This document shows, piece by piece, positions 1 through 64,000 of a DNA stretch of 64,000 bases. This DNA comes from Rhizobium sp. BK418. GTDB taxonomy: Bacteria; Pseudomonadota; Alphaproteobacteria; Rhizobiales; Rhizobiaceae. The stretch is from the NCBI RefSeq assembly GCF_004341105.1, contig NZ_SLZK01000002.1, forward strand, positions 62,001 through 126,000, given 5' to 3'. The position numbers and the translations under genes are program-made. Numbering within the stretch: position 1 is the first letter of the stretch; each line of letters opens with the position of its first letter. The notes beneath the pieces were generated by a model, which made no database searches, was not told the DNA's origin, and was given only the letters and a program-made list of their open reading frames with translations.

Positions 1-1
1 C

Positions 2-832
2 ATGGTCGGACGCGATCTTGGGCATGGCGAAAGCCAACGCAGTTCGACCGCGAAGGAAGTACTGCTTTCCGTCCGGGATCTGTCGCTCGCCGTAACGGGC
101 CGGCGCGGTAGGCGCAACGTGCTGAAGGAGGTCGGTTTCGACCTTGCGGCAGGCGAAATTCTCGGCATAGGTGGGCTGCTCGGCGCCGGCCGGACGGAAA
201 TTCTGCAAGCCATTTATGGCGCGGCTGCCGGCCAGGTTGGCGGCAATATCTTCATCGACGGCAAGCCTGTGCGTCTCCGCTCTCCCGTCGAAGCGCGCCG
301 CCGCGGTATCTCGCTGCTCACCGAAGATCGCAAGTCACAAGGACTGCATCTGCGTGACACGATCACCGACAACATCGCCCTGCCCGTGGTCAATCGGCTA
401 GCACGTTTCGGCATTCGCAAATTTGGTTCGGAAGAGAAGCTGGCGACTGATGCGGTCAAGTCACTTGGTATTCGGGCCGCTGGCATCGATCAAGCCGCCG
501 GTACGCTCTCCGGCGGCAACCAGCAGAAGGTGGTGATTGCAAAGTGCCTTGCGGCGAATCCGAGAATCCTGCTTCTCGACGAGCCGACTCGCGGAATCGA
601 CGTCGGGGCGAAGCGGGAAATCTACGAGCTGATCTTCAAACTCGCCGCCGATGGTATCGCGATCATCGTCGTTAGCTCTGAGATGCCGGAACTTCTGTAT
701 CTGGCCGACCGCATCCTGGTTATGTCGGAGGGACGGCAGACCGGCATCCTGGATCGCGCCACCGCGACGGAAGAACGCATCATGCAGCTTGCCGCTCCGC
801 GGTCGGCACAGCGCGAAAAGGCAGTGCAATGA
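2..832 (+). CDS. Sugar ABC transporter ATPase (RbsA/MglA type), 5' truncated by window
   Basis: ATPase subunit of a CUT2-family sugar importer; it would drive uptake with the permease and binding protein encoded next. Only the second half of this normally ~500-residue protein is in the window, so the first ATP-binding domain lies to the left and the first visible ATG is an internal methionine in the inter-domain linker. The visible domain has a Walker A-like GLLGAGRT (about residues 58-65), the signature LSGGNQQ (about 169-175) and Walker B LLLDEPT (about 190-196), then GIDVGAKREIY, typical of the second RbsA domain. The stop overlaps the permease start as ATGA (829-832), which suggests translational coupling. 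The sugar cannot be told from the sequence. Confidence 0.93.
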   Translation: MVGRDLGHGESQRSSTAKEVLLSVRDLSLAVTGRRGRRNVLKEVGFDLAAGEILGIGGLLGAGRTEILQAIYGAAAGQVGGNIFIDGKPVRLRSPVEARRRGISLLTEDRKSQGLHLRDTITDNIALPVVNRLARFGIRKFGSEEKLATDAVKSLGIRAAGIDQAAGTLSGGNQQKVVIAKCLAANPRILLLDEPTRGIDVGAKREIYELIFKLAADGIAIIVVSSEMPELLYLADRILVMSEGRQTGILDRATATEERIMQLAAPRSAQREKAVQ

Positions 833-2142
833 ATCTCATTCTCAGGACCAAGCTCTATTGGGGACTGATCTCGATTTTCCTGATCGGGGTGCTCGCGTCG
901 CCGACGACATCGTCCGGCAAGAACATCTTCCTGTCGGCCGGCAACCTTCTCGACGTGCTGCGTCAGGTTTCGACGACCGGACTAATTGCAACCGGCATGA
1001 CCGCCGTCATCCTGACGGGCGGCATCGACCTGTCGGTCGGCTCGATGATGGCGATCTGCAGCGTGGTTTGCGCCATGCTGCTTACCGTTCCGGGCGACAC
1101 ATCAGCGGTGTGGATCGGCATACCCTCCGTCTGTCTCGCCGCACTGGTGATCGGCGCGGCCGGTACGCGCTTTCTGTTTCTCAATATCGAAAAATCACGG
1201 GGCGCCGGAGCCCGGGACACAGCGCTCGACAGGGTGAGGGGCATCGGCATTCCGGCCGTAGTCGGCCTTCTGCTCTGCGCCTTGCTGCTCTTCTATCTTC
1301 TGCCGCAGATCGACCGCAAGTTCGGCGTGATCGGCGTCCTGCTGATCACGCCCGCGGTCGGCCTGCTATTCGGGACGATCAATGGCGTTGTCATCGTCGC
1401 CGGCCGGCTGCAGCCTTTCATCGTTACGCTGGCGATGATGGTCACCGCGCTCGGGATCGCGCGGCTGACGGCGGGGCAGAACAATGCCGTTTTGCCGGTA
1501 TATACCGGATCGAACGCAACGGAGGACTTCGAGAACCTCCGTTCGCTGGTCTTCGGCATCGTGCCGACGCCTGGCATCTTCTTCCTGGCAGCGATCATTC
1601 TTTATGCCGCCGTGCTCAGGTTGACGCCGTTTGGTCGCTATATTTATGCCATTGGCGGTAACGAGGAGGCCGCGCGCCTTTCGGGCATCGACAGCGGCAA
1701 TATCAAGATTGTCGCCTATGCGCTTTCCGGCCTGCTAGCCGGCATCGCCGCCGTGCTTTACGTCGCGCAGTACCGCCAGGGCAAACCCGATGCCGGCGCC
1801 GGCCTTGAACTCGATGCCATAGCGGCAGTGGTGATCGGCGGCACCAGCCTGATGGGCGGCCGTGGCGGACTAGCCGGCACCTTCTGCGGCGTCCTCATTT
1901 TCGGCCTGCTCTCCAATATCCTGCAATTGCACAACATCGATTCCAATCTCCAGCTGGTGCTGAAGGGATTGATCATCGTCGGTACCGTGCTTGTCCAGGA
2001 GCGCAACGCCAGTGACATTCTCTCGCGTTTCCAGCTCATGATGCCGAAGACGGTGAGAAATCCAACGTCCGCGGAGGAGCGGTCGTCAAAAGAGATCCTG
2101 TCTCTTAACAACCTCGGAGGAAACGAAAATGAAACGTCGTGA
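829..2142 (+). CDS. Sugar ABC transporter permease (RbsC-like), unusually long
   Basis: Inner-membrane permease of the same CUT2 importer. Family hallmarks are seen: an N-terminal block with GGIDLSVGS (about residues 64-72), the FIVTLAMM segment, and the C-terminal AVVIGGTSLMGGRGG motif followed by TLAGT-like residues. At 437 residues it exceeds the usual ~320-340. The excess is a hydrophobic-plus-charged insert at about residues 95-175 (it contains IEKSRGAGARD) and a polar tail of about 40 residues. The start overlaps the ATPase stop. The end overlaps the binding-protein start by 14 bases, so the three genes form one operon. Confidence 0.93.
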   Translation: MNLILRTKLYWGLISIFLIGVLASPTTSSGKNIFLSAGNLLDVLRQVSTTGLIATGMTAVILTGGIDLSVGSMMAICSVVCAMLLTVPGDTSAVWIGIPSVCLAALVIGAAGTRFLFLNIEKSRGAGARDTALDRVRGIGIPAVVGLLLCALLLFYLLPQIDRKFGVIGVLLITPAVGLLFGTINGVVIVAGRLQPFIVTLAMMVTALGIARLTAGQNNAVLPVYTGSNATEDFENLRSLVFGIVPTPGIFFLAAIILYAAVLRLTPFGRYIYAIGGNEEAARLSGIDSGNIKIVAYALSGLLAGIAAVLYVAQYRQGKPDAGAGLELDAIAAVVIGGTSLMGGRGGLAGTFCGVLIFGLLSNILQLHNIDSNLQLVLKGLIIVGTVLVQERNASDILSRFQLMMPKTVRNPTSAEERSSKEILSLNNLGGNENETS

Positions 2143-3094
2143 TTTGCTAAAGCTTGCTGTCGCAACAACCGCACTCGCCACCACGGCCCTGATCACGGTC
2201 AATTCGGCCGCGGCTGCCGACAAGAAATGGCGCATCGGCTTCTCGCAGGCGACAACGATCGAGCCCTGGCGTGCGCAATTCAACAAGGACATTATCGCCG
2301 AGGCCGCTAAACATCCCGAAGTCGAATTGATCATCACCGATGGTGAGGACAAAACTGAGAAACAGGTAGCGGACGTTGAAAACCTGATCCGCCAGGAAGT
2401 CAACGCACTGCTGGTATCGCCGAAAGAATCGGCTGGCCTTACCGGCGCGGTGCAGGAAGCCATCGATGCAAAAATTCCGGTCTTCGTACTCGACCGCAAC
2501 GTCGACACCGATAAATATGTGCAGTTCGTCGGCGGCGACAACAAGCTGATCGGCGAGGCGGCCGGCCAGTATGCCGTTGAGCTTCTGGGTGGCAAAGGAA
2601 AAGCCAAAGGAACCGTCGTCGAAATCTGGGGTGGCATGGGGACGCAGCCGGCCCATGACCGGCACGACGGCTTTCATGAATTCACGGACAAGGAGCCGGG
2701 GATAAAATATCTGCTGGATCAGCAGTCGGGCGACTGGAAGCAGGATCAGGCCTACAACATCATGGCGACTGCGCTGCGCAACAACGAGCACATCGATCTG
2801 GTCTACGGCCACAATGATCCGATGGCTTACGGCGCCTATCTCGCAGCCAAAGATGCCGGCCGCGACAAAGAGATGAAATTCATCGGCATTGACGGCCTGC
2901 CGAACGAAGGTGTGCAGCTCGTCAACAAGGGAGAGCTGACGGCAACCTTCGTCTACGCAACGCCCGGCGCGGAGGGGCTGCGTCAGGCCATCAAGTATCT
3001 GAATGGCGAGAAGGTCGAGAAGACCGTCGTCCTGCCCACCATGAAGATTACCAAGGAAAACGCGCCTGACATCCTCAAAGCCAATGGACTGTAA
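2129..3094 (+). CDS. Periplasmic sugar-binding protein of CUT2 ABC transporter
   Basis: Periplasmic substrate-binding protein (peripla_BP_4 / RbsB-like fold, 321 residues), delivering a sugar or polyol to the permease encoded upstream. It starts with a signal peptide: MKRR followed by a hydrophobic alanine/threonine stretch ending NSAAAADKK. Internal features typical of the family are VDVENLIRQEVNALLVSPKES, FVLDRNVD and GHNDPMAYGAYLAA. The start is fixed by a good GGAGG ribosome site at 2117-2121, inside the end of the permease gene. The EPW and YtfQ-like segments hint at a furanose or polyol ligand, but this is only a guess. A hairpin at 3109-3140 closes the operon. Confidence 0.92.
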   Translation: MKRRDLLKLAVATTALATTALITVNSAAAADKKWRIGFSQATTIEPWRAQFNKDIIAEAAKHPEVELIITDGEDKTEKQVADVENLIRQEVNALLVSPKESAGLTGAVQEAIDAKIPVFVLDRNVDTDKYVQFVGGDNKLIGEAAGQYAVELLGGKGKAKGTVVEIWGGMGTQPAHDRHDGFHEFTDKEPGIKYLLDQQSGDWKQDQAYNIMATALRNNEHIDLVYGHNDPMAYGAYLAAKDAGRDKEMKFIGIDGLPNEGVQLVNKGELTATFVYATPGAEGLRQAIKYLNGEKVEKTVVLPTMKITKENAPDILKANGL

Positions 3095-3108
3095 GCAGGC
3101 TGAGACGA

Positions 3109-3140
3109 CGATGCTCCCGGCACCTGTGTCGGGAGCATCG
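3109..3140 (+). terminator. Hairpin after the sugar transporter operon
   Basis: An 11-bp perfect stem (CGATGCTCCCG pairing with CGGGAGCATCG) with a 10-base loop begins 14 bases after the stop of the binding-protein gene. No clear T run follows, so it may be a weak terminator or an mRNA-stabilising hairpin. Confidence 0.6.
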
Positions 3141-3233
3141 ACCCGTTCCCCTTCGTCCCAGACTTGATCAATCGTGCCCAACGCACCACATTTGCGCACG
3201 AAAAGAGATTGCCCCCGGCGAAAGGAGCACTCC

Positions 3234-3647
3234 ATGGCCGAAACGACCGCCACCCCAAAAGTTCACAGGACCGATGCCGAATGGAAGGAACTGCTGACTC
3301 CCGAGCAGTACCGCATCACCCGCCAGCATGGCACCGAACGCGCCTTTACCGGCCCCTATTGGGATTCTTTCGAGACCGGTCTCTACCGCTGCGTCGGCTG
3401 CAATGCCCCGCTCTTCCGCTCCGACACGAAATTCGATGCCGGATGCGGCTGGCCGAGCTATTTCGAGCCGGTTTCGCCTGATGCCGTGACCGAGCACCGC
3501 GATACCACCTATGGCATGGTGCGCACGGAAATCCGCTGCGGCACGTGCGAGGCCCATCTCGGCCACGTCTTTCCCGACGGGCCGCCGCCGACCGGCCTGC
3601 GCTATTGCATCAACGGGCATTCGATGGTTTTCGAGCCCGGCAAGTAA
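3234..3647 (+). CDS. msrB: Peptide-methionine (R)-S-oxide reductase
   Basis: Repairs oxidised methionine (R-sulfoxide form) in proteins. The 137-residue protein has the full MsrB pattern: zinc-binding CVGC and CGTC pairs, GCGWPSYF, and the catalytic cysteine in RYCINGHS near the C-terminus. No signal peptide is seen, so it is cytoplasmic. The start at 3234 (MAETTATPK) is chosen because AAAGGAG lies 8 bases upstream; an earlier in-frame GTG at 3174 has no ribosome site. It stands alone after the sugar operon. Confidence 0.95.
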
Positions 3648-4032
3648 GGGAAAGCAGCCCTCCAACGCGCCCGCGGCTGCCGCAAGCAATTCGTGAAGCT
3701 ATCCTGCGGGTACGTCTTCCGCGAACGCCGGTGTTCGCGGTGTCAAAAAGATTCAATGCAAGACCGTCGCTTCAATTGGAATCTGCGACGAGCACAGCCG
3801 CCGCTTTTCGGGGTTGATCCTCATTTACGGGCTGAGCCGCATTCGACAATTTCCAGACTAGTCGAACTTGGTCTTCTTGATCGCATCGAAGTTTTACGGT
3901 ATCGATATTTATGAGGTACGTACCTCATAAAGCCATTCGCGCGGCTCCGGCTCATCGAGTGGTGCTAGAATTTTCTGACGCTGAGAATGAAAACGGAACG
4001 CCGGGCAAGGCTGATCAAACCGTCGAGAGCAT
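3648..4032. other. Intergenic region with no convincing gene
   Basis: About 385 bases between msrB and the next gene. A 73-codon open frame at 3693-3914 has no ribosome site and no recognisable family. The only structured element is a perfect 24-bp palindrome at 3908-3931, listed separately. Confidence 0.5.
3908..3931. promoter_or_regulatory. Perfect 24-bp palindrome, candidate operator
   Basis: The half site TTTATGAGGTAC is followed directly by its exact reverse complement, with no spacer, 102 bases before the start at 4033. This length and perfection suggest a dimeric repressor site, or a symmetrical hairpin in the leader. No regulator gene is adjacent, so the cognate protein is unknown. 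Confidence 0.5.
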
Positions 4033-4686
4033 ATGATGAATGAGTTCAAGCTTAATCCAGAATTTGCCATAGGAGATGAACAATCTCTTCGAAGTCTCTT
4101 CGACGCCACTCACGCCCTGGCAATACTGAAGTGCCAGGATACTCTTGGCGAGCATGCGCGGGAGTTTATCAGGCGTTCGCCGTTCTTGTGCATCGGCACA
4201 CAAAATCCCGATGGAAAAGCAGATGTCAGTCCTCGCGGCGATCCTGTCGGTTTCGTTAAAATTCTGGATGAGCGCACACTGGCCATACCAGATCGACCGG
4301 GCAATAACCGCCTGGACACTCTGGTCAACATCATCGCCAACCCGAGCGTTGGACTGCTATTCATCATTCCTGGGTTTGACGACACATTGCGCGTGAATGG
4401 GCAGGCCACTCTGGTAAATGATCCTGAACTGCTGAAGAGCATGAGTGTCAATGATCGCGCGCCCAAACTCGCGATCGTGGTTAAAGTGAATGAAGTTTTC
4501 ATGCATTGCGCCAAGGCCTTTCGGCGCTCTCATTTATGGAGCCCGGAACATTTCCAAGATCGCACCGAGATGCCCTCTCTCATGAAGATCATTCTGGACG
4601 AAACAACGGGCGCGCCCAGCAATAAGGACGAGATGCGCCAAATGGACGACGAGCTGGAAAAAGATTACCAGAAGACACTTTATTAG
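4033..4686 (+). CDS. Pyridoxamine 5'-phosphate oxidase-like FMN-binding protein
   Basis: A 217-residue protein of the pyridoxamine-phosphate-oxidase-like split-barrel family (the MSMEG_1061-type subgroup), probably binding FMN or F420-like flavin. The N-terminal half has the usual FLCIGTQNPDGKADVSPRGDP strand pair, then DRPGNNRLDTLVNI, the phosphate-contact region of the family, and VNEVFMHCAKAFRRSHLW near the end. It is not PdxH; members act in detoxification or are uncharacterised. ATG at 4033 or the next codon 4036 may be used; the ribosome site is weak (GAGAG). A long palindrome lies upstream at 3908-3931. The gene stands alone, convergent with the next. Confidence 0.85.
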   Translation: MMNEFKLNPEFAIGDEQSLRSLFDATHALAILKCQDTLGEHAREFIRRSPFLCIGTQNPDGKADVSPRGDPVGFVKILDERTLAIPDRPGNNRLDTLVNIIANPSVGLLFIIPGFDDTLRVNGQATLVNDPELLKSMSVNDRAPKLAIVVKVNEVFMHCAKAFRRSHLWSPEHFQDRTEMPSLMKIILDETTGAPSNKDEMRQMDDELEKDYQKTLY

Positions 4687-4779
4687 CCGTTTGATACGCG
4701 CAGATAGTCTGCGGCGGAAACATCAAATTTCGCCACAGATGGTGCTCCAGTTAAGAGCAGGCCCTACCGGATTCGCTTC

Positions 4780-5850
4780 TTACATCAGGCCAGCGGGCGG
4801 GATGAGCGGCGAGCGCCTGCCTTCCAGCACATGCTCCGCGGCAAGCCGGCCGAGCAGCGGCGCGAGGATAACGCCGGGATGGCCGACCGCAGCATAGGCA
4901 CCCTCAACGCCGGGCAGGAAACCCAGCCGCGGCATTCCATCGGAGAAGAAGGGCCGGTAACCGGCGACGGCCTCGACTAGTGACACGCGCTCGGGCAAGC
5001 GCAGGCGCTCATGCATGATCTTCAATATCCGCCGGCCTACACTTTCCGGCGCGTTTTCCTCGCGATCATCGATATAGCCCTTGGCGACGTTCAGCCTGTT
5101 GTCCGCGGATTGGCGGATTTCCAGGCCGGGGCCTCGGAGGATGCGGCTTAGCACGGGTTCGGTGCAGCTGTAGCGCAGGATGATCGACGGTGAGGCTTCG
5201 ACACCGGTGCGGAAGCCGAGGTTTTCTGCCAGCCGGTCAACGGCAGTTCCGGCGGTCAGGATCACGAGATCGGCTTCGATCACGCCGCCATCGTCGAAGC
5301 GCACACCGGTTACTATGTTGCCTGAAAGGGTAAGGCTTCCGACCTTGCGGCCGAAGGTGGCGGTTATGCCGGCGGCATCGATCAGATCCCGCGCCAGCCT
5401 TGCAGGATCGAGCGCGAGATCGAGGGGCGAAAAGATGGCGCAGGCGGGAGGCTTGAGCAAATTGGGCTCCCATGCGGCGATCGTCGCGGCATCGACCAGT
5501 TCGACATCCGTCCCCGCAGTGCGATGGGCCGCGGCGAAGGCCTCGGTTTCAGCGGGGCTTGCAAGCCAGAAGAGCGAACCGGCGCGCGCGGCCACGAAGA
5601 CACCAGGCAGATCTGCCTGCAGGCGGGCATATTCGACGAGCGCCTCCTGCACGAGGCCGTAATTTATGGCTCCCGGCGCAATATTGATGATATTCACCCA
5701 GCCGAAGGCGCTTGACGTCACGCCGCTGCCTGCGGCCACGCCCTCCTCCACCATATGGACCTCGGTTCCGCGCCGAGCAAAATGGAAGGCGAGCGAGGCT
5801 CCGACAATGCCGGCGCCGACAATGATGACGCGTATCTTCGCAGGTGCCAT
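4780..5850 (-). CDS. FAD-dependent oxidoreductase (DadA / glycine oxidase family)
   Basis: A 356-residue flavoprotein of the DAO family, which oxidises amino acids or other amines. The N-terminus carries the dinucleotide-binding motif VIIVGAGIVGASLAFHFARRG (written here as a description; key residues GxGxxG at about 12-17) and a glutamate at the end of the second strand. A second FAD contact is GVTSSAFGWVN. The C-terminus has AVGHPGVILAPLLGRLAAE, the usual last FAD contact. AGGAGG stands 9 bases before the ATG at 5850. The gene is divergent from the acetyltransferase at 5926. The substrate cannot be predicted. Confidence 0.88.
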   Translation of the reverse strand: MAPAKIRVIIVGAGIVGASLAFHFARRGTEVHMVEEGVAAGSGVTSSAFGWVNIINIAPGAINYGLVQEALVEYARLQADLPGVFVAARAGSLFWLASPAETEAFAAAHRTAGTDVELVDAATIAAWEPNLLKPPACAIFSPLDLALDPARLARDLIDAAGITATFGRKVGSLTLSGNIVTGVRFDDGGVIEADLVILTAGTAVDRLAENLGFRTGVEASPSIILRYSCTEPVLSRILRGPGLEIRQSADNRLNVAKGYIDDREENAPESVGRRILKIMHERLRLPERVSLVEAVAGYRPFFSDGMPRLGFLPGVEGAYAAVGHPGVILAPLLGRLAAEHVLEGRRSPLIPPAGLM

Positions 5851-5925
5851 GGCGGGAGTCCTCCTGTAGAACCGAACCGGGAACCGGCGCGGCTTAGGCG
5901 TGCTCCATGACAGAGGGATGAAACG

Positions 5926-6465
5926 ATGACGGCCATGCGGGAAATCCTGCGCAGCGACCGGCTGGTGTTGCGCGAAATCACCGTTGCGGACCTACCGGCG
6001 CTCGAGCGCATCTTCGGCGACCCGCTGTGCATGCGCCATTACCCTTCCGTGAAGGATGGCGCGGCAACGCGGGATTTCTTCGAAAGGCTTGCCTTCGGAA
6101 GCTACGAGAAAAATGGCTTCGGCCTCTGGGCGATGATCGATCGTCGGAGCGGCGATCTGCTCGGCGACTGCGGGATCACGCTGCAGGAAACGTCGAGTAG
6201 GACAGAGCCGGAGATCGGCTACCATCTCTGGCGAGATCATTGGGGCAAGGGCTATGCCACCGAGGCTGCAACTGCCTGTCGCGACCATGCCTTCTCGGTG
6301 ATGGGATTGTCGCGCATCGTCAGTATCGTCAGCCTGGAAAATCTCCCCTCGCAGAAGGTCGCCGAGCGGGTACATCAGAGGAGAGAGATATTCAGCAAGC
6401 AGAATGCGGCCGGCGAGACGGTCGAGCGCTATCTCTACATCAGCGAAAAAACATCAGGCACATGA
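5926..6465 (+). CDS. GNAT acetyltransferase, RimJ/RimL type
   Basis: A 179-residue GNAT N-acetyltransferase with the RimJ/RimL layout: LRSDRLVLREITVADLPAL at the start, GDCGITLQ and EIGYHLWRDHWGKGYATEA, where the GKGYATEA loop binds acetyl-CoA. The final family motif, normally N-x-x-S-x-x-V-A-E-x-x-G-M/F, here reads NLPSQKVAERVHQRREIF, so the usual glycine pair is missing; this may be a small local change or indel pair. The AGGGA ribosome site lies about 8 bases upstream. The stop overlaps the methyltransferase start as ATGA (6462-6465), indicating a two-gene operon. Confidence 0.88.
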   Translation: MTAMREILRSDRLVLREITVADLPALERIFGDPLCMRHYPSVKDGAATRDFFERLAFGSYEKNGFGLWAMIDRRSGDLLGDCGITLQETSSRTEPEIGYHLWRDHWGKGYATEAATACRDHAFSVMGLSRIVSIVSLENLPSQKVAERVHQRREIFSKQNAAGETVERYLYISEKTSGT

Positions 6466-7208
6466 GCACGGTTTCCGACGATCCCCTCTACCGCGACCCT
6501 TCCCTTGCGCAATTTTACGACGCGGCCAATCGCTGGGGTCCGGATTTCGATTTCTGCGTGAAGCTTGCGGAAGGTGCGCAGTCTGCACTCGACCTTGGCT
6601 GCGGCACCGGCGAGCTGACGGCTGCCCTTGCTGCGACGCGTATCGTCACCGGCGTCGATCCGGCTGCGGCAATGCTCGATATCGGCAGATCGCGGCCGGG
6701 TGGCGACCGGGTGGAATGGGTCGAGGGCGACGCCCGCATCGTTCGCCTCGGCAGGAAATACGATCTCGTCGTGCTGACGGGGCACGCCTTTCAGGTTTTC
6801 CTGACGGAAGAAGACCAGCGCTCAGCACTCGCCACGATCGCAGCCCATCTCAGCCCTGCCGGCCGCTTCGTGTTCGATACACGCAATCCCGGTTTTCGAG
6901 GAGAGCGTGATGTGCGCCACAGCAGCGTGCGTCAGCTCGAACATGCGCAGCTTGGAACGGTCGAGGCCTCGGACGAGTCGCATTACGACGAGGCGACCGG
7001 CATTCTTTCCTATGAGAACGTCTATCGTGTTCGTGCGACGGGTGAGCGTTTCGCCGGCCGCTCGAAAATCCTCTATACCCCACGCGACAAGCTCTCGGGC
7101 ATGATGCGCGATGCCGGGCTAACCGTCGATGTATGGTATGGCGACTGGGAGGGCAGCCCATTCCACGTGCGCTCGCGCGAGATTATCCCGGTTGGTCGAC
7201 TTGCCTGA
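6462..7208 (+). CDS. Class I SAM-dependent methyltransferase
   Basis: A 248-residue methyltransferase of unknown substrate. SAM-binding motif I is ALDLGCGTGELTAAL (about residues 43-57), followed by TGVDPAAAML (motif II region), VEWVEGDAR and LVVLTGHAFQVFL (post-motif). FVFDTRNPG follows, as in the YcgJ/UbiE-like small-molecule methyltransferases. The start ATG overlaps the stop of the acetyltransferase gene by four bases, so translation is probably coupled. The pairing of acetyltransferase and methyltransferase does not name a pathway. Confidence 0.88.
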   Translation: MSTVSDDPLYRDPSLAQFYDAANRWGPDFDFCVKLAEGAQSALDLGCGTGELTAALAATRIVTGVDPAAAMLDIGRSRPGGDRVEWVEGDARIVRLGRKYDLVVLTGHAFQVFLTEEDQRSALATIAAHLSPAGRFVFDTRNPGFRGERDVRHSSVRQLEHAQLGTVEASDESHYDEATGILSYENVYRVRATGERFAGRSKILYTPRDKLSGMMRDAGLTVDVWYGDWEGSPFHVRSREIIPVGRLA

Positions 7209-7223
7209 GCCTGGGTCTTTTAC

Positions 7224-7259
7224 GCAATTCCAAACGCAAAACCGGTTTGCTGAAATTGC
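7224..7259. repeat. Rhizobial-type intergenic palindromic repeat
   Basis: GCAATTCC..AACG..AAAACCGG..TTTGCTGAAATTGC resembles the short imperfect palindromes scattered between genes in Rhizobiaceae. Terminal arms are GCAATT and AATTGC, with an inner CAAAC/GTTTG stem. It fills the gap between two convergent genes and could terminate both. Relatives are at 33196-33243 and 48659-48702. Confidence 0.5.
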
Positions 7260-7958
7260 TTAGTCCTGCTCCTGCGGGCAGGGCCAGTTCGAAGGGACGG
7301 AAAGCCCCGGAGGCAGCTTGGTGGAGGAATCGCCGCAGGCGAGATCGATCTGCGCCTGCTGCAGACCAGTGGCGGCGGACAAATCCAGCCCCTCGATGCG
7401 GGTCAGAAACATGAAGGCGCGGTCGAAACTGATCGGGCCATCATAACTTGCACCGGTCAGATCGGCGCGGGAGAGATTGGCGAGCGCGAAGCTGACGCCG
7501 GTCAGCACCGCCTTGTCGAAATTGGCACGGCCGAGCTCAGCCTTCTCGAAATTCGCCTTGGTCAGCTGCGCGCCTGTGAAATCCGCCCGCTGCAGCTCTG
7601 CACCGGCAAAGTTTGCACCATCGGCGACAGCGCCGGCAAAAGTCGATCGATAGGCTTCGATTTTTGCGAAGTTGGCGCCTTGGACGGTGGCGCCTCCTAG
7701 CGAGGCCCGCACGAAGGTCGCCTTTTCCGCATTCGCGGAGTTGAGGTTCGCACCGCCGAGATCGGTCAAAGAAAAATCCGTGCCGACGAGATTGGCGCCC
7801 TGGAGGTCGCTGCCCTGAAGCATCAGGTTCTTCTTGGTGCATTCCTGCCAGTCCAGCTTCGGCGAAGCCGTACTGCCGCAACTGGCGGCCATTGCGGGCA
7901 GCGAATAGGCCGCTATAGCCAGGAAAGCCGAAAGACCGAGCACCGGGCGTCCAAACAT
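7260..7958 (-). CDS. Secreted pentapeptide-repeat protein
   Basis: A 232-residue protein with a signal peptide (MFGRPVLGLSAFLAIAAYS, cleavage after SLPAMA) and then a run of pentapeptide repeats of the A(D/N)Lxx type from about residue 50 to 170 (LQGANLVGTDFSLTDLGGAN, ADGANFAGAELQRADFTGAQ and others). Such repeats fold into a right-handed quadrilateral beta helix. A conserved-looking C-terminal part has a Cys pair (LACGDS, WPCPQ) that may form a disulfide. It is predicted periplasmic; the function is unknown. The start at 7958 is chosen because GAGGAG lies 6 bases upstream. A 15-bp tandem repeat lies in its upstream region. Confidence 0.85.
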   Translation of the reverse strand: MFGRPVLGLSAFLAIAAYSLPAMAASCGSTASPKLDWQECTKKNLMLQGSDLQGANLVGTDFSLTDLGGANLNSANAEKATFVRASLGGATVQGANFAKIEAYRSTFAGAVADGANFAGAELQRADFTGAQLTKANFEKAELGRANFDKAVLTGVSFALANLSRADLTGASYDGPISFDRAFMFLTRIEGLDLSAATGLQQAQIDLACGDSSTKLPPGLSVPSNWPCPQEQD

Positions 7959-8045
7959 CAACCTCTCCTCTACGAGTCGTGCCATCAGAGATTTTCTACA
8001 AGGCGCAGACTACGATAAAAATATGGTTAGTGCCCCGCCGGCAAT

Positions 8046-8105
8046 CAATCTGGACATGGGCAATCTGGACATGGGCAATCTGGCTTTGGGCAATTCGGTT
8101 ACGGG
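8046..8105. repeat. Four tandem 15-bp repeats
   Basis: Units start at 8046, 8061, 8076 and 8091. The first two are identical (CAATCTGGACATGGG); the third and fourth keep CAAT and GGG but drift in between. The array lies 88-147 bases upstream of the pentapeptide gene start. Read on the + strand it encodes NLDMG-NLDMG-NLALG-NSVTG, a pentapeptide-like period. Confidence 0.85.
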
Positions 8106-8124
8106 CAATCCGGAGACGACCCTG

Positions 8125-8634
8125 TCAGGCTTTCGGTACGCGCAGTTCCATGCAGGTCAGGTCCAGCCAGCGGCCGAACTTGATGCCGACCTCGGAAAAT
8201 GTGCCGGCGACGCGGAAGCCGAGCTTTTCGTGGAGCTTGATGGAGGCCGTGTTTTCAGCCTCAATGCCGGCGATCATGACGTGGACATTGCCGGCACTCG
8301 CGTGCTCGATCAATGCGCGCATCAGCTTTTCGCCGATGCCCGCACCGCGGCAATCCTTATCGACATAAACGGAATGCTCGACCGTGTGTCGGTAGCCGTC
8401 GAAAGCGCGCCAGTCGCCATAGGAGGCGTAGCCGGCGACTTTGCCGTTCATTTCGGCGACGATGACCGGAAAGCCCCTGCCCTTGCGGGCCTTGAACCAT
8501 TCCAGCCGGTTGTCGAGGTCGACGAGCGTTTCATTCCAGATCGCCGTCGTATGCTCGACCGCGTGGTTGTAGATGTCTCTGATGGCAGGAAGATCGGCTT
8601 CGGCGGCGTCCCGGATGAGAACGGTATCGGTCAT
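8125..8634 (-). CDS. GNAT acetyltransferase, phosphinothricin/methionine-sulfoximine type
   Basis: A 169-residue N-acetyltransferase of the Pat/YncA (MddA) group, which acetylates phosphinothricin, methionine sulfoximine or related amino acids. Seen are IRDAAEADLPAIRDIYNHAVEHTTA at the start, the TAIWNE segment, the acetyl-CoA loop RGAGIGEKLM and the family motif IAGIEAENTASIKLHEKLGF, then WLDLTCMEL near the end. The start ATG at 8634 gives the standard length; its ribosome site is poor. It follows the haemolysin-III-like gene with a 74-base gap, same strand. Confidence 0.88.
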   Translation of the reverse strand: MTDTVLIRDAAEADLPAIRDIYNHAVEHTTAIWNETLVDLDNRLEWFKARKGRGFPVIVAEMNGKVAGYASYGDWRAFDGYRHTVEHSVYVDKDCRGAGIGEKLMRALIEHASAGNVHVMIAGIEAENTASIKLHEKLGFRVAGTFSEVGIKFGRWLDLTCMELRVPKA

Positions 8635-8708
8635 GTGGCAGGCCCGGTTCGGAATGGTCTTGCTTTTCGCGGCATACGCCGGGCGCGGTCCGATGTAAAC
8701 GCCAGATA

Positions 8709-9377
8709 TCAGAAGGTTGGGACTGGGAGGCTGAAGCAGGTGAGCACGGCCGAATAATGTACGGCGGCGGCGGCCACCACGAAGCCGTGCCAGATGGCAT
8801 TCTGAAAACGCAACCTCTCCCAGACGTGAAAGATGACGCCCAGCGAATAGATGATACCGCCGATGACGATCAGCAGCATGGAGGCATAGGGGATGCGCGA
8901 GGCAACGGGTTCGGCCACGAGTATGCCGCTCCAGCCCATGGCGAGGTAGAGCAGGATCGCCAGCCGGTCGTATTTCCCCGGAAAGACGCATTTGACGAAG
9001 ATGCCGAAGGCGGCGATCAGCCAGATGAGGATCAGCATGCCCCACAAAAGCGGATCGTCGGCGCCACGTTGCAGGAATGGCGTGTAGGTGGCGGCGATCA
9101 GGATGAATATCGCCGAATGGTCGAACCGGCGCAGATACCATTTGGTGCGCGACACCGGCCAGATATTATAGGAAAAGGAAATGCCGAGCGTCAGCACCAA
9201 TCCTACGCCGTAGACCCAGGCGGCAACCACCGCGCCGGCGGGGCTCCAGAGAGTGGCGTAGAAGATCAACACGGTCGCGCCGATCAGCGCAAAGAACAGA
9301 CCGACGCCATGGACGATGCCGTCTGCGATCAGCTCATATCTGTCGTAAGCCCAGCGAATGCCGTTGAACTCGCCCAT
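8709..9377 (-). CDS. Haemolysin III / PAQR-family membrane protein
   Basis: A 222-residue, seven-helix integral membrane protein of the HlyIII/TrhA (YqfA) family, related to eukaryotic adiponectin receptors; bacterial members affect membrane lipid homeostasis. The metal-site signature is present: the N-terminal ELIADGIVHGVG (His), then SYNIWPVSRTKWYLRRFDHSAIFILIAATYTPF (Asp-His), and the C-terminal GVIFHVWERLRFQNAIWHGFVV (two His). Start 9377 (MGEFNGIRW) matches the family N-terminus; the preceding AAGG is a weak ribosome site. Confidence 0.9.
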   Translation of the reverse strand: MGEFNGIRWAYDRYELIADGIVHGVGLFFALIGATVLIFYATLWSPAGAVVAAWVYGVGLVLTLGISFSYNIWPVSRTKWYLRRFDHSAIFILIAATYTPFLQRGADDPLLWGMLILIWLIAAFGIFVKCVFPGKYDRLAILLYLAMGWSGILVAEPVASRIPYASMLLIVIGGIIYSLGVIFHVWERLRFQNAIWHGFVVAAAAVHYSAVLTCFSLPVPTF

Positions 9378-9496
9378 GCTCGCACCCTTGCTCAGCACAA
9401 GGGAATGGTCGCATTGAATTCGCAAAGGCGCAACCGGACGTCTGGTAGCGTCAGGTTAAATCTTTGTGACGGGCCATGCTCATTTTTGATGGCGCT

Positions 9497-9817
9497 CTAC
9501 CTGTCCGCCGCGCAATCCTCACAGAGCGGCGTCTGCGGCAGCACTGCGAGGCGCGCCTCGGATATTTCGGCGCCGCAGCGGGCGCAGATGCCGTAGGTGC
9601 CCTTAGCGATGCGTTCGAGGGCGGCGTCGATGGCGCGAAGCTCGTCCTCGCCAGCCTGGCCGAGGCCTTCCAGCACTTCGTCATTCTCGTTTTCGATGGC
9701 TCGGTCTTCGTCATCGGCCGCCTTGGTGCGGCTGAGGTCCGTATCAATCTGGCGCAGGCGCGCTGTCAGTTCATGCCAGCGGTCGCGCAGAATCTTTTCC
9801 TGAAGTTTCGTATCCAT
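9497..9817 (-). CDS. TraR/DksA-family C4 zinc finger protein
   Basis: A 106-residue small DksA/TraR-type protein. An N-terminal helical hairpin (about residues 1-70, rich in Glu/Asp/Arg) is followed by a four-cysteine zinc finger CARC...CEDC near the C-terminus (GICARCGAEISEARL). Such proteins enter the RNA polymerase secondary channel, or are uncharacterised short relatives. The acidic tip DxxDxA of true DksA is not obvious, so a DksA-like role is not certain. Start 9817 (MDTKLQEK) is preceded by GGACG. It lies 11 bases after the UspA gene on the same strand. Confidence 0.88.
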   Translation of the reverse strand: MDTKLQEKILRDRWHELTARLRQIDTDLSRTKAADDEDRAIENENDEVLEGLGQAGEDELRAIDAALERIAKGTYGICARCGAEISEARLAVLPQTPLCEDCAADR

Positions 9818-9828
9818 GGCTTCACGTC

Positions 9829-10239
9829 CTACCGATCCACCAGCACCGAGCACTTTGCGTGGCGCACCACGCGGTCGGCGGTGGCGCCGATAAAGTAATT
9901 GTAGATATCGGGAATGTGCGAGGCGACCATGATGAGGTCTGCGCCGTGGTCTTCCGCCGCGGCAAGGATGCCGTTGGCGGGTGGGCCGTTGCGGACTTCG
10001 ACAGTGGCCGAAATGCCGGTTTTGGCGACGAGCGCGCCCAGCCGGTCGCGCCCTTCCTTCATGGCATCCTCGACGATGTTTCCCGGAAGCTCGATGGCGA
10101 CATAGGTCGGAACATCCTCGACGACGTTAAGCAGGATGATCTCGCCGCCGTCATCGAGCAGCCTTGCCGCCTTACGGAAAATCTTCTCGCCTTTATCGAT
10201 GCTGCCGATTTCTATGGGAACAATGATCTTCTTGTACAT
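9829..10239 (-). CDS. Universal stress protein UspA family
   Basis: A 136-residue single Usp domain. MYKKIIVPIEIG at the start and the ATP-binding style end, DLIMVASHIPDIYNYFIGATADRVVRHAKCSVLVDR, match the family; the usual G-x(2)-G-x(9)-G-(S/T) is represented by ASHIPDIYNYFIGATAD, where the first glycines are replaced, so nucleotide binding is uncertain. It starts at 10239 with GGAGG 8 bases upstream. It is followed closely by the DksA-like gene; the two probably form a stress-induced operon. Confidence 0.9.
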   Translation of the reverse strand: MYKKIIVPIEIGSIDKGEKIFRKAARLLDDGGEIILLNVVEDVPTYVAIELPGNIVEDAMKEGRDRLGALVAKTGISATVEVRNGPPANGILAAAEDHGADLIMVASHIPDIYNYFIGATADRVVRHAKCSVLVDR

Positions 10240-10522
10240 CTGGCCCTCCTGGAGGTGTTGCTCTTCGTCAACTTCGTCTCTGGATAGATAAAGCGCATTG
10301 ACTGATATCAAGTGGGGCGCGAGTGGTCGTCAACGTCTGCAGAACGCTTCATCTTCAAAAGCCGGCCTTCTGTGAACAATGAAAATGGGCCATATAGTCA
10401 TCAAGTACAGCAGCCGAGGGAGCTTACAGGCGAATGGACCGGCGAAAATTCCTCGCGCTCGCTACGGGCGGCACTTGCCGCCATCGCCGGTACGTCTCAA
10501 TTCCAAGGCAGGAGATCATCCC
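10240..10522. other. Intergenic region between divergent genes
   Basis: 283 bases between the uspA-like gene and the VOC gene, holding both promoters. I see no further gene, repeat or clear operator. Confidence 0.5.
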
Positions 10523-11386
10523 ATGACGTCACCAAAAACATCTTATGCGCTGACGCGCCCTGCCTATATCGACCAGTCGCATCTGGTCGTGAAAGACTTG
10601 GCCGCGGTCTCCGGTTTCTATCAGAAGATGCTTGGCCTTTCAGTGCTCGAAAAGACGGCGAGCGGCGAAGTTCTCGGCGTCGCCGGCGTGCCGCTGCTGA
10701 CGCTGACAACGGATAGCAATGCGCGCGAAGCGCCCCGCAATGCTGCCGGCCTCTTCCACACCGCTTTCCTGATGCCAAACCGCACCGAACTTGCCCGCTG
10801 GCTGCGTCATGCCGCTCGGAACAATGTCGCGCTCGATGGCGCCTCCGACCATCTGGTCAGCGAGGCGATCTACCTTTCCGATCCGGAGGGCAACGGTATC
10901 GAAATCTATGCGGACCGGCCGCATGAGAGCTGGAAATTCCATCCGGACGGCATGGTGGAAATGTCGACGCTGCGCCTCGACCTGCAGTCACTCCATGACA
11001 GCGCGCCTGATGATGCCTGGGGCGGCATGGCCGACGGTACCGCGATCGGTCACATCCATCTGCAGGTCGGCGACATCCCGCAGGCGGACGCCTTTTATCG
11101 GGACGTGCTCGGCCTGAAGGTGATGGCGCGTTATCCGAGCGCGAGCTTCTTTGCGACCGGCGGTTACCACCACCATCTCGCAGCCAATATCTGGAACAGC
11201 CGCGGCGCCGGCATACGCGCCGACAATATGACCGGCCTTTCGGACTATAGGATCCGGTTCAACGATAAGGAAACGCTCGACAAGGCCGTTTCCAAGCTCG
11301 ACGAGCTGGAGATCAAGAGCGAGAAGCGCGATGGTGGCGTCTTCCTCAGGGATCCGTGGGGTATCGGACTTACGCTTTCCGCCTGA
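10523..11386 (+). CDS. Two-domain VOC protein, catechol 2,3-dioxygenase-like (CatE type)
   Basis: A 287-residue protein with two vicinal-oxygen-chelate modules (about residues 10-130 and 165-287), the layout of CatE/extradiol ring-cleavage dioxygenases. Candidate iron ligands are His in QSHLVVKD or GHIHLQVGD, His in YHHHLAAN and a Glu/Asp near the C-terminus. SDPEGNGIEIYADRP is the typical end of the first module and LRDPWGIGLTLS that of the second. GGAG lies 8 bases before the ATG. The gene is single and ends in a strong hairpin at 11409-11444. The substrate is unknown. Confidence 0.88.
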   Translation: MTSPKTSYALTRPAYIDQSHLVVKDLAAVSGFYQKMLGLSVLEKTASGEVLGVAGVPLLTLTTDSNAREAPRNAAGLFHTAFLMPNRTELARWLRHAARNNVALDGASDHLVSEAIYLSDPEGNGIEIYADRPHESWKFHPDGMVEMSTLRLDLQSLHDSAPDDAWGGMADGTAIGHIHLQVGDIPQADAFYRDVLGLKVMARYPSASFFATGGYHHHLAANIWNSRGAGIRADNMTGLSDYRIRFNDKETLDKAVSKLDELEIKSEKRDGGVFLRDPWGIGLTLSA

Positions 11387-11408
11387 GGAATATCTTCTAA
11401 AGCATTGA

Positions 11409-11444
11409 AAAGGACCGTTTTGGTATTCGCCGAAACGGTCCTTT
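11409..11444 (+). terminator. Terminator hairpin of the VOC gene
   Basis: A perfect 12-bp stem, AAAGGACCGTTT with AAACGGTCCTTT, encloses a 12-base loop. It begins 23 bases after the stop codon and is followed by GCGTTTTC. This is a probable rho-independent terminator; being symmetrical, it could also act on the other strand. Confidence 0.75.
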
Positions 11445-11645
11445 GCGTTTTCAGCGAACTCCCAAAACAGTCGCACTCTATTTGTCGCCTGGACGGTCGC
11501 ACAGCAGCGATTGCGCCAGGCTCGACGCTATCATGCGGCTGTAATAAACTGAACGTATCTTGCCGATTTACAACCCTCAATAGATTTCGCAGCCATTCCC
11601 CATCGTACACCGACGAAATGTCCGCCATCGGACGGAGGAGGCAGA

Positions 11646-14459
11646 GTGACAGTGGAGGACTCCCAGCGCGTTCGGCAGGTCGCAGAGCAGGTTGCGGCCG
11701 CCAGCCCGCCGGATGTGCAGGCGGACATCAACGCGCTGCTACGCAGTGCACAAAAACCCGGCTGGCTCGATGAAGCCGGACGCGCCATGAATATCCGCTA
11801 CGGCGGCGTGCGCGCATTGATGAACCGGGATCAGCCGGTCGACGAAGGCGTCGATATCGGCCCGCCTCCAGTAGGCGATTTGGAGACGATCGTCTTTGCG
11901 GTGGGTACGCCGGTTTTCCTCGTCAGGAACAATGCCGTCGACATCGACAGCGCCCGCGAGGAAGCGAAAGCCTGGCGCCGTATCCTCACCGACAATGCTG
12001 CGAACGTGAACCGGGCGATGGTTTCGATTGGCCGTGTCGACGTCACCAATGCCGACCGCGACTATGCCGGTACCGCGTGGGTGATCGATGATGGTCTTGT
12101 CGTCACCAACCGCCATGTGGCCAATCTCTTTGCGGAAGCAAGCGGCACCGGCTTCAAGTTCAAGATCGGTTTCGATGCGCGCCACGATATCGGCGTCAAC
12201 ATCGACTTCCTGGAGGAATATGGCAACGCCGCCAGCGATGAGGTGAAGATCGAACGCGTCGTCTGGGTGGCGCCCGAAAGTGGGCCCGACGTTGCCTTCC
12301 TTAAGCTGGAGCAGAAATCCTCGCCGGTCGGCCGCCTGAAGCTCGATCTTGCTTCCGACCTGCCGGTGCGCAACCTGCCGGTTGCCGCAATCGGCTATCC
12401 CACCAGCGATTCCCGCTTCTCCGATCAAAGGCTTGCCGAAAAGATCTTTGGCGGTGTCTTCACCAAGAAGCGGCTTGCCGTCGGCAACCTGCTGGCCGCC
12501 GACGAGAACCGTATCACCCATTCATGCTCCACCCTCGGCGGGAACTCCGGCTCTCCGCTCCTCGACATCGGCACGGGCAGGGTGACGGGGCTTCATTACA
12601 GCGGAACGGAATTCATCGAGAATGATGCGGTGCCGGCAGCCCTTCTGCGGCGCTGCCTGCAGCGCGCCCAGGGATTGCTCCAGCAACCGCCACCGAACGA
12701 GGAAATCACCGTGAACGAAGGCGATAGAAGTGGAGGCGGCGGCAAAGTGACATTCACCGTGCCGCTAAAGATTACCGTCGAACTGGATACCGCGGCACTG
12801 CAATCCTCGCTCGCAAGCGGAGCCGCGACCGCGCCTTCGGGGCCGGCCATCGTTATGAGTGCGACCGGTTCCGGTCCCAATCCGCTGCCCCCCTCGCCCA
12901 TCCCGATGCCGACCAAGGAGCAGGTATTGGCAGCGGTCCGCACCGCAAGATCTCTGCTTGCCAACCGGGATGACGTCGTTGCCATCAAGTCGGGCTATCG
13001 CTTCGAGAATGGCGAGATCACCGATCAGCGCGCCGTCGTGATCGCGGTCAACCGCAAGCTCGAGCTCGGTGCCCTGGAATCGCGGGGCCGCACGAAGCTG
13101 CCTGACTATTTCGACGGCGTGCGCACCGACATCACCGTCGCCTCGGCCCAGGATCTCTTCGGCCTCGACATGGACGAAGCTGCGCAGCCGAGCTGGCATA
13201 CGAGTTACAAGAAGCGCGACGATCTGCCCCTGACCCGGCGCCCGGTCAACGGCAAATTCGTCATCCATACCGGACCTGACGCGAGCTGGCCGCAGCTTGG
13301 CCCGTTCCTGTCGAAGACCCGCAAATCGCTGGTCGTTGCCATGTACGATTTCGGAGCGACGAATGTCGCCAATGGCGTGCTCGATGCGGTCAAGGGTCAG
13401 GCAGAAACCATCTCTATGGTGCTGCAGATGGGCGGCAAGGTGCATGACGGCGATCTGACGGATGCCGAAGCGGTCGCGGAGATCCGCGAGGCAAAGGGCA
13501 ACAAGTTCGATTTCGCGCCGGCTAGCGTCGGCAAGAACGGCATCTTCGACTCCGCTTATCATATCAAAGTCGCCGTACGCGACCACAATGCCATGTGGCT
13601 TTCGAGCGGCAACTGGCAAAGCTCCAACCAGCCCAATGTGGCACCTTTGACAAACAAGGACGACGCAGCGTCAGCGCTGCGGCTCTACAATCGCGAATGG
13701 CATGCCATCCTCGAAGATGCCGGGCTCAGCAAGCTCTACGAGGATCATATTCTGCGCGATCTGGAAGAGGCCAAGGCGGTAACGGAGGCCGGCATCGTAT
13801 CGGAACAACTGGTGTTCCTGCCTGCCAACCTCGCCATCGACACGCTCGAAGCGCCTGAAAAGCCCCGCTACTTCCAGCCGCTGACCGGCGAGCGCACAAT
13901 CGACGTGCAGCCGATCCTGACGCCCGACAACTATATCGATACGGTATTGCCCTTTATTCAATCGGCCAAGAGCCGGATCTACTTCCAGAACCAAAGCTTC
14001 AACACCAAGACGGTGGGCGACGGCTATCGCCGGCTGCTGGATGCGCTGCTCGAAAAGCAGAAGGGCGGGCTCGATGTGCGCATCATCTTCCGCAGCTTCG
14101 GCTCCGAAGACCGCGACGTCATCAGCAACGCCAAGGAATACGGCTTCGATACCAATAAGATCCGCAAGCAGAAGAACTGCCACACCAAGGGCATCATCAT
14201 CGACAGCGAAGCCGTGCTGATGGGCAGCCATAACTGGACGACAGCCGGCACCGGCTTCAATCGCGATGCGAGCCTGATCTTCTATGATGTCGAGATCGCC
14301 AAATTCTACGAGGAAATCTTCCTCTACGACTGGAACCGCATCGGCCCGGCAAAAATAGATGAAAATCTGCCGCCGCCGATGCTGGCACCGGCCGGAGGCG
14401 AGACGGCACCACCGTCAGGCTACATCGCCGTCCCGCTTTCGATCGCGCTTGGACGATGA
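11646..14459 (+). CDS. Trypsin-like serine protease fused to two-HKD phospholipase-D-like domain
   Basis: A 937-residue multidomain protein with no signal peptide or membrane helix, so probably cytosolic. Seen in order: an N-terminal helical region (about 1-60); a trypsin-like protease (about 80-340) with a plausible triad His157 (TNRHVAN), Asp215 (PDVAFLKL) and Ser301 (GGNSGSP); a linker rich in Gly, Pro and Ser; a middle module (about 420-520); and a phospholipase-D-type region (about 540-910) with two canonical HxKx4D motifs, His639-Lys641-Asp646 and His846-Lys848-Asp853, each followed by S(G/H)NW. The start is GTG at 11646 with AGGAGG 7 bases upstream. The gene has its own promoter region and a terminator at 14486-14511. 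PLD folds can be lipases or nucleases; which applies is unknown. Such protease-PLD combinations suggest a toxin or defence effector, which is inference. Confidence 0.88.
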   Translation: MTVEDSQRVRQVAEQVAAASPPDVQADINALLRSAQKPGWLDEAGRAMNIRYGGVRALMNRDQPVDEGVDIGPPPVGDLETIVFAVGTPVFLVRNNAVDIDSAREEAKAWRRILTDNAANVNRAMVSIGRVDVTNADRDYAGTAWVIDDGLVVTNRHVANLFAEASGTGFKFKIGFDARHDIGVNIDFLEEYGNAASDEVKIERVVWVAPESGPDVAFLKLEQKSSPVGRLKLDLASDLPVRNLPVAAIGYPTSDSRFSDQRLAEKIFGGVFTKKRLAVGNLLAADENRITHSCSTLGGNSGSPLLDIGTGRVTGLHYSGTEFIENDAVPAALLRRCLQRAQGLLQQPPPNEEITVNEGDRSGGGGKVTFTVPLKITVELDTAALQSSLASGAATAPSGPAIVMSATGSGPNPLPPSPIPMPTKEQVLAAVRTARSLLANRDDVVAIKSGYRFENGEITDQRAVVIAVNRKLELGALESRGRTKLPDYFDGVRTDITVASAQDLFGLDMDEAAQPSWHTSYKKRDDLPLTRRPVNGKFVIHTGPDASWPQLGPFLSKTRKSLVVAMYDFGATNVANGVLDAVKGQAETISMVLQMGGKVHDGDLTDAEAVAEIREAKGNKFDFAPASVGKNGIFDSAYHIKVAVRDHNAMWLSSGNWQSSNQPNVAPLTNKDDAASALRLYNREWHAILEDAGLSKLYEDHILRDLEEAKAVTEAGIVSEQLVFLPANLAIDTLEAPEKPRYFQPLTGERTIDVQPILTPDNYIDTVLPFIQSAKSRIYFQNQSFNTKTVGDGYRRLLDALLEKQKGGLDVRIIFRSFGSEDRDVISNAKEYGFDTNKIRKQKNCHTKGIIIDSEAVLMGSHNWTTAGTGFNRDASLIFYDVEIAKFYEEIFLYDWNRIGPAKIDENLPPPMLAPAGGETAPPSGYIAVPLSIALGR

Positions 14460-14485
14460 ATTTCGAAGCGCAGCATCCAGACGAC

Positions 14486-14511
14486 AAATGGCGCCGCTTC
14501 CGGCGCCATTT
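14486..14511 (+). terminator. Terminator of the protease-PLD gene
   Basis: A 10-bp stem, AAATGGCGCC with GGCGCCATTT, with a 6-base loop (GCTTCC), followed by TCATTTGC. It lies 27 bases after the stop and before the convergent aldo/keto reductase gene, which it could also terminate. Confidence 0.8.
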
Positions 14512-14531
14512 TCATTTGCATGCCTCAGACT

Positions 14532-15605
14532 TCAACGACGGGGCTCAATCGTCACTTCGCCGAACATGACGCCGCGCGTGAGTGGCTTGGCGAGAAAATC
14601 ATGCGGGAAGCCGAGGACGATGGCGCTTGCCTCGGCGAGGCGGGCGCGATGCTCATCCGACAGCACGACATCGAGTGCGCCCAGATTGTCTTCGAGCTGG
14701 GCCATCGTCTTCACGCCCATGATCGGCGAGGTGATCGCCGGATTAGTGAGCGTCCAGGCGATCGCCACCTGTGCCGGCGTCCTGCCGATGTCGGCGGCGA
14801 TCTCCTTCACCACATCGGCGATACCGAGATTGCGCTCCGTCAGCGAACCGTTGCCGGCGGCGACATTCTTGCGGGTGCCGACAGCGCTCGCCGTGCCACC
14901 ACCGATATCGAGATCGGCGCGGCTATATTTGCCGGTCAGGACGCCCATGCCGAGCGGCGACCAGGGGATGACGCCGAGGCCGAGCTCATGCGCCATCGGG
15001 ATCAGATCACGCTCCACCGTGCGCTCGATCAGGCTGTATTCGATCTGCAGAGCCACCAGCGGTGCCCAGCCGCGCAGGTCGGCAAGCGTCTGCATGCGCG
15101 CGACCTGCCAGGCAGGTGTATCGGAAATGCCGGCGTAGACAATCTTGCCGGCACGCACGAGGTCGTCCAAACCGCGCATCACTTCCTCGACCGAGGTCGT
15201 GAAGTCCCAGGCGTGCAGATAGAAGAGATCGATATAATCGGTGTTCAGCCGCTTCAGGCTGTCTTCCACCGAGCGGACCATGCTGCGGCGATGGTTGCCG
15301 CCGGAATTCGGATCCTTCGGACGCGAGGTGATCGTATATTTGGTGGCGATGACAAGCTCATCGCGGCGGCCTTCGGCAAAGCGGCCGACAAGTTTTTCGG
15401 AGGTGCCGCTGGTATATTGGTTGGCGGTATCGATGAAATTACCGCCGCGATCGACATAGGCGTCGAACATGCGGCGCGATTCCTGCTCATCCGCACCCCA
15501 GCCCCAGTCGGTTCCGAAGGTCATGGCGCCGAGCGACAGCGGCGAGACGCGCAGGCCGGAACGGCCGAGCAGACGGTAGCGGTCGAGGGACAATGTATCG
15601 GTCAT
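14532..15605 (-). CDS. Aldo/keto reductase
   Basis: A 357-residue NADPH-dependent aldo/keto reductase of the YghZ/Tas-like group. The catalytic tetrad is visible: Asp in FIDTANQY, Tyr in the same motif (TANQYTSGTSE), Lys in VIATKYT, and His in DLFYLHAWD. The cofactor end is AQVAIAWTLTNPAITSPIMGVKTMAQLEDN. Start 15605 has GGAG 8 bases upstream. It is divergent from the LysR gene at 15701, a common regulator/target arrangement; the 95-base gap probably holds the shared control region. Confidence 0.92.
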   Translation of the reverse strand: MTDTLSLDRYRLLGRSGLRVSPLSLGAMTFGTDWGWGADEQESRRMFDAYVDRGGNFIDTANQYTSGTSEKLVGRFAEGRRDELVIATKYTITSRPKDPNSGGNHRRSMVRSVEDSLKRLNTDYIDLFYLHAWDFTTSVEEVMRGLDDLVRAGKIVYAGISDTPAWQVARMQTLADLRGWAPLVALQIEYSLIERTVERDLIPMAHELGLGVIPWSPLGMGVLTGKYSRADLDIGGGTASAVGTRKNVAAGNGSLTERNLGIADVVKEIAADIGRTPAQVAIAWTLTNPAITSPIMGVKTMAQLEDNLGALDVVLSDEHRARLAEASAIVLGFPHDFLAKPLTRGVMFGEVTIEPRR

Positions 15606-15700
15606 AGGAATCTCCTGTCGTTGCAGACAGAAGATGCGCCTTGCCGATACTAACAACAATGCTACATTATCAGCATAGCTTGTTTAGAAAAGAGAGCATA

Positions 15701-16594
15701 ATGCGCGGCAGCGACTATGCGGAATTGAAGGCTTTTGCGGCAGTGGCCGAGCATGGCAATTTTGCGCGTGCGGCCGCGCGCCTCGGCATATCGCCTTCGG
15801 CGCTCAGCCAGACGATCCGCACACTCGAGGAGCGGATGGGCATCCGGCTGCTCAACCGCACGACACGCAGCGTGGCGCCGAGCGAGGCGGGACAGCGGTT
15901 GCTGGCTCGGCTTCTGCCGGCGCTTGCCGATCTCGACCAGGCGGTGGCGGATGTTTCAGCGCTGCGCGATACACCGGCCGGTCTGTTACGCATCAACGCG
16001 CCACGGGTCGCGATCGTCCACAGGCTGGCGCCGCTGATTGCCCCCTTTCACGCGGCCTATCCTGACATCGTCATCGATATCGTGGTCGAGGACAAACTCG
16101 CCGATATCGTCGCAGATCGCTTCGATGCGGGCATCCGGCTGGGCGAGATGGTGGAAAAGGACATGGTGAGCGTGAAGCTCGGCGGCGAGATGCGGCTCAT
16201 CGTCGTTGCCTCGCCCGATTACGTCGCACGTCACGGCATGCCGGGGACGCCGCGCGACCTGCGCGACCATCCCTGCATCGTCTCCCGCTGGCCGACGGAT
16301 GGCAGCCTCTATCACTGGGAATTCGAACGCGGCGATGAAAAGCTTGAGGTGTCGGTTTCAGGGCCGCTCAGCACCACCGACAACGATCTGATGCTGCGGG
16401 CGGTTCTCGACGGGATCGGCATCGGCTATCTCTTCGATTATCACGTCGCCGACTATCTCGCCGACGGCCGGCTGATCAGCATGCTCGACGACTGGACGCC
16501 GCCCTTCCCCGGCTTCCACCTCTATTATCCAAGCCGGCGCCAGATGCCGCCGCCCTTGCGCGCCTTCGTGGACTTCATCGCACGGCAGCGCTAA
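15701..16594 (+). CDS. LysR-family transcriptional regulator
   Basis: A 297-residue LysR regulator. The N-terminal helix-turn-helix is at about residues 5-62 (ELKAFAAVAEHGNFARAAARLGISPSALSQTIRTLEERMG), followed by the effector-binding domain with RLNAPR-like and VDIVVEDKLADIVADRFDAGIRLGE, close to the CrgA/DmlR-type subgroup that controls neighbouring oxidoreductases. The ATG at 15701 has an AGAGAG ribosome site. It is divergent from the aldo/keto reductase gene, its likely target. Confidence 0.92.
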   Translation: MRGSDYAELKAFAAVAEHGNFARAAARLGISPSALSQTIRTLEERMGIRLLNRTTRSVAPSEAGQRLLARLLPALADLDQAVADVSALRDTPAGLLRINAPRVAIVHRLAPLIAPFHAAYPDIVIDIVVEDKLADIVADRFDAGIRLGEMVEKDMVSVKLGGEMRLIVVASPDYVARHGMPGTPRDLRDHPCIVSRWPTDGSLYHWEFERGDEKLEVSVSGPLSTTDNDLMLRAVLDGIGIGYLFDYHVADYLADGRLISMLDDWTPPFPGFHLYYPSRRQMPPPLRAFVDFIARQR

Positions 16595-16602
16595 TCCAGA
16601 TA

Positions 16603-16642
16603 GTTGACTAGGAAACAATATTCATATAGTTTCCTAGTCAAC
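16603..16642 (+). promoter_or_regulatory. Promoter inside a 14-bp inverted repeat upstream of marR
   Basis: GTTGACTAGGAAAC (16603-16616) and its exact reverse complement (16629-16642) flank 12 AT-rich bases. A -35-like TTGACT (16604-16609) and a -10-like TAGTTT (16627-16632), 17 bases apart, sit inside the dyad. A MarR dimer bound there would block RNA polymerase, so this is a likely autorepression site. Confidence 0.7.
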
Positions 16643-16656
16643 AAATGGAGACGCGT

Positions 16657-17115
16657 ATGCAATATCCGTCGATTTCAGCCCTGACGTCGCATCTCGGTTA
16701 TTGGATGCGAATGGTTTCGAACCAGGTGTCCTTGGCATTCGCAAAAAAGCTGGAGGCGAAGGATGTCACCGTCGCCGAATGGGTCGTAATGCGCGAACTC
16801 TACGATGTTGAGGCGCTAGCCCCAAGCCGGCTGGCAGAGCGCATGGGCATGACGCGGGGCGCGATCAGCAAGCTCGCCGACCGGCTGATCGTCAAGGCGC
16901 TGATCGCGCGTCATGCCAGCCCCGATGATGGACGGGCACAGACGCTGGCGCTGACGCCGGAAGGCCGGCGGCTGGTGCCGGAACTGGCGGCTCTCGCAGA
17001 CACCAATGACGCGGAATATTTCGGCCATCTACCGCCTGACGAAAGACGGATGATCGAGGACACGCTGAAGGCCATCGCCGAACGACGGGACATACGCACG
17101 ATACCAGTCGAATAG
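16657..17115 (+). CDS. MarR-family transcriptional regulator
   Basis: A 152-residue MarR regulator. The winged helix covers about residues 30-105: VTVAEWVVMRELY, SRLAERMGMTRGAISKLADRL (recognition helix) and HASPDDGRAQTLALTPEGR (wing). The first ATG (16645) overlaps the dyad; the second at 16657 is preferred because GGAG ends 6 bases before it. The gene is followed 41 bases later by the DUF1398 gene on the same strand. The promoter lies within a perfect inverted repeat at 16603-16642, so it probably represses itself and the next gene. Confidence 0.92.
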   Translation: MQYPSISALTSHLGYWMRMVSNQVSLAFAKKLEAKDVTVAEWVVMRELYDVEALAPSRLAERMGMTRGAISKLADRLIVKALIARHASPDDGRAQTLALTPEGRRLVPELAALADTNDAEYFGHLPPDERRMIEDTLKAIAERRDIRTIPVE

Positions 17116-17156
17116 ACCGTCAAAGCTATACCCAAACGCAGAAAAGGAGCGCGCAG

Positions 17157-17561
17157 ATGGATGCGCAACAGAGAATCGTTGCCGAAGAATGCACAGCCGC
17201 ATCCGAAAAGGACCGTATGAGCTTTTCCCAGGTGCTGGGCGCGCTCGCCGGCGCCGGCTTCGAGGGATATTTTACCGACCTGCGCCGGGCGGTGAAAATC
17301 TATTATCTGCCTGACGGCGGAAACATCGAGATCGCGACCGGCGGGGAAACGCCGCCCGTTGCCGACGTCTTCGATTCCGCCGCTATCGCCGAGGCCGTGC
17401 GGTGGGCGCAGGCAGCAGAGGCTGACTACAGCTACAAGGGTTTCTGCGAAAGGATCATGGCCGCCGGGTGCATGGGCTATCTCGTCTCGCTGCTGGGTCG
17501 CCGCGCAGTTTATTTCGGCCGCACCGGCGAAACGTATGTCGAGCATTTTCCGAACCGGTAG
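17157..17561 (+). CDS. DUF1398 family protein
   Basis: A 134-residue protein of the DUF1398 family (YbcV-like), function unknown. The family features are GFEGYFTDLRRAVKIYYLPDGG in the middle and YKGFCERIMAAGCMGYLVSLLGRRAVYFGRTGETYVEHFP at the end. No signal peptide or membrane helix is seen. A strong AAAGGAG ribosome site lies 10 bases before the ATG. It is probably co-transcribed with the upstream marR gene and so controlled by it. Confidence 0.85.
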   Translation: MDAQQRIVAEECTAASEKDRMSFSQVLGALAGAGFEGYFTDLRRAVKIYYLPDGGNIEIATGGETPPVADVFDSAAIAEAVRWAQAAEADYSYKGFCERIMAAGCMGYLVSLLGRRAVYFGRTGETYVEHFPNR

Positions 17562-17641
17562 CTTTCCCCGGCCCCACGGAACCGGCAGCAGCCCTTTCGC
17601 GTTGATTGGCGAGGCAATGGGGCTTCGGGGACGGATCACAC

Positions 17642-18808
17642 ATGGACATCGCCAATGGCATCAAAAGACAGTCTGGCAAGGCCCCTCTTGGCGAACGCCA
17701 TGTGAGCGCATGGGCACGAACGTTTCAGGAGGCGGCGGAAGAGCTTCCGTCGGCTCCGATCCGCCGCGTCGAGAAGGATGGGCTCGATGTCAGCATGGCA
17801 TGGGCCATCATCGGGATTTTCAGCATTCTGGGGCTTGCCGCCGTCTACCTGATGTCGCTGATCCTGATTCCGATTACCCTCGCCGTCGTCGTCGGCATGA
17901 TCCTCGGTATGGCGGCGGAAAAACTTTCGAAGATGGGCGTGCCGCGTTTGGCCAATGCGGCGATCCTTTCCATCGGCGTCGCGCTCATTGTCTTTCTGCT
18001 CATCAATTCGCTTGCCGGACCTCTGGCGATGCTCGCCAACGAGGCACCCGGTTTCATCGACCGTACTGCGCAGCACATGATGCCCTATCTGGAGCGGATC
18101 GAATGGCTGCACATCACGCCCGCCACCTTCCAGAGCGGACCGATGTCCATCGACGCGCTGCTCGAAAACACCGGCAACGTGCTGCATGTGGTAACGACAA
18201 ACCTGACTCCCGCGCTGGTGCAGGGGCTGATCTTCTTTGCAGCGCTGCTGCTTTTTCTCGCGAGCCGCGTGAGCCTGCGCAAAACCATCATCATGACTTT
18301 TCGCACCCGTGCGCAGCGGTTGGCGGCCATCCGCGTCATCAATGCCGTGGAACAGGCGCTTGGCTTCTATTTTGCCACCGCGTCGCTGATTTACGTGGCG
18401 CTCGGATTCATGATGACCGTCATCGCCTATGCGGGCGGGCTGTCCATGCCTGTCCTCTGGGGTTTCTTCGCCTTTCTTTCGAGTTTCATCCCCTATCTCG
18501 GCATCACGATGATGACCGTCGCCGTTGCCATTGGTGGCATCCTGACCCATGACGGCTTCATCATCGGCCTTATCCCTGCTGCGGCCTTCTTCACCGTCCA
18601 CCTTGTGATGGAGAATCTGATCTTTCCGGCGGTCATGGGCAGGCGTCTGGAGATCAACCCGTTCATCGTCTTCCTGGCGATCATCTTCTGGACATGGATG
18701 TGGGGCGCGGTCGGCGCGATGCTGGCGTTGCCGCTCTCGCTCGTCGTCATGACCATCATCGACGAATTGCTCATCGACGAAAGACCGCAGCCCCAACTGC
18801 CTAAGTAA
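17642..18808 (+). CDS. AI-2E family (PerM/YhhT) membrane transporter
   Basis: A 388-residue integral membrane protein of the AI-2E transporter superfamily. After about 65 cytoplasmic residues come paired helices (AWAIIGIFSILGLAAVYLMS, ITLAVVVGMILGMAAE), a large soluble loop (about 130-210) and a C-terminal helix bundle with the family motif SSFIPYLGI-like FLSSFIPYLGITMM and NLIFPAVMGRRLEINPFIVFLAII. Members export small molecules or exchange Na+/H+; the substrate here is unknown. The start at 17642 has GGGGACGG upstream and fits better than 17606. Confidence 0.88.
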   Translation: MDIANGIKRQSGKAPLGERHVSAWARTFQEAAEELPSAPIRRVEKDGLDVSMAWAIIGIFSILGLAAVYLMSLILIPITLAVVVGMILGMAAEKLSKMGVPRLANAAILSIGVALIVFLLINSLAGPLAMLANEAPGFIDRTAQHMMPYLERIEWLHITPATFQSGPMSIDALLENTGNVLHVVTTNLTPALVQGLIFFAALLLFLASRVSLRKTIIMTFRTRAQRLAAIRVINAVEQALGFYFATASLIYVALGFMMTVIAYAGGLSMPVLWGFFAFLSSFIPYLGITMMTVAVAIGGILTHDGFIIGLIPAAAFFTVHLVMENLIFPAVMGRRLEINPFIVFLAIIFWTWMWGAVGAMLALPLSLVVMTIIDELLIDERPQPQLPK

Positions 18809-18838
18809 GCACCATCGGACGACACACGCCGATTTCGC

Positions 18839-19618
18839 CTAGTCCGTCGTCTTGTCGTCGCCTGTATCAGCGACGTCCTGCAGCCGAACGAACTCCGTAC
18901 CCTTGGCCTTGAGGTCGACCAGCGCCTTAGCGACACCCTCGCCGGCCGCATGGGTCGGCTGGTTGATGTGGGAGATCACGACATCGCCATCCTTGGCCGA
19001 GGAAATACGCTTTTCCGTCACCGCCGCGCCGAGCAATGAGCCGCCGTCGCCATTTACGGAATAGCCGGCGATGCGATAACCCATGGCGCGGATCTGGCCG
19101 ATGGCGGAGAGATCATATTTGGCGGTCGAGCCGCGGAACCAATGAGGTGCAGGAATGCCTGACGCGACCATGGCCGCAGCGCCGCCCTCCACCTCCTGCC
19201 TGACGGCATCGGGCGAACCGGCGGATGGGATGCCATAGACCAGCACCGGCTTGTCGATCGCCGGAATGTGTTTCTCGCCGTGATTTTCCAGCTCGAAGAG
19301 ATCGGGATACTGTAGGAAGACGGCAACGGCCTTCGGATTGCGCTTCAACCAGCGGGCGGTGACGAAGATCGTCGCGGGAATGCGTTCGTTGACCAGCGTC
19401 GAGAGGATGCGCTCGTCGGCCTCGCCCATGCAGGCATCGAAGGTGATCGCGATGCGCGCATGGCCGGCGAGGTTCGAGCGAGCGATATGCAGATGTGGCT
19501 CGACCAGTTTGGGACCCGTGGCGACGGGGGAATGGGCGGGCACAGCGGGCGGAACTTCCGTAGCAGATGCCGGCGATGTGGCAAGCAGCAGCGCAGAGCC
19601 AAGAAGAAGACGGTTCAT
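18839..19618 (-). CDS. Exported polysaccharide deacetylase family protein
   Basis: A 259-residue protein with a signal peptide (MNRLLLGSALLLATSPASA) and a NodB-homology fold. Motif 1 is ITFDACMG, where the usual TFDDG has Asp-Ala, keeping the first (catalytic) Asp. Motif 2 is ELENHGEKH, supplying the metal His pair, and a C-terminal DVVISHIN provides the last His. WFRGSTAKYD matches motif 3. It probably acts on a cell-wall or surface glycan in the periplasm; the altered motif 1 is also seen in other proteobacterial polysaccharide deacetylase-like proteins. Convergent with the AI-2E gene. Confidence 0.85.
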   Translation of the reverse strand: MNRLLLGSALLLATSPASATEVPPAVPAHSPVATGPKLVEPHLHIARSNLAGHARIAITFDACMGEADERILSTLVNERIPATIFVTARWLKRNPKAVAVFLQYPDLFELENHGEKHIPAIDKPVLVYGIPSAGSPDAVRQEVEGGAAAMVASGIPAPHWFRGSTAKYDLSAIGQIRAMGYRIAGYSVNGDGGSLLGAAVTEKRISSAKDGDVVISHINQPTHAAGEGVAKALVDLKAKGTEFVRLQDVADTGDDKTTD

Positions 19619-19793
19619 GAAGAATCAGATTCGTTTGATATTTTAGGTAATGTTAAAGCAAAGAAATAAAGCGGGCCATGTGGCCTGATGCCGCCGGGCG
19701 AAAGGCAGATCGCGTCTCAATCTGCCCGCATTCGTGTGCCTGCATTGCTGTGACTGCCAAAGAAATACGAAAGACCTAGAGCACGCCGAAGTC

Positions 19794-20186
19794 TCAATCG
19801 TAGAGGTAATATTTCGTCCATTTATCCTTCGGTACCTTGTCACCGATCTTGTACTTCAGGTCGCGCACATTGATGTGTTGCGGACCGGTGATGCAGGTAT
19901 AGGAAAGATGGTACCAGTCGCCCTGGCTGCGGAAGACGGCGCCTGGAGCTTCGAGGCGGTCGTCGCTCGGGATCGGGTCCTTGAAGGTGTAAGCGATCAC
20001 CTTGTCAGGCCGGAAGCCGGTGCCGTCCTTGTTGATCCGGCTCATGGCTTCCGTATCGCAGCTCTGTTCGAGGCGGGTGGCGGGATCAAGCTTTTCCAGT
20101 TGCTTCTTGATGGCAGGGTCCACAGCGTAGGAGGACGTGGCGGCAAGGCCCATGATAGACATAAACAGGACCAGACGTTTCGGCAT
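19794..20186 (-). CDS. Exported DUF930-domain protein
   Basis: A small secreted protein, about 130 residues, with signal peptide MPKRLVLFMSIMGLAATSSYA. The mature part has two Cys (EQSCDTEAMS and SYTCITGP) that may pair, and the family segment VIAYTFKDP...GAVFRSQGDWYHLSYTC. DUF930 proteins are almost confined to Rhizobiales and have no known function. Start 20186 gives a standard signal peptide with AAGG about 10 bases upstream; an ATG at 20213 would add nine residues. Confidence 0.75.
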   Translation of the reverse strand: MPKRLVLFMSIMGLAATSSYAVDPAIKKQLEKLDPATRLEQSCDTEAMSRINKDGTGFRPDKVIAYTFKDPIPSDDRLEAPGAVFRSQGDWYHLSYTCITGPQHINVRDLKYKIGDKVPKDKWTKYYLYD

Positions 20187-20417
20187 TACGGAGAAACCTT
20201 TACTGTTATGCATTCTTCATATTGCCGCCGACAGCTTGCCGGGGCCCGATGCGAGTGTAATTTTCGCGCAGTGCTAGCGGACATTCTTAAACAATGTGGT
20301 GACATCAAGGCAACGCGCAGGCCATTTTGTCCCAAGACGGTTCATCCGCTGGTGCTTGATCATAGCCCGTAGCACCTCTATCTCTTGCCCACCGATACCG
20401 CCTTTACGGAGCTTTCC

Positions 20418-22526
20418 TTGACCGCCTTCAAGAACCTGCCCGCCCCGCCCGCCGCCGAAAAGAGACCCGTCTCCGACACGCGTCACGGGATCACGCGCAC
20501 CGACGACTATGCTTGGCTGCGGGCCGACAACTGGCAGGCCATGTTCAAGGATCCATCGATCCTCGACCCCGCGATCCGCGCCCATCTGGAAGCCGAAAAC
20601 GGCTACATGAATGCGGCGATGGAGGACACCAAGCCGCTGCAGAAGACCCTGTTTGCCGAGATGCGCGGGCGCATCAAGGAAGACGACAGTTCCGTGCCGA
20701 CGAAGGACGGCGCTTACGCCTATGGCACGTCTTACGTGACCGGTGGCGAGCAGCCGCGCTATTTCCGCATCCCGCGCGACGGCGACATGAAGGACGAGAC
20801 GATCCGCACCATCCTGCTCGACGGCGACAAGGAAGCCGCCGGCAAGGCCTATTTCCGCCTCGCCGGCCTCGACCATTGCACCGACCACAGCCGCGGCATC
20901 TGGGGCTATGACGACAAGGGTTCGGAATTTTTCACACTGCGTGTGCGCGATCTTGCGACCGGCGAGGATCTGCCCGATCTCATCGAGAATACCGGCGGCG
21001 GCGGGGTCTGGGCTCCCGACGGCAAGAGCTTTTTCTATTCAGCGCTCGACGAGAACCATCGTCCGTCGAAAATTTTCCACCATGTCATCGGCACGCTGCA
21101 GAGCGAAGACCGGCTGGTCTACGAGGAAGAGGATGCCGGCTTCTTCATGGGCGTCGGCGGTTCGCTGCTCGACGATTTCATTTATATCGACATCCATGAC
21201 CACGAGACCAGCGAATACCGGCTGCTGTCGACCAAGGATCTGATGGCAGAGCCGAAGCTGGTCGCCGTACGCGAGGAAGGCATCGAATATTCGCTGACGG
21301 AGGGCGGCGATGTCTTCTACATCCTCACCAATGACGGCGGCGCCAAGGATTTCAAGATCATGGAAGCGCCGGTTGACAGACCGGGCAAGGAAAACTGGCG
21401 TGAAGTCGTGCCGCACAAGCCGGGCACGCTCATCATCAGCCACATGGCCTATGCCCGCCATCTGCTGTGGCTGGAGCGCAAGGACGGCCTGCCGCAGATC
21501 ATGATCCGCGACCGGCGCACCGGCGAGGAACATGCGATCGCTTTTGACGAGGAGGCCTATTCACTCGGCCTCTCGGGTGCGGCGGAATATGATACCGACG
21601 TCATCCGCTTCTCCTATTCGTCGATGACGACGCCTTCGCAGCTCTACGACTACAACATGGTCACCCGCGAGCGCACGCTCCTGAAGACGCAGGAAGTGCC
21701 TTCCGGCCATAATCCCGACGACTATGTCACACGCCGCGTCTTCGCACCCGCCTGGGATGGCGAGAAGGTGCCGGTCACCCTGCTCTATCGCAAGGACACG
21801 CCACTCGACGGTTCCGCCCCCTGCCTGCTTTATGGCTATGGCGCCTATGGCATCACCATTCCGGCTGGCTTCAATACCAACTGCCTGTCGCTCGCCGATC
21901 GCGGCTTCGTCTATGCCATCGCTCATATCCGCGGCGGCAAGGATAAGGGCTTTGCCTGGTACGAAGACGGCAAGATGGACAAGAGGACCAACACCTTCAA
22001 GGACTTCATCGCTGCTGCTGACTATCTGAATCAGGAGAAGTTCACGTCTTACGCTGGTATCATCGCCGAGGGCGGATCGGCCGGCGGCATGCTGATGGGC
22101 GCCGTTGCCAACATGGCGCCGGAGAAATTCGCCGGCATCATCGCCGCCGTTCCCTTCGTCGATGTGCTGAATACGATGCTCGACGATACGCTGCCGCTCA
22201 CTCCTCCGGAATGGCCGGAATGGGGCAATCCGATCGAGAGCCGCGAAGAATACGAGCAGATCGCCGCCTATTCGCCCTATGACAATGTCGGCGCGAAATC
22301 CTATCCGCCGATCCTGGCCCTCGGCGGCCTGACGGACCCGCGCGTCACCTATTGGGAGCCGGCCAAGTGGGTCGCGAAGCTGCGTGAGAAGACGACGGGC
22401 AGCGCCCCGATCCTGCTCAAGACCAATATGGACGCTGGCCATGGCGGCGCTTCCGGACGCTTCCAGCGGCTGGAAGAGATTGCGTTCGAATATGCGTTTG
22501 CAATCAAGGTAGCTGGCAAGATGTAA
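20418..22526 (+). CDS. ptrB: Oligopeptidase B (S9 prolyl-oligopeptidase family)
   Basis: A serine peptidase of about 702 residues that cleaves short peptides after basic residues. An N-terminal beta-propeller (about 70-410) precedes an alpha/beta hydrolase domain. The nucleophile is Ser in AEGGSAGGMLMGA, and the catalytic His is in NMDAGHGGASGR; YGYGAYGI and HIRGGKDKGFAWYEDGKMDK are typical of oligopeptidase B. No ATG fits the N-terminus: TTG at 20418 has GGAG 6 bases upstream and gives MTAFKNLPAPP; an earlier TTG at 20385 has none. It is cytoplasmic, with no signal peptide. Confidence 0.92.
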   Translation: MTAFKNLPAPPAAEKRPVSDTRHGITRTDDYAWLRADNWQAMFKDPSILDPAIRAHLEAENGYMNAAMEDTKPLQKTLFAEMRGRIKEDDSSVPTKDGAYAYGTSYVTGGEQPRYFRIPRDGDMKDETIRTILLDGDKEAAGKAYFRLAGLDHCTDHSRGIWGYDDKGSEFFTLRVRDLATGEDLPDLIENTGGGGVWAPDGKSFFYSALDENHRPSKIFHHVIGTLQSEDRLVYEEEDAGFFMGVGGSLLDDFIYIDIHDHETSEYRLLSTKDLMAEPKLVAVREEGIEYSLTEGGDVFYILTNDGGAKDFKIMEAPVDRPGKENWREVVPHKPGTLIISHMAYARHLLWLERKDGLPQIMIRDRRTGEEHAIAFDEEAYSLGLSGAAEYDTDVIRFSYSSMTTPSQLYDYNMVTRERTLLKTQEVPSGHNPDDYVTRRVFAPAWDGEKVPVTLLYRKDTPLDGSAPCLLYGYGAYGITIPAGFNTNCLSLADRGFVYAIAHIRGGKDKGFAWYEDGKMDKRTNTFKDFIAAADYLNQEKFTSYAGIIAEGGSAGGMLMGAVANMAPEKFAGIIAAVPFVDVLNTMLDDTLPLTPPEWPEWGNPIESREEYEQIAAYSPYDNVGAKSYPPILALGGLTDPRVTYWEPAKWVAKLREKTTGSAPILLKTNMDAGHGGASGRFQRLEEIAFEYAFAIKVAGKM

Positions 22527-22577
22527 CGGTCGGATGTGGCGTGCCCTGCGCACGCCACGCAATCAAGGGAGGCAGAA

Positions 22578-23099
22578 ATGTCCGTCTATATCGCGCTGCT
22601 ACGAGCAGTGAATGTCGGCGGCACCGGCTCCCTGCCGATGACCGAACTGAAGACAATCTGCGAAGAGCTCAGCTTTGCCGATGTGAAGACCTACATCCAG
22701 AGCGGCAATGTGCTGTTCCGCTCGGATGAGGCCGAAAAAGCAGTCGAGGAGAAGCTCGACGAGGCCCTCGGGAAAAAGCTGGGAAAACGGCCCGGCGTTA
22801 TGGTGCGCAGTCGTAGAGAACTCGATGCCATCATCGCCGATGCGCCTTTCCCCGAAGCCAAGCCGAATTTCCTGCTCGTCTATTTCCTGCCGCAAGCGGC
22901 ACCCAAAGATGCTTTGGAAAAGATGGTGGCGCCCGATCGCGAGGAAGCAAAGCTCGCTGGCCGCGAAATCTATGTGCATTATCCCAACGGTTCCGGCCGA
23001 TCGAAGCTGAAGCTGCCGGCGCTAAAAACCGGCACCTCCCGCAACCTCAACACCGTGCGCAAGCTGGCCGACATGGCAGCTCAGATGGAAGGCCGCTAG
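22578..23099 (+). CDS. DUF1697 family protein
   Basis: A 173-residue cytoplasmic protein of the DUF1697 family, function unknown. It has the typical start YIALLRAVNVGGTGSLPMTELK, then TYIQSGNVLFRS, and the C-terminal TSRNLNTVRKLADMA. GGGAGG lies 7 bases before the ATG. It follows oligopeptidase B by 51 bases on the same strand and overlaps the convergent SDR gene by 4 bases at the 3' ends. Confidence 0.9.
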   Translation: MSVYIALLRAVNVGGTGSLPMTELKTICEELSFADVKTYIQSGNVLFRSDEAEKAVEEKLDEALGKKLGKRPGVMVRSRRELDAIIADAPFPEAKPNFLLVYFLPQAAPKDALEKMVAPDREEAKLAGREIYVHYPNGSGRSKLKLPALKTGTSRNLNTVRKLADMAAQMEGR

Positions 23100-24001
23100 G
23101 GCTGTCCGCTGCCGCCTGCCGCACCATAGATCTGACCGTTTGCATAGCTCGCGTCGGCAGCGGCAAGCTGCACGTAGATTGAGGCGAGCTCGGCCGGCTG
23201 ACCGGGCCGTCCGAGTGGCGTATTGCCGCCGAACTTGACCAGCTTTTCCTGCGTCTGACCGCCACTGACCTGCAGCGGTGTCCAGATTGGGCCGGGCGCG
23301 ACGCCGTTCACGCGGATACCTTTCGGCCCCAGCTGCTTGGCCATGGATTTGGTGAAATTCATCATCGCCGCCTTGGTCATGGCGTAGTCGACCAAATTGG
23401 GTGAAGGGTCGTAGGCCTGTTCCGACGTCGTCTGGATGATCGCCGATCCCTCGCGCAAGTGAGGCAACGCCGCCTTCGTCAACCAGAACATTGCATAGAT
23501 ATTGGTTTTCATCGTTGCATCGAAATCCTCGCTGGAGATATCGGCAAGCGACTGACGCTGCTGCTGTCGTCCGGCATTATTGACGAGAATATCGAGTCCG
23601 CCGAGCTGGCGCACAGTTTCGGCGACGATCTTGCGGCAGTATTCTTCATCCCTGAGATCGCCGGGAAGTCCGACTCCAATACGCCCTTCTTTTTTGATCA
23701 GCTCGATCACCTCGCGGGCATCGGGCTCCTCATCCGGAAGATAGCTGATCGCGACATCGGCCCCTTCGCGGGCATAGGCGATTGCTGCGGCGCGACCCAT
23801 GCCGGAATCGCCGCCGGTGATCAGTGCCTTGCGGCCCTTGAGGCGGCCGCTGCCCCGATAACTCGTCTCGCCATGGTCCGGCTTCGGCTCCATGTCGCGG
23901 GCAAGCCCCGGAAAGGGCTGGGTCTGCGACGGAAAGGGCGGCTTTGGAAATTTGCCACGGGGATCATGGAAGGTCTTATCGTCGCTGATTGGGCTGGCCA
24001 T
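23096..24001 (-). CDS. SDR family oxidoreductase (YghA/YhxC-like)
   Basis: A 301-residue short-chain dehydrogenase with the long N-terminal extension (PFPSQTQPFPGLARDMEPKP) of the YghA/glucose-1-dehydrogenase-like group. NAD(P) binding: ALITGGDSGMGRAAA (about residues 58-72) and NNAG. The catalytic triad is Ser in IIQTTSEQA and the YAMTK Tyr/Lys. The IRVNGVAPGPIWTPL loop follows. The ATG at 24001 has GGGAG upstream. Such enzymes are often stress-induced in rhizobia; the substrate is unknown. Confidence 0.92.
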   Translation of the reverse strand: MASPISDDKTFHDPRGKFPKPPFPSQTQPFPGLARDMEPKPDHGETSYRGSGRLKGRKALITGGDSGMGRAAAIAYAREGADVAISYLPDEEPDAREVIELIKKEGRIGVGLPGDLRDEEYCRKIVAETVRQLGGLDILVNNAGRQQQRQSLADISSEDFDATMKTNIYAMFWLTKAALPHLREGSAIIQTTSEQAYDPSPNLVDYAMTKAAMMNFTKSMAKQLGPKGIRVNGVAPGPIWTPLQVSGGQTQEKLVKFGGNTPLGRPGQPAELASIYVQLAAADASYANGQIYGAAGGSGQP

Positions 24002-24084
24002 TGCCTGCTCTCCCTTCGGTTTGCGCTGCGGGGCATAACCGCGCAGGCACCTATCGGTTCCCTGCGGGGAGAAAACGAGCGCAC

Positions 24085-24433
24085 CTACAGCCGATCGCTG
24101 TCGCCGGCTGTTCCATAGAGCTGCTCGCGCCTCACGGCAACGAGGGGAGGTTCGGTCGCGGGCAGGAACAATATCTTCACGAAGGTGCGCAGCATGAGTA
24201 CCTGTTCGGCAAGCGTATTTGCCGCCTTCCAGCACCGAGGAAACCAGATCGGCAAGCTGGTCGACATCGACGGGTTCGCGCGGCGTGTAAACCTCCATGA
24301 CCTCGCGGAACATGCGGCCAAAGCGGCGGCGCCAGGCAAGCACGGCGTTTCGATTGGTTTCCTGTATTTCCCGGTCGAAGAGGCGTTCGTAATAACAGAC
24401 AGTGGCCACTGGCGTTGCAGGATATCGATCTTG
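24085..24433 (-). pseudogene. Remnant of a TetR/AcrR-family regulator (C-terminal part, frameshifted)
   Basis: No intact gene is found between the SDR gene and the MFS gene, but one reading frame (about 24433-24226) encodes YYERLFDREIQETNRNAVLA...WRRRFGRMFREVMEV...DQLADLVSSVLEGG, and a different frame (about 24220-24085) continues NTLAEQVLMLRTFVKILFLPA. Joined, they read like the C-terminal ligand domain of a rhizobial TetR protein. A frameshift with loss of about ten codons lies near 24217-24226. The DNA-binding N-terminus is missing because the MFS gene starts to occupy that place at 24559. Family assignment is by recognition of the sequence style. Confidence 0.6.
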
Positions 24434-24558
24434 ACGCCATCGAGGGCATCGACAGCCGCAGGGCCAACGGGCCTCAGGCGGACCAGCGCGAGAGGCATCA
24501 CCTGTCGCGACGCAAGCGATTGCGAGAGCTTGTCGGCCTCTGAAGAGAGGAAGGCGCC

Positions 24559-26013
24559 TCAGCTTCTGGCTGCGGCGCCTTTCGCCTGTTTGCTCCTGTA
24601 ACCGCTGATCTCCTCGCCGGCGGTCGGCGAGAAGCGCAGGTTCCAGAACGTGGCACAGATCGAGATCAGCGTGACGACGATGAAGGCCGCGGAGAAATCG
24701 CCTAGCTCAGGCGTTTCGACACCGCTGAAGGCCATGGAACCGTGCAGCGCCAGCGCACCAATGCAGATGCCGAGCGAAAGCATGAGCTGCTGGAAAGTCG
24801 TGTAGAAGCTCGTCGCCGAACTCATGCGATCCTGACCGATCTCGTCATAGGCGATGGTATTATAAGCGGTGAACTGGAACGACATGAAGAAGGCGCTCAG
24901 CACCAGCGCGATGAAGATCAGCGGCATCGGCCAGTCCGGCCGGAAGGCGGCGCAGAGACCGTAGCCGATCGTGCCGAGAATGCCGTTGATGATCAGGCTT
25001 CGACGAAAACCGACGCGGCGGAAGACGGCCTTTGCCAGCGGCTTCATGAACAGCGCGCCGAGCGCGGTTGAAATGACGATCTGGCCGGCTGCGGCAGCCG
25101 AAAGCCCGAAGCCGATCTGGAAGAGCAGCGGCAGCAGGAAAGGCTGCGCGCCCTGGGTGATGCGGGTCAGCGAACCGGCAATGACAGACGTGCCGAAGCT
25201 TGGCACCTTCATCAGCGAGAAATCCATTATCGGCGCCGGATGCTTGCGGGCATGGCGCAGATAGGCGATGCCGAAAAGCAGGCCAGTGGCGATAAGGAGG
25301 ATCGATAACGACGCCTCCCCTTCATGGCTCGACAATTCGAAACCGAAGAGCAGCGAGCCGAGCGAGATGCCCGAGAGAATGAAGCCGATCGTATCGAAGG
25401 GACCAGCGGCCTTGCCCTTCACCTCGTCGATATAGATTGACACGAAGATCATGCCGATGATGCCGATCGGCACGTTGATGTAGAAGATCCAGCGCCAGTC
25501 GAGATAGGTGACGATGAAGCCGCCGAGCGGCGGGCCGACGATCGGGCCGATCAGCGCCGGCACAAGGAGCCAGGACATGGCGCTCACCATATCTTTGCGG
25601 TCGACGCTGCGCATCAACACGAGCCGGCCGACGGGCATCATCATGGCGCCACCGATACCTTGCAGCAGGCGGGCGAGAACCAGGAACGGCAGGGTCGGAG
25701 CGAGAGCACAGAGGATGGAGCCGATAACGAAGACAGCGATTGCCGAGCGGAAGACGGTGCGGGAACCGAAACTGTCGGCCATGCGGCCGCTGGCCGGAAT
25801 GAAGATCGCCAGACTGAGCAGGTAAGAGGTCAGTGCGATCGACATCGCCGGGGCACCGACACCGAAATCGCGCGCCATTGTCGGCAGCGCGGTCGCCAGC
25901 ACGGTTGCATCGACGTTTTCCATGAGCATGGCACTCGCGACAATCATCGCGATCACCCGGAAATTGGGTGCTGCGCGCCGGACCATCGGCGCATGATAAA
26001 TCTGATCCGACAT
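24559..26013 (-). CDS. MFS drug exporter, DHA2 (EmrB/QacA) family
   Basis: A 484-residue, 14-helix drug:H+ antiporter. Motifs: D1 in ENVDATVLATALP (TM1), motif A GRMADSFGSR (loop 2-3), motif B RLLQGIGGAMMMPVGRL (TM4), and motif C-like ALIGPIVGPPLGGFI (TM5), followed by the DHA2 signature WRWIFYINVPIG. It would export hydrophobic toxic compounds; no partner membrane-fusion gene is adjacent. The ribosome site at 26013 is weak. A broken TetR gene lies downstream and may once have controlled it. Confidence 0.92.
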   Translation of the reverse strand: MSDQIYHAPMVRRAAPNFRVIAMIVASAMLMENVDATVLATALPTMARDFGVGAPAMSIALTSYLLSLAIFIPASGRMADSFGSRTVFRSAIAVFVIGSILCALAPTLPFLVLARLLQGIGGAMMMPVGRLVLMRSVDRKDMVSAMSWLLVPALIGPIVGPPLGGFIVTYLDWRWIFYINVPIGIIGMIFVSIYIDEVKGKAAGPFDTIGFILSGISLGSLLFGFELSSHEGEASLSILLIATGLLFGIAYLRHARKHPAPIMDFSLMKVPSFGTSVIAGSLTRITQGAQPFLLPLLFQIGFGLSAAAAGQIVISTALGALFMKPLAKAVFRRVGFRRSLIINGILGTIGYGLCAAFRPDWPMPLIFIALVLSAFFMSFQFTAYNTIAYDEIGQDRMSSATSFYTTFQQLMLSLGICIGALALHGSMAFSGVETPELGDFSAAFIVVTLISICATFWNLRFSPTAGEEISGYRSKQAKGAAARS

Positions 26014-26271
26014 CGTCAGGGATCACTCGCAGTGGCACGGCGGAGCACACGGGGCGACAGGGCCGCGGGGGATGACATGGCAATGATGCCAAGGGGAGAT
26101 GATTGGCTATACGCCTGCAATCATGGCAGCGCTATGTCTTTTATGGCAAATCTGCTTTGACGAGAGGTAAAGACAGATCACCATTCCTTGCACTTCTTTG
26201 CCCTTCGTGAAGGAACGATTTGAGATCAGAATCGGCTTGCGTGGCCCCACCCCCAGCCCTACCTATTAGCC
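26014..26271. other. Intergenic region between divergent MFS and selO genes
   Basis: 258 bases that should hold two promoters. No gene, repeat or clear dyad was found. Confidence 0.4.
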
Positions 26272-27774
26272 ATGACCTCCGCGCTCCAAAAAAACCGGCC
26301 GGATACGGCCTTCGGCTTCGACAACAGCTATGCCCGGCTGCCGCAGCGTTTCTTTGCCATGCAGGCGCCGACGCAGGTGGCGGAGCCGCGGCTCATCAAG
26401 CTCAATGAGCCGCTGGCCAGAGAATTGGGGCTTGATGTCGACATCCTGAAACGCGATGGCCCGGCGATCTTTTCCGGCAATCTTGTCCCCGAGGGGGCCG
26501 AACCGCTGGCGATGGCCTATGCCGGCCACCAGTTCGGGCAGTTCGTGCCGCTGCTCGGCGACGGGCGGGCGATCCTGCTTGGGGAGGTCATCGACCGTAA
26601 AGGAGAGCGCCGCGACATCCAGCTCAAGGGCGCGGGGCAGACGCCTTTTTCGCGCCGCGGTGACGGGCGGGCAGCGCTCGGTCCGGTCCTGCGGGAATAT
26701 ATCATCAGCGAGGCGATGTTTGCGCTCGGCATTCCGGCGACACGGGCGCTTGCTGCCGTTCTGACAGGCGAAGGCGTCAGGCGCGAGGATATCCTGCCCG
26801 GCGCGGTCTTCACGCGCGTGGCGGCAAGCCATATCCGTGTCGGCACCTTCCAGTATCTCGGCGCGACCGGAGACGAGGACGGCATCAAAACGCTCGCCGA
26901 TCATGTCATCGAACGCCATTATCCCGAGCTCAAGGCCGCGGAAAATCCCTATCTCTCCCTCTATGAGGCGGCCTGCGACCGGCAGGCGTCGCTGATTGCC
27001 CGCTGGCTGCAGGTCGGCTTCATCCACGGGGTGATGAACACCGACAATATGACAATCTCAGGCGAGACGATCGATTTCGGTCCCTGCGCGTTCATGGATG
27101 CCTACGATCCGATGACGGTCTTCTCGTCGATCGACCAGCGCGGGCGCTATGCCTATGCCAACCAGCCGGGCATCGGGCAATGGAACCTTGCGCGGCTTGG
27201 CGAAGCGTTGTTGCCGCTGATCGACGCCGACAGTGACAAGGCGATCGAGCATGCCAACGCCATCATCAAGGCCTATGGCGAACGCTTTCACGCCTATTGG
27301 CTGCAGGGCATGCGCGGCAAGATCGGCCTTGTTTCCGCCGAGGACGGCGATCTGGAGCTGATCCAGGCGCTGCTGGCCTTGATGCAGGCACAGGGCGCGG
27401 ATTTCACGCTGACCTTCCGGCGGCTTTCCACGCTTGCCGATGATCGGGAGGCGGAAAGTGTTTTCGCCTCGAACTTCCGCGAACCGGCGGCTACCGCCGA
27501 GTGGCTCGGCCAATGGCGCGAGCGGATCTCGCGTGATCCGCAGACATCCACGGAGCGAGCTGCGGCGATGAAGCGGGTCAATCCGGCCTTCATTCCGCGC
27601 AATCATCGTGTCGAGCAGGCGATCGAAGCGGGGGTTGAGGACGGCGATTTCTCGCTGTTCGAAGCGCTGCTGACCGTTCTTTCGAACCCTTATGAGGAGC
27701 AGCCGGCGTTCGCGGCCTATATGGACCCGCCAAAGCCCGAAGAGCGGGTGCTCCAGACTTTCTGCGGGACCTGA
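26272..27774 (+). CDS. selO: Protein adenylyltransferase SelO (YdiU/UPF0061)
   Basis: A 500-residue pseudokinase that transfers AMP to Ser, Thr or Tyr of target proteins, linked in E. coli to the oxidative stress response. Family landmarks are MAYAGHQFGQF...LGDGRAILLGE (the inverted ATP site), DIQLKGAGQTPFSRRGDGRAALG, the metal site GVMNTDNMTISGETIDFGPCAFMD, and the C-terminal FCGT whose Cys aligns with the selenocysteine position of animal SelO. The ATG at 26272 matches the family start. Glutathione peroxidase follows 46 bases downstream, making an apparent redox operon. Confidence 0.95.
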   Translation: MTSALQKNRPDTAFGFDNSYARLPQRFFAMQAPTQVAEPRLIKLNEPLARELGLDVDILKRDGPAIFSGNLVPEGAEPLAMAYAGHQFGQFVPLLGDGRAILLGEVIDRKGERRDIQLKGAGQTPFSRRGDGRAALGPVLREYIISEAMFALGIPATRALAAVLTGEGVRREDILPGAVFTRVAASHIRVGTFQYLGATGDEDGIKTLADHVIERHYPELKAAENPYLSLYEAACDRQASLIARWLQVGFIHGVMNTDNMTISGETIDFGPCAFMDAYDPMTVFSSIDQRGRYAYANQPGIGQWNLARLGEALLPLIDADSDKAIEHANAIIKAYGERFHAYWLQGMRGKIGLVSAEDGDLELIQALLALMQAQGADFTLTFRRLSTLADDREAESVFASNFREPAATAEWLGQWRERISRDPQTSTERAAAMKRVNPAFIPRNHRVEQAIEAGVEDGDFSLFEALLTVLSNPYEEQPAFAAYMDPPKPEERVLQTFCGT

Positions 27775-27820
27775 TTTCAACCAATTCCCTATCAAACCGG
27801 CCATACTACTGGAGATAATG

Positions 27821-28366
27821 ATGACCGACCTCCTCGATATTCCCGTCAAGACCGTTCAGGGGCGCGAGACGACGCTCGGTGAATATCGTGGCCAGGTGCT
27901 GCTCATTGTCAACGTCGCCTCCAAATGCGGGCTGACAGTGCAATATGAAGGGCTCGAAAAGCTTTATGCCGACAAGCGCGAACGCGGCTTCGTCGTCGCC
28001 GGTTTCCCGGCCAACGACTTCAAGGGCCAGGAGCCGGGCACGGATGCAGAAATCCTGGATTTCTGCACCAGCACCTTCGGCGTCGATTTCCCGATGTTCT
28101 CGAAGATCTCGGTCAAGGGGCCGGACAAGCACCCGCTCTACAAGACCTTGACGAGTTCGGGCGTGGAAACGACCGGCGAAGGGCCGATGCGCGAGCGGCT
28201 GAAGGGCGCCGGCTTTGCCGGCGACGACAGCGAAATACTCTGGAATTTTGAGAAATTCCTCGTCGGGCGTAACGGCAAGATCGTTGCCCGTTTCGCCCCC
28301 GACGTGACGGCGGATGACAACCGCCTGCTCTCGGCGATCGACCGCGAGCTTGCAAAAACGAACTAG
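27821..28366 (+). CDS. Glutathione peroxidase (BsaA/BtuE type)
   Basis: A 181-residue thiol peroxidase reducing hydroperoxides, probably with thioredoxin or glutathione. The peroxidatic Cys is in NVASKCGLTVQY (about residue 35), the FPANDFKGQEPGTDAEI loop supplies the Gln/Gly partners, and WNFEKFLVGRNG supplies the Trp-Asn. A second Cys in FCTSTFGVDFPMF may be the resolving residue. Of the tandem ATGs at 27818 and 27821, the latter has the better spacing (6) to GGAG. It is probably co-transcribed with selO. Confidence 0.92.
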   Translation: MTDLLDIPVKTVQGRETTLGEYRGQVLLIVNVASKCGLTVQYEGLEKLYADKRERGFVVAGFPANDFKGQEPGTDAEILDFCTSTFGVDFPMFSKISVKGPDKHPLYKTLTSSGVETTGEGPMRERLKGAGFAGDDSEILWNFEKFLVGRNGKIVARFAPDVTADDNRLLSAIDRELAKTN

Positions 28367-28374
28367 TGCGGCAG

Positions 28375-28403
28375 TTCAACCGCCGCCAAATGTGGCGGTT
28401 GAA
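28375..28403 (+). terminator. Hairpin after the glutathione peroxidase gene
   Basis: A 10-bp stem, TTCAACCGCC with GGCGGTTGAA, with a 9-base loop, 8 bases after the stop. No T run follows, so termination strength is uncertain. Confidence 0.5.
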
Positions 28404-28486
28404 AGGCAGGCCTCCCGCTCTATCTGCCTGATCGGCGCATGTTTTTAGCCACCCTCCGATCCGGCTAACCAGCGGGAGACTGCCTT

Positions 28487-30826
28487 ATGGCAATCGTCAT
28501 TACTTCCATTCTCTTCATCATCTTCGGCCTGGCGCTAGGCACTGGCGGGCTTTGGCTCGTCACACTCGGCGGCAGCGTTTTCTATCTCTTTGCGGGACTG
28601 ATGTTCCTGTTGACGGCAGGCCTGCTGCTCATGCGCAAGGCGGCAGCGCTCTGGGTCTATGCAGCGCTCGTGGTCGTGGCGCTTGCCTGGGCGATCTGGG
28701 AGGTGAGGTTCGACTGGTGGCAACTCGGCCCGCGCGGCGGCGTCATCATCCTCTTCGGGCTCTGGCTGCTGACACCATGGATCCGTCGGCCGCTCGGTTT
28801 CCGCAGCCCGACAGGCGCGTATTACGGCGCCAACCCCTGGCCTCTCGCCATTCCGGTCATCGCCGCCATCATCGTCGCCGTCTATTCGATGACGACGGAT
28901 CCGCACGACCTCGCCGGCGATCTGCCGACGCAGGCAGCCACTGCAACGCCTGTCTTCGGCGGCAATGTGCCTGACGGCGAATGGCACCAATATGGCCGCA
29001 CGCCCTACGGTCAGCGTTATTCGCCGCTCGATCAGATCACTGTGCAGAATGTTTCCAGCCTGAAAGAGGCCTGGCGTTATCAGACTGGCGACGTGAAGCG
29101 CCCTGACGACGTCAGCGAAACGACGTATCAGGTGACGCCGCTGAAAGTGGGCAACACACTTTATCTCTGCACGCCGCACAATTGGGCGATCGCGCTCGAT
29201 GCCAAGACAGGGCAGCAGAAATGGAAATATGACGCCAATTCCGGCATGAACCCGGACCGGCAGCACCAGACCTGCCGCGGCGTCACCTATTACAGCGATG
29301 CGGCGACCGCTGCCGGCCAACCCTGCAAGGAGCGCGTCTATCTGCCGACCTCGGATGCGCGGCTGATCGCGCTCGATGCCACCAACGGGCAGGTCTGCAC
29401 CAGCTTTGCCAATCAGGGCGTGCTGCAGTTGCAGACCGGCATGCAGTATAATCCAGCCGGTTATTATTACTCAACCTCGCCGCCGGTCGCTGTCGCCGGA
29501 AAGCTCATCATCGGCGGCGCGGTAAACGACAACTATTCCACGCAGGAACAATCGGGCGTCATCCGCGCCTACGACATCAACAGCGGTGCGTTGCTGTGGA
29601 ACTGGGATTCCGGCAATCCGGACCAGACAACGCCGCTGCCGGAGGGCCAGCATTACACGACGAATTCGCCAAACAGCTGGTCGGTCTTCAGCGTCGATGA
29701 ACAGCTCGGCATGGTCTATATCCCGCTCGGCAACCAGGTGCCCGACCAGCTCGGCATGAACCGCAGCGAGAATGTCGAGAAATTCTCCTCCTCGGTCGTG
29801 GCGCTCGACATCAATACCGGACAGCTGCGCTGGGTGCAGCAGTTCGTCCATCACGATCTCTGGGACATGGACGTGCCGGCACAGCCGGTGTTGCTCGACC
29901 TGACGAAGCAGGACGGAACGTCGGTGCCGGCACTGGTGGCATCCACCAAGCAGGGCGATATCTACGTGCTCGACCGGCGCACGGGCCAGCCGATCATTCC
30001 TTTCAAAGAAATCCCGGCGCCAGGCGGAGCGATCCCCGAGGATCATACCGCGCCGACGCAGCCGATCTCCGATCTCACCTTCTCGCCGGAACCGCTGCAG
30101 GAAAAGGACATGTGGGGTATCTCGCTGTTCGATCAGCTCGCCTGCCGCATCGAGTTCCACCGCTACAAATATGAAGGCCGCTATACGCCGCCTTCGCTGC
30201 AGGGAACGATCGTCTATCCCGGCAATTTCGGCACCTTCAACTGGGGCTCGGTTGCGGTCGATCCTGAGCGGCAGGTGATGTTCGGCATGCCGACCTACCT
30301 CGCCTTCACCTCCCGCCTGGTGCCGGCAGCTGACATTCCGCCGCGCGGGCAGGATCAGAAGGGCAGCGAACAGGGTCTCAATCGCAATGACGGCGCGCCC
30401 TACGGCGTGTTCATGGGGCCTTTCCTCGGGCCTCTGAAGATCCCCTGCCAGGCGCCGCCATGGGGCTATGTGGCAGGCGTCGATCTGCGCACCGGCCGCA
30501 TCGCCTATATGCACAAGAACGGCACGGTGCATGACATGACGCCGCTGCCCCTGCCCTTCAAGGTCGGCGTGCCCGGTATCGGCGGGCCAATGATGACCAA
30601 GGGCGGCGTCGCCTTCCTGGGTGCCGCCGTCGACAATTATCTGCGCGCCTACGACGTGACGAACGGCCGCCAACTCTGGGAAGCCCGGCTTCCGGCCGGC
30701 GGCCAGGCGACACCGATGACCTATATGACCGATGATAACAAGCAATATGTCGTCATTGTTGCCGGCGGGCACGGTTCGGTCGGCACCAAGCCGGGCGACT
30801 ATGTAATCGCCTATACGCTGCCGTAA
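28487..30826 (+). CDS. gcd: Membrane-bound PQQ-dependent glucose dehydrogenase
   Basis: A 779-residue quinoprotein that oxidises glucose (or a related aldose) to the lactone in the periplasm and passes electrons to ubiquinone. Five N-terminal membrane helices (about 1-145) precede an eight-bladed propeller. Typical segments are DGEWHQYGRTPYGQRYSPLDQI, TPHNWAIALDAKTGQQKW, TCRGVTYY, HHDLWDMDVPAQP, NWGSVAVDPER and a C-terminal PAGGQATPMTY...QYVVIVAGGHGS. GGGAG precedes the ATG. It is a single gene; no PQQ synthesis genes are in the window. Substrate may include other aldoses, since shikimate/quinate enzymes share the fold. Confidence 0.94.
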   Translation: MAIVITSILFIIFGLALGTGGLWLVTLGGSVFYLFAGLMFLLTAGLLLMRKAAALWVYAALVVVALAWAIWEVRFDWWQLGPRGGVIILFGLWLLTPWIRRPLGFRSPTGAYYGANPWPLAIPVIAAIIVAVYSMTTDPHDLAGDLPTQAATATPVFGGNVPDGEWHQYGRTPYGQRYSPLDQITVQNVSSLKEAWRYQTGDVKRPDDVSETTYQVTPLKVGNTLYLCTPHNWAIALDAKTGQQKWKYDANSGMNPDRQHQTCRGVTYYSDAATAAGQPCKERVYLPTSDARLIALDATNGQVCTSFANQGVLQLQTGMQYNPAGYYYSTSPPVAVAGKLIIGGAVNDNYSTQEQSGVIRAYDINSGALLWNWDSGNPDQTTPLPEGQHYTTNSPNSWSVFSVDEQLGMVYIPLGNQVPDQLGMNRSENVEKFSSSVVALDINTGQLRWVQQFVHHDLWDMDVPAQPVLLDLTKQDGTSVPALVASTKQGDIYVLDRRTGQPIIPFKEIPAPGGAIPEDHTAPTQPISDLTFSPEPLQEKDMWGISLFDQLACRIEFHRYKYEGRYTPPSLQGTIVYPGNFGTFNWGSVAVDPERQVMFGMPTYLAFTSRLVPAADIPPRGQDQKGSEQGLNRNDGAPYGVFMGPFLGPLKIPCQAPPWGYVAGVDLRTGRIAYMHKNGTVHDMTPLPLPFKVGVPGIGGPMMTKGGVAFLGAAVDNYLRAYDVTNGRQLWEARLPAGGQATPMTYMTDDNKQYVVIVAGGHGSVGTKPGDYVIAYTLP

Positions 30827-30834
30827 CATGGCTT

Positions 30835-30867
30835 ACGACCGGACCGGATCTGCTGCCGGCCGGTCGT
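30835..30867. terminator. Hairpin between convergent gcd and PfpI genes
   Basis: ACGACCGG pairs with CCGGTCGT around a GC-rich loop that can fold further. It sits 8 bases after the gcd stop and 10 bases beyond the end of the convergent gene, so it could serve both. Confidence 0.5.
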
Positions 30868-30877
30868 CCTGTCGTTG

Positions 30878-31561
30878 TCAGGCGGCGAGCAGGTCGCGGA
30901 TTGCTTCGCCGACGCCGGTGGCAGATTGCGGGTTCTGGCCGGTGATTAGCCTGCCGTCGGCCACGACCTTGGCATTCCAGTCAGGCGCCGGATGGTGCCT
31001 GGCGCCACGCTCAATAAGCGTGCTTGCGAGCAGGAAGGGAACCGTCTTGTCGAGGCCGACAGCCCGCTCTTCCGAATCCGTGAAAGCGCTGACGTTGCGG
31101 CCGGAAACGAGATAGCTGCCGTCGCTGAGCTTGACATTTACCAGTGCCGCCGGGCCATGGCAGACCGCCGCGACGATGCCACCCGTCTCGAAGATTTTCC
31201 GGGTGACGCTTTGGACGGCCGGACTTGCCGGCAAATCCCACATGGCGCCGTGACCGCCGGCGAAGAAGATCGCCGAATAGCCGGCGGGATCGACATCGGC
31301 GAGTTTCGCCGTGGTCCGGATCGTCTGGCGGAATTTCTCGTCGTTCCAGTAGCGGGCGTTCGCCGCATCTTCGAGGTCGAGCCCGTCGACCGGCGGCTCA
31401 CCGCCTTCGATCGAGGCAAATTCGACCTTGATACCCGCCGCCTCGAGGACGGCCAGCGGGTGCGTCACTTCGCCGAGATAGAAGCCGGTCGGCTGGCCGC
31501 TGTCGCCTTTTACGCCGTGACTGGTCAGTACGAAGAGTACGGGCTTTGCTGTAGATGTCAT
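30878..31561 (-). CDS. DJ-1/PfpI family protein (type 1 glutamine amidotransferase fold)
   Basis: A 227-residue cytoplasmic protein of the DJ-1/PfpI superfamily, HchA-like subgroup, often assigned glyoxalase III or protein-deglycase activity. The nucleophile elbow is IVAAVCHGPAALVN (Cys about residue 142, followed by His), and the acidic partner lies in GFYLGEVTHP near the start. FFAGGHGAMWDL is the oxyanion loop. The ATG at 31561 has AGGAG 7 bases upstream. It is divergent from a LysR gene at 31683, its likely regulator. Confidence 0.9.
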   Translation of the reverse strand: MTSTAKPVLFVLTSHGVKGDSGQPTGFYLGEVTHPLAVLEAAGIKVEFASIEGGEPPVDGLDLEDAANARYWNDEKFRQTIRTTAKLADVDPAGYSAIFFAGGHGAMWDLPASPAVQSVTRKIFETGGIVAAVCHGPAALVNVKLSDGSYLVSGRNVSAFTDSEERAVGLDKTVPFLLASTLIERGARHHPAPDWNAKVVADGRLITGQNPQSATGVGEAIRDLLAA

Positions 31562-31682
31562 CGCTTTCTCCTGTTGTCCGATCGACCGTCGAAGGTTGAT
31601 TTTCATTCGATGACGAGGATTTATTAGCTCCTCTTGAGATGATAAAGTTGCCTCGGCGGAAATCATCTGTTCTTCAAAGGCC

Positions 31683-32573
31683 ATGATCATGCGACGTTTC
31701 GATCATCTCGGCGATGTGGAGGCTTTCACGACGGTTGTGGAAAAGGGCTCGATGAGCGCAGGAGCAATCGCCTTATCCACCACACCTTCGGTGCTGAGCC
31801 GGGCGATCACCCGGCTGGAGACGCGGCTTGGCACACAGCTCATGCGGCGCACGACACGGCGCCTGAGCCTCACGGACGCCGGTCGCGCCTATCTGGAGCA
31901 GACGCGGGCCGCCTTTTCGCTGATCGAGGACGCCGAGCGCGCGATACAGGGGCAGGACGGGGAGATCAGCGGCCGTGTGCGTCTCAGCGTCTCCACCACT
32001 TACGGCCACTTCCGTCTTCCGGAAAAACTAAAGCGTTTTAGCACCGTCCATCCGGACGTGCATGTCGAGGTCAGTATCACCAACCGGAATGTCGATCTTG
32101 TCGCGGAAGGCTACGATCTGGCGATCCGTCTCGGGCCACTGCCGGACAGCGGGCTCGTCGCCCGCAAGCTCCAAGATGCGCCGCTTCGGCTCGTCGCCTC
32201 TCCTGAATATGTCAGGCTTGCCGGTATGCCGCTGACGATTGCGGATCTGGCACAGCACGAATGCCTGCCCTTCATCATGCCGAGCACTGGCCGGCCGGCG
32301 CCCTGGCTCTTTCGCGTCGATGGGGTGGAGGCTGACTGGACGCCGGGCGGGACAATCGAGATTCATGATGACGTGCTGGGCGTCGTCTCGCTTGCCGAGG
32401 CCGGCATGGGCATCTGCCAGAGCTATGATTTCATCGTTCGCGAGAGAATCAGCCGCGGCAGCCTGATCGAAATACTTGCCGAGGCGGGCGGGCGTTCGCG
32501 CCCCTTCTCGCTGGTTTATGCCCCGCATCGCCGTCTCTCCGCCGCGACGAGGACATTGATCGATTTCCTGTGA
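31683..32573 (+). CDS. LysR-family transcriptional regulator
   Basis: A 296-residue LysR protein. The helix-turn-helix region is VEAFTTVVEKGSMSAGAIAL...SVLSRAITRLETRLGTQLM (about 10-50), and the effector domain contains GRVRLSVSTTYGHFRLPEKL and VDLVAEGYDLAIRLGPLPDSGLVARKL, the DmlR/CrgA-like signature. The ATG at 31683 or 31689 may start it. It is divergent from the PfpI gene, with the 121-base gap as probable control region. Confidence 0.92.
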   Translation: MIMRRFDHLGDVEAFTTVVEKGSMSAGAIALSTTPSVLSRAITRLETRLGTQLMRRTTRRLSLTDAGRAYLEQTRAAFSLIEDAERAIQGQDGEISGRVRLSVSTTYGHFRLPEKLKRFSTVHPDVHVEVSITNRNVDLVAEGYDLAIRLGPLPDSGLVARKLQDAPLRLVASPEYVRLAGMPLTIADLAQHECLPFIMPSTGRPAPWLFRVDGVEADWTPGGTIEIHDDVLGVVSLAEAGMGICQSYDFIVRERISRGSLIEILAEAGGRSRPFSLVYAPHRRLSAATRTLIDFL

Positions 32574-32675
32574 ACCGGAGAGAATCTAAGGATTTTCTCA
32601 CGTTCAGGTAGAGCCGCAAGCCTCGGACAGGTTCGCGGGAGGATGATGCTGCCGGTTTTTCAGGGGGACTTTTTC

Positions 32676-33185
32676 ATGGAAATCGGTAGCAGTCTTTCAA
32701 TTTATTCCGGCCTCGGTTCGCTTTTCGAGCAGGGCAAATCCAGGAACAAGCAGGCCGACGAATTCGGAGGCAGCACGCGCAGTCAATCCGGCGCCGGCCT
32801 GCAGCCGAGCACGACCCCGCCTTCCATCGCCAATACGATGTGGGCGGTTCAGGCCGGTAACGAGACCTATATCAACCAGCCGTCCGAAGACGAAATGGCG
32901 ACCAAGGCGGCGCATAGCAGCCTGGTCGACGAATTTTCCGACTGGAGCAACATGGACCCGGCAGAGTTCATCCGTGCCCGGTACCTTGAGGCACATGGCC
33001 TGACCGAAGACGACCTGAAGGCCATGCCGGCCGATCAGCGCGAGGCGATCGAGAAGGAAATTGCCGAGCAGATCAAGCGTGAGCTTGCCGGTATCGAAGG
33101 CGGGGGAGACGGAGCCGAACAACCCTCGACGAGCGGACAATCCAGCGCAACCCAACCCGCAGACGAAACACCCGCCGAGAGCTAG
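32676..33185 (+). CDS. Conserved hypothetical protein
   Basis: A 169-residue hydrophilic protein not recognised. It has a short N-terminal MEIGSSLSIYSGLGSLFEQG, then a low-complexity Ser/Gly/Gln segment, a central helical part (about 75-140: FSDWSNMDPAEFIRARYLEA, MPADQREAIEKEIAEQIKRE) and an acidic, Thr/Ser/Gln-rich disordered tail. No signal peptide or membrane helix is seen. A GGGGG ribosome site lies 8 bases before the ATG, and codon use is like the neighbours, so it is probably real. The N-terminal shape recalls small rhizobial proteins of unknown function. Confidence 0.75.
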   Translation: MEIGSSLSIYSGLGSLFEQGKSRNKQADEFGGSTRSQSGAGLQPSTTPPSIANTMWAVQAGNETYINQPSEDEMATKAAHSSLVDEFSDWSNMDPAEFIRARYLEAHGLTEDDLKAMPADQREAIEKEIAEQIKRELAGIEGGGDGAEQPSTSGQSSATQPADETPAES

Positions 33186-33195
33186 GCATTTTTTC

Positions 33196-33243
33196 ACACA
33201 ATTCCGGGCGCAAAAACGCTGCACACCTCTTGCTGGAACTGCT
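33196..33243. repeat. Rhizobial-type intergenic palindromic repeat
   Basis: ACAATTCCGGGCG..AAAAACGCTGCACAC..TTGCTGGAACTGCTC closely resembles the common rhizobial element beginning AATTCCGG and ending CTGGAATTGCT, in imperfect form. It lies between two convergent genes and abuts the end of the beta-lactamase gene. Confidence 0.55.
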
Positions 33244-34128
33244 CTACACCATCTCGGTGATCATCTTGCCGATCTCGGCAAAGACGGGGTTGAATTCATC
33301 CATTTTCACGGTCGTTTCGGCCATATAGACGGTGGCGACGATCGGGCCACGGTTGGGCGGCCAGATGATGGCGATATCGCCGGCCGAACCGTTGTCGCCC
33401 GTGCCGGTCTTGTCGCCGATCTTCCAGTCGGATGGCAAGCCTGCGCGCAGGCGCCCGCCGCCAGTCGTATTTGCCACCATCCAGTCGACTAGCTGATTGG
33501 CCGAATCTTCCGCCAGGACGGAGCCGAGGGCGATATTGCCGAGCGAGTCGAGCATAGCATCCGGCGTCGTGGTGTCGCGCGGATCGCCTTTTGCCGCCTC
33601 GTTCAGTGCCGTTTCCATGCGGTCGAGCCTCGTGGTGCCGTCGCCGATGGAGCGGAGCCAGTCGGTGAGCGCTGCCGGACCGCCAAAACTTTCCAGCATC
33701 AGGTTGCCGGCCGTGTTGTCGCTGAGCGTAATGCCGGCTTTGCAGATCTCGGCCATGGTCATGCCCTCGCCGCCGGCGTGCTTTTCCGTCTCTGGTGAAT
33801 AGGTGACGAGTTTTTCCTTGCCGTAGGTGACGCGCCGGTCGAGCTTTTCATCACCCCTGTCGACGCGGGCGAGCACGAGGCCGGCAGCCAGAACTTTGAA
33901 GGTGCTGCACATGGCGAACGGCTCGCTGCCGCGATAGCCGAAGGAGACATTTGTGTCGCTGTCGAGGACGGAGACCCCGAGGCGCCCGCCAATGCGCGCT
34001 TCCAGTGCTGCAAGCCGCTTGTCAATATCATCATTCTGCTGCTCTGCACGCACACGAGCGGCAAAACCCAGCGCAGGCAACAGCAAGGCGGAGCCCATGA
34101 AGCTGCGGCGGGTAAGGCTGTGATTCAT
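33244..34128 (-). CDS. Class A beta-lactamase, Tat-exported
   Basis: A 294-residue serine beta-lactamase that hydrolyses penicillins or cephalosporins in the periplasm. The class A elements are all present: STFK (nucleophile Ser and Lys, Ambler 70/73), SDN (130-132), METALN containing Glu166 and Asn170, and KTGTGD (234-236). The N-terminus has a twin-arginine signal, TRRSFMGSALLLPALGFAARVRA. No ampR-like regulator is next to it. It is convergent with the hypothetical gene and lies after dmeF on the same strand. Confidence 0.94.
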   Translation of the reverse strand: MNHSLTRRSFMGSALLLPALGFAARVRAEQQNDDIDKRLAALEARIGGRLGVSVLDSDTNVSFGYRGSEPFAMCSTFKVLAAGLVLARVDRGDEKLDRRVTYGKEKLVTYSPETEKHAGGEGMTMAEICKAGITLSDNTAGNLMLESFGGPAALTDWLRSIGDGTTRLDRMETALNEAAKGDPRDTTTPDAMLDSLGNIALGSVLAEDSANQLVDWMVANTTGGGRLRAGLPSDWKIGDKTGTGDNGSAGDIAIIWPPNRGPIVATVYMAETTVKMDEFNPVFAEIGKMITEMV

Positions 34129-34198
34129 GAAGACCTCCGAGGAATCAGGATCGCAGGCGTAAGGCCCGATTGCGGCGGCATCTCGGCTTTTGACGGAA

Positions 34199-35176
34199 TC
34201 AGGCGGCGCGCGTGACCTCCACCGTCACATGCGACAACTCGTCCAGGCTCGCCAGCCGCTGCTTATAGAATGCCGTGTCGCGCGGTTGCGGCGTCAGCAC
34301 AGCGACGATTGCCGCGTGGTGGCCGGGGCCGACCTGCCAGACATGCAGATCGGTGATCTGGTCGCCATCGCCTTCGATCGCGCCGCGAATCTCGTCCGGC
34401 AGCGTCTCCCCTTCGGAGAGTACATCGAGTAGCACGGCGCCCGACGATTTCAGCAGTCCCCATGACCATTGCGCAATGATGAGCGCGCCGACGATGCCCA
34501 TCAGCGGATCGAGCCACAGCCAGCCATAAAGGCTGCCGAAGGTGAGCGCGGCAATGGCGAGCACCGATGTCAGTGCGTCCGCGATGACGTGCATATAGGC
34601 GGAGCGGATATTGTTATCGGCGTGACCGCTGTGGCCATGGTCATGGCCGTGGTGATGATCGTGACGGTGAGCATGTCCGTGTCCGTGTCCGTGAGCATGT
34701 CCATGGCCGTGATGATCGTGGCCACCGCCGCTCAGCAACCAGGCGCTCACGAGGTTGACCACAAGGCCGATGACGGCGACGGCAATCGCCTGACTGAAGC
34801 TGATCGGCACGGGCGACGTGATGCGCAGGAAGCTTTCCCAACCCATCAGCAGGGCAATCATCGCCAGAATGATGGCGCTTGCGAAGCCAGCGAGATCGCC
34901 GAGCTTGCCGGTGCCGAACGTGAAGCGCGGGTTGCGCGCCTGTTTGCGGGCGAAGAGATAGGCGAGCGCGGAAATCAGCAGTGCGCTGGCATGGGTGGAC
35001 ATGTGCCAGCCGTCAGCCACCAGCGCCATCGAGCCGTATATCGTGCCGGCGGCGATTTCGACCACCATCATGACTGCGGTCAGCGCGATCACCAGCCAGA
35101 TGCGGCGCTCGTTCCGGGCATGATCCTGCCCCAGGAAGACATGTTCATGTCCGTGGGTATTCGTTCCGGCATTCAT
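34199..35176 (-). CDS. dmeF: Cation diffusion facilitator, Co2+/Ni2+ efflux DmeF
   Basis: A 325-residue CDF exporter with six membrane helices. The metal site Asp/His pairs are VADGWHMSTHA-type HxxxD residues in TM2 and AYMHVIADALTSVLA in TM5. A very His-rich cytoplasmic loop (about residues 150-185, alternating HGH/HDH) precedes TM5, as in DmeF. The C-terminal domain holds TDLHVWQVGPGHHAAIVAVL. The pairing with a CsoR/RcnR-family gene matches the dmeRF cobalt/nickel operon described in R. leguminosarum. The ATG at 35176 has AGGAG 6 bases upstream; an ATG at 35182 is too close to it. Confidence 0.93.
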   Translation of the reverse strand: MNAGTNTHGHEHVFLGQDHARNERRIWLVIALTAVMMVVEIAAGTIYGSMALVADGWHMSTHASALLISALAYLFARKQARNPRFTFGTGKLGDLAGFASAIILAMIALLMGWESFLRITSPVPISFSQAIAVAVIGLVVNLVSAWLLSGGGHDHHGHGHAHGHGHGHAHRHDHHHGHDHGHSGHADNNIRSAYMHVIADALTSVLAIAALTFGSLYGWLWLDPLMGIVGALIIAQWSWGLLKSSGAVLLDVLSEGETLPDEIRGAIEGDGDQITDLHVWQVGPGHHAAIVAVLTPQPRDTAFYKQRLASLDELSHVTVEVTRAA

Positions 35177-35199
35177 CGCCATCTCCTGATCGATCCGCC

Positions 35200-35472
35200 T
35201 CAGCGGATATAGGTTCGCAATATTTCCGATATTTCCTCGACCGCTTCCGCCCTCGCCTTCTCGTCGGCGGCATGCAGCACATGTTCGTGCAGGTGATCGT
35301 CCAGCACCTCGCCGGTCAGCCCCGTCAGCGCGCCGCGCACGGAGGCGAGAAGCTGCAGGATTTCGCCGCAGGGGCGCTCGGCTTCCAGCGCGCGCTCGAC
35401 GGCCTCGAGCTGGCCTCGGAGGCGGCTGACGCGGGCGATGAGCTTCTTCTTCTGGTGGGTCGTATGGGACAT
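35200..35472 (-). CDS. dmeR: CsoR/RcnR-family metal-responsive repressor DmeR
   Basis: A 90-residue all-helical repressor. RcnR/DmeR-type metal ligands are visible: an N-terminal His (SHTTH), Cys in RPCGEILQLL, and His in DDHLHEHVLH; the pattern His-Cys-His-His fits Ni/Co rather than Cu sensing. It is followed 23 bases later by dmeF, so metal would derepress both. The operator is the G6 tract at 35490-35501. An AGAGGCG ribosome site precedes the ATG at 35472. Confidence 0.93.
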   Translation of the reverse strand: MSHTTHQKKKLIARVSRLRGQLEAVERALEAERPCGEILQLLASVRGALTGLTGEVLDDHLHEHVLHAADEKARAEAVEEISEILRTYIR

Positions 35473-35489
35473 GATCGCCTCTAATTAGG

Positions 35490-35501
35490 ATAGGGGGGTA
35501 T
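35490..35501. promoter_or_regulatory. DmeR/RcnR-type operator
   Basis: ATAGGGGGGTAT: a run of six G flanked by inverted ATA/TAT, 18-29 bases upstream of dmeR. This G/C-tract-with-AT-dyad layout is the known binding pattern of RcnR and DmeR proteins. Confidence 0.75.
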
Positions 35502-35557
35502 ACTATTTCTTGTCGAAAGGTGAAAGCGACAAGGCGACGCATCTCACGGATTTCGTC

Positions 35558-35764
35558 ATGTCCGATCTCAAACACGCTCTCGAGGGAAACGCCTCGAACG
35601 CGGCCATGGCAACAAAAGCAAGCGGAAATGCGCTGACGAACGCTCCGCTGTCCGAACTAACGCCACCTGATCGGCCATTGACAAATGAGCGGTTTCGGAG
35701 GATTGATCTTGGCATGATCGAGAACGCGCACCATAACCGCTCGTATTTTTGGCTGTACCTGTAA
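35558..35764 (+). CDS. Possible small protein gene, unrecognised
   Basis: A 68-codon frame from ATG 35558 (MSDLKHALEGNASNAAMATK) ending NRSYFWLYL, in a 394-base gap between dmeR and the next acetyltransferase. No family is recognised, and the ribosome site is poor (CACGGA, 9 bases upstream). A frame on the other strand (35503-35775) covers the same region. Its only support is a terminator hairpin at 35792-35818 on the same strand, 27 bases after the stop. It may be a small RNA rather than a coding gene. Confidence 0.25.
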   Translation: MSDLKHALEGNASNAAMATKASGNALTNAPLSELTPPDRPLTNERFRRIDLGMIENAHHNRSYFWLYL

Positions 35765-35791
35765 GGGGCGGCCAAGACAGATCATAATGTC

Positions 35792-35818
35792 AACAAGCCG
35801 CCGTCAGGCGGCTTTGTT
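35792..35818 (+). terminator. Rho-independent terminator in the dmeR upstream gap
   Basis: AAGCCGCC pairs with GGCGGCTT around a GTCA loop, extended by AAC/GTT with one bulged T, and followed by TTTGTTGT. It is oriented to end a + strand transcript that starts between dmeR and here. Confidence 0.7.
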
Positions 35819-35866
35819 GTATCGGCAGCGTCCTGACGGCATAATTTCGAAAAGGACGCGAAAACC

Positions 35867-36361
35867 GTGCTTGAATTAGAAGACAGCGAAATATCGCTCA
35901 TGCGCCCGCCGGTGGTGACGATCCGCGCCGCCAAACCCCGCGACATCGCCGAACTCCATGAAATGATCGGCCTGCTTGCCGCTCACCACGGCGACATCTC
36001 GGCCTCGACGCCGGAGCAGCTCGAACGCGATCTTTTCGGCCCGACGCCCTGGATCTCGGCTATCGTCGCAGAAGGCAGCGAGGGTCTGATCGGCTACGCC
36101 ATCCTCGTCCCGCTCTACCGGGCGCAGGAAGGCAAGCGCGGCATGGATCTGCATCACCTTTTCGTGCGTGATGGCCATCGCGGCCATGGCACGGGTCAGC
36201 TTCTGGTCGACCGCGCCCGCGAAACCGCACGTATGGCAGGCTGCGATTACCTTTCCGTCAGCGCTGCCACCGGCAATGTCAAAGCGCACCGCTTCTACGA
36301 ACAAATGGACTTCACCCCTCGCCCGGTCACCGGCATGCGCTATATGCAGGCTCTGTCGTGA
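35867..36361 (+). CDS. GNAT family N-acetyltransferase
   Basis: A 164-residue acetyltransferase resembling the diamine/thialysine (SSAT-like) or amino-acid GNAT group. It begins TIRAAKPRDIAELHEMIGLLAAHHG and has MDLHHLFVRDGHRGHGTGQLLV, where GHGTG is the acetyl-CoA loop, and VSAATGNVKAHRFYEQMDF near the end. The start is GTG at 35867 with AAAGGA 8 bases before it; ATG at 35900 is an alternative. It is followed 40 bases later by the PfpI gene on the same strand. Confidence 0.88.
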   Translation: MLELEDSEISLMRPPVVTIRAAKPRDIAELHEMIGLLAAHHGDISASTPEQLERDLFGPTPWISAIVAEGSEGLIGYAILVPLYRAQEGKRGMDLHHLFVRDGHRGHGTGQLLVDRARETARMAGCDYLSVSAATGNVKAHRFYEQMDFTPRPVTGMRYMQALS

Positions 36362-36401
36362 GCGGCACCAGCCGCTCGGCCATCTTGCAAGGGAGGAAAA
36401 C

Positions 36402-36980
36402 ATGACCCGACTGGCGGTGGTTCTGACCGACGGCTTCGCGGACTGGGAAGTGGGGCAGCTTGCTGCCTCCGCCCGCACCCATTTCGGCTTCGACGTGGTG
36501 ACGGCAAGTCCCGGCGGCGCAGAGGTGCGCTCCATGGGCGGGCTGCGGGTGGCCGCCGATACTGTCGCCGAAAACCTGCATGGTGACGCTTTCGATGCAC
36601 TTGTTATCTGCGGCGGGACGATCTGGGATACCGAAAAGGCACCCGACCTTTCGCCCGTCATCAACGATTTTATCGGGCGCGGCAAGCTCACGGCGGCGAT
36701 CTGCGGCGGGACATTGGCGTTGGCGCGCGCCGGTGTGCTGAACGACATTCCGCACACCAGCAATGCGCCTGATTTTGTCGCCAGTGCCGAGGGTTATCGC
36801 GGCCAGGCGCACTACCGCGACGGACCACAGGCTGTGCGTTCAGGCATGATCGTGACCGCACCCGGCTCGGCACCAATCACCTTTACGGCGGAAATCTTCC
36901 GTGCCCTCGGCTTCGGCAGCGAAGAGTTAGATACCTATGTGCAGATTTTCGGCGCGGAGCATCAGCCGAAGGCGGCGTGA
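36402..36980 (+). CDS. DJ-1/PfpI family protein (type 1 amidotransferase-like)
   Basis: A 192-residue DJ-1/PfpI protein, distinct from the one at 30878. It opens LAVVLTDGFADWEVGQL, with Glu at the catalytic acidic position, and the nucleophile elbow is LTAAICGGTLALARAG (Cys about residue 102), lacking the His that follows the Cys in the other one, as in the YdeA-like branch. Function unknown. GGGAGG lies 6 bases before the ATG at 36402. Its 3' end overlaps a small convergent gene by 19 bases. Confidence 0.9.
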   Translation: MTRLAVVLTDGFADWEVGQLAASARTHFGFDVVTASPGGAEVRSMGGLRVAADTVAENLHGDAFDALVICGGTIWDTEKAPDLSPVINDFIGRGKLTAAICGGTLALARAGVLNDIPHTSNAPDFVASAEGYRGQAHYRDGPQAVRSGMIVTAPGSAPITFTAEIFRALGFGSEELDTYVQIFGAEHQPKAA

Positions 36981-37267
36981 GCCGCGCTAAGCAACTCTAT
37001 CACTTCGGCCGTCGTGCCTTGGCGGTCGCCTCGTGCGCCCGGCCGGGTCGCCCATTGGTGAAGTGCCGACTTGACGAAGAGGAAGGCAGCGGCCCGAGCC
37101 TGCGCAAGATCGCCGGGATTATCGAGAGGGCTCGCCATCTTTGCCTCCATGGCAGCAAGCGTATCTGTGAACCAGCGCGCGAGCACCGCGTTGCGCGCGC
37201 CAAGGCGATCCCTCATGCGGGCGATGGCGGCGTCAGTTTCCTCGAGCGACGGATGGTTCATGGCCAT
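36962..37267 (-). CDS. Small conserved hypothetical protein
   Basis: About 101 residues, mostly helical: MNHPSLEETDAAIARMRDRL, ARWFTDTLAAMEAKM, and AAAFLFVKSALHQWATRPGA, ending in TAEVIELLSAAHAAFG. It has no signal peptide, membrane helix or known motif. The start may be TTG 37270, ATG 37267 or ATG 37261; none has a good ribosome site. It overlaps the PfpI gene by 19 bases at the 3' ends. Coding quality (amino-acid make-up, third-position GC) suggests it is real, with moderate certainty. Confidence 0.55.
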   Translation of the reverse strand: MAMNHPSLEETDAAIARMRDRLGARNAVLARWFTDTLAAMEAKMASPLDNPGDLAQARAAAFLFVKSALHQWATRPGARGDRQGTTAEVIELLSAAHAAFG

Positions 37268-37301
37268 CAATCTAGCCTGTGGCGCTTGCCCGAGGCAGGC
37301 G

Positions 37302-38216
37302 CTACTTGCTCGGCACCGCCTTCAAATAGGCGGAGATCGCTTCGATATCGGACTGCGGCAGACGGGCGATATTCTGCTGCACGTCGACCATCTGCCCGCC
37401 GGCGGAGTCGAAATCGGGGGTGAAGCCGGTCTGCAGGTAGTTGGTGATATCGGCCTCGCTCCAGGAGCCGATGCTTTTCGAGCCCGGCGTGATATCGGGT
37501 ATGCGACCCTTGCCTTCCGGGTTAGGGGCGCCGGCGAGCCACTGGTCGCGGACGAAGCCGCCGAGGGAATCGCGTGGGGTATGGCATTCGCCGCAATGGC
37601 CGAGGCCTTCGACCAGATACTGGCCGCGCTTCAACCTGTCATCGGCGTTGGCGAGTACGACGCGCGGCTGGTCATTGAAATAAAGGAGCTTCCAGGCGCC
37701 GAGCGCCAGGCGGATGTTAAAGGGGAACGGCAATTCGTGCGGCGGGACGACATTGCTGCTCTTCGGCAGCGTCTTTAGATAGGCAAAGAGATCGTTGACA
37801 TCCTTGTCACTCATGCGCGCATAGGAGCCGTAAGGGAAGGATGGGTAAAGATGCTGGCCGTCGGGACCGACGCCGCGCTTCATAGCGTTGCCGAACTGGG
37901 CGAGCGTCCAGCGGCCGATGCCCGCCTGTTCATCCGGGGAAATGTTGGGGACGTGGAACGTGCCGAAGGGGCTCTTCAGTGCGAGACCACCGGCAAGGGT
38001 CAGCTTCGTATCGCCTTGCGCGCCAGGGGCGGCATGACAGCTGACGCAGCCGCCGGCCCAGAACACTTTTTCGCCGTTTGCTACGTCGGGCGCACCGAGA
38101 TTGGCCCAATGGCTTTCCGGCAGCGGGTCCGGCGCGGTGACGAAATAAAAAACCGCGCCGCCAATCACGACGACGCCGATGAGACAGAGCACAAAGCGGA
38201 CGAACCTGCGGACCAT
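37302..38216 (-). CDS. Membrane-anchored dihaem cytochrome c
   Basis: A 304-residue protein with an N-terminal membrane anchor (VRFVLCLIGVVVIGGAVFYF, about residues 6-26) and two haem c domains. The haem sites are CVSCH (about residue 57) and CGECH (about residue 208). Distal ligands are probably Met in DGQHLYPSFPYGSYARM and in SAGGQMVDV. Similar proteins are electron-transfer subunits of periplasmic alcohol, aldehyde or sugar dehydrogenases. It is followed upstream in transcription by a cytochrome c' type gene 140 bases away, same strand. Confidence 0.93.
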   Translation of the reverse strand: MVRRFVRFVLCLIGVVVIGGAVFYFVTAPDPLPESHWANLGAPDVANGEKVFWAGGCVSCHAAPGAQGDTKLTLAGGLALKSPFGTFHVPNISPDEQAGIGRWTLAQFGNAMKRGVGPDGQHLYPSFPYGSYARMSDKDVNDLFAYLKTLPKSSNVVPPHELPFPFNIRLALGAWKLLYFNDQPRVVLANADDRLKRGQYLVEGLGHCGECHTPRDSLGGFVRDQWLAGAPNPEGKGRIPDITPGSKSIGSWSEADITNYLQTGFTPDFDSAGGQMVDVQQNIARLPQSDIEAISAYLKAVPSK

Positions 38217-38356
38217 GCGCCGCCTCTCCTTCTATCGATATCAAGGGCATTCCGGGATTCGCTCGCCGGGTCCCGCTGCCGGCGAGAATAAAGCGATCCG
38301 CACCGGCGGCAAGGGCCGGTGCGGATGACGGGGTCGTCTGGGAATGGCTCTATCGC

Positions 38357-38800
38357 TTAGTCCTTCTTGATACGATAGAGCTGATGACAGCCACCGCAAT
38401 TGCCGCCAACGGTGTTAAGCGCCGCGCCAACGCCGGCAGCATCAGCCGGCAGCTGGGCGAGCACGGTCTCGGCGTCGGTAGACAGCTTCATGGCGCGTGC
38501 CTTGAAGTCATCCATGTTTTCCCAGATCTTCGGGCTTGCTTCGCTGTCGCCCGTCTCGGTGCCCGGCTTGAACTGCTCCGGGAAAGCCTTTGCGGTTTGA
38601 GCGATCGTCGTCAGTGCTGCCTTGACGGCATCCGCATCATAGGGCTTCGTGCCCTTGGCGATGGCCGAAAGCGCACCTGCTGCGCCACCGATCTGCTTCA
38701 TCATTCCAACGCGTGCGTCATGCGTGCCGTCGGCCGCCATGGCCGAACCGATGGCAATGCCGGCAAGCGCAACAGCCGTCGCTATTGTTTTCCAATTCAT
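38357..38800 (-). CDS. Cytochrome c prime (c') family protein
   Basis: A 147-residue periplasmic cytochrome of the four-helix c' type. Signal peptide MNWKTIATAVALAGIAIGSAMA, then the family order: RVGMMKQIGGAAGALSAIAKG, ENMDDFKARAMKLSTDAETV, and the C-terminal haem site CGGCHQLYRIKK. Family members bind NO or CO at a five-coordinate haem, or transfer electrons if Met (as RVGMM) ligates. The ATG at 38800 has GGAGAGAG upstream. The dihaem cytochrome c gene follows, so the two may work together in the periplasm. Confidence 0.93.
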   Translation of the reverse strand: MNWKTIATAVALAGIAIGSAMAADGTHDARVGMMKQIGGAAGALSAIAKGTKPYDADAVKAALTTIAQTAKAFPEQFKPGTETGDSEASPKIWENMDDFKARAMKLSTDAETVLAQLPADAAGVGAALNTVGGNCGGCHQLYRIKKD

Positions 38801-38936
38801 TCTTCTCTCTCCATTGTTCCGCCGGCAAAACCGGCCGGGGCAAATCTGCACGGCGATCATGACAAAATCCACCTCGCCGCATAGTCACGTTTGGCCGGAT
38901 CCTCATAAAAACAATGTGATAAGCATCGATGGAATA

Positions 38937-39572
38937 TTATGCAGTCTTCCATCCTTGCCAGAGGCTGATCGCCGATATGACGACCAGCAGCAGGCCGGCG
39001 AGACGGCCGATGACAGCAGTCGTATTCGGGTTGGAAACCAGGAGATCACGGCTGCGACCGGCGGTCATGGCAAGCGTGCCATAAACGCCAAGCTGCGTGA
39101 GCACCGTCATGGCGCCCATGATCAGGCCCTGCAGCCAGATCGGCCCATATTCCGGCTTGATGAATTGCGGATAGACCGCCAGCACGAAAATATAGGCCTT
39201 GGGATTGACGAGGCAGGTGACTGCCCCCTGCCGGAACGCCTTCCAGGTGGAGCGCGCCGTGCCGGGGCCGACCGCCTCGACCTTGATCGAACTCCTCATC
39301 AGCGAGATGCCGATCCAGATCATGTAGGCAACGCCGGCAAAGAGCAGCAGGTTGAAAACACCCGGCAGCATGGCGACGAGGATGCCCACTCCCGCCGCAC
39401 CATAGGCGGAATGCACCGCCCCGCCCAGCATGATGCCGCTGGTAGCGGCGAGCCCCCGTCTGGTGCCGCCGGTCAGCGCATTGGCGAGCACGAAGAGCAT
39501 GTCCATGCCCGGCACGATGATGATGCCGAAGAGAAGGGTGAAGTAGAGCCAGAGGCTTTCGTGATAATTCAT
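38937..39572 (-). CDS. LysE/RhtB family exporter
   Basis: A 211-residue, six-helix membrane protein of the LysE/RhtB family that exports amino acids or their derivatives. Seen: LYFTLLFGIIIVPGMDMLFVLANALTGGTRRGLAATSGIMLGG (TM1-2 with the PGP-like PGM motif and GxxxG), VAYMIWIGISLMRS (TM3) and the FRQGAVTCLVNPKAYIFVLAVYPQF loop with the conserved NPKA. The ligand is unknown. It is divergent from the WYL regulator at 39701, its likely controller. Confidence 0.92.
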   Translation of the reverse strand: MNYHESLWLYFTLLFGIIIVPGMDMLFVLANALTGGTRRGLAATSGIMLGGAVHSAYGAAGVGILVAMLPGVFNLLLFAGVAYMIWIGISLMRSSIKVEAVGPGTARSTWKAFRQGAVTCLVNPKAYIFVLAVYPQFIKPEYGPIWLQGLIMGAMTVLTQLGVYGTLAMTAGRSRDLLVSNPNTTAVIGRLAGLLLVVISAISLWQGWKTA

Positions 39573-39660
39573 GTCAGTTGTCCGTCCCGTATTCCTAGGT
39601 GCTTTTCCAGGAAGCACATTAATTTCAAATCGATAGATGGGCTCTATACGGCAGGCCAAC

Positions 39661-39676
39661 TGACAATGTATTGTCA
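39661..39676. promoter_or_regulatory. Dyad TGACAAT-GT-ATTGTCA upstream of the WYL regulator
   Basis: Seven-base arms with a two-base centre, between the divergent lysE-like and WYL-regulator genes, 25 bases before the latter's ATG. It is a plausible operator of the regulator. Confidence 0.55.
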
Positions 39677-39700
39677 GGAGCGTGGGAGAAAGGGTGGCAA

Positions 39701-40402
39701 ATGCGCAAGGCCTCCAGGCTTTTCGAGATCATCCAGATATTGCGGCTGGCGAAGAAGCCGATGACGGCCGCCGTCATGGCCGAAAAGCTGGAAGTGACGG
39801 TGCGCTCGATTTATCGCGACATCGCCGCGCTGCAGGCAATGCGGGTGCCGATCGAGGGCGGGCGCGGCATCGGCTACATCATGCGGCCAGGCTTCGATCT
39901 GCCGCCACTGATGTTTTCGATCGAGGAAACCGAAGCGATCGTGCTGTCGCTGGCGCTGCTGGAACGCACCGGCGACGACGAACTGAAGCTCGCCGCCCGA
40001 CGCGTCAATCAGAAGCTTGCCGGCGCCGTGCCGCCGCCGCTCCGTCAGGCTATGGAGAACAAGGCGCTGTTTGCGTGGGGCACTATCGCTCCTGCACCTC
40101 CGGGAATGGATCTTGCCATGGTGCGCCGGGCAATCCGCGACGAGCGCAAGCTTAGCCTCAATTATCGCGACGAAATGGGACGTGCGACCGAGCGGATGAT
40201 CCGCCCGATCGCGCTGATCTATTATTCCCAGACCGCTAATATCGTCGCCTGGTGCGAACTCAGGCAGGCCATCCGCAACTTCCGCAGCGACCGGGTCGAG
40301 GCCTGTGCGGAGGCCGACGCCTTCTTCAAGGGCGAAGGCGACGCGCTGCGGACGTTTTGGACGCAAAGCTGGACGGAAGGGCCTGTCGCAGCGAATGCCT
40401 GA
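39701..40402 (+). CDS. WYL-domain (YafY-type) transcriptional regulator
   Basis: A 233-residue regulator with an N-terminal DeoR-like winged helix (RKASRLFEIIQILRLAKKP, MAEKLEVTVRSIYRDIAAL, PIEGGRGIGYIM) and a WYL domain (about 125-215: IRDERKLSLNYRD, RPIALIYYSQTANIVAWCELRQAIRNFRSDRV). WYL domains bind nucleic acids or small ligands. The ATG at 39701 has GGGAGAAAGG upstream. Divergent from the LysE-like exporter, with a 16-bp dyad between them. Confidence 0.9.
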   Translation: MRKASRLFEIIQILRLAKKPMTAAVMAEKLEVTVRSIYRDIAALQAMRVPIEGGRGIGYIMRPGFDLPPLMFSIEETEAIVLSLALLERTGDDELKLAARRVNQKLAGAVPPPLRQAMENKALFAWGTIAPAPPGMDLAMVRRAIRDERKLSLNYRDEMGRATERMIRPIALIYYSQTANIVAWCELRQAIRNFRSDRVEACAEADAFFKGEGDALRTFWTQSWTEGPVAANA

Positions 40403-40477
40403 ACCGCTGCCCCGGAAACGAGGCAAGAGAGACCCGGACGCAACCGGTACGTTCTTGATCGCTTTCAAGGAAGCAAA

Positions 40478-41248
40478 TCAGAGCGCCATGCCGCCGGAGA
40501 CCTCGATGCGCTGGGCGTTGACCCACCGATTGGCTTCCGTCAGCAACGAGGCGATCATCGGGCCGATATCGTCGGGCACGCCGGCGCGGCCAAGCGCCGT
40601 CATGGCGGCGACCCGGCGGTTGATCTCCGGATTATCGCGGACCATACCGCCACTGAAATCCGTTTCGATGGCACCGGGTGCAACGGTGTTGACGGCAATG
40701 CCGCGGGCGCCAAGCTCATTGGCCATATAGCGCGTCAGCACCTCGACAGCGCCCTTTAGCGAACCGTAGGCCGAGGAGCCCGGTACGGCAACGCGTGCAA
40801 GACCACTGGAAAGATTGACGATGCGGCCGCCATCGGCAATCACCGGCAGAAGCTTCTGCGTCAGGAAGAAGACGCCCTTGAAATGGATGTTATAGAGCTT
40901 GTCCATTTCCGCCTCAGTCGTCTCGGTGATCGAGGCGTGGTAGGCGGTGCCGGCATTGTTGACAAGGAAGTCGAAACGGTCACGGCCCCAGCTCTTCAGC
41001 ACCGAGCGGACGCTGCCGACGAAGGCGTCGAAGGCTTCGACATTGCCGGTATCGAGCTGCAGGGCAGCGGCCTTGCAGCCGAGCGCCTCGACTTCAGTCA
41101 CGACCTTGTCTGCCTCGGCACGGTTGGAATTATAGGTGAAGATCACGTCGACGCCATCACGGGCGAGGCTGACGACGGTGTTTCGGCCGAGGCCGCGGCT
41201 GCCACCTGTGACGATTGCGATTTTGGAAAGTGCGTTCTGATCGGTCAT
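40478..41248 (-). CDS. SDR family oxidoreductase
   Basis: A 256-residue classical short-chain dehydrogenase. The cofactor motif is AIVTGGSRGLGRNTV (about residues 10-24), then NNAG, catalytic Ser in IVNLSSGLARV, and YGSLK (Tyr-x3-Lys). IAVNTVAPGAIETDFSGG and the end VNAQRIEVSGGMAL fit FabG-like or Gno-like enzymes; the substrate is unknown. AAGGAG lies 9 bases before the ATG at 41248. Divergent from an AraC regulator (41418), its probable controller. Confidence 0.93.
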   Translation of the reverse strand: MTDQNALSKIAIVTGGSRGLGRNTVVSLARDGVDVIFTYNSNRAEADKVVTEVEALGCKAAALQLDTGNVEAFDAFVGSVRSVLKSWGRDRFDFLVNNAGTAYHASITETTEAEMDKLYNIHFKGVFFLTQKLLPVIADGGRIVNLSSGLARVAVPGSSAYGSLKGAVEVLTRYMANELGARGIAVNTVAPGAIETDFSGGMVRDNPEINRRVAAMTALGRAGVPDDIGPMIASLLTEANRWVNAQRIEVSGGMAL

Positions 41249-41417
41249 CTCGGTACTCCTTGTTCAGATGGCTGGAATCTAGGACCTGACAGCCCTTTCC
41301 TTGAATGCCGAAAGCCTCGAATTTCTTGCCTATTCCTCCAACCGGCTTGTCCGCTTGCCGGCAGGCAGTAAGATGACGGGGCATAAGCACCGCACGGTCT
41401 GCCACCGGAGAATGATG

Positions 41418-42332
41418 ATGTCCGACGCAATCAAGAACGCTATTACCGAATACATGGAGAGCCATGGTGGCGGCGACGGTCTCTACACGACGGCACTGCC
41501 CGGTCTTTACCTGATGCGTGCTTCGACGCTCACCATGCCGAAGCCGGCGATCTATCGCCCGGCGCTCTGCATCATCGTCGACGGTGCCAAGCAGATCATG
41601 TTCGGCGAGCGGCTTTTCACCTATACGGCGATGCAGGCGCTGGTGATCAGCGTCGAGATGCCGGCCTTCGGACAGGTCATCCAGGCGAGCCCGGAGCGGC
41701 CGATGATCGCGCTGACCCTGGAGCTCGATGTCACCATCCTGCGGGACGTTCTCGAAGAGATGGAAAGCCCGCCCAAGCCATCCGGCGAAGGCGGTCAGGG
41801 TGTTTTCGTCCAGCAGTTCGGACCGGAATTGCAGGACTGCACCCTGCGGCTGATGCGAATGCTGGCGACGCCGAAATCTATCCCGATCCTGCGACAGGCG
41901 ATCTTGCGGGAAATCAGCTTCTGGCTGCTCACAGGCGAGAACGGCGGCGAAGTCTGCAAGCTGGCGCTGCCTGGAAGCCAGACGCGGCGCGTGGCCGATG
42001 CGATCCATCTCTTACGCGACAACTTCACTGCGCCTGTCCGTGTGGAACAGCTGGCGGCGGCAGCAAAGATGAGCCCCTCTTCCTTCCACCAGCATTTCAA
42101 GATGCTGACCTCGATGAGCCCGCTGCAATATCAGAAACAGCTCCGGCTTCTGGAGGCGCGGCGGCTGATGGTGGCTGACGGCATCAATGCCGCCAATGCG
42201 GCCTATCAGGTGGGTTATGAAAGTGCTTCGCAGTTCAGCCGCGAATATACGCGCATGTTCGGCACGCCGCCAAAGAAGGATGCGCTGGAGCACCGGGCAC
42301 AGCCGGCAACAGCGGACACAGAACTGATTTAG
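41418..42332 (+). CDS. AraC-family transcriptional regulator
   Basis: A 304-residue regulator of the AraC subgroup with an N-terminal AraC_N cupin-like domain (about 1-185: LYTTALPGLYLMRASTLTMPKPAIYRPALCIIVDGAKQ) and two C-terminal helix-turn-helix motifs (about 200-295: VRVEQLAAAAKMSPSSFHQHFKMLTSMSPLQYQKQLRLLEARR and AAYQVGYESASQFSREYTRMFG). Tandem ATGs occur at 41412, 41415 and 41418; the last has the best spacing (7) to GGAG. Such regulators commonly control a divergent SDR or alcohol dehydrogenase, here the gene at 41248. Its end overlaps the next gene by 4 bases (convergent). Confidence 0.92.
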   Translation: MSDAIKNAITEYMESHGGGDGLYTTALPGLYLMRASTLTMPKPAIYRPALCIIVDGAKQIMFGERLFTYTAMQALVISVEMPAFGQVIQASPERPMIALTLELDVTILRDVLEEMESPPKPSGEGGQGVFVQQFGPELQDCTLRLMRMLATPKSIPILRQAILREISFWLLTGENGGEVCKLALPGSQTRRVADAIHLLRDNFTAPVRVEQLAAAAKMSPSSFHQHFKMLTSMSPLQYQKQLRLLEARRLMVADGINAANAAYQVGYESASQFSREYTRMFGTPPKKDALEHRAQPATADTELI

Positions 42333-43174
42333 TAATTCAGTCGGCGGCTGTCCTCGCGGCCGAAACCGCGGATTTCCAGCCGGTCGGCATAGACATCGAC
42401 GATGGCGAAGGTGTTCTCGTTCTCGGTATCGACAACACCCTTGAAATTGACGAAGTGGCAGCCGGCGACCTGGCCGTAATTGCCGACATGGTTATGGCCG
42501 TTGAGATAGGCAACGACATTGTCCTGCGAGGACAGGAGCTCGACGATACGCTCGCGATCCCACATGTCATGTTCACAGGGCGGGTGGACGGGGAAGTGAT
42601 TCATGACGATCACCTTCTCGCCCTCGACCTTCGCTTGTTCGATTTCGCCTGCGAGCCAGGCAAATTGCTCGTCGCTGAGCGATGCATTCCATTCATGCGC
42701 GTTCTCGGCGCCGGCGGCCAGCAGAGCCGCCAGTCGCTCGCTGCCGAGCACGCGGAAGGGATGGCCTTCCGGCGATGAGAAGATGCTGACTTCATTGCCG
42801 TTGAGCACGATGAAGCGGAAACCGTGACGCTGGAAACTGTAATAGGACGCCGGCATGCCGACACGCTCTGCAACCTTTTCCAGATATTGAGGGGCGACGC
42901 CGAAATCATGATTTCCGAGCAGAAAGTGCGCCTCGTGACGCAGCTTTTCATAGACGGGCAGGATATCGTCGAAGCTTCTGAAATCGCGGTCGATGATATC
43001 GCCGAGCGTCATGACGAAGCTCAGGTCCTCGCCATTGAAGGTCTCGATCGCGGCAGCAACCTTGGCGAGGCTGTTGGCGTAATAGCGCCCCATCTCGACT
43101 TGCGGTTCTATGGCGGCATATTGCGGATCGGCGATGATGCCGAAGCGGAAATAGGGAAGATCAGCTGATGACAT
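42329..43174 (-). CDS. Metallophosphoesterase (ADP-ribose/CDP-alcohol diphosphatase-like)
   Basis: A 281-residue calcineurin-type phosphoesterase. All five metal motifs are present: GIIADPQY (Asp; the His of DxH is replaced by Gln), LGDIIDRD, LLGNHDFG, MNHFPVHPP and NGHNHVGNY. DxQ with that order resembles Mn2+-dependent ADP-ribose/CDP-alcohol diphosphatases, so nucleotide-diphosphate hydrolysis is the best guess. No signal peptide is seen; it is probably cytoplasmic. It forms a run on the same strand with the three small genes up to 44229, but with a 64-base gap. Confidence 0.9.
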   Translation of the reverse strand: MSSADLPYFRFGIIADPQYAAIEPQVEMGRYYANSLAKVAAAIETFNGEDLSFVMTLGDIIDRDFRSFDDILPVYEKLRHEAHFLLGNHDFGVAPQYLEKVAERVGMPASYYSFQRHGFRFIVLNGNEVSIFSSPEGHPFRVLGSERLAALLAAGAENAHEWNASLSDEQFAWLAGEIEQAKVEGEKVIVMNHFPVHPPCEHDMWDRERIVELLSSQDNVVAYLNGHNHVGNYGQVAGCHFVNFKGVVDTENENTFAIVDVYADRLEIRGFGREDSRRLNY

Positions 43175-43238
43175 GCGGCGTGATGTAGTGGCCGCGGATG
43201 ACAGCGATGTGACGGTGCTGCCAACCGCGGCGCAACCC

Positions 43239-43460
43239 TCACCTCGTGGCGGGCGCTTCGCTCTGACGGTCGCTGAAATAAGGCAATGCGAACATGTAGA
43301 GGCCGCTGAACAACATCAGGAAAAGAGGCGGCAGCGGCGAATAGACCACCCAGGCCGGCGGCGTGCCGAAAGCCATGGTGGCGAAATTGGCAATGACCGT
43401 CAGCGTGAAGATTATGGACAGCCAGCGGTGAAGCTGGCGGATAAACTTGTTCCAATTCAT
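43239..43460 (-). CDS. Small membrane protein, two helices
   Basis: 73 residues: MNWNKFIRQLHRWLSIIFTL...ANFATMAFG (first helix) and WVVYSPLPPLFLMLFSGLYMFALPYF (second helix). Function unknown; small genes of this kind often follow ArsR-SRPBCC pairs in rhizobia, but that is recollection, not shown here. The ATG at 43460 lies 8 bases after GAGGAGG; an ATG at 43466 is too close to it. It lies 38 bases after the SRPBCC gene, same strand. Confidence 0.8.
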   Translation of the reverse strand: MNWNKFIRQLHRWLSIIFTLTVIANFATMAFGTPPAWVVYSPLPPLFLMLFSGLYMFALPYFSDRQSEAPATR

Positions 43461-43498
43461 TGGCATTTCCTCCTCAAGCAGGCTTCTGCGTCTGTATT

Positions 43499-43909
43499 TC
43501 AGTCTTGACGCACCAGAACCTGCTGCAGATTGTCGAAGAAGCGCTGCCAGCCGAACTTTGCGCCCTGGTAGGCCTGTTCCTGATCCGGACGGAAACCTGC
43601 CTGCTCCATGCGCAGATGCGTGCCCGAACCGGCAGGGGTCAGCGTCCAGGTGACGGTGCTTTCGAGGCCATAGGCATCCCAGGTGTAAGTGAGGGTCCTG
43701 TTCGGCTCGATTTCCAGTACTCGGCAATCGACGGAACCCCATTCGGCAGTGAACTTGAAGCTGTGATCGCGCACAGGCTTGAAGTCACTCTTCATTAGCC
43801 ATTCCTGGATGAGATGCGGCTGCGTCAGCGCACGCCAGATCTTCTCCGGCGGGAAAGCAATCTCCCGCTCGATGATGACGGAGCGGACTTCAGTTGCGGT
43901 GTCGTTCAT
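43499..43909 (-). CDS. SRPBCC (AHSA1/START-like) domain protein
   Basis: A 136-residue AHSA1-type protein: VIIEREIAFPPEKIWRALTQPHLIQEWLMKSDF at the start, then DCRVLEIEPNRTLTYTWD and a closing long helix (FGWQRFFDNLQQVL). The fold makes a hydrophobic cavity for ligands; function unknown. The ATG overlaps the stop of the ArsR gene by 4 bases (43906-43909), so it is translationally coupled to its regulator and probably controlled by it. Confidence 0.9.
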   Translation of the reverse strand: MNDTATEVRSVIIEREIAFPPEKIWRALTQPHLIQEWLMKSDFKPVRDHSFKFTAEWGSVDCRVLEIEPNRTLTYTWDAYGLESTVTWTLTPAGSGTHLRMEQAGFRPDQEQAYQGAKFGWQRFFDNLQQVLVRQD

Positions 43910-44229
43910 TGGTCCATCCTTTTGAGCAAATCTTCCAGAGCGTCGAACCGGCCTTCCCAGAAGCCGGCCATCTCCGTCGTCCAGTCCGCCAGAGGAGCAA
44001 GCGCCTTGATCTCGGCGCTGTAATGCGTCTGGCGGCCTTCATGACGGTCGCGCACCAGGCCGGCGGTCTTCAGCACCGCCAGATGCTTCGAGACGACCGG
44101 TTGGGAAACGCCGGCCCCGACCGTCAGAACGCCGACCGTCTTCTCGCCTTCACGGCATAGACGTTCGAAGATGGCGCGTCGGGTCGGATCGGCAAGCGCC
44201 CGGAAAAGTGCGTCCTGAACATTCGACAT
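43906..44229 (-). CDS. ArsR-family transcriptional regulator
   Basis: A 107-residue winged-helix repressor of the non-metal ArsR subgroup that pairs with AHSA1 genes. DPTRRAIFERLCREGEKTVGVLTVGAGVSQPVVSKHLAVLKTAGLV covers helices 2-5 with the recognition helix SQPVVSKHLAVL, and RDRHEGRQTHYSA is the wing. No metal-site Cys pair (ELCVCDL) is present, so it is not an arsenic sensor. The promoter just upstream holds nested dyads (44234-44283). Confidence 0.92.
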   Translation of the reverse strand: MSNVQDALFRALADPTRRAIFERLCREGEKTVGVLTVGAGVSQPVVSKHLAVLKTAGLVRDRHEGRQTHYSAEIKALAPLADWTTEMAGFWEGRFDALEDLLKRMDQ

Positions 44230-44233
44230 CAGA

Positions 44234-44283
44234 ATTCATACCTGGTTGGCTATGGATTTACTTATAGCCATATGGGTATGAAT
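44234..44283. promoter_or_regulatory. Nested inverted repeats upstream of arsR
   Basis: Outer arms ATTCATACC (44234-44242) and GGTATGAAT (44275-44283) enclose inner arms TGGCTAT (44247-44253) and ATAGCCA (44264-44270), with four bases between outer and inner arms on each side. The element starts 4 bases before the ATG and probably covers the promoter, a likely autorepression site. Confidence 0.65.
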
Positions 44284-44320
44284 GAGTCAAGCGGCCTTCG
44301 CAGCATTTGTTTCGGCAGAA

Positions 44321-44353
44321 ACGAAAACACCCGACGCTTGGCGGCACCGGGTG
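44321..44353 (-). terminator. Terminator of the superoxide dismutase gene
   Basis: On the minus strand, CACCCG pairs with CGGGTG around a 14-base GC-rich loop and is followed by TTTTCGTTTC, 26 bases after the sod stop. Confidence 0.65.
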
Positions 44354-44379
44354 CTGAAAAACCAAAACTTTCGAAGTGC

Positions 44380-44982
44380 TTACTTCGTAGCCGCTTCGTA
44401 GCGCTCCAGGACGTAATCCCAGTTGATCAGGCTGTCGATGAAGGCTTCGAGATACTTCGGACGAGCGTTGCGGTAGTCGATGTAGTAGGAATGTTCCCAG
44501 ACGTCGACGCCGAGGATCGGGGTCGCGCCGTGAACCAGCGGGTTTTCGCCGTTCGGGGTCTTGGAGATTTCGAGCTTGCCGTTCTTGACGGAAACCCAGG
44601 CCCAGCCGGAGCCGAATTGCGTTGCGCCGGCATTGGCGAAATCGGCCTTGAACTTGTCGTAGCCGCCGAGGTCGGAGTTGAAGGCAGCTTCGAGCTTGCC
44701 CGGCAGCTTGTTGCCGCCGCCGCCCTTCTTCATCCACTTCCAGAAATGGACGTGGTTGTAGTGCTGAGCGGCATTGTTGAAGAGGCCGGCATTGGTGCCG
44801 AAGGACTTCTTGACGACGTCTTCCAGGGAGAGATCGGCCAGGCCGGCTTCCGCTGCAAGCTTGTTGCCGTTGTCGACGTAAGCCTTGTGGTGCTTGTCGT
44901 GATGAAACTCCAGCGTCTCCTTCGACATGAAGGGAGCAAGCGCTTCGTAGTCATAGGGAAGTTCGGGCAATTCGAAAGCCAT
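44380..44982 (-). CDS. sodB: Superoxide dismutase, Fe/Mn family
   Basis: A 200-residue superoxide dismutase, converting superoxide to oxygen and peroxide. Metal ligands: His in LEFHHDKHH (first), His in QHYNHVHFW (second), and Asp-His in GVDVWEHSYYIDY. The GGGGNKLPG and GATQFGSGWAW segments match the rhizobial cambialistic SodA/SodB protein. There is no signal peptide, although the R. leguminosarum enzyme is reported to reach the periplasm. The ATG at 44982 has AGAGGAG upstream and a terminator at 44321-44353. Confidence 0.95.
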   Translation of the reverse strand: MAFELPELPYDYEALAPFMSKETLEFHHDKHHKAYVDNGNKLAAEAGLADLSLEDVVKKSFGTNAGLFNNAAQHYNHVHFWKWMKKGGGGNKLPGKLEAAFNSDLGGYDKFKADFANAGATQFGSGWAWVSVKNGKLEISKTPNGENPLVHGATPILGVDVWEHSYYIDYRNARPKYLEAFIDSLINWDYVLERYEAATK

Positions 44983-45481
44983 ATCAGATCTCCTCTTGGC
45001 AATAGATTGCGTCATCGGCAGGTGAGGCGGAACATAGGAGGGGAAGCACGGAGTGGCAACCGGCGAATTATCAAAAAACAACGACTTCGAGGAAAAATTG
45101 CCTCCTGCGGCAGGCTCTCTTCAAAAGCACAAATCACAGTCTGTGCCACGCCTTCCTGGAGATGAAACCGATATGACGGCAAAAAGGGAAATGGCATGAA
45201 AAGGAATGGAGTCCCTCCCCTCGCCAAGCATTATTTTTCTCAAGCCATGTGCCGAAAACGAGCTCCGCTCGCGTCTCGCCCAACGCGTTCAGGGTACGCC
45301 TCCGGGATTTCAATAAAAACCTGTTAATTTCCCTTAGGCGCTTTTGACAGGCCGCGAGGAGCACGTCTTAGATGCAACCCAGAGCTACCGGAGAATGTTA
45401 GTCTGACATTCTCCGGTATTTTCTTAGTTAGCATTGCTTAAATCATTTCAGGGACTTCTGACATCAACTTCGGGGCGTGTG
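44983..45481. other. Long intergenic region between sod and the coiled-coil gene
   Basis: About 500 bases with no convincing gene. It contains the sod promoter, a TTGACA (45344-45349) with a TTAGAT 18 bases on, and a strong + strand hairpin at 45386-45418. Confidence 0.5.
45386..45425 (+). terminator. Strong hairpin with T run, 57 bases before the coiled-coil gene
   Basis: A 13-bp perfect stem (TACCGGAGAATGT with its complement) and a 7-base loop, followed by TTTTCTT. No + strand gene lies upstream, so it either ends an unannotated small RNA or forms a leader attenuator. Confidence 0.7.
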
Positions 45482-47029
45482 ATGGTCATGAGCTTTTTTC
45501 GTCGTAATGAAGAACCGATGAAGCCGGGTGCAAGAGTATCCGGCCATCGTCCGATGTCGTCCGTGACCGAGCAAACCGCTCTCGCTGATAAGCCGCCGGT
45601 GCAGTACAGCGTTTCAGAAATTGAGGATTTCCAGGCTTTCGGCACGGCAATCGAGGAAAACAAGCAGTCCTCCGAAGAGCTGCTCGTCAGCCTGACATCT
45701 CTGCAGGAGCGTGTCTCCTCGCTGCTCGGCGCACACAGCCAGTCGCTCAACGAAACGGGTGCTCTGCGGGCAGAATGCTCACGCCTGGCCTCGCTGCTCG
45801 ATTATGAGAGCAATGCACGGCGCAAAGCCGATCAGGACAATCAGCGCCTTGCGATCGAAAACAAGGGACTGAAGGTCGATTGCAGCCAGCTTCGTGTCGA
45901 GGCCAGCACCTACCGCGAAGAGCTGATCAAGCTGCAGGGCGTGCATGAGCTGACACGCGAGGAATTCACCGTGGTCGAGGCGCGGCTGATCGATGCCGAG
46001 CGCGAGCTCAGCGACCGGGCGCTGCAGTTCGACGAGGTTTCCTCACACCTTCGCCGCACACAGCAGGACCATGATGTGCGCAGCCGGGAACTGGCGATCA
46101 CGCGCGAAAAGCTGGATCTGGAAACCACGGCCCATCAGCTGCTCATCGAAAGCTCGCGCCGCGAAAACAGCATCCAGCTTCGCGAAATCGCGCGTCTCAA
46201 TGAAGAGCGCAGCCACCTCAAGACCAATCTGTCCGAGCATGAGGCGCTGACGCGCAGCCTGCAGTCCTCCATCTCCAACCTGAAGCAGGATCTAGCTGCT
46301 TCGGAAGAGCGTTATCGCCGCCTGGAAACCGAATTCGAAACGCTGGAAACCTCCTCGACGCTCGAACTGGCCAACCTGCGCACCAAGCATGAGGCAATCG
46401 GCTCGAAGTCCGAGCTCGTCGAGAAGCTGCTGTCGACCGCCAACAGCCGCAACAAGATGACGGACGAGGAGTTGCAGTCGACCCGCGCGGAACTGAAGCG
46501 CACGAAGAGCGAACTTGCCACGGCGCTGACGCGCCTGGAACGGATGACGGATGAGCTCAACCGGGTTCGCCTCAATGGCGCGGAAAGCGAAGCTGCCCGC
46601 CGCGAGCTCGCTGCCCACAGCAATGATCTCGTGATGAAGCTGCGCGAGGCTGAAAGCCAGCGCAACAAGCGCGACCGTGAGATCGAAGCCTTCAAGAACG
46701 ATCTCGATACGCGCCTCGATACCGACCGCTACGAAATCAGCCAGCTGCGCACGAGCCTGGAAATCGCCAAGTCGGAAATCCGCCAGCTGCGTGCCGAGCG
46801 CGCAATCCTCAGCGGTCAGCTGGAAGTGGCGCGCGGCGATCGTCCTGCCGTCGCCGATGTCCCGCCTCTCGCGGAGCCCGAGAAGGAAGAGGTGCGCATG
46901 CCGGCCGCCAACTTCGCGCCGATGATTGATATCTCCAGCAAATCGTTGCGCGGCAACGGCATGATCGCCGACTCCGTCAACGACGAACTCGCGGTCGTCG
47001 AAGCGACGCTGCGCACGCCGGCAGAGTGA
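45482..47029 (+). CDS. Long coiled-coil protein of unknown function
   Basis: About 515 residues, no signal peptide or membrane helix. A basic, proline-containing N-terminus (about 1-60) is followed by an almost continuous predicted coiled coil (about 60-450) rich in Leu, Glu, Arg and Ser with heptad-like spacing (for example LRAECSRLASLLDYESNARR, LRTSLEIAKSEIRQLRAERA). The tail (about 450-515) is Pro/acidic, then SSKSLRGNGMIADSVNDELA. Such proteins in rhizobia are candidates for cytoskeletal or polar scaffolds. The start is not sure: GTG/ATG options at 45434, 45482 and 45488; 45482 has GGGG 6 bases before it. Confidence 0.85.
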   Translation: MVMSFFRRNEEPMKPGARVSGHRPMSSVTEQTALADKPPVQYSVSEIEDFQAFGTAIEENKQSSEELLVSLTSLQERVSSLLGAHSQSLNETGALRAECSRLASLLDYESNARRKADQDNQRLAIENKGLKVDCSQLRVEASTYREELIKLQGVHELTREEFTVVEARLIDAERELSDRALQFDEVSSHLRRTQQDHDVRSRELAITREKLDLETTAHQLLIESSRRENSIQLREIARLNEERSHLKTNLSEHEALTRSLQSSISNLKQDLAASEERYRRLETEFETLETSSTLELANLRTKHEAIGSKSELVEKLLSTANSRNKMTDEELQSTRAELKRTKSELATALTRLERMTDELNRVRLNGAESEAARRELAAHSNDLVMKLREAESQRNKRDREIEAFKNDLDTRLDTDRYEISQLRTSLEIAKSEIRQLRAERAILSGQLEVARGDRPAVADVPPLAEPEKEEVRMPAANFAPMIDISSKSLRGNGMIADSVNDELAVVEATLRTPAE

Positions 47030-47163
47030 TCAAGGCTTGGTTCGGCGGGGAGGAAACTCTCCGTCGACGGCAAAAGCAGCAAGTCTGACACGTCCTTTAC
47101 CAGTCAGTCGGAACTCGGGCCTGCCTTTCGGAGTTTGGAGGCAGGGGATGAAGGAGGCGCCGC

Positions 47164-47814
47164 ATGCGACATGTCCAAAATCGGGCTGACGATCAGCAGA
47201 AAATCTATCAGCGCTGGGCGCCGGTCTACGACCAGGTCTATCGAAGCATCCTGCGCGACGGACACCGCACGCTTGCGCGGCTTGCTGCTGACGCCGGCAC
47301 GGATATTCTGGAAATCGGCGTCGGCACCGGCCTGGTGCTCTCTTACTATCCGCGTCGCAGCCGCGTGACGGGCATCGACATTTCCGAGCACATGATTGCC
47401 AAGGCGCGGGAAAAAGTTGCCAGGCACAAGCTTTTCCATGTGCGGCAACTGCAGGTCATGGACGCACATGCGCTCGCCTTCGAGGACCGGTCCTTCGATG
47501 CAGTCTGCCTACCCTTCGTCATCACTCTCATTCCCGAACCCGAGCGGGCGCTTGACGAATGTGCCCGCGTGCTGCGGCCAGGCGGCGAGATTATCCTTGC
47601 CAGCAAGCTCGGCGATGGCGCCGGTCTGCAGGGTGCCATCGAGGAGGCTGTCGCGCCGCTGGTGCGGCGAGTTGGCTGGAGTTCTTCTTTCCGAATCAGG
47701 CGGATCACGGACTGGGCAAAAGGGAACGGCTTCGATGAGGTTCAAATATTGCCGGTTTTCCCGAATGGCTTTTTCAAAGTCATGCGCCTCAAACGGCGTG
47801 CATCAGATGCTTGA
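47164..47814 (+). CDS. Class I methyltransferase, PmtA-like (phospholipid N-methyltransferase)
   Basis: A 216-residue SAM-dependent methyltransferase. It opens QQKIYQRWAPVYDQVYRSILRDGHR, then motif I ILEIGVGTGLVLSYYP, motif II TGIDISEHMIAKAREK, and LPFVITLIPEPERALDECARVLRPGGEIILAS. This order resembles the Rhodobacter-type phosphatidylethanolamine N-methyltransferase, which makes phosphatidylcholine precursors, rather than the Agrobacterium-type PmtA. The substrate is inferred. Start ATG at 47164 with AGGAGG-like GAAGGAG just before it. Confidence 0.82.
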   Translation: MRHVQNRADDQQKIYQRWAPVYDQVYRSILRDGHRTLARLAADAGTDILEIGVGTGLVLSYYPRRSRVTGIDISEHMIAKAREKVARHKLFHVRQLQVMDAHALAFEDRSFDAVCLPFVITLIPEPERALDECARVLRPGGEIILASKLGDGAGLQGAIEEAVAPLVRRVGWSSSFRIRRITDWAKGNGFDEVQILPVFPNGFFKVMRLKRRASDA

Positions 47815-47876
47815 GGCGGAAGTTTTTCCATACTGAACGTATCTGCAAATCAGGCCTTTGCTCGTTAGGGACCTTT

Positions 47877-48608
47877 ATGACCTGGGATTTCCTCCTCTTC
47901 GTCGTCGTCGGTTTCTGCGCGCAGATCGTCGACGGCGCCCTCGGAATGGCCTTCGGCGTGCTGTCCACGACCAGCCTGCTGACGCTTGGCGTGCCGGCTG
48001 CCAATGCCAGCGCCATGACGCATGTGACGGAGCTGTTCACCACGGCAGCATCGGGCATTTCCCATGCCTGGCATCGCAATGTCGACTGGAAGCTCGTAGC
48101 ACGGCTGGCGCCTGCCGGCATGATCGGTGGGGCCGTCGGCGCCTTTTTGCTGGCCAACGTCGACGGCAAGCTGATCGAGCCCTTCGTCTCCGCCTATCTG
48201 ATCGTTATCGGCCTCCTAATTTTCTGGAAGGCTTTCCACCCGACGCCCAGGCGCGAAGTCAGCGACTGGATGGTGCCGCCCGTCGGGCTTTGCGGCGGCG
48301 TGCTGGATGCGATCGGCGGCGGCGGGTGGGGACCGATCGTCACCAGTTCGCTCGTCGGCCGCGGTCACGATCCGAAGCGGGTGATCGGCTCGACCAACTT
48401 CACCGAGTTCGCGGTGACGCTGATCATATCCATCACCTTCGTTCTGACGCTCGGCTGGTCCGAACTCGGCTCGGCAGTCGGGCTGATTATCGGTGGCGTG
48501 ATCGCCGCGCCCTTCGGCGCGATCCTCGTCAAGCGGCTGCCGGTGAAACCTCTGATGATCGCGGTTTCCATCGTCATCATTGCGACTTCGGCGATGCGGC
48601 TCTTCTGA
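47877..48608 (+). CDS. TauE/SafE family sulfite/organic-anion exporter
   Basis: A 243-residue membrane protein with about eight helices in two repeats: VVGFCAQIVDGALGMAFG at the start and GLCGGVLDAIGGGGWGPIVTSSLV in the second half, both carrying the family G-x-DGxxGxG-type signature. FGAILVKRLPVKPLMIAVSIVII ends it. Members transport sulfite, sulfoacetate or similar anions; the ligand here is unknown. Start 47877 (MTWDFLL) has AGGGA 7 bases upstream. Possibly co-transcribed with the preceding methyltransferase (62-base gap). Confidence 0.9.
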   Translation: MTWDFLLFVVVGFCAQIVDGALGMAFGVLSTTSLLTLGVPAANASAMTHVTELFTTAASGISHAWHRNVDWKLVARLAPAGMIGGAVGAFLLANVDGKLIEPFVSAYLIVIGLLIFWKAFHPTPRREVSDWMVPPVGLCGGVLDAIGGGGWGPIVTSSLVGRGHDPKRVIGSTNFTEFAVTLIISITFVLTLGWSELGSAVGLIIGGVIAAPFGAILVKRLPVKPLMIAVSIVIIATSAMRLF

Positions 48609-48658
48609 CGTGCGCGATCTCTTAGTTTCGCCTGCCACGCTTCAAATTTAGGCGTGAC

Positions 48659-48702
48659 GCATGTCGTTACCGCAAAACCGCTACACAATTTGCGCGACAT
48701 GC
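48659..48702. repeat. Rhizobial-type intergenic palindromic repeat
   Basis: GCATGTCG at one end and CGACATGC at the other enclose CAAAACCGCTACACAATTT, a pattern seen repeatedly between genes in Rhizobiaceae. It lies directly before the end of the NTF2-like gene, between convergent genes. Confidence 0.6.
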
Positions 48703-48703
48703 T

Positions 48704-49051
48704 TCAGGCCGTATTGCGGCCGAAATAGACATCGACGGATGCTATCTTGTCGCCGGCGAAGCGAAAACTTTCCATGTTGCGGAACGCCTTGCCATCGGTC
48801 GTTTCGGCGCGGTAACGCACGACGCCCTGGTCCCCCTCAACCGACAGGAACTCGATATCGAAGGCTTTCAGCAGCGGCTCATTCGGCCAGCAGCGCTCGA
48901 AGTAGGTGGCCCGGTTTATGTGATCGTCCCGTGGGCTCGAAAAGGTAAAGTCCTCCGTCAGCATGGCGCCGACGATATCCTTGCGTTGATCGATATAGGC
49001 TGCGTAGAGATCGCGCAGCATCTGGGCGCGGTGTTCATTCCTGTTGCTCAT
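48704..49051 (-). CDS. NTF2-like (SnoaL-type) protein
   Basis: A 115-residue protein of the nuclear transport factor 2 / SnoaL superfamily: MLRDLYAAYIDQRKDIVGAML, TFSSPRDDHINRATYFERCWPN, VVRYRAETTDGKAFRNMESFRFAGDKIASVDVYFG. Such proteins are small ligand-binding or isomerase-like domains; function unknown. AGGAGA lies just before the ATG at 49051. It stands alone, divergent from an MFS gene. Confidence 0.87.
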   Translation of the reverse strand: MSNRNEHRAQMLRDLYAAYIDQRKDIVGAMLTEDFTFSSPRDDHINRATYFERCWPNEPLLKAFDIEFLSVEGDQGVVRYRAETTDGKAFRNMESFRFAGDKIASVDVYFGRNTA

Positions 49052-49236
49052 GTCTGCCTCTCCTTACCGATTGCATATTGCAATCAGCTAGAGGCGAAAT
49101 GGTGCTTTTCAAGCCGCTTTCCTTTTTACGGCAGGTCTGATTGGGGCGAATCCGTCCTTGGCAGCCCGCAGCGCGATGCATAAAGTGAGGATCGCCTCAT
49201 CTTGGCCAAGGCCAAACTGTACGAAGAAGATCCGCA

Positions 49237-50466
49237 ATGACCGACACGCAATGGGACGCCGCAAAGGTGGTACCCGGCTCCGCCTACTGGAAACGCAATC
49301 TCGTCATCTCGCTCACGGGCTCGTTCACGACCATCGTGGCGATGACCCTGCTGCTTCCCTTCCTTCCGCTCTATGTGGAAGAACTCGGCGTGAGCGATCA
49401 TGCGGCGATCGTGCAATGGTCGGGCATCGCCTATGGTGCGACCTTCTTTGCCGCCGCTTGCGTGGCGCCACTCTGGGGCCGGCTCGGCGATATCTACGGG
49501 CGCAAGCTGATGCTGGTGCGCGCAAGCCTCGGCATGACCATCGCTATCTCGCTGATGGGCATGGCCGGCAGCGTCTGGCAGCTCGTGGCGCTGCGCCTCT
49601 TCGTTGGCCTCGCGGGTGGTTATGCTTCCGGCTCGATGGTGCTGGTCGCGACACAGACGCCGAAGGACCGATCGGCCTGGGCGCTCGGCGTGCTCTCATC
49701 CGGCATCATGGCCGGCAATCTGGTCGGCCCGCTGATCGGTGGGGCGCTGCCGCCCATCATTGGCATCCGCGGTACGTTTTTGGCTGCAGGCGGCATAATC
49801 TTCCTCGCCTTCCTCGCGACGACCTTTCTGATCAAGGAGGAGAAATCGGCGGCGCGCAAACAGGCGGCGAAGGCATCCGGCGGCTGGAAATCCATTCCCG
49901 ACAAGGGGCCCGTGGTTGCGATGCTCGCGACCGGGCTGCTCCTGATGCTCGCCAATATGTCGATCGAACCGATCATCACCGTCTATGTGGCGCAGCTTGT
50001 GCCCGATCAGCGGCAGGTCACGATGGTGGCCGGCATCGTCATGTCGGCCGCGGCGCTCGGCAGCATTCTCTCGGCCTCGCGGCTTGGGAGGCTGGCGGAC
50101 CGGATCGGCCACTGGCCCGTCATTGCCGGGGCGCTGGCCGTCGCCGGGCTGCTGCTCATCCCACAGGCTTTCGTGACCTCTTCCTGGCAGCTCATCGCCT
50201 TGCGTTTCCTGATGGGGGTCGCGCTTGGCGGGCTGCTGCCCTGCATCGCCGCCGTGATCCGGCACAATGTGCCCGATAGTGCGGCGGGCAGCATCCTCGG
50301 CCTCTCCACTTCCTCGCAATTCGTAGGCCAGGTCGTCGGGCCTGTTCTCGGCGGCTTCGTCGGCGGCCATATCGGTATGCGGGCGGTCTTTCTCGGCACC
50401 TGCGTCCTGCTGGTTGCAGGCGCGGCCTTTGCGTGGCTGGTCCGGCCGAAAGAAGAGGAAGCCTGA
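49237..50466 (+). CDS. MFS drug efflux transporter (MdtG-like, DHA1)
   Basis: A 409-residue, 12-helix transporter. WKRNLVISLTGSFTTIVAMTLLLPFLPLYVEELG is TM1 and its loop; motif A is APLWGRLGDIYGRKLMLV, and TM5 carries GIMAGNLVGPLIGGALPP, the antiporter motif C. QPP-like substrates are drugs such as fosfomycin for MdtG, but the ligand is not known. The ribosome site is weak (GAAGAAGA). It is convergent with the TetR gene at 50470, three bases away, so the TetR protein may regulate the gene on its other side instead. Confidence 0.9.
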   Translation: MTDTQWDAAKVVPGSAYWKRNLVISLTGSFTTIVAMTLLLPFLPLYVEELGVSDHAAIVQWSGIAYGATFFAAACVAPLWGRLGDIYGRKLMLVRASLGMTIAISLMGMAGSVWQLVALRLFVGLAGGYASGSMVLVATQTPKDRSAWALGVLSSGIMAGNLVGPLIGGALPPIIGIRGTFLAAGGIIFLAFLATTFLIKEEKSAARKQAAKASGGWKSIPDKGPVVAMLATGLLLMLANMSIEPIITVYVAQLVPDQRQVTMVAGIVMSAAALGSILSASRLGRLADRIGHWPVIAGALAVAGLLLIPQAFVTSSWQLIALRFLMGVALGGLLPCIAAVIRHNVPDSAAGSILGLSTSSQFVGQVVGPVLGGFVGGHIGMRAVFLGTCVLLVAGAAFAWLVRPKEEEA

Positions 50467-50469
50467 GCG

Positions 50470-51078
50470 TCAGGTTTTGCCGCAGATCATGTCAATGCCG
50501 GATTTAGCCAAGGCCTCCAGCGTCTCGCGGCTATCGCCGGCCCGGGCGCGCACGGCGAGCGAATGCATGACGGCCGAGGCAAGTCTTGCAAGCATGTGGA
50601 CATCGCTGCCCCCGGGCAGTTCGCCGCGTTCGACGGCGAGCGCCATGCGCTGCTCGATCGCGCCGTCAAAATCCTCGAGACTGCGGCTCAGCAGGTCACG
50701 AACACGCTCGTGCTGGATCGCCTCGGCAGTCGCCGTGCTGATGAGGAAGCAGCCGCGAGCGGACGTCTCGCCGTGAAGATAAATCTCCAGGGCGCTTTTA
50801 TAGACCTTCGCGAGATTGTCGCGCAGCGGCAGTGACGGGTCGAGTGCATCGGCCAGCACATCCATGCTTTCGGCCCGATAGGCCTCCATGACATCGAGAT
50901 AGAGAGCCTCCTTGTCGCCGAAGGCACCGTAGAGGCTTGGGCGGTTGAGCTGGGTGGCAGCGCTCAGCGTATCCAGCGATGTGCCGGCAAAACCGCGGTC
51001 CCAGAACACCTCCCTCGCCTTTTCCAACGTTTGCCTGGCATCGAAGGCTCTTGGGCGACCACGCTTCTTCTCGCTCAT
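50470..51078 (-). CDS. TetR/AcrR-family transcriptional repressor
   Basis: A 202-residue TetR protein: KKRGRPRAFD, LEKAREVFWDRGFAGTSLDTLSAATQLNRPSLYGAFGDKEALYLDV is the helix-turn-helix region (about 12-55), followed by a C-terminal ligand domain with GCFLISTATAEA. It is divergent from the glutathione transferase gene at 51190. The intervening region contains a long inverted repeat (51078-51137) that starts at the gene's own ATG, so it probably represses both. Confidence 0.93.
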   Translation of the reverse strand: MSEKKRGRPRAFDARQTLEKAREVFWDRGFAGTSLDTLSAATQLNRPSLYGAFGDKEALYLDVMEAYRAESMDVLADALDPSLPLRDNLAKVYKSALEIYLHGETSARGCFLISTATAEAIQHERVRDLLSRSLEDFDGAIEQRMALAVERGELPGGSDVHMLARLASAVMHSLAVRARAGDSRETLEALAKSGIDMICGKT

Positions 51079-51137
51079 TTTGTACCGTTTCGCATAAAAT
51101 AATTGACCAAAAGAATTTTATGCGAAATAGTACAAAA
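51078..51137. promoter_or_regulatory. Long inverted repeat between tetR and glutathione transferase
   Basis: Arms of 23 bases (51078-51100 and 51115-51137) match at 21 of 23 positions: TTTTGTAC-xx-TTTCGCATAAAAT and its complement, with a 14-base spacer. Each arm could hold one TetR dimer half or a full site. TTGACC (51103-51108) is a promoter-like -35 in the spacer. Confidence 0.75.
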
Positions 51138-51189
51138 GTCCAACGGATTGATGCGGCCGCTCTCGAACCGCCGCAGGAGGAGAAAACCC

Positions 51190-51873
51190 ATGAAGCTCTA
51201 TATGCATGCAGCCGCCTGTTCGCTGTCGCCGCACATCATCTGCCGCGAGCTCGATATCGACATCAAGCTCATCACGGTCGATCGAAAGACGCACATAACC
51301 AGCGAGGGTGACGACTATTTTGCGATCAACGGCAATGGCTATGTGCCGGCGCTGGTGCTGGATGATGGCAAGGTGCTGACGGAGGGACCGGCGATTGCGC
51401 AATTTCTCGCCGACAGCTCGCCTGATGGGCGCCGGATGCTACCGGAATTCGGCAGCTTCGCCCGCAATCAGGTGCAGTCGCTGCTGAACTTCATCACGTC
51501 GGAACTGCACAAACCGATGGTGATACTCTTCGATGCCAACTACACCACCGTGCATGACGCCATGCGCGCGGTCGTCCACAAGCGTCTCGACTGGATCAAC
51601 GGCAGGCTTGCCGGCCCCTATCTCACCGGCGAGGATTTTACGATCGCGGATGCCTATCTCTTCGTTTGCCTCAACTGGTCGCCGTGGGTCAAAATCGATC
51701 TCGATCAGTTTCCGGCGCTTCCTGCTTTCATGAAGCGTGTCGCGTCGCGGCCGGCAGTACTGACGGCACTGAGCGAGGAAGGGCTGATGGCCTTCAATGC
51801 CGGCGGGAATTTCTTTGCGCCGATCGCCTATATCCAGTCCGCCGGTTATATCGGCTCGCCGGTCCGGCCGTGA
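51190..51873 (+). CDS. Glutathione S-transferase
   Basis: A 227-residue cytosolic glutathione transferase, conjugating glutathione to electrophiles. N-terminal thioredoxin-like domain: MKLYMHAAACSLSPHIICREL (Cys/Ser in the catalytic position), then NGNGYVPALVLDDGKVLTEGPAIAQFLADS with the cis-Pro and the ES-like TEGPAI. The all-helical C-terminal domain has LTGEDFTIADAYLFVCL. AGGAGGAG lies 8 bases before the ATG. Divergent from TetR and probably repressed by it. Confidence 0.93.
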   Translation: MKLYMHAAACSLSPHIICRELDIDIKLITVDRKTHITSEGDDYFAINGNGYVPALVLDDGKVLTEGPAIAQFLADSSPDGRRMLPEFGSFARNQVQSLLNFITSELHKPMVILFDANYTTVHDAMRAVVHKRLDWINGRLAGPYLTGEDFTIADAYLFVCLNWSPWVKIDLDQFPALPAFMKRVASRPAVLTALSEEGLMAFNAGGNFFAPIAYIQSAGYIGSPVRP

Positions 51874-51880
51874 TAGAGTG

Positions 51881-51910
51881 CCGGTCCGGCAGGTCGCGCG
51901 GCCGGACCGG
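51881..51910 (+). terminator. Hairpin after the glutathione transferase gene
   Basis: CCGGTCCGG (51881-51889) pairs with CCGGACCGG (51902-51910), loop 12. It starts 8 bases after the stop and runs into the first box of the shared control element. Confidence 0.55.
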
Positions 51911-51957
51911 ATTATCCTTTGATGCTTGATAATCCTTCCGCGACAGCGCGGGTTATC
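51909..51957 (+). promoter_or_regulatory. Three-box LysR-type control element, copy 1
   Basis: Boxes GATTATCC (G 51910), GATAATCC (51928, followed by TTCCG) and GGTTATC (51951). The 18- and 23-base offsets are the same as in copies 2 and 3. The last box ends 53 bases before the ATG of the oxidoreductase gene at 52011. Confidence 0.7.
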
Positions 51958-52010
51958 GGAAGCCTTCGATGGCGGCATCTTTTCTCCATCGAGACCGAAA
52001 GGAGCGAAAG

Positions 52011-52982
52011 ATGACCACAACAGCCGACAAAGCCCCGAAGACGGACAAAACCATGAAAGCTTACCGGGTTCATGCATTCGGACCGCCGGAAGCCATTATT
52101 GCCGAAGACATCGAGATTCCCGCACCCGGCAAGGGTGAAGTTCTCATCAGGGTGCATGCGGCCGGCGTCGGACCTTGGGATGGCTGGATCCGTTTGGGCA
52201 ACAGCGCCCTGCCCCAGCCCCTGCCGTTGACGCTCGGCTCGGACCTCTCCGGGACGGTGGAAGCGATTGGTGACGGCGTGACGCAGGTGGCGCGCGGCGA
52301 TGCCGTTTATGGCGTCACCAATCCGCGCTTCATCGGCGCCTATGCCGAATATGCGATCGCCGCTGCCGGAATGATAGCCCGCAAGCCGGCGAGCATCGAC
52401 CATGTCGAGGCCGCCTCGATACCTGTCATTGCGGTAACGGCGCGGCAGGCGCTGTTCGACCACGCCAGGCTCACCGCCGGACAAACGGTGCTGATTCACG
52501 GTGCGGCCGGCAATGTCGGCGCCTATGCGGTACAATTCGCCCGCAAAGCCGGGGTGAAGGTGATCGCCACGGCAAGCGGCAGCGACATCGAGACCGTCAG
52601 ACGGCTCGGGGCCGATATCGTCGTGGACTTCCGCAGCCAGCGCTTCGAGGACTTTGCCCATGAAGTCGATGCCGTGATCGATCTTGCCGGCGGCGAAACG
52701 CAGACGCGCTCCTTTGCGGTCCTGAATCGCGGCGGCCGGCTCATTTCCGCCGTCTCGCAGCCGGATCAGGAGCTTGCGAAGACATATGGCGTCGAGGCCC
52801 TCTTCTTCCTCGTCAACGTCACAACGAAGGAGTTGAATGAAATTGCCGCGATGGTCGATGCCGCCGAACTCGAAACCAATGTCGGCGATGTGCTGCCGCT
52901 CGATGCGGCGATCGCCGCGCATGAGATGCTGGAAGGGATGCGCCCGCACGCCAAGGGCAAGATCGTGCTGAAGGTTATTTGA
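52011..52982 (+). CDS. Zinc-independent NADPH:quinone oxidoreductase-like protein (MDR family)
   Basis: A 323-residue medium-chain reductase of the quinone-oxidoreductase type. It lacks the catalytic and structural zinc Cys of alcohol dehydrogenases; AGVGPWDGWIRLG follows the N-terminal barrel, LGSDLSGTVEAIGDGV is the typical loop, and the NADPH motif is VLIHGAAGNVGAYAVQFARKAGVKVIATAS (about residues 160-190). It probably reduces quinones or enones for detoxification. The ATG at 52011 has AAAGGAG 10 bases upstream. The upstream element shared with emrA and emrB suggests common control by the LysR protein encoded downstream. Confidence 0.92.
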   Translation: MTTTADKAPKTDKTMKAYRVHAFGPPEAIIAEDIEIPAPGKGEVLIRVHAAGVGPWDGWIRLGNSALPQPLPLTLGSDLSGTVEAIGDGVTQVARGDAVYGVTNPRFIGAYAEYAIAAAGMIARKPASIDHVEAASIPVIAVTARQALFDHARLTAGQTVLIHGAAGNVGAYAVQFARKAGVKVIATASGSDIETVRRLGADIVVDFRSQRFEDFAHEVDAVIDLAGGETQTRSFAVLNRGGRLISAVSQPDQELAKTYGVEALFFLVNVTTKELNEIAAMVDAAELETNVGDVLPLDAAIAAHEMLEGMRPHAKGKIVLKVI

Positions 52983-53032
52983 GGACGGTTTGAGGCAAGG
53001 TCCAGCCGGCTAACAGTCTTGCCGGACGTTTC

Positions 53033-53935
53033 TCATGCCATCCATTTGCGATGCTCGGCGAAACGCTCCACGAGCATGTCGAGGAACAGACGCACCTTGG
53101 TCGGCAGATGGCTGCGGTTGGGATAGACCGCATTGATGTGGATCTCGACGCCGCGATAATCGGGCATCATACTGACGAGACGGCCCGCGGCGAGGTCTTC
53201 GAAGATGACAAAGCTTGGCGCCAGAAAAATCCCTTGCCCGCTCAGCACCAGGTAGCGCAATGTTTCGGCGCTGTTGGAAATGAGGCTGCCGCCCACTTTG
53301 ACGCTTTCCTGCTTGCCTTCCTTGTCCTGGAAACGCCATTCGTCGCCGAAGGGATAATAGGCATATTGCAGGCAATTGTGCTCGGCGACCTCCGCCGGCG
53401 TCGTCGGCATGGCATGGGTCTTCAAATAATCCGGCGAGCAGACGAGAAAATGCCGCCAGGGCGTCAGCTTGCGCGCAACGAGGCTCGAATCCGGAGACGG
53501 TGTCGAGCGGATCACCAGATCATAGCCATCCTCGATCATATCCACCGCGCGCTCGCCGATATTGAAATCGATCTGGACAGCCGGATAGAGCGTCATGAAC
53601 TCGTTGATGACGGGGAGCAGGAAGCGGACGATCGCGCTGCTCGTATAGAATCTCAGCGTGCCGCGCGGCGTCGAACTCAATGCGCCGGCCGTGCGGTCCG
53701 CCTCTTCCAGATCGGCCAGGATCTGCGATGAACGTTCGTAATAATATTTGCCGGTTTCAGTGAGGCTGACCTTCCTGGTGGTGCGGTTCAGGAGCCGCAC
53801 GCCAAGGCGATCCTCTAATGATTGCACATGGTTACCCACCATGGTGACGGACATGTTCAGGCGTCGCGCGGCAGCCGAAAAGCCGCCGCATTCCACTACC
53901 CGGCCGAAGACTGTGAGGCTGGTCAGCCGATCCAT
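53033..53935 (-). CDS. LysR-family transcriptional regulator, divergent from emrAB
   Basis: A 300-residue LysR protein. DRLTSLTVFGRVVECGGFSAAARRLNMSVTMVGNHVQSLEDRLGVRLLNRTTRKVSLTETGK forms the helix-turn-helix arm (about 2-60), and the effector domain has PRGTLRFYTSSAIVRFLLPVINEFM and VDMIEDGYDLVIRSTPSPDSSLVARKL. It is divergent from emrA; copy 2 of the three-box element begins 10 bases upstream of its ATG, so it likely controls itself, emrAB and the oxidoreductase gene that is convergent with it. The window does not show the inducer. Confidence 0.92.
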   Translation of the reverse strand: MDRLTSLTVFGRVVECGGFSAAARRLNMSVTMVGNHVQSLEDRLGVRLLNRTTRKVSLTETGKYYYERSSQILADLEEADRTAGALSSTPRGTLRFYTSSAIVRFLLPVINEFMTLYPAVQIDFNIGERAVDMIEDGYDLVIRSTPSPDSSLVARKLTPWRHFLVCSPDYLKTHAMPTTPAEVAEHNCLQYAYYPFGDEWRFQDKEGKQESVKVGGSLISNSAETLRYLVLSGQGIFLAPSFVIFEDLAAGRLVSMMPDYRGVEIHINAVYPNRSHLPTKVRLFLDMLVERFAEHRKWMA

Positions 53936-53944
53936 GTTGTTCCT

Positions 53945-53993
53945 CGATTATCCAATGAGAGTTGATGATCCTTCCGGAAAACAGGAGATTATC
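53945..53993 (+). promoter_or_regulatory. Three-box LysR-type control element, copy 2
   Basis: Boxes GATTATCC (53946), GATGATCC (53964, followed by TTCCG) and GATTATC (53987), spacing 18 and 23 as in copies 1 and 3. It lies between the divergent LysR gene and emrA, 79 bases before the emrA ATG. Confidence 0.75.
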
Positions 53994-54072
53994 AGAAACT
54001 ACTGCCGGGTCCATCTTCCAGCCATCGAACAAGGCCTCTCACGAACGGGGCCGAGACTGATGGAGAAGGACA

Positions 54073-55287
54073 ATGGTTGAACTCCCCCGCAACGACATTT
54101 TCAAGAATACGCCACAGGGCGGGATCGCCCCGACGGCCGAAGCCGGGGCACCGACTGCAGAAGCGATGGCTGCAGCTGCCGCGGCCGTAGAAGCCCCTAG
54201 GAAAACCGGCCGCAAGATCGTCAAGCGTGCCGTTCTTGCCGCAGCCTTGCTTGCCGGCGCCGCCTTTGCCGGCGACTTCGGCTATCACTACTGGACGGTC
54301 GGCCGCTTCATCGAATCCACCGACGATGCCTATGTGAAGGCCGATTATACGACCGTCGCTCCGAAGGTCGCCGGCTATATCAAGGAAGTGCTCGTCAACG
54401 ATAACGATACCGTCAAGGCCGGGCAGGTTCTCGCCCGTATCGACGACCGTGATTTCCAGGCAGCGCTCTCGCAGGCCAAGGCCGACGTGAAGGCGGCCGA
54501 GGCCGCCGTTACCAATCTCGACGCGCAGATTTCGCTGCAACAGTCGATCATCGCACAGGCACATGCAACGCTCGATGCCTCACAGGCTTCGCTTGCCTTC
54601 GCCCAATCCGATGCCCAGCGCGCCAGCCGCCTGATCACCAACGGCGCCGGCACGCAGTCTCGCGCCGAACAGAGCCAGTCGCAGAAGGATCAGGCTGCGG
54701 CTGCCGTCGAGCGCGATCAGGCCGCCGTCGTTGCCGCCGAGAACAAGGTGCCGGTGCTGCAGACACAGCGCGAACAGGCACTTGCCCAGCGCGACCGCGC
54801 CGTTGCCGCCGCCCGCCAGGCCGAGCTCAACCTCTCCTATACGGAGATCGTCGCTGCTGTTGATGGCACGGTCGGCGCCCGCTCGATCCGCGTCGGCCAG
54901 TATGTCACCTCGGGCACACAGCTGATGGCGGTTGTGCCGCTGCATGCGGTCTATGTCGTCGCCAACTTCAAGGAAACCCAGCTCACCTTCGTGCGTCCCG
55001 GCCAGCTGGTCGAGATCAAGGTCGACAGCTTCCCGGACATTGCCATCAAGGGTCATGTGGACAGTGTTTCGCCGGCAAGCGGCCTCGAATTCTCGCTGCT
55101 GCCGCCCGACAACGCCACAGGCAATTTCACCAAGATCGTCCAGCGCATTCCGGTCAAGATCGTCATCGACGACGAGCGCCTTGCCGGTCTGCTGCGCTCG
55201 GGCATGTCGGTCGTGCCCGACATCGATACCAAGGCCGCCCAGACCTCCGCGGCCGCGGCGGAAGGATTATCCACCGCTGCTGGATGA
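54073..55287 (+). CDS. emrA: HlyD/EmrA-family membrane fusion protein
   Basis: A 404-residue periplasmic adaptor of a tripartite drug exporter. After a 50-residue Ala-rich cytoplasmic part comes a single membrane helix (AVLAAALLAGAAFAGDFGYHYWTV), then STDDAYVKADYTTVAPKVAGYIKEVLVNDNDTVKAGQVLARID (lipoyl half), long hairpin helices rich in Ala/Gln (about 130-255) and YTEIVAAVDGTVGARSIRVGQYV (second lipoyl half). It is related to rmrA/emrA of R. etli, which act in flavonoid and antibiotic resistance. GGAGAAGG precedes the ATG. Its 3' end carries the third control element, and emrB follows. Confidence 0.93.
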   Translation: MVELPRNDIFKNTPQGGIAPTAEAGAPTAEAMAAAAAAVEAPRKTGRKIVKRAVLAAALLAGAAFAGDFGYHYWTVGRFIESTDDAYVKADYTTVAPKVAGYIKEVLVNDNDTVKAGQVLARIDDRDFQAALSQAKADVKAAEAAVTNLDAQISLQQSIIAQAHATLDASQASLAFAQSDAQRASRLITNGAGTQSRAEQSQSQKDQAAAAVERDQAAVVAAENKVPVLQTQREQALAQRDRAVAAARQAELNLSYTEIVAAVDGTVGARSIRVGQYVTSGTQLMAVVPLHAVYVVANFKETQLTFVRPGQLVEIKVDSFPDIAIKGHVDSVSPASGLEFSLLPPDNATGNFTKIVQRIPVKIVIDDERLAGLLRSGMSVVPDIDTKAAQTSAAAAEGLSTAAG

Positions 55288-55312
55288 TCCTTCCGTTCCT
55301 TTCTCAATTATC
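55264..55312 (+). promoter_or_regulatory. Three-box LysR-type control element, copy 3
   Basis: Boxes GATTATCC (55265), GATGATCC (55283, followed by TTCCG) and AATTATC (55306), spacing 18 and 23 again. The first box lies in the last codons of emrA and the second overlaps its stop codon TGA (55285-55287). It ends 52 bases before the emrB ATG at 55365. Confidence 0.75.
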
Positions 55313-55364
55313 ACCCACACAGCGTCATGAGAGAGTTTTCCGCAGAGCCGGAAGGAGATTAGTC

Positions 55365-56987
55365 ATGGCTACGCTTCAGATCGCCGCAAACAGCAATTCC
55401 GTCGCGCGCCCTGTCGCTGCGACCGCCCCCGCTACCAGACCTGCCATGAGCCCGCTTCGCATGTGGTGTGCCGTCGTCGGCTCCACGCTCGGCGCCTTCA
55501 TGGCGATCCTGAACATTCAGATCGTCAATGCCTCGCTTGCCGACATCCAGGGCGCCATCGGCGCCGGCACAGATGATGGCGGCTGGATCTCGACCTCCTA
55601 TCTGATCGCCGAGATCGTCGTCATTCCGCTCAGCGCATGGCTTGCGCGCATCTTCTCGGTCCGCAACTATCTGCTGGTGAACGCGATCCTCTTTCTGGTC
55701 TTCTCGGTCGCCTGCGCCTTCGCAGTCAACCTGCAGCAGATGATCATCCTGCGCGCCATCCAGGGCTTTACCGGCGGCGTGCTGATCCCGATGGCCTTCA
55801 CGATCATCATCACGCTCTTGCCCAAGCCCAAGCAGCCGGTAGGCCTGGCGCTCTTTGCCCTTTCGGCCACGTTTGCCCCGGCGATCGGCCCAACCATCGG
55901 CGGCTATTTCACCGAAAACTGGGGCTGGGAATATATTTTCTATATCAACCTTGTGCCTGGTGCGCTGATGGTTGGCATGCTCTGGGCCTCGCTCGACCGG
56001 GCGCCGATGAACCTCGGCCTGCTTTCCAAGGGCGACTGGCCCGGCATCATTACCATGGCGATAGGTCTCGCCGCGCTGCAGACCGTTCTGGAGGAAGGCA
56101 ATAAGGAAGACTGGTTCGGCTCGGAATTCATCGTCCGCCTCTCGATCATTGCCGCCGTGTCGCTGACGCTCTTCCTCATCATCGAGCTGAAGGTCGCCCA
56201 TCCACTCTTGAACCTGCGGCTGTTTGCCCGCCGCAATTTCGGCTTCGGCATCCTTGCAAACTTCCTGCTGGGCATCGCGCTTTACGGCTCGGTTTTCGTG
56301 CTGCCGATCTACCTGACCCGTATCCAGGGCTACAATTCCGAACAAATCGGCTTTGTGCTTGCCTGGACCGGCATCCCGCAGCTTTTGCTGATCCCTTTGG
56401 TGCCGCGTCTGATGAAGCGCTTCGACATCCGGCTGCTGATCATCGTCGGCTTTGCGCTCTTTGCCGCTTCGAACTTCATGAACGTGCATATGACAGGCGA
56501 CTATGCGAGCGATCAGCTCTTCTGGCCGAACGTCGTGCGTGCTGTCGGTCAGGCGCTTGTCTTCACGCCGCTGTCGGCGATCGCTACCGCAGGCATCGAG
56601 CCGGAAAATGCCGGTTCGGCATCCGCGCTCTTCAATATGATGCGCAATCTCGGCGGCGCAGTCGGCATCGCCTCGCTGCAGACCTTCCTGTCGAAGCGCG
56701 AGCAGTTCCACTCGAACATCCTGACCAACTCGGTCTCCGTCTTCGAGGAAGCCACCCGCGACCGTGTCGCAAGGATGACCGCTTACTTCATGAACCACGG
56801 CGTCAGCGATCAGGCGCTTGCCACCCACAAGGCGATCGTTGCGATCGCGCTGAAGCTGCGCAAGCAGGCTAACATTATGGCCTTCAGCGACACGTTCTTC
56901 CTGCTCGGCGTCGCGCTCGTCGTCGCCCTGCTCGCCACCCTGCTTCTCAAGAAGCCCGCCCAGATTTCCGGCGGCGGCGCTCACTGA
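55365..56987 (+). CDS. emrB: DHA2-family drug exporter EmrB
   Basis: A 540-residue, 14-helix MFS pump that works with EmrA to extrude hydrophobic toxins. TM1 has MAILNIQIVNASLADIQGAIG, motif A-like WLARIFSVRN, motif B RAIQGFTGGVLIPM, and motif C-like ATFAPAIGPTIGGYFTENWGWEYIFYINLVPG, the DHA2 hallmark. The end FSDTFFLLGVALVVALLATLLL is the last helix. The ATG at 55365 has GAAGGAG 7 bases upstream. It lies 77 bases after emrA with its own copy of the control element, so it may also be transcribed independently. Confidence 0.94.
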   Translation: MATLQIAANSNSVARPVAATAPATRPAMSPLRMWCAVVGSTLGAFMAILNIQIVNASLADIQGAIGAGTDDGGWISTSYLIAEIVVIPLSAWLARIFSVRNYLLVNAILFLVFSVACAFAVNLQQMIILRAIQGFTGGVLIPMAFTIIITLLPKPKQPVGLALFALSATFAPAIGPTIGGYFTENWGWEYIFYINLVPGALMVGMLWASLDRAPMNLGLLSKGDWPGIITMAIGLAALQTVLEEGNKEDWFGSEFIVRLSIIAAVSLTLFLIIELKVAHPLLNLRLFARRNFGFGILANFLLGIALYGSVFVLPIYLTRIQGYNSEQIGFVLAWTGIPQLLLIPLVPRLMKRFDIRLLIIVGFALFAASNFMNVHMTGDYASDQLFWPNVVRAVGQALVFTPLSAIATAGIEPENAGSASALFNMMRNLGGAVGIASLQTFLSKREQFHSNILTNSVSVFEEATRDRVARMTAYFMNHGVSDQALATHKAIVAIALKLRKQANIMAFSDTFFLLGVALVVALLATLLLKKPAQISGGGAH

Positions 56988-57017
56988 GGTCAGCGCGTCC
57001 AAAGGAGGAGAACACCC

Positions 57018-58214
57018 ATGTCCAACTTGCTCGACATCGATTATCCCGTTGAAACCAGGGCTCCCGCGCGCAGCCGCAACACCACCGCTGTGTTCGACCT
57101 CATCGAATGGCTGACCGGTGACGAATGCCATGCACTCGATGAGGTCGGCCTCGTCTCCGGTCTTGGGCGCCGCCTGCGCGCGCTCGGCGTCCCGGTCGAC
57201 CGGCTGACGCTGCATCTGATGACGCTGCATCCGGAATTTATCGGCCGCACCATTGCCTGGGCGCCGGGGGAACCCGTGGAGATCCACGACCGCGAGCACG
57301 GCACGCGTCTCGCCATCGCCAACACGCCGCTGCACAGGGTATTCGAAACACGCGAGATGCTGATCGTGGGGCCGGGTCAGAGCCCTTATGGTCGCTGGCA
57401 GCATCTCGATATCTTCGCCGGTCGTGAGCTTGTGCAGTTGATGATCGCTCCACTCTGCAATGCCGACGGTCCGGTCAGCGCGGCGGTCTTCGGCACCAAA
57501 CGGCCGGGGGGCTTTACCGCCTCGGACATGCAGATGCTCGAACGCATCCTGCCGGCGCTGCGCAATACGAGCGAATTGCGCATCCTGCGCCAGGTCGAGC
57601 TCAGCCTGCTCGACACCTATATCGGGCCGATGACGGCAAGCCGCATCCTTGCCGGCCGCATTCGCCAGGGAGAGATCGAATCCATGCAGGCAGCCCTGCT
57701 GCTCTGTGACCTCAGAGGTTTCACCGAACTTTCCAACCGCCTGTCCGGCGAGACCGTGCTCGGACTGCTGAACGCCTATTTCGACCGGGTCATCCCGGCA
57801 ATCACCCGCGAAGGCGGCGAAGTGCTGAAATTCATGGGAGACGCAGTGCTCGCCTTCTTCCCCGGCTATGATGCCGCCAGCACCTGCAATTCCGCACTTT
57901 CAGCGGCGCGGGCAATCCTCGAAGCGCTCGACGGCTTCAATTACGACGGCATCGGCGCCAGAGCCGGCATCGCCCTGCATCATGGCGAGGTCAGCTACGG
58001 CAATATCGGCTCCGGGCGACGGCTGGATTTCACGCTGATCGGCGGAGACGTCAATCTGGTCAGCCGTATTCAGGGTGCGTGCAGCGAACTTGGGGAAGCG
58101 TTGCTGATGTCCGAGGCGTTTTTTGAGGAGACGAAGCCCACAGATGCAATATCCTTGGGAAGCCATCGGTTGAAGGGCTTCCCGGATGGGGTGGGGTTGT
58201 ATGGGGTGCGGTAG
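57018..58214 (+). CDS. Class III adenylate/guanylate cyclase with N-terminal GAF-like domain
   Basis: A 398-residue cytoplasmic nucleotidyl cyclase. The N-terminal part (about 20-180) looks like a GAF sensor domain. The catalytic domain (about 225-395) has metal Asp in LLLCDLRGFTELS, the dimerisation and second Asp in LKFMGDAVLAFF, and VNLVSRIQ, the Asn/Arg transition-state pair; IALHHGEVSYGNIG is the GxVxGNxG motif. No membrane helix is seen. GGAGG lies 9 bases before the ATG. It lies 30 bases after emrB on the same strand, so it may share that transcript. Its product is cAMP or cGMP, not decidable from this reading. Confidence 0.9.
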   Translation: MSNLLDIDYPVETRAPARSRNTTAVFDLIEWLTGDECHALDEVGLVSGLGRRLRALGVPVDRLTLHLMTLHPEFIGRTIAWAPGEPVEIHDREHGTRLAIANTPLHRVFETREMLIVGPGQSPYGRWQHLDIFAGRELVQLMIAPLCNADGPVSAAVFGTKRPGGFTASDMQMLERILPALRNTSELRILRQVELSLLDTYIGPMTASRILAGRIRQGEIESMQAALLLCDLRGFTELSNRLSGETVLGLLNAYFDRVIPAITREGGEVLKFMGDAVLAFFPGYDAASTCNSALSAARAILEALDGFNYDGIGARAGIALHHGEVSYGNIGSGRRLDFTLIGGDVNLVSRIQGACSELGEALLMSEAFFEETKPTDAISLGSHRLKGFPDGVGLYGVR

Positions 58215-58334
58215 GGCCGGTGGTGCCGATATTCGCCGCTAGTGGCATCACGGCCCTTCGCATGGCTTCGGGCGTTCGGTCTTGCATCGATTCACTGGAT
58301 CGACTGCCGGCGCGTTGCGGCGCCAGGACCTCAC

Positions 58335-59222
58335 CTACTCATCGCTCGCCGAGCGGCCGTGGGCCCAGTCCATATAGAGTTCCAGCGCCTTGCGGGTGAC
58401 TGGGCCTTCCTGGAAATTGCGGCCGTCGAGCCTGTTGACGCCGACCACCTTGGAATAGTTGCCGCTCGTGAAAACCTCGTCGGCGCTCATGAAATCTTCG
58501 ACCGAGAGTGTCACCTCGCGCACGTCGAAGCCGGCCTTGCGCAAGAGGCCGATGACGCGCAGCCGCGTAATGCCGGCGAGGAAGGTGCGGTTGGCGATCG
58601 GTGTAAGGACCACGCCGTCCTTGACCATGAAGACGTTCGAGGAGGCGGTTTCGGCCACGTTGCCGTTCATGTCGCGCATCAGGGCGTTGTCGAAGCCGCG
58701 GCTTTTCGCTTCGGCAATCGCGCGGCCGCTATTCGGATAGAGCGAGCCGGCCTTGGCATCGGTCATCGCCGTTTCCGGCGTCGGGCGACGGTAAGGGGAA
58801 ACCGTGAGCGAGGAGCCGGCGTGGCCGCCCATGGCCGCCTCGAACAGGCAGAGCGCAAAACGGGTGGATTCGCCATCGACGGTCACGACGCTGCCTGCCG
58901 AACCATGCTCGCCCCAATACATCGGCTTGATGTAGATCGGCGTCTTGCCGTCGAATTTCTTGACACCTTCCCAGGCAAGCGCTTCGATCTCTTCAGCCGT
59001 CTTGACTGGTTTCAGGCCCATGGCGACGGCAGAGCGGTTGATGCGCTGGCAATGCAGGTCGAGATCCGGCGCGATGCCATCGAACCAGCGGGCGCCGTCA
59101 AAAACGGTGGAACCGAGCCACATGGCATGGGAGGTCGGTCCGATCAGCGGCGGGTTGCCGGCAATCCACTCTCCGTCGACATAGGTCCAGGTGGTCGTGC
59201 GGGGTGATGTGTCGACGGGCAT
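58335..59222 (-). CDS. Class IV branched-chain aminotransferase-like protein
   Basis: A 295-residue PLP-dependent class IV aminotransferase, most like short branched-chain or D-amino-acid/4-amino-4-deoxychorismate-type enzymes. The PLP Lys is in AKAGSLYPNSGRAIAEAK, and the PLP phosphate-contact motif is VAETASSNVFMVKDG; FLAGITRLRVIGLLRKAGF ends the active site. The YVDGEWIAGN start and STVFDGARWFDG match IlvE-like proteins. The exact substrate is uncertain. Start 59222 has GGAG 10 bases upstream. It is divergent from the alcohol dehydrogenase gene. Confidence 0.9.
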   Translation of the reverse strand: MPVDTSPRTTTWTYVDGEWIAGNPPLIGPTSHAMWLGSTVFDGARWFDGIAPDLDLHCQRINRSAVAMGLKPVKTAEEIEALAWEGVKKFDGKTPIYIKPMYWGEHGSAGSVVTVDGESTRFALCLFEAAMGGHAGSSLTVSPYRRPTPETAMTDAKAGSLYPNSGRAIAEAKSRGFDNALMRDMNGNVAETASSNVFMVKDGVVLTPIANRTFLAGITRLRVIGLLRKAGFDVREVTLSVEDFMSADEVFTSGNYSKVVGVNRLDGRNFQEGPVTRKALELYMDWAHGRSASDE

Positions 59223-59474
59223 TTTGGGCTCTCCTTCTGAAGTCGGCAAAGCAAAATCCTCCGTGACCGGACCGGTCAAGCGCAAATTGGCGGCTGAAAC
59301 ATCGAAGCAAGAAAATGCCGGTGACTGCCTTGCGATTGAAATATTGATGCGCGTTCGGTGGTGCTAAAACGATGAGTGCATAAAGGAAAATGATGGAAGG
59401 CCGACTGGATGAATGCCACCGCCGCATGTCATCATGGCGATCAGAAAACGCGTGCCGGGCCAGGAGATGAACAG

Positions 59475-60515
<1,041 letters not shown>

Positions 60516-60621
60516 GACGGTGGGACGGCAATTCGCGCGGTGCGGACTACCCGATCGACGGTCGCGATCCCACCTATAGAGTGGTAAAGTCACCGGTCCG
60601 CCGGCGGCGATGGGGGATTTC

Positions 60622-61545
60622 ATGAGCGAGACACAGCGCAAGCTGACGACGATCTTTGCAGCCGACGTGCAGGACTATACGCGGTTGATGGGCGAGGACG
60701 AGGAAGGCACGCTCGCGATGCTGAAGCACTATCGCGATGCCATGTCGCGGCTCATCACTTCGCATGGCGGACGGGTGGTCAATACCTGGGGCGACGGGCT
60801 GCTGGCCGATTTTCCGAGTGTGGTCGAGGCCGTGCGGGCGGCGATCGACGTGCAGAACGAGCTTGCCGGCAAGAATGCGGCACGGCCGACCGACGGGCGC
60901 ATGCTCTTCCGCATCGGCATCAATCTCGGCGACCTCATTGTCGAAGGCGACGATATCTATGGCGACGGCGTCAATATCGCCGCGCGGCTGCAAGCCTCGG
61001 CGCCGGCCGGCGGGATCGTGATCTCGAATACCGTCTACGATCAGGTGCGCAACAAAGTGGCTGTCGGATTCGACTTTCTGGGCCCCCTGGAGATGAAGAA
61101 TGTCGCCGACGCCGTGCCGAGCTATGCCGTTCGCATCGGCGATATCGGAACGGAGCCGCAGAGGCCGGCAGCCGCCGCTCCCGATCGGCCCGTCGAGATG
61201 GTGACGCCACGACCGGCGCCGGCCCCGCCTGCGCCTCCGCGGGGTCGGCTGCGCAAGATCGGCGGCATCCTGGCCGTCATCGGCGCTGTGCTCATTGTCA
61301 TCAATATTGCCACCTGGGAGGGTGAATTTTGGGCAGTATGGCCGCTGCTCGCCTTCGCCTTCGTGGCCGCCATGAGATGGGTGCGATCACAGAACCAGTT
61401 CGACCAACGTATTGCAGCACTTGCCGTGATCGGGGTCGGCATCGTCGCCATCAATATGCTGACATGGCACGGAGTCTTCTGGGCGATATGGCCGCTGCTC
61501 GGGCTCTCCGTTGCCGCCGGCGTGCGCTGGGCAATGCGTGACTGA
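60622..61545 (+). CDS. Class III cyclase with C-terminal duplicated membrane-helix module
   Basis: A 307-residue protein: a class III cyclase domain (about 8-175) joined by a Pro/Ala-rich linker to a membrane part. Catalytic residues: Asp in IFAADVQDYTRLM, Asp in VVNTWGDGLLADF, and the Asn/Arg pair in GDGVNIAARLQ. The C-terminal region repeats a pair of helices twice: VIGAVLIVINIATWEGEFWAVWPLLAFAF and VIGVGIVAINMLTWHGVFWAIWPLLGLSV, each followed by (A/V)xRW. This is the 2TM domain layout. The ATG at 60622 has GGGGG 7 bases before it. It lies 107 bases after the dehydrogenase, same strand. Confidence 0.88.
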   Translation: MSETQRKLTTIFAADVQDYTRLMGEDEEGTLAMLKHYRDAMSRLITSHGGRVVNTWGDGLLADFPSVVEAVRAAIDVQNELAGKNAARPTDGRMLFRIGINLGDLIVEGDDIYGDGVNIAARLQASAPAGGIVISNTVYDQVRNKVAVGFDFLGPLEMKNVADAVPSYAVRIGDIGTEPQRPAAAAPDRPVEMVTPRPAPAPPAPPRGRLRKIGGILAVIGAVLIVINIATWEGEFWAVWPLLAFAFVAAMRWVRSQNQFDQRIAALAVIGVGIVAINMLTWHGVFWAIWPLLGLSVAAGVRWAMRD

Positions 61546-61548
61546 GGC

Positions 61549-62184
61549 TCAGGAGCGTCGTGCCAATCGAAGCGCGGCGCCATCGATCATCATCTGCAAC
61601 CCGGCTTCGAAAAAGGCTTCGTGGCCGCTGTTGCGATAATGCGTGATCGCCCTGTTGGTCAGCGTGAAATCGGCCGCCGCGGCATCGAGCTTTTCCCGTT
61701 CCGGCGGCGGTTCGGCCTGCTCCTCGATAACGCAGCCGACGGTGTAGCGACTGACCGCGACGAGCAGTTCCATGGCGAATTCCGCTCCCATGCCTGCTTT
61801 GACGAGTATCGCGATATGGGTTTCAATATTGGCGAGATCCTGCGGATTGGCCTCGGTACCTACATGCACCCGCCCGCCATCGCGATAGTTCAGAAGCGCG
61901 CGGCGGAAATTGCGGGCATTGTCCAGCATGAAGTCACGCCAATCATCCACCGAAGCAGGCCAATTATGCGTGTGGCCGCGGGCCATGATCTCTTCGGCCA
62001 TGGCTTCCACGAGCGCCCGCTTGCTCTTGAAGTGCCAGTAGAGCGCTGGCTGGCGCACATTCAGGCGCTCGGCAAGCATGCGGGTCGAGAGGGCATCGAT
62101 ACCCACTTCGTTCAAGAGCTTCAGCGCTTCGTCGACGATCTGCGCCCTGTCCACTTTCATCGGCTTCGACTTCCCGGTTGCCAT
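61549..62184 (-). CDS. tetR: Tetracycline-repressor-type TetR protein
   Basis: A 211-residue TetR protein with true TetR-type features: RAQIVDEALKLLNEVGIDALSTRMLAERLNVRQPALYWHFKSKRALVEAM (helix-turn-helix, about 12-60) and a C-terminal TetR_C domain with YRDGGRVHVGTE (the His-containing ligand region) and YTVGCVIEEQAE. It is divergent from the TetA-like exporter; two operators lie between (62191-62221), one 7 bases upstream of its ATG. Tetracycline resistance itself is not proven. Confidence 0.93.
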   Translation of the reverse strand: MATGKSKPMKVDRAQIVDEALKLLNEVGIDALSTRMLAERLNVRQPALYWHFKSKRALVEAMAEEIMARGHTHNWPASVDDWRDFMLDNARNFRRALLNYRDGGRVHVGTEANPQDLANIETHIAILVKAGMGAEFAMELLVAVSRYTVGCVIEEQAEPPPEREKLDAAAADFTLTNRAITHYRNSGHEAFFEAGLQMMIDGAALRLARRS

Positions 62185-62190
62185 TCCAAT

Positions 62191-62221
62191 TTATCAGCGA
62201 TAAGGAACTTATCAGTGATAA
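62191..62221. promoter_or_regulatory. Two tandem tet-type operators
   Basis: TTATC-AGC-GATAA (62191-62203) and TTATC-AGT-GATAA (62209-62221), centres 18 bases apart, in the 53-base gap between the divergent tetR and tetA-like genes. The arrangement matches tetO1/tetO2 control. Confidence 0.85.
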
Positions 62222-62237
62222 ATTTTCAGTTGATCCC

Positions 62238-63416
62238 ATGAAAATAGCGCTTGTCGTCGTCTATGCCACCGTGATCCTCGATGCTGCCGGCATCGGGCTG
62301 ACCCTGCCGATCTTTCCACGGCTGCTGCAGGACGTCGGCCATACTGACGATCTGGGGTGGCGGTTCGGTGCATTCCTGGCACTTTATGCGCTGATGCAAT
62401 TCATCTTCTCGCCGGTGCTCGGTTCGCTTTCAGACAGGTTCGGCCGCAAGCCGGTGCTGATGGTGTCACTTGCCGGTGCTGCCATCGACTATGTATTTAT
62501 AGCGGCTGCCCCGTCGCTCTGGCTGCTCTTTATCGGCCGAGCGATTGCCGGCCTCACGGGTGCCAGCAACGCCGTAGCCGCAGCCTGCGTGACCGATATC
62601 ACCGAGGATGCCGAGCGCACCCGCCGCTTCGGCCAGCTCAGCGCCTGCTTCGGCATCGGTTTCATTGCCGGTCCAGCGATCGGCGGAGTTCTAGGTGAAT
62701 TCTCCGTGAGGTTGCCCTTCGTCATCGCTGCCGCACTCAATGCAGCTAATCTGGTGATGGCGCTCTTCCTGCTGCCGGAGACGCGCATGACCGGTTCGGA
62801 AGCCGAGAAACAGGAATTTTCACCGCTTGCACATTTCCGCTGGCTCATGGGCTATCGGCTACTGCTGCCGCTCGCGGGCGCCTATTTCATCCTTGCACTT
62901 GTCGGCGAAGTCGGCGGTACGATCTGGGTTCTTTATGGACAGGACAAGTTTTCCTGGTCGCCCATGATGGTTGGCTTCTCGCTTGCCGCTTTCGGCTTCT
63001 TCCATGCGGTCGTGCAGGCTTTCATTGCCGGGCCAATCAGCGAAAGATGGGGGGAGCACCGGACACTTCTGATCGGCATCGTCGCCGACAGCGCGGCCTA
63101 TATCATCATCGCGCTGGTGACGCAGGGCTGGATGGCATTCCTGTTGATGCCGCTCTTCTGCCTCGGCGGGGTTGGCGCTCCTGCCCTGCAATCGCTGGTG
63201 ACGGCGCGTGTCGATAGCGATCATCAGGGACGGGCACAGGGGCTGCTTGCGAGCATGACCAGCCTTGCCTCGATCATCGGACCGCTGGCGATCAGCACTG
63301 TCTACTTCGCCTCGCGCGATGCCTTCCCAGGACTTGTCTGGGTGCTTGGCGCTGCTTTCTACGTACTCTGCCTGCCAGTCGCCTTCACGCGCCGGCCGAA
63401 GGATACAACGGCCTGA
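62238..63416 (+). CDS. Tetracycline-type MFS exporter (TetA-like)
   Basis: A 392-residue, 12-helix DHA1 antiporter closely organised like Tet(A/B/30): VYATVILDAAGIGLTLPIFPRLLQDV (TM1), motif A SPVLGSLSDRFGRKPVLM, TM4 AIAGLTGASNAVAAACVTDI and motif C GIGFIAGPAIGGVLGEFS. These residues match TetA hallmarks (Asp84/Arg70-type loop). It likely exports tetracycline or a related compound. The ATG at 62238 has no strong ribosome site but fits the family start. Repressed by the divergent tetR via the two operators. Confidence 0.93.
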   Translation: MKIALVVVYATVILDAAGIGLTLPIFPRLLQDVGHTDDLGWRFGAFLALYALMQFIFSPVLGSLSDRFGRKPVLMVSLAGAAIDYVFIAAAPSLWLLFIGRAIAGLTGASNAVAAACVTDITEDAERTRRFGQLSACFGIGFIAGPAIGGVLGEFSVRLPFVIAAALNAANLVMALFLLPETRMTGSEAEKQEFSPLAHFRWLMGYRLLLPLAGAYFILALVGEVGGTIWVLYGQDKFSWSPMMVGFSLAAFGFFHAVVQAFIAGPISERWGEHRTLLIGIVADSAAYIIIALVTQGWMAFLLMPLFCLGGVGAPALQSLVTARVDSDHQGRAQGLLASMTSLASIIGPLAISTVYFASRDAFPGLVWVLGAAFYVLCLPVAFTRRPKDTTA

Positions 63417-63424
63417 ACATCGGC

Positions 63425-63447
63425 GGCGGCGAGATGGTCTCGCCGCC
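63425..63447. terminator. Bidirectional hairpin between convergent genes
   Basis: GGCGGCGAGA pairs with TCTCGCCGCC around a three-base loop, 9 bases after the exporter stop and 22 bases beyond the end of the isomerase-like gene. Its symmetry suits termination in both directions, but no clear T run follows. Confidence 0.65.
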
Positions 63448-63468
63448 TGTTCCGATTACTTGACGCTG

Positions 63469-64000
63469 TTATTGGGCGACGCCGATCGAAGCCAGGTATT
63501 CAGCCGAAGCAATGATCTTCGATTTGTCCTTGATCTCGATGATCAGGCGCGGATTGCTTTCGACCTTGGCAAGGGCTGCAAAAATCGCGCGCCAGTTCAC
63601 GGTACCTTCGCCCAGCGCCCAGTGGCGGTCGGCATAACCGTCGGCATCCTGCAGGTGCACGTGGCCGAGGCGGTTGCCAGCGGCATGGACGTAATAATCA
63701 ACCGGTGGCGCACCGGTCGAGCCGTGGGCGTAGTGCGCATGGCCGGTATCGATGGAGACCGCAACGGCCGGCGAATTGAAGCTTTCGGCAAGCGCCACGC
63801 GGATATGCGGATCCTTGTCCTCGATGTTTTCGATGACGAGGGTGCAGCCGATTTCTTCGGCGCGCTTCACGGCTTCCCGCATCGTCTGATGGCAATAGTC
63901 GGTGATGCTTTCGCGCTCGCCTGGATTGTTGTCGAGGTTGTTATAGCCCCAGGTCGTGTAGGGGCTGTGGATGACCATGTGCGTGCCGCCGATTGCGGCG
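63469..64000 (-). CDS. Sugar phosphate isomerase/epimerase-like (xylose-isomerase TIM barrel), truncated by window
   Basis: The gene runs off the right edge, so its N-terminus is missing; 177 codons are visible. It is a xylose-isomerase-like TIM-barrel (AP-endonuclease-2 family) protein. Metal-site motifs: VIENIEDKD (Glu), VAVSIDTGHAHYAHGS (Asp-x-x-His), LGHVHLQDADG (His), and GEGTVNWRAIFAALAK, with the final IIEIKDKSK (Glu). Members isomerise or epimerise sugars or inositol derivatives; the exact reaction is unknown. Confidence 0.9.
   Translation of the reverse strand, partial: AAIGGTHMVIHSPYTTWGYNNLDNNPGERESITDYCHQTMREAVKRAEEIGCTLVIENIEDKDPHIRVALAESFNSPAVAVSIDTGHAHYAHGSTGAPPVDYYVHAAGNRLGHVHLQDADGYADRHWALGEGTVNWRAIFAALAKVESNPRLIIEIKDKSKIIASAEYLASIGVAQ

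Follow-up and report, generated by a model that had tools for sequence, protein, structure and literature searches.

The window, a 64,000-nt stretch of the 6.38-Mb genome of Rhizobium sp. BK418, carries qor, lysR, emrA and emrB in that order (Table 1). lysR and emrA are divergent. The LysR protein matches PF00126 (HTH_1; 69.7 bits, cut-off 26.6) and PF03466 (LysR_substrate; 138.8 bits, cut-off 28). AaeR of the Escherichia coli AaeR-AaeAB system belongs to the same broad group of LysR proteins and is likewise encoded beside an efflux fusion-protein gene. The LysR protein described here scores 194 bits for AaeR (NCBIfam NF007917; cut-off 425), thus it is not the AaeR equivalog. Assignment to the YafC equivalog (NCBIfam) was also rejected (226 bits, cut-off 470).

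Table 1. Genes, repeat elements and predicted promoter features at the locus (positions in the window)
Feature	Position	Strand	Basis or remark
tetR, TetR protein gene	50470-51078		beside gst and qor, here and at locus L142
E1, three boxes, before qor	51910..51957	+	sequence and genome searches; likewise before qor in L007, L009, L011, L012
E1 predicted -10, CATCTT	51976..51981	+	CATCTT in 5/5 E1 copies examined
qor, zinc-dehydrogenase/quinone-oxidoreductase-like gene	52011..52982	+	profile matches
lysR, ortholog of salR	53033..53935	-	82% identical to LysR of R. johnstonii 3841 (L084)
E2, between lysR and emrA, 10 bases from lysR start codon	53946..53993	+	77/80 ortholog loci
E2 predicted -10, CATCTT	54012..54017	+	conservation in 77 distinct E2 sequences
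emrA (salA), membrane fusion protein, EmrA-type	54073..55287	+	stop TGA in E3 box 2
E3, across emrA end, before emrB	55265..55312	+	52/73 emrA-emrB pairs, window included
E3 predicted -10, GAGAGT, TGA just before (extended form)	55331..55336	+	second A and last T in 38/52 E3
emrB (salB), DHA2-type MFS permease	55365..56987	+	profile matches
predicted transcript starts (E1, E2, E3)	near 51988, 54024, 55343		7 bases after -10

A 48-bp element, GATTATCC-N10-GATRATCCTTCC-N11-RRTTATC, is found three times in the genome, before qor, emrA and emrB. Box 1 (GATTATCC) forms the start of each copy, box 2 (GATRATCCTTCCG) follows at an offset of 18 bases and box 3 (RRTTATC) 23 bases further on, and the offsets are exact in 3/3 copies. 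The third boxes are GGTTATC in E1, GATTATC in E2 and AATTATC in E3. The first-pass annotation had described these boxes, their constant spacing and their placement upstream of the three genes, with one copy between lysR and emrA; the sequence bears this out in full, and a direct-repeat search recovers the same three copies. A feature missed there is that box 2 of E3 contains the emrA stop codon (TGA, 55285-55287).

A whole-genome search with the pattern, a check set beforehand, gives three sites and no more. The 48-mer with up to three mismatches is found only at E1, E2 and E3, and the two-box core GATTATCC-N5..15-GATRATCC without mismatch at three places, with 0 control hits in both searches; about 0.002 exact two-box cores are expected per genome from base composition. 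The control, the reversed pattern, is a lenient one. A looser 27-bp palindrome with up to three mismatches is not specific, because it gives 82 + 64 genome matches against 2 + 4 in the control. Given the lenient control and the unspecific short palindrome, the long pattern alone is used as evidence. The loose sites were rejected as targets: among five regions examined, three sites fall within unrelated genes with long reading frames, and the sites at L090 and L091, outside the listed frames of at least 120 aa, resemble two related short reading frames.

Each copy is part of a longer, promoter-like module of 72 bp, box1-N10-box2-TTCC-N11-box3-N18-hexamer. Box 3 contains a -35-like TTATC(A/G), separated by a 17-base spacer from a -10-like hexamer at bases 19-24 after box 3, which is CATCTT in E1 and E2 and GAGAGT preceded by TGA in E3. 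The conserved hexamer was another feature missed by the first-pass annotation. Among 77 distinct E2 sequences from related loci, ATTATC of box 3 and the next base, A, are invariant, and the hexamer shows C at 0.99, A at 1.00, T at 0.99, two free positions and a last T at 0.96. At equal distance CATCTT also stands in the five E1 copies examined and in the element preceding qor at L059; at L079 the hexamer is CATCCT for the qor copy and CATCAT for the emrA copy. In E3 the hexamer region mostly reads TGA-GANNNT; a match to the -10 is lacking in 14/52 copies. Box 3 is thus likely to overlap the -35 as well. Inspection of E2 by eye gave nothing convincing as a second promoter, for lysR.

Boxes 1 and 2 form a dyad, GGATTATC-N11-GATRATCC, with the spacing ATC-N11-GAT, i.e. 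T-N13-A, in 3/3 copies. The nod box, the NodD site, consists of ATC-N9-GAT modules, and the shared spacing of ATC-N11-GAT sets the element apart from it. Counted from the predicted starts, E1, E2 and E3 all have their dyad centred at -66. In the part of the published account available, LysR proteins are described as using one site around -65 plus one over the -35/-10, with T-N11-A a common but not obligatory motif and shorter spacings also named (PMC8407307). A dyad at the predicted -66 and a half-site repeated over the likely -35 would fit this layout, and the divergent regulator gene is another feature of LysR-type activator promoters. The differences from LysR-type activator promoters as described there are the T-N13-A of the dyad in place of T-N11-A, a single clear half-site in the -35 part, and the occurrence of three copies within a single cluster, one of them internal to an operon, across a stop codon. 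As proposed in the first-pass annotation, a LysR tetramer may bind the three half-sites.

The element is conserved beside lysR. A protein scan with LysR found 94 relatives, and the analysis uses the 80 best (loci are labelled L, genomes G). E2 was scored on 27 fixed positions and counted if it reached at least 23 and lay no more than 60 bases upstream of lysR; it is present in 77/80 orthologous loci and in the window. Absence of the boxes from orthologous loci, the outcome named beforehand as speaking against a regulon, is thus not what is seen. E2 was not found upstream of lysR at L059, L066 and L086. The rearranged loci L059 and L079 have the element before qor or emrA, and the L066 genome has it at an emrAB located elsewhere. 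L086 (Acidisoma, LysR 52% identical) shows no element genome-wide at three mismatches. L083 has a weak E2 (23/27), and its genome shows no element by the 48-mer at three mismatches. In Acidisphaera, Ancylobacter, Afipia, Bradyrhizobium and Reyranella, where LysR is 63-68% identical to that of the window, 22-27 of 27 box positions equal those of the window, compared with 4-8 of 21 spacer positions. Spacers of E2 are therefore not kept in these distant genera.

The 48-mer (up to three mismatches) was sought in 78 genomes for the 80 loci, L082 being left out and L075 and L076 being one strain. Matches are present in 76/78 genomes, those of L083 and L086 being the two without, and the control gives 0 in 78/78. 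Fifteen matches lie outside the lysR loci examined, and 15/15 precede emrA (G035, G026, G014, G020, G075), emrB (G020, G075, G017), qor (G031, G035, G078) or one SDR oxidoreductase gene (G031, G029, G035, G004). These 15 are not all independent: in G017 a contig end divides the lysR locus, G075 has a second lysR-emrAB copy, and the G078 and G020 matches are about 6 kb from E2 and about 25 kb from lysR, respectively. The qor products are 73-79% identical to that of the window. The SDR protein of G031 scores above the NF005075 cut-off, and the SDR proteins share 84-100% identity with it. In the genome studied here the SDR candidate was rejected as a target, as there is only a remnant gene without the element. 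E1 is present in only 4/80 lysR loci, and other qor copies carry the element elsewhere. A genus scan with a 26-mer at up to one mismatch gave matches in at least 91/120 genomes and 0 in the control, part of the single-mismatch matches being probably due to chance. The local regulon of the first-pass annotation therefore stands as a regulon but not as a purely local one, as the element also precedes emrAB and qor copies elsewhere in genomes.

The characterized relative SalRAB comes from Rhizobium leguminosarum bv. viciae 3841; in that strain salA is activated by SalR in response to salicylate (Tett et al. 2014, PMC4136779). Published coordinates place salAB at 1392779..1395765, the same position as emrA-emrB of L084, whose LysR, EmrA and EmrB are 82%, 80% and 92% identical to those of the window. 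Judged by sequence and by the divergent arrangement of salR and salA-salB, the system described here is an ortholog of SalRAB. In the parts of PMC4136779 available, salRAB is treated as an operon, salicylate raises salA 18.1-fold and salB 2.2-fold, and among other compounds tested only acetylsalicylate gives a slow, weak induction. A salA-promoter reporter is uninduced in a salR mutant and restored by salR. By its two primers, the fragment with the promoter alone spans 1392545-1392906, a segment that holds E2 (from 1392657) and no other copy of the element, E3 included. E2 is thus in DNA shown to respond to SalR (PMC4136779).

The 3841 locus is like that of the window in regulator, fusion protein, permease, arrangement and the presence of E2; it differs in a rearranged E3 and in having no qor beside salR within the 6 kb examined. 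The SDR gene of 3841 has a weakened site, with box 3 shifted by three bases and still 17 bases from CATTCT. The SDR position would fall between RL0272 and RL0577, an interval from which the published induced list, as available, has no tag, so this gene is probably uninduced (PMC4136779). The available part of that paper describes no operator, salB promoter or qor, and the words "binding site" and "operator" occur 0 times. Other rhizobial EmrAB-type pumps answering plant compounds have TetR-type regulators in place of LysR: in the part of PMC6780985 available, EmrAB of Sinorhizobium meliloti is under a TetR-like repressor (EmrR), and in R. etli a gene of the tetR family stands divergent to rmrAB. 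Titles and abstract openings of the literature searched gave no earlier account of the operator, though one may exist inside full texts.

These findings are best accounted for by three copies of one 72-bp promoter-like module, predicted to be bound by the SalR ortholog and, with salicylate, activated; a probability of about 0.82 is given to this reading. The dyad of boxes 1 and 2 would be the anchoring site for SalR, centred 66 bases before the predicted start, and box 3 a half-site repeat over the likely -35, where the activator would contact polymerase. Transcription of emrA (salA) would be driven from E2, whose closeness to the lysR start codon (10 bases) would also permit lysR autoregulation. 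Through E3, emrB (salB) would have a separate promoter within the operon. With E1 the reductase gene qor would join the set, and a plant phenolic would be exported and chemically detoxified in step. The first-pass annotation had suggested that the LysR protein controls efflux pump and reductase as one regulon, and this is supported by E2 at the lysR loci, by the element accompanying emrAB or qor sited elsewhere, and by the SalR-dependent E2 fragment of 3841.

An unlikely alternative is that only E2 is a working SalR promoter, emrB being read from the emrA promoter, E3 a relict and E1 a chance or decaying copy. The low salB induction in 3841 relative to salA would agree with this, as would the distribution of E3, which scores at least 22 in 52/73 emrA-emrB pairs (window included) and is missing or weak in 21/73. 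It is also rearranged in the R. leguminosarum group (L015, L019, L020, L024, L033, L084), where the dyad is shifted 20 to 60 bases upstream, box-3-like copies lie in between, mostly 20-21 bases apart, and the last of them is 25 bases before the -10; L016 shows box-3-like copies with a degraded dyad. However, the low salB value was measured in a strain with this rearranged E3, and the rearrangement may be related to it. Many Rhizobium species keep all E3 boxes and the distance to emrB while the end of emrA varies. A plausible emrB start codon is found 48-53 bases after box 3 in 40/52 E3, the other 12 being mostly from the R. leguminosarum group or having ambiguous emrB starts. Among 54 pairs with an E3 score of at least 21, the emrA stop (TGA, TAA or TAG) is in box 2 in 38, in box 1 in one and further downstream in one, and emrA ends 4 to 517 bases before E3 in 14. 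Because the emrB distance is kept while the emrA stop moves, E3 goes with emrB and is no by-product of emrA coding; it is likely a separate emrB promoter. In addition, independent copies of the element precede qor at L059, L079, G031, G035 and G078.

Slightly less probable still is that a different regulator, such as the TetR protein of Table 1 or a global stress regulator, binds the element, whose adjacency to lysR would be incidental. Binding by the LysR protein is a prediction, and the window, like one other locus, has tetR beside gst and qor. However, tetR is absent within about 6 kb from most of the 80 lysR loci, where the element is present, and the E2 fragment needs SalR in 3841. To our knowledge a TetR operator is usually not a 48-bp three-box site reaching the -35. 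A short dispersed repeat or chance similarity without function, suggested by three near-identical copies within 3.4 kb, is highly improbable given the lack of further genome copies, the small expected number of exact cores and the retention of boxes but not spacers across five other genera.

The preferred reading, copies of a SalR-dependent promoter module, may be carried further, although this extension is held at somewhat less than even odds. A portable 72-bp SalR promoter would have been copied before every salicylate-defence gene, i.e. the two pump genes, qor and the SDR gene, with one half-site doubling as the emrA stop codon. Lineages would then tune the ratio of the pump parts through decay of the E3 copy or by adding further -35 half-sites at intervals of 20-21 bases.

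Systems of this kind are known; what is new is the predicted operator, together with a probable promoter of emrB's own and a regulon extending beyond the locus. SalRAB has been known genetically, and its operator and targets beyond the pump are not given in the available part of PMC4136779. The result is a precise predicted operator-promoter, with two further SalR promoters predicted in this genome. The internal element, rearranged in strain 3841, offers a possible reason for salB rising far less than salA there. Across Rhizobium, qor and the SDR enzyme become candidates for the salicylate response.

At the lysR ortholog loci L040 and L065 of relatives, emrAB is absent next to lysR, yet E2, the copy of the three-box element that lies between lysR and emrA in the window, is kept. 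E2 adjoins the cyclase-like gene in L065, and a piece of the cyclase-like gene plus an emrA-like start in L040. These arrangements are traces of deletion. The genome of L040 carries emrAB, accompanied by an element, at another place. The position of the guanylate-cyclase-like gene after emrB is kept in most ortholog loci; in the window, the element was not found immediately upstream of this gene.

The qor cassette of the window is found again in R. phaseoli JHI366 (L142) with its order unchanged, and qor there is likewise preceded by the element. The SDR (oxidoreductase) gene of relatives has the element, whereas the SDR remnant of the BK418 genome is without it in front.

Neighbouring genes, cassette and SDR remnant
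Feature	Location	Remarks
MFS, tetR, gst, qor cassette	window 49237-52982	
Guanylate-cyclase-like gene	window 57018-58214	downstream of emrB; weak GAF match
SDR gene remnant (L144)	G000:C14:35349-35800	residues 1-74 and an inner stretch unmatched

Two similar palindrome-like sites also occur in the BK418 genome, from position 1965 of L090 and from 2003 of L091, and appear to fall within two related short reading frames.

In the window, the open emrB frame extends upstream (55284-55364) to an ATG at 55284, which shares bases with the emrA stop (ATGA) within box 2 of E3, the copy before emrB. The ribosome site is better at the emrB start at 55365 than at this ATG. Translational coupling of emrA and emrB via the overlap is possible.

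The emrA-emrB junctions of L015, L019, L020, L024, L033 and L084 (R. leguminosarum 3841), and of L016, display repeated box-3-like copies. These are mostly AATGATC, at steps mostly of 20-21 bases, and the last copy keeps the 25-base distance to the predicted -10. It looks as if, in the R. leguminosarum group, the putative -35 half-site has been multiplied stepwise at this junction.
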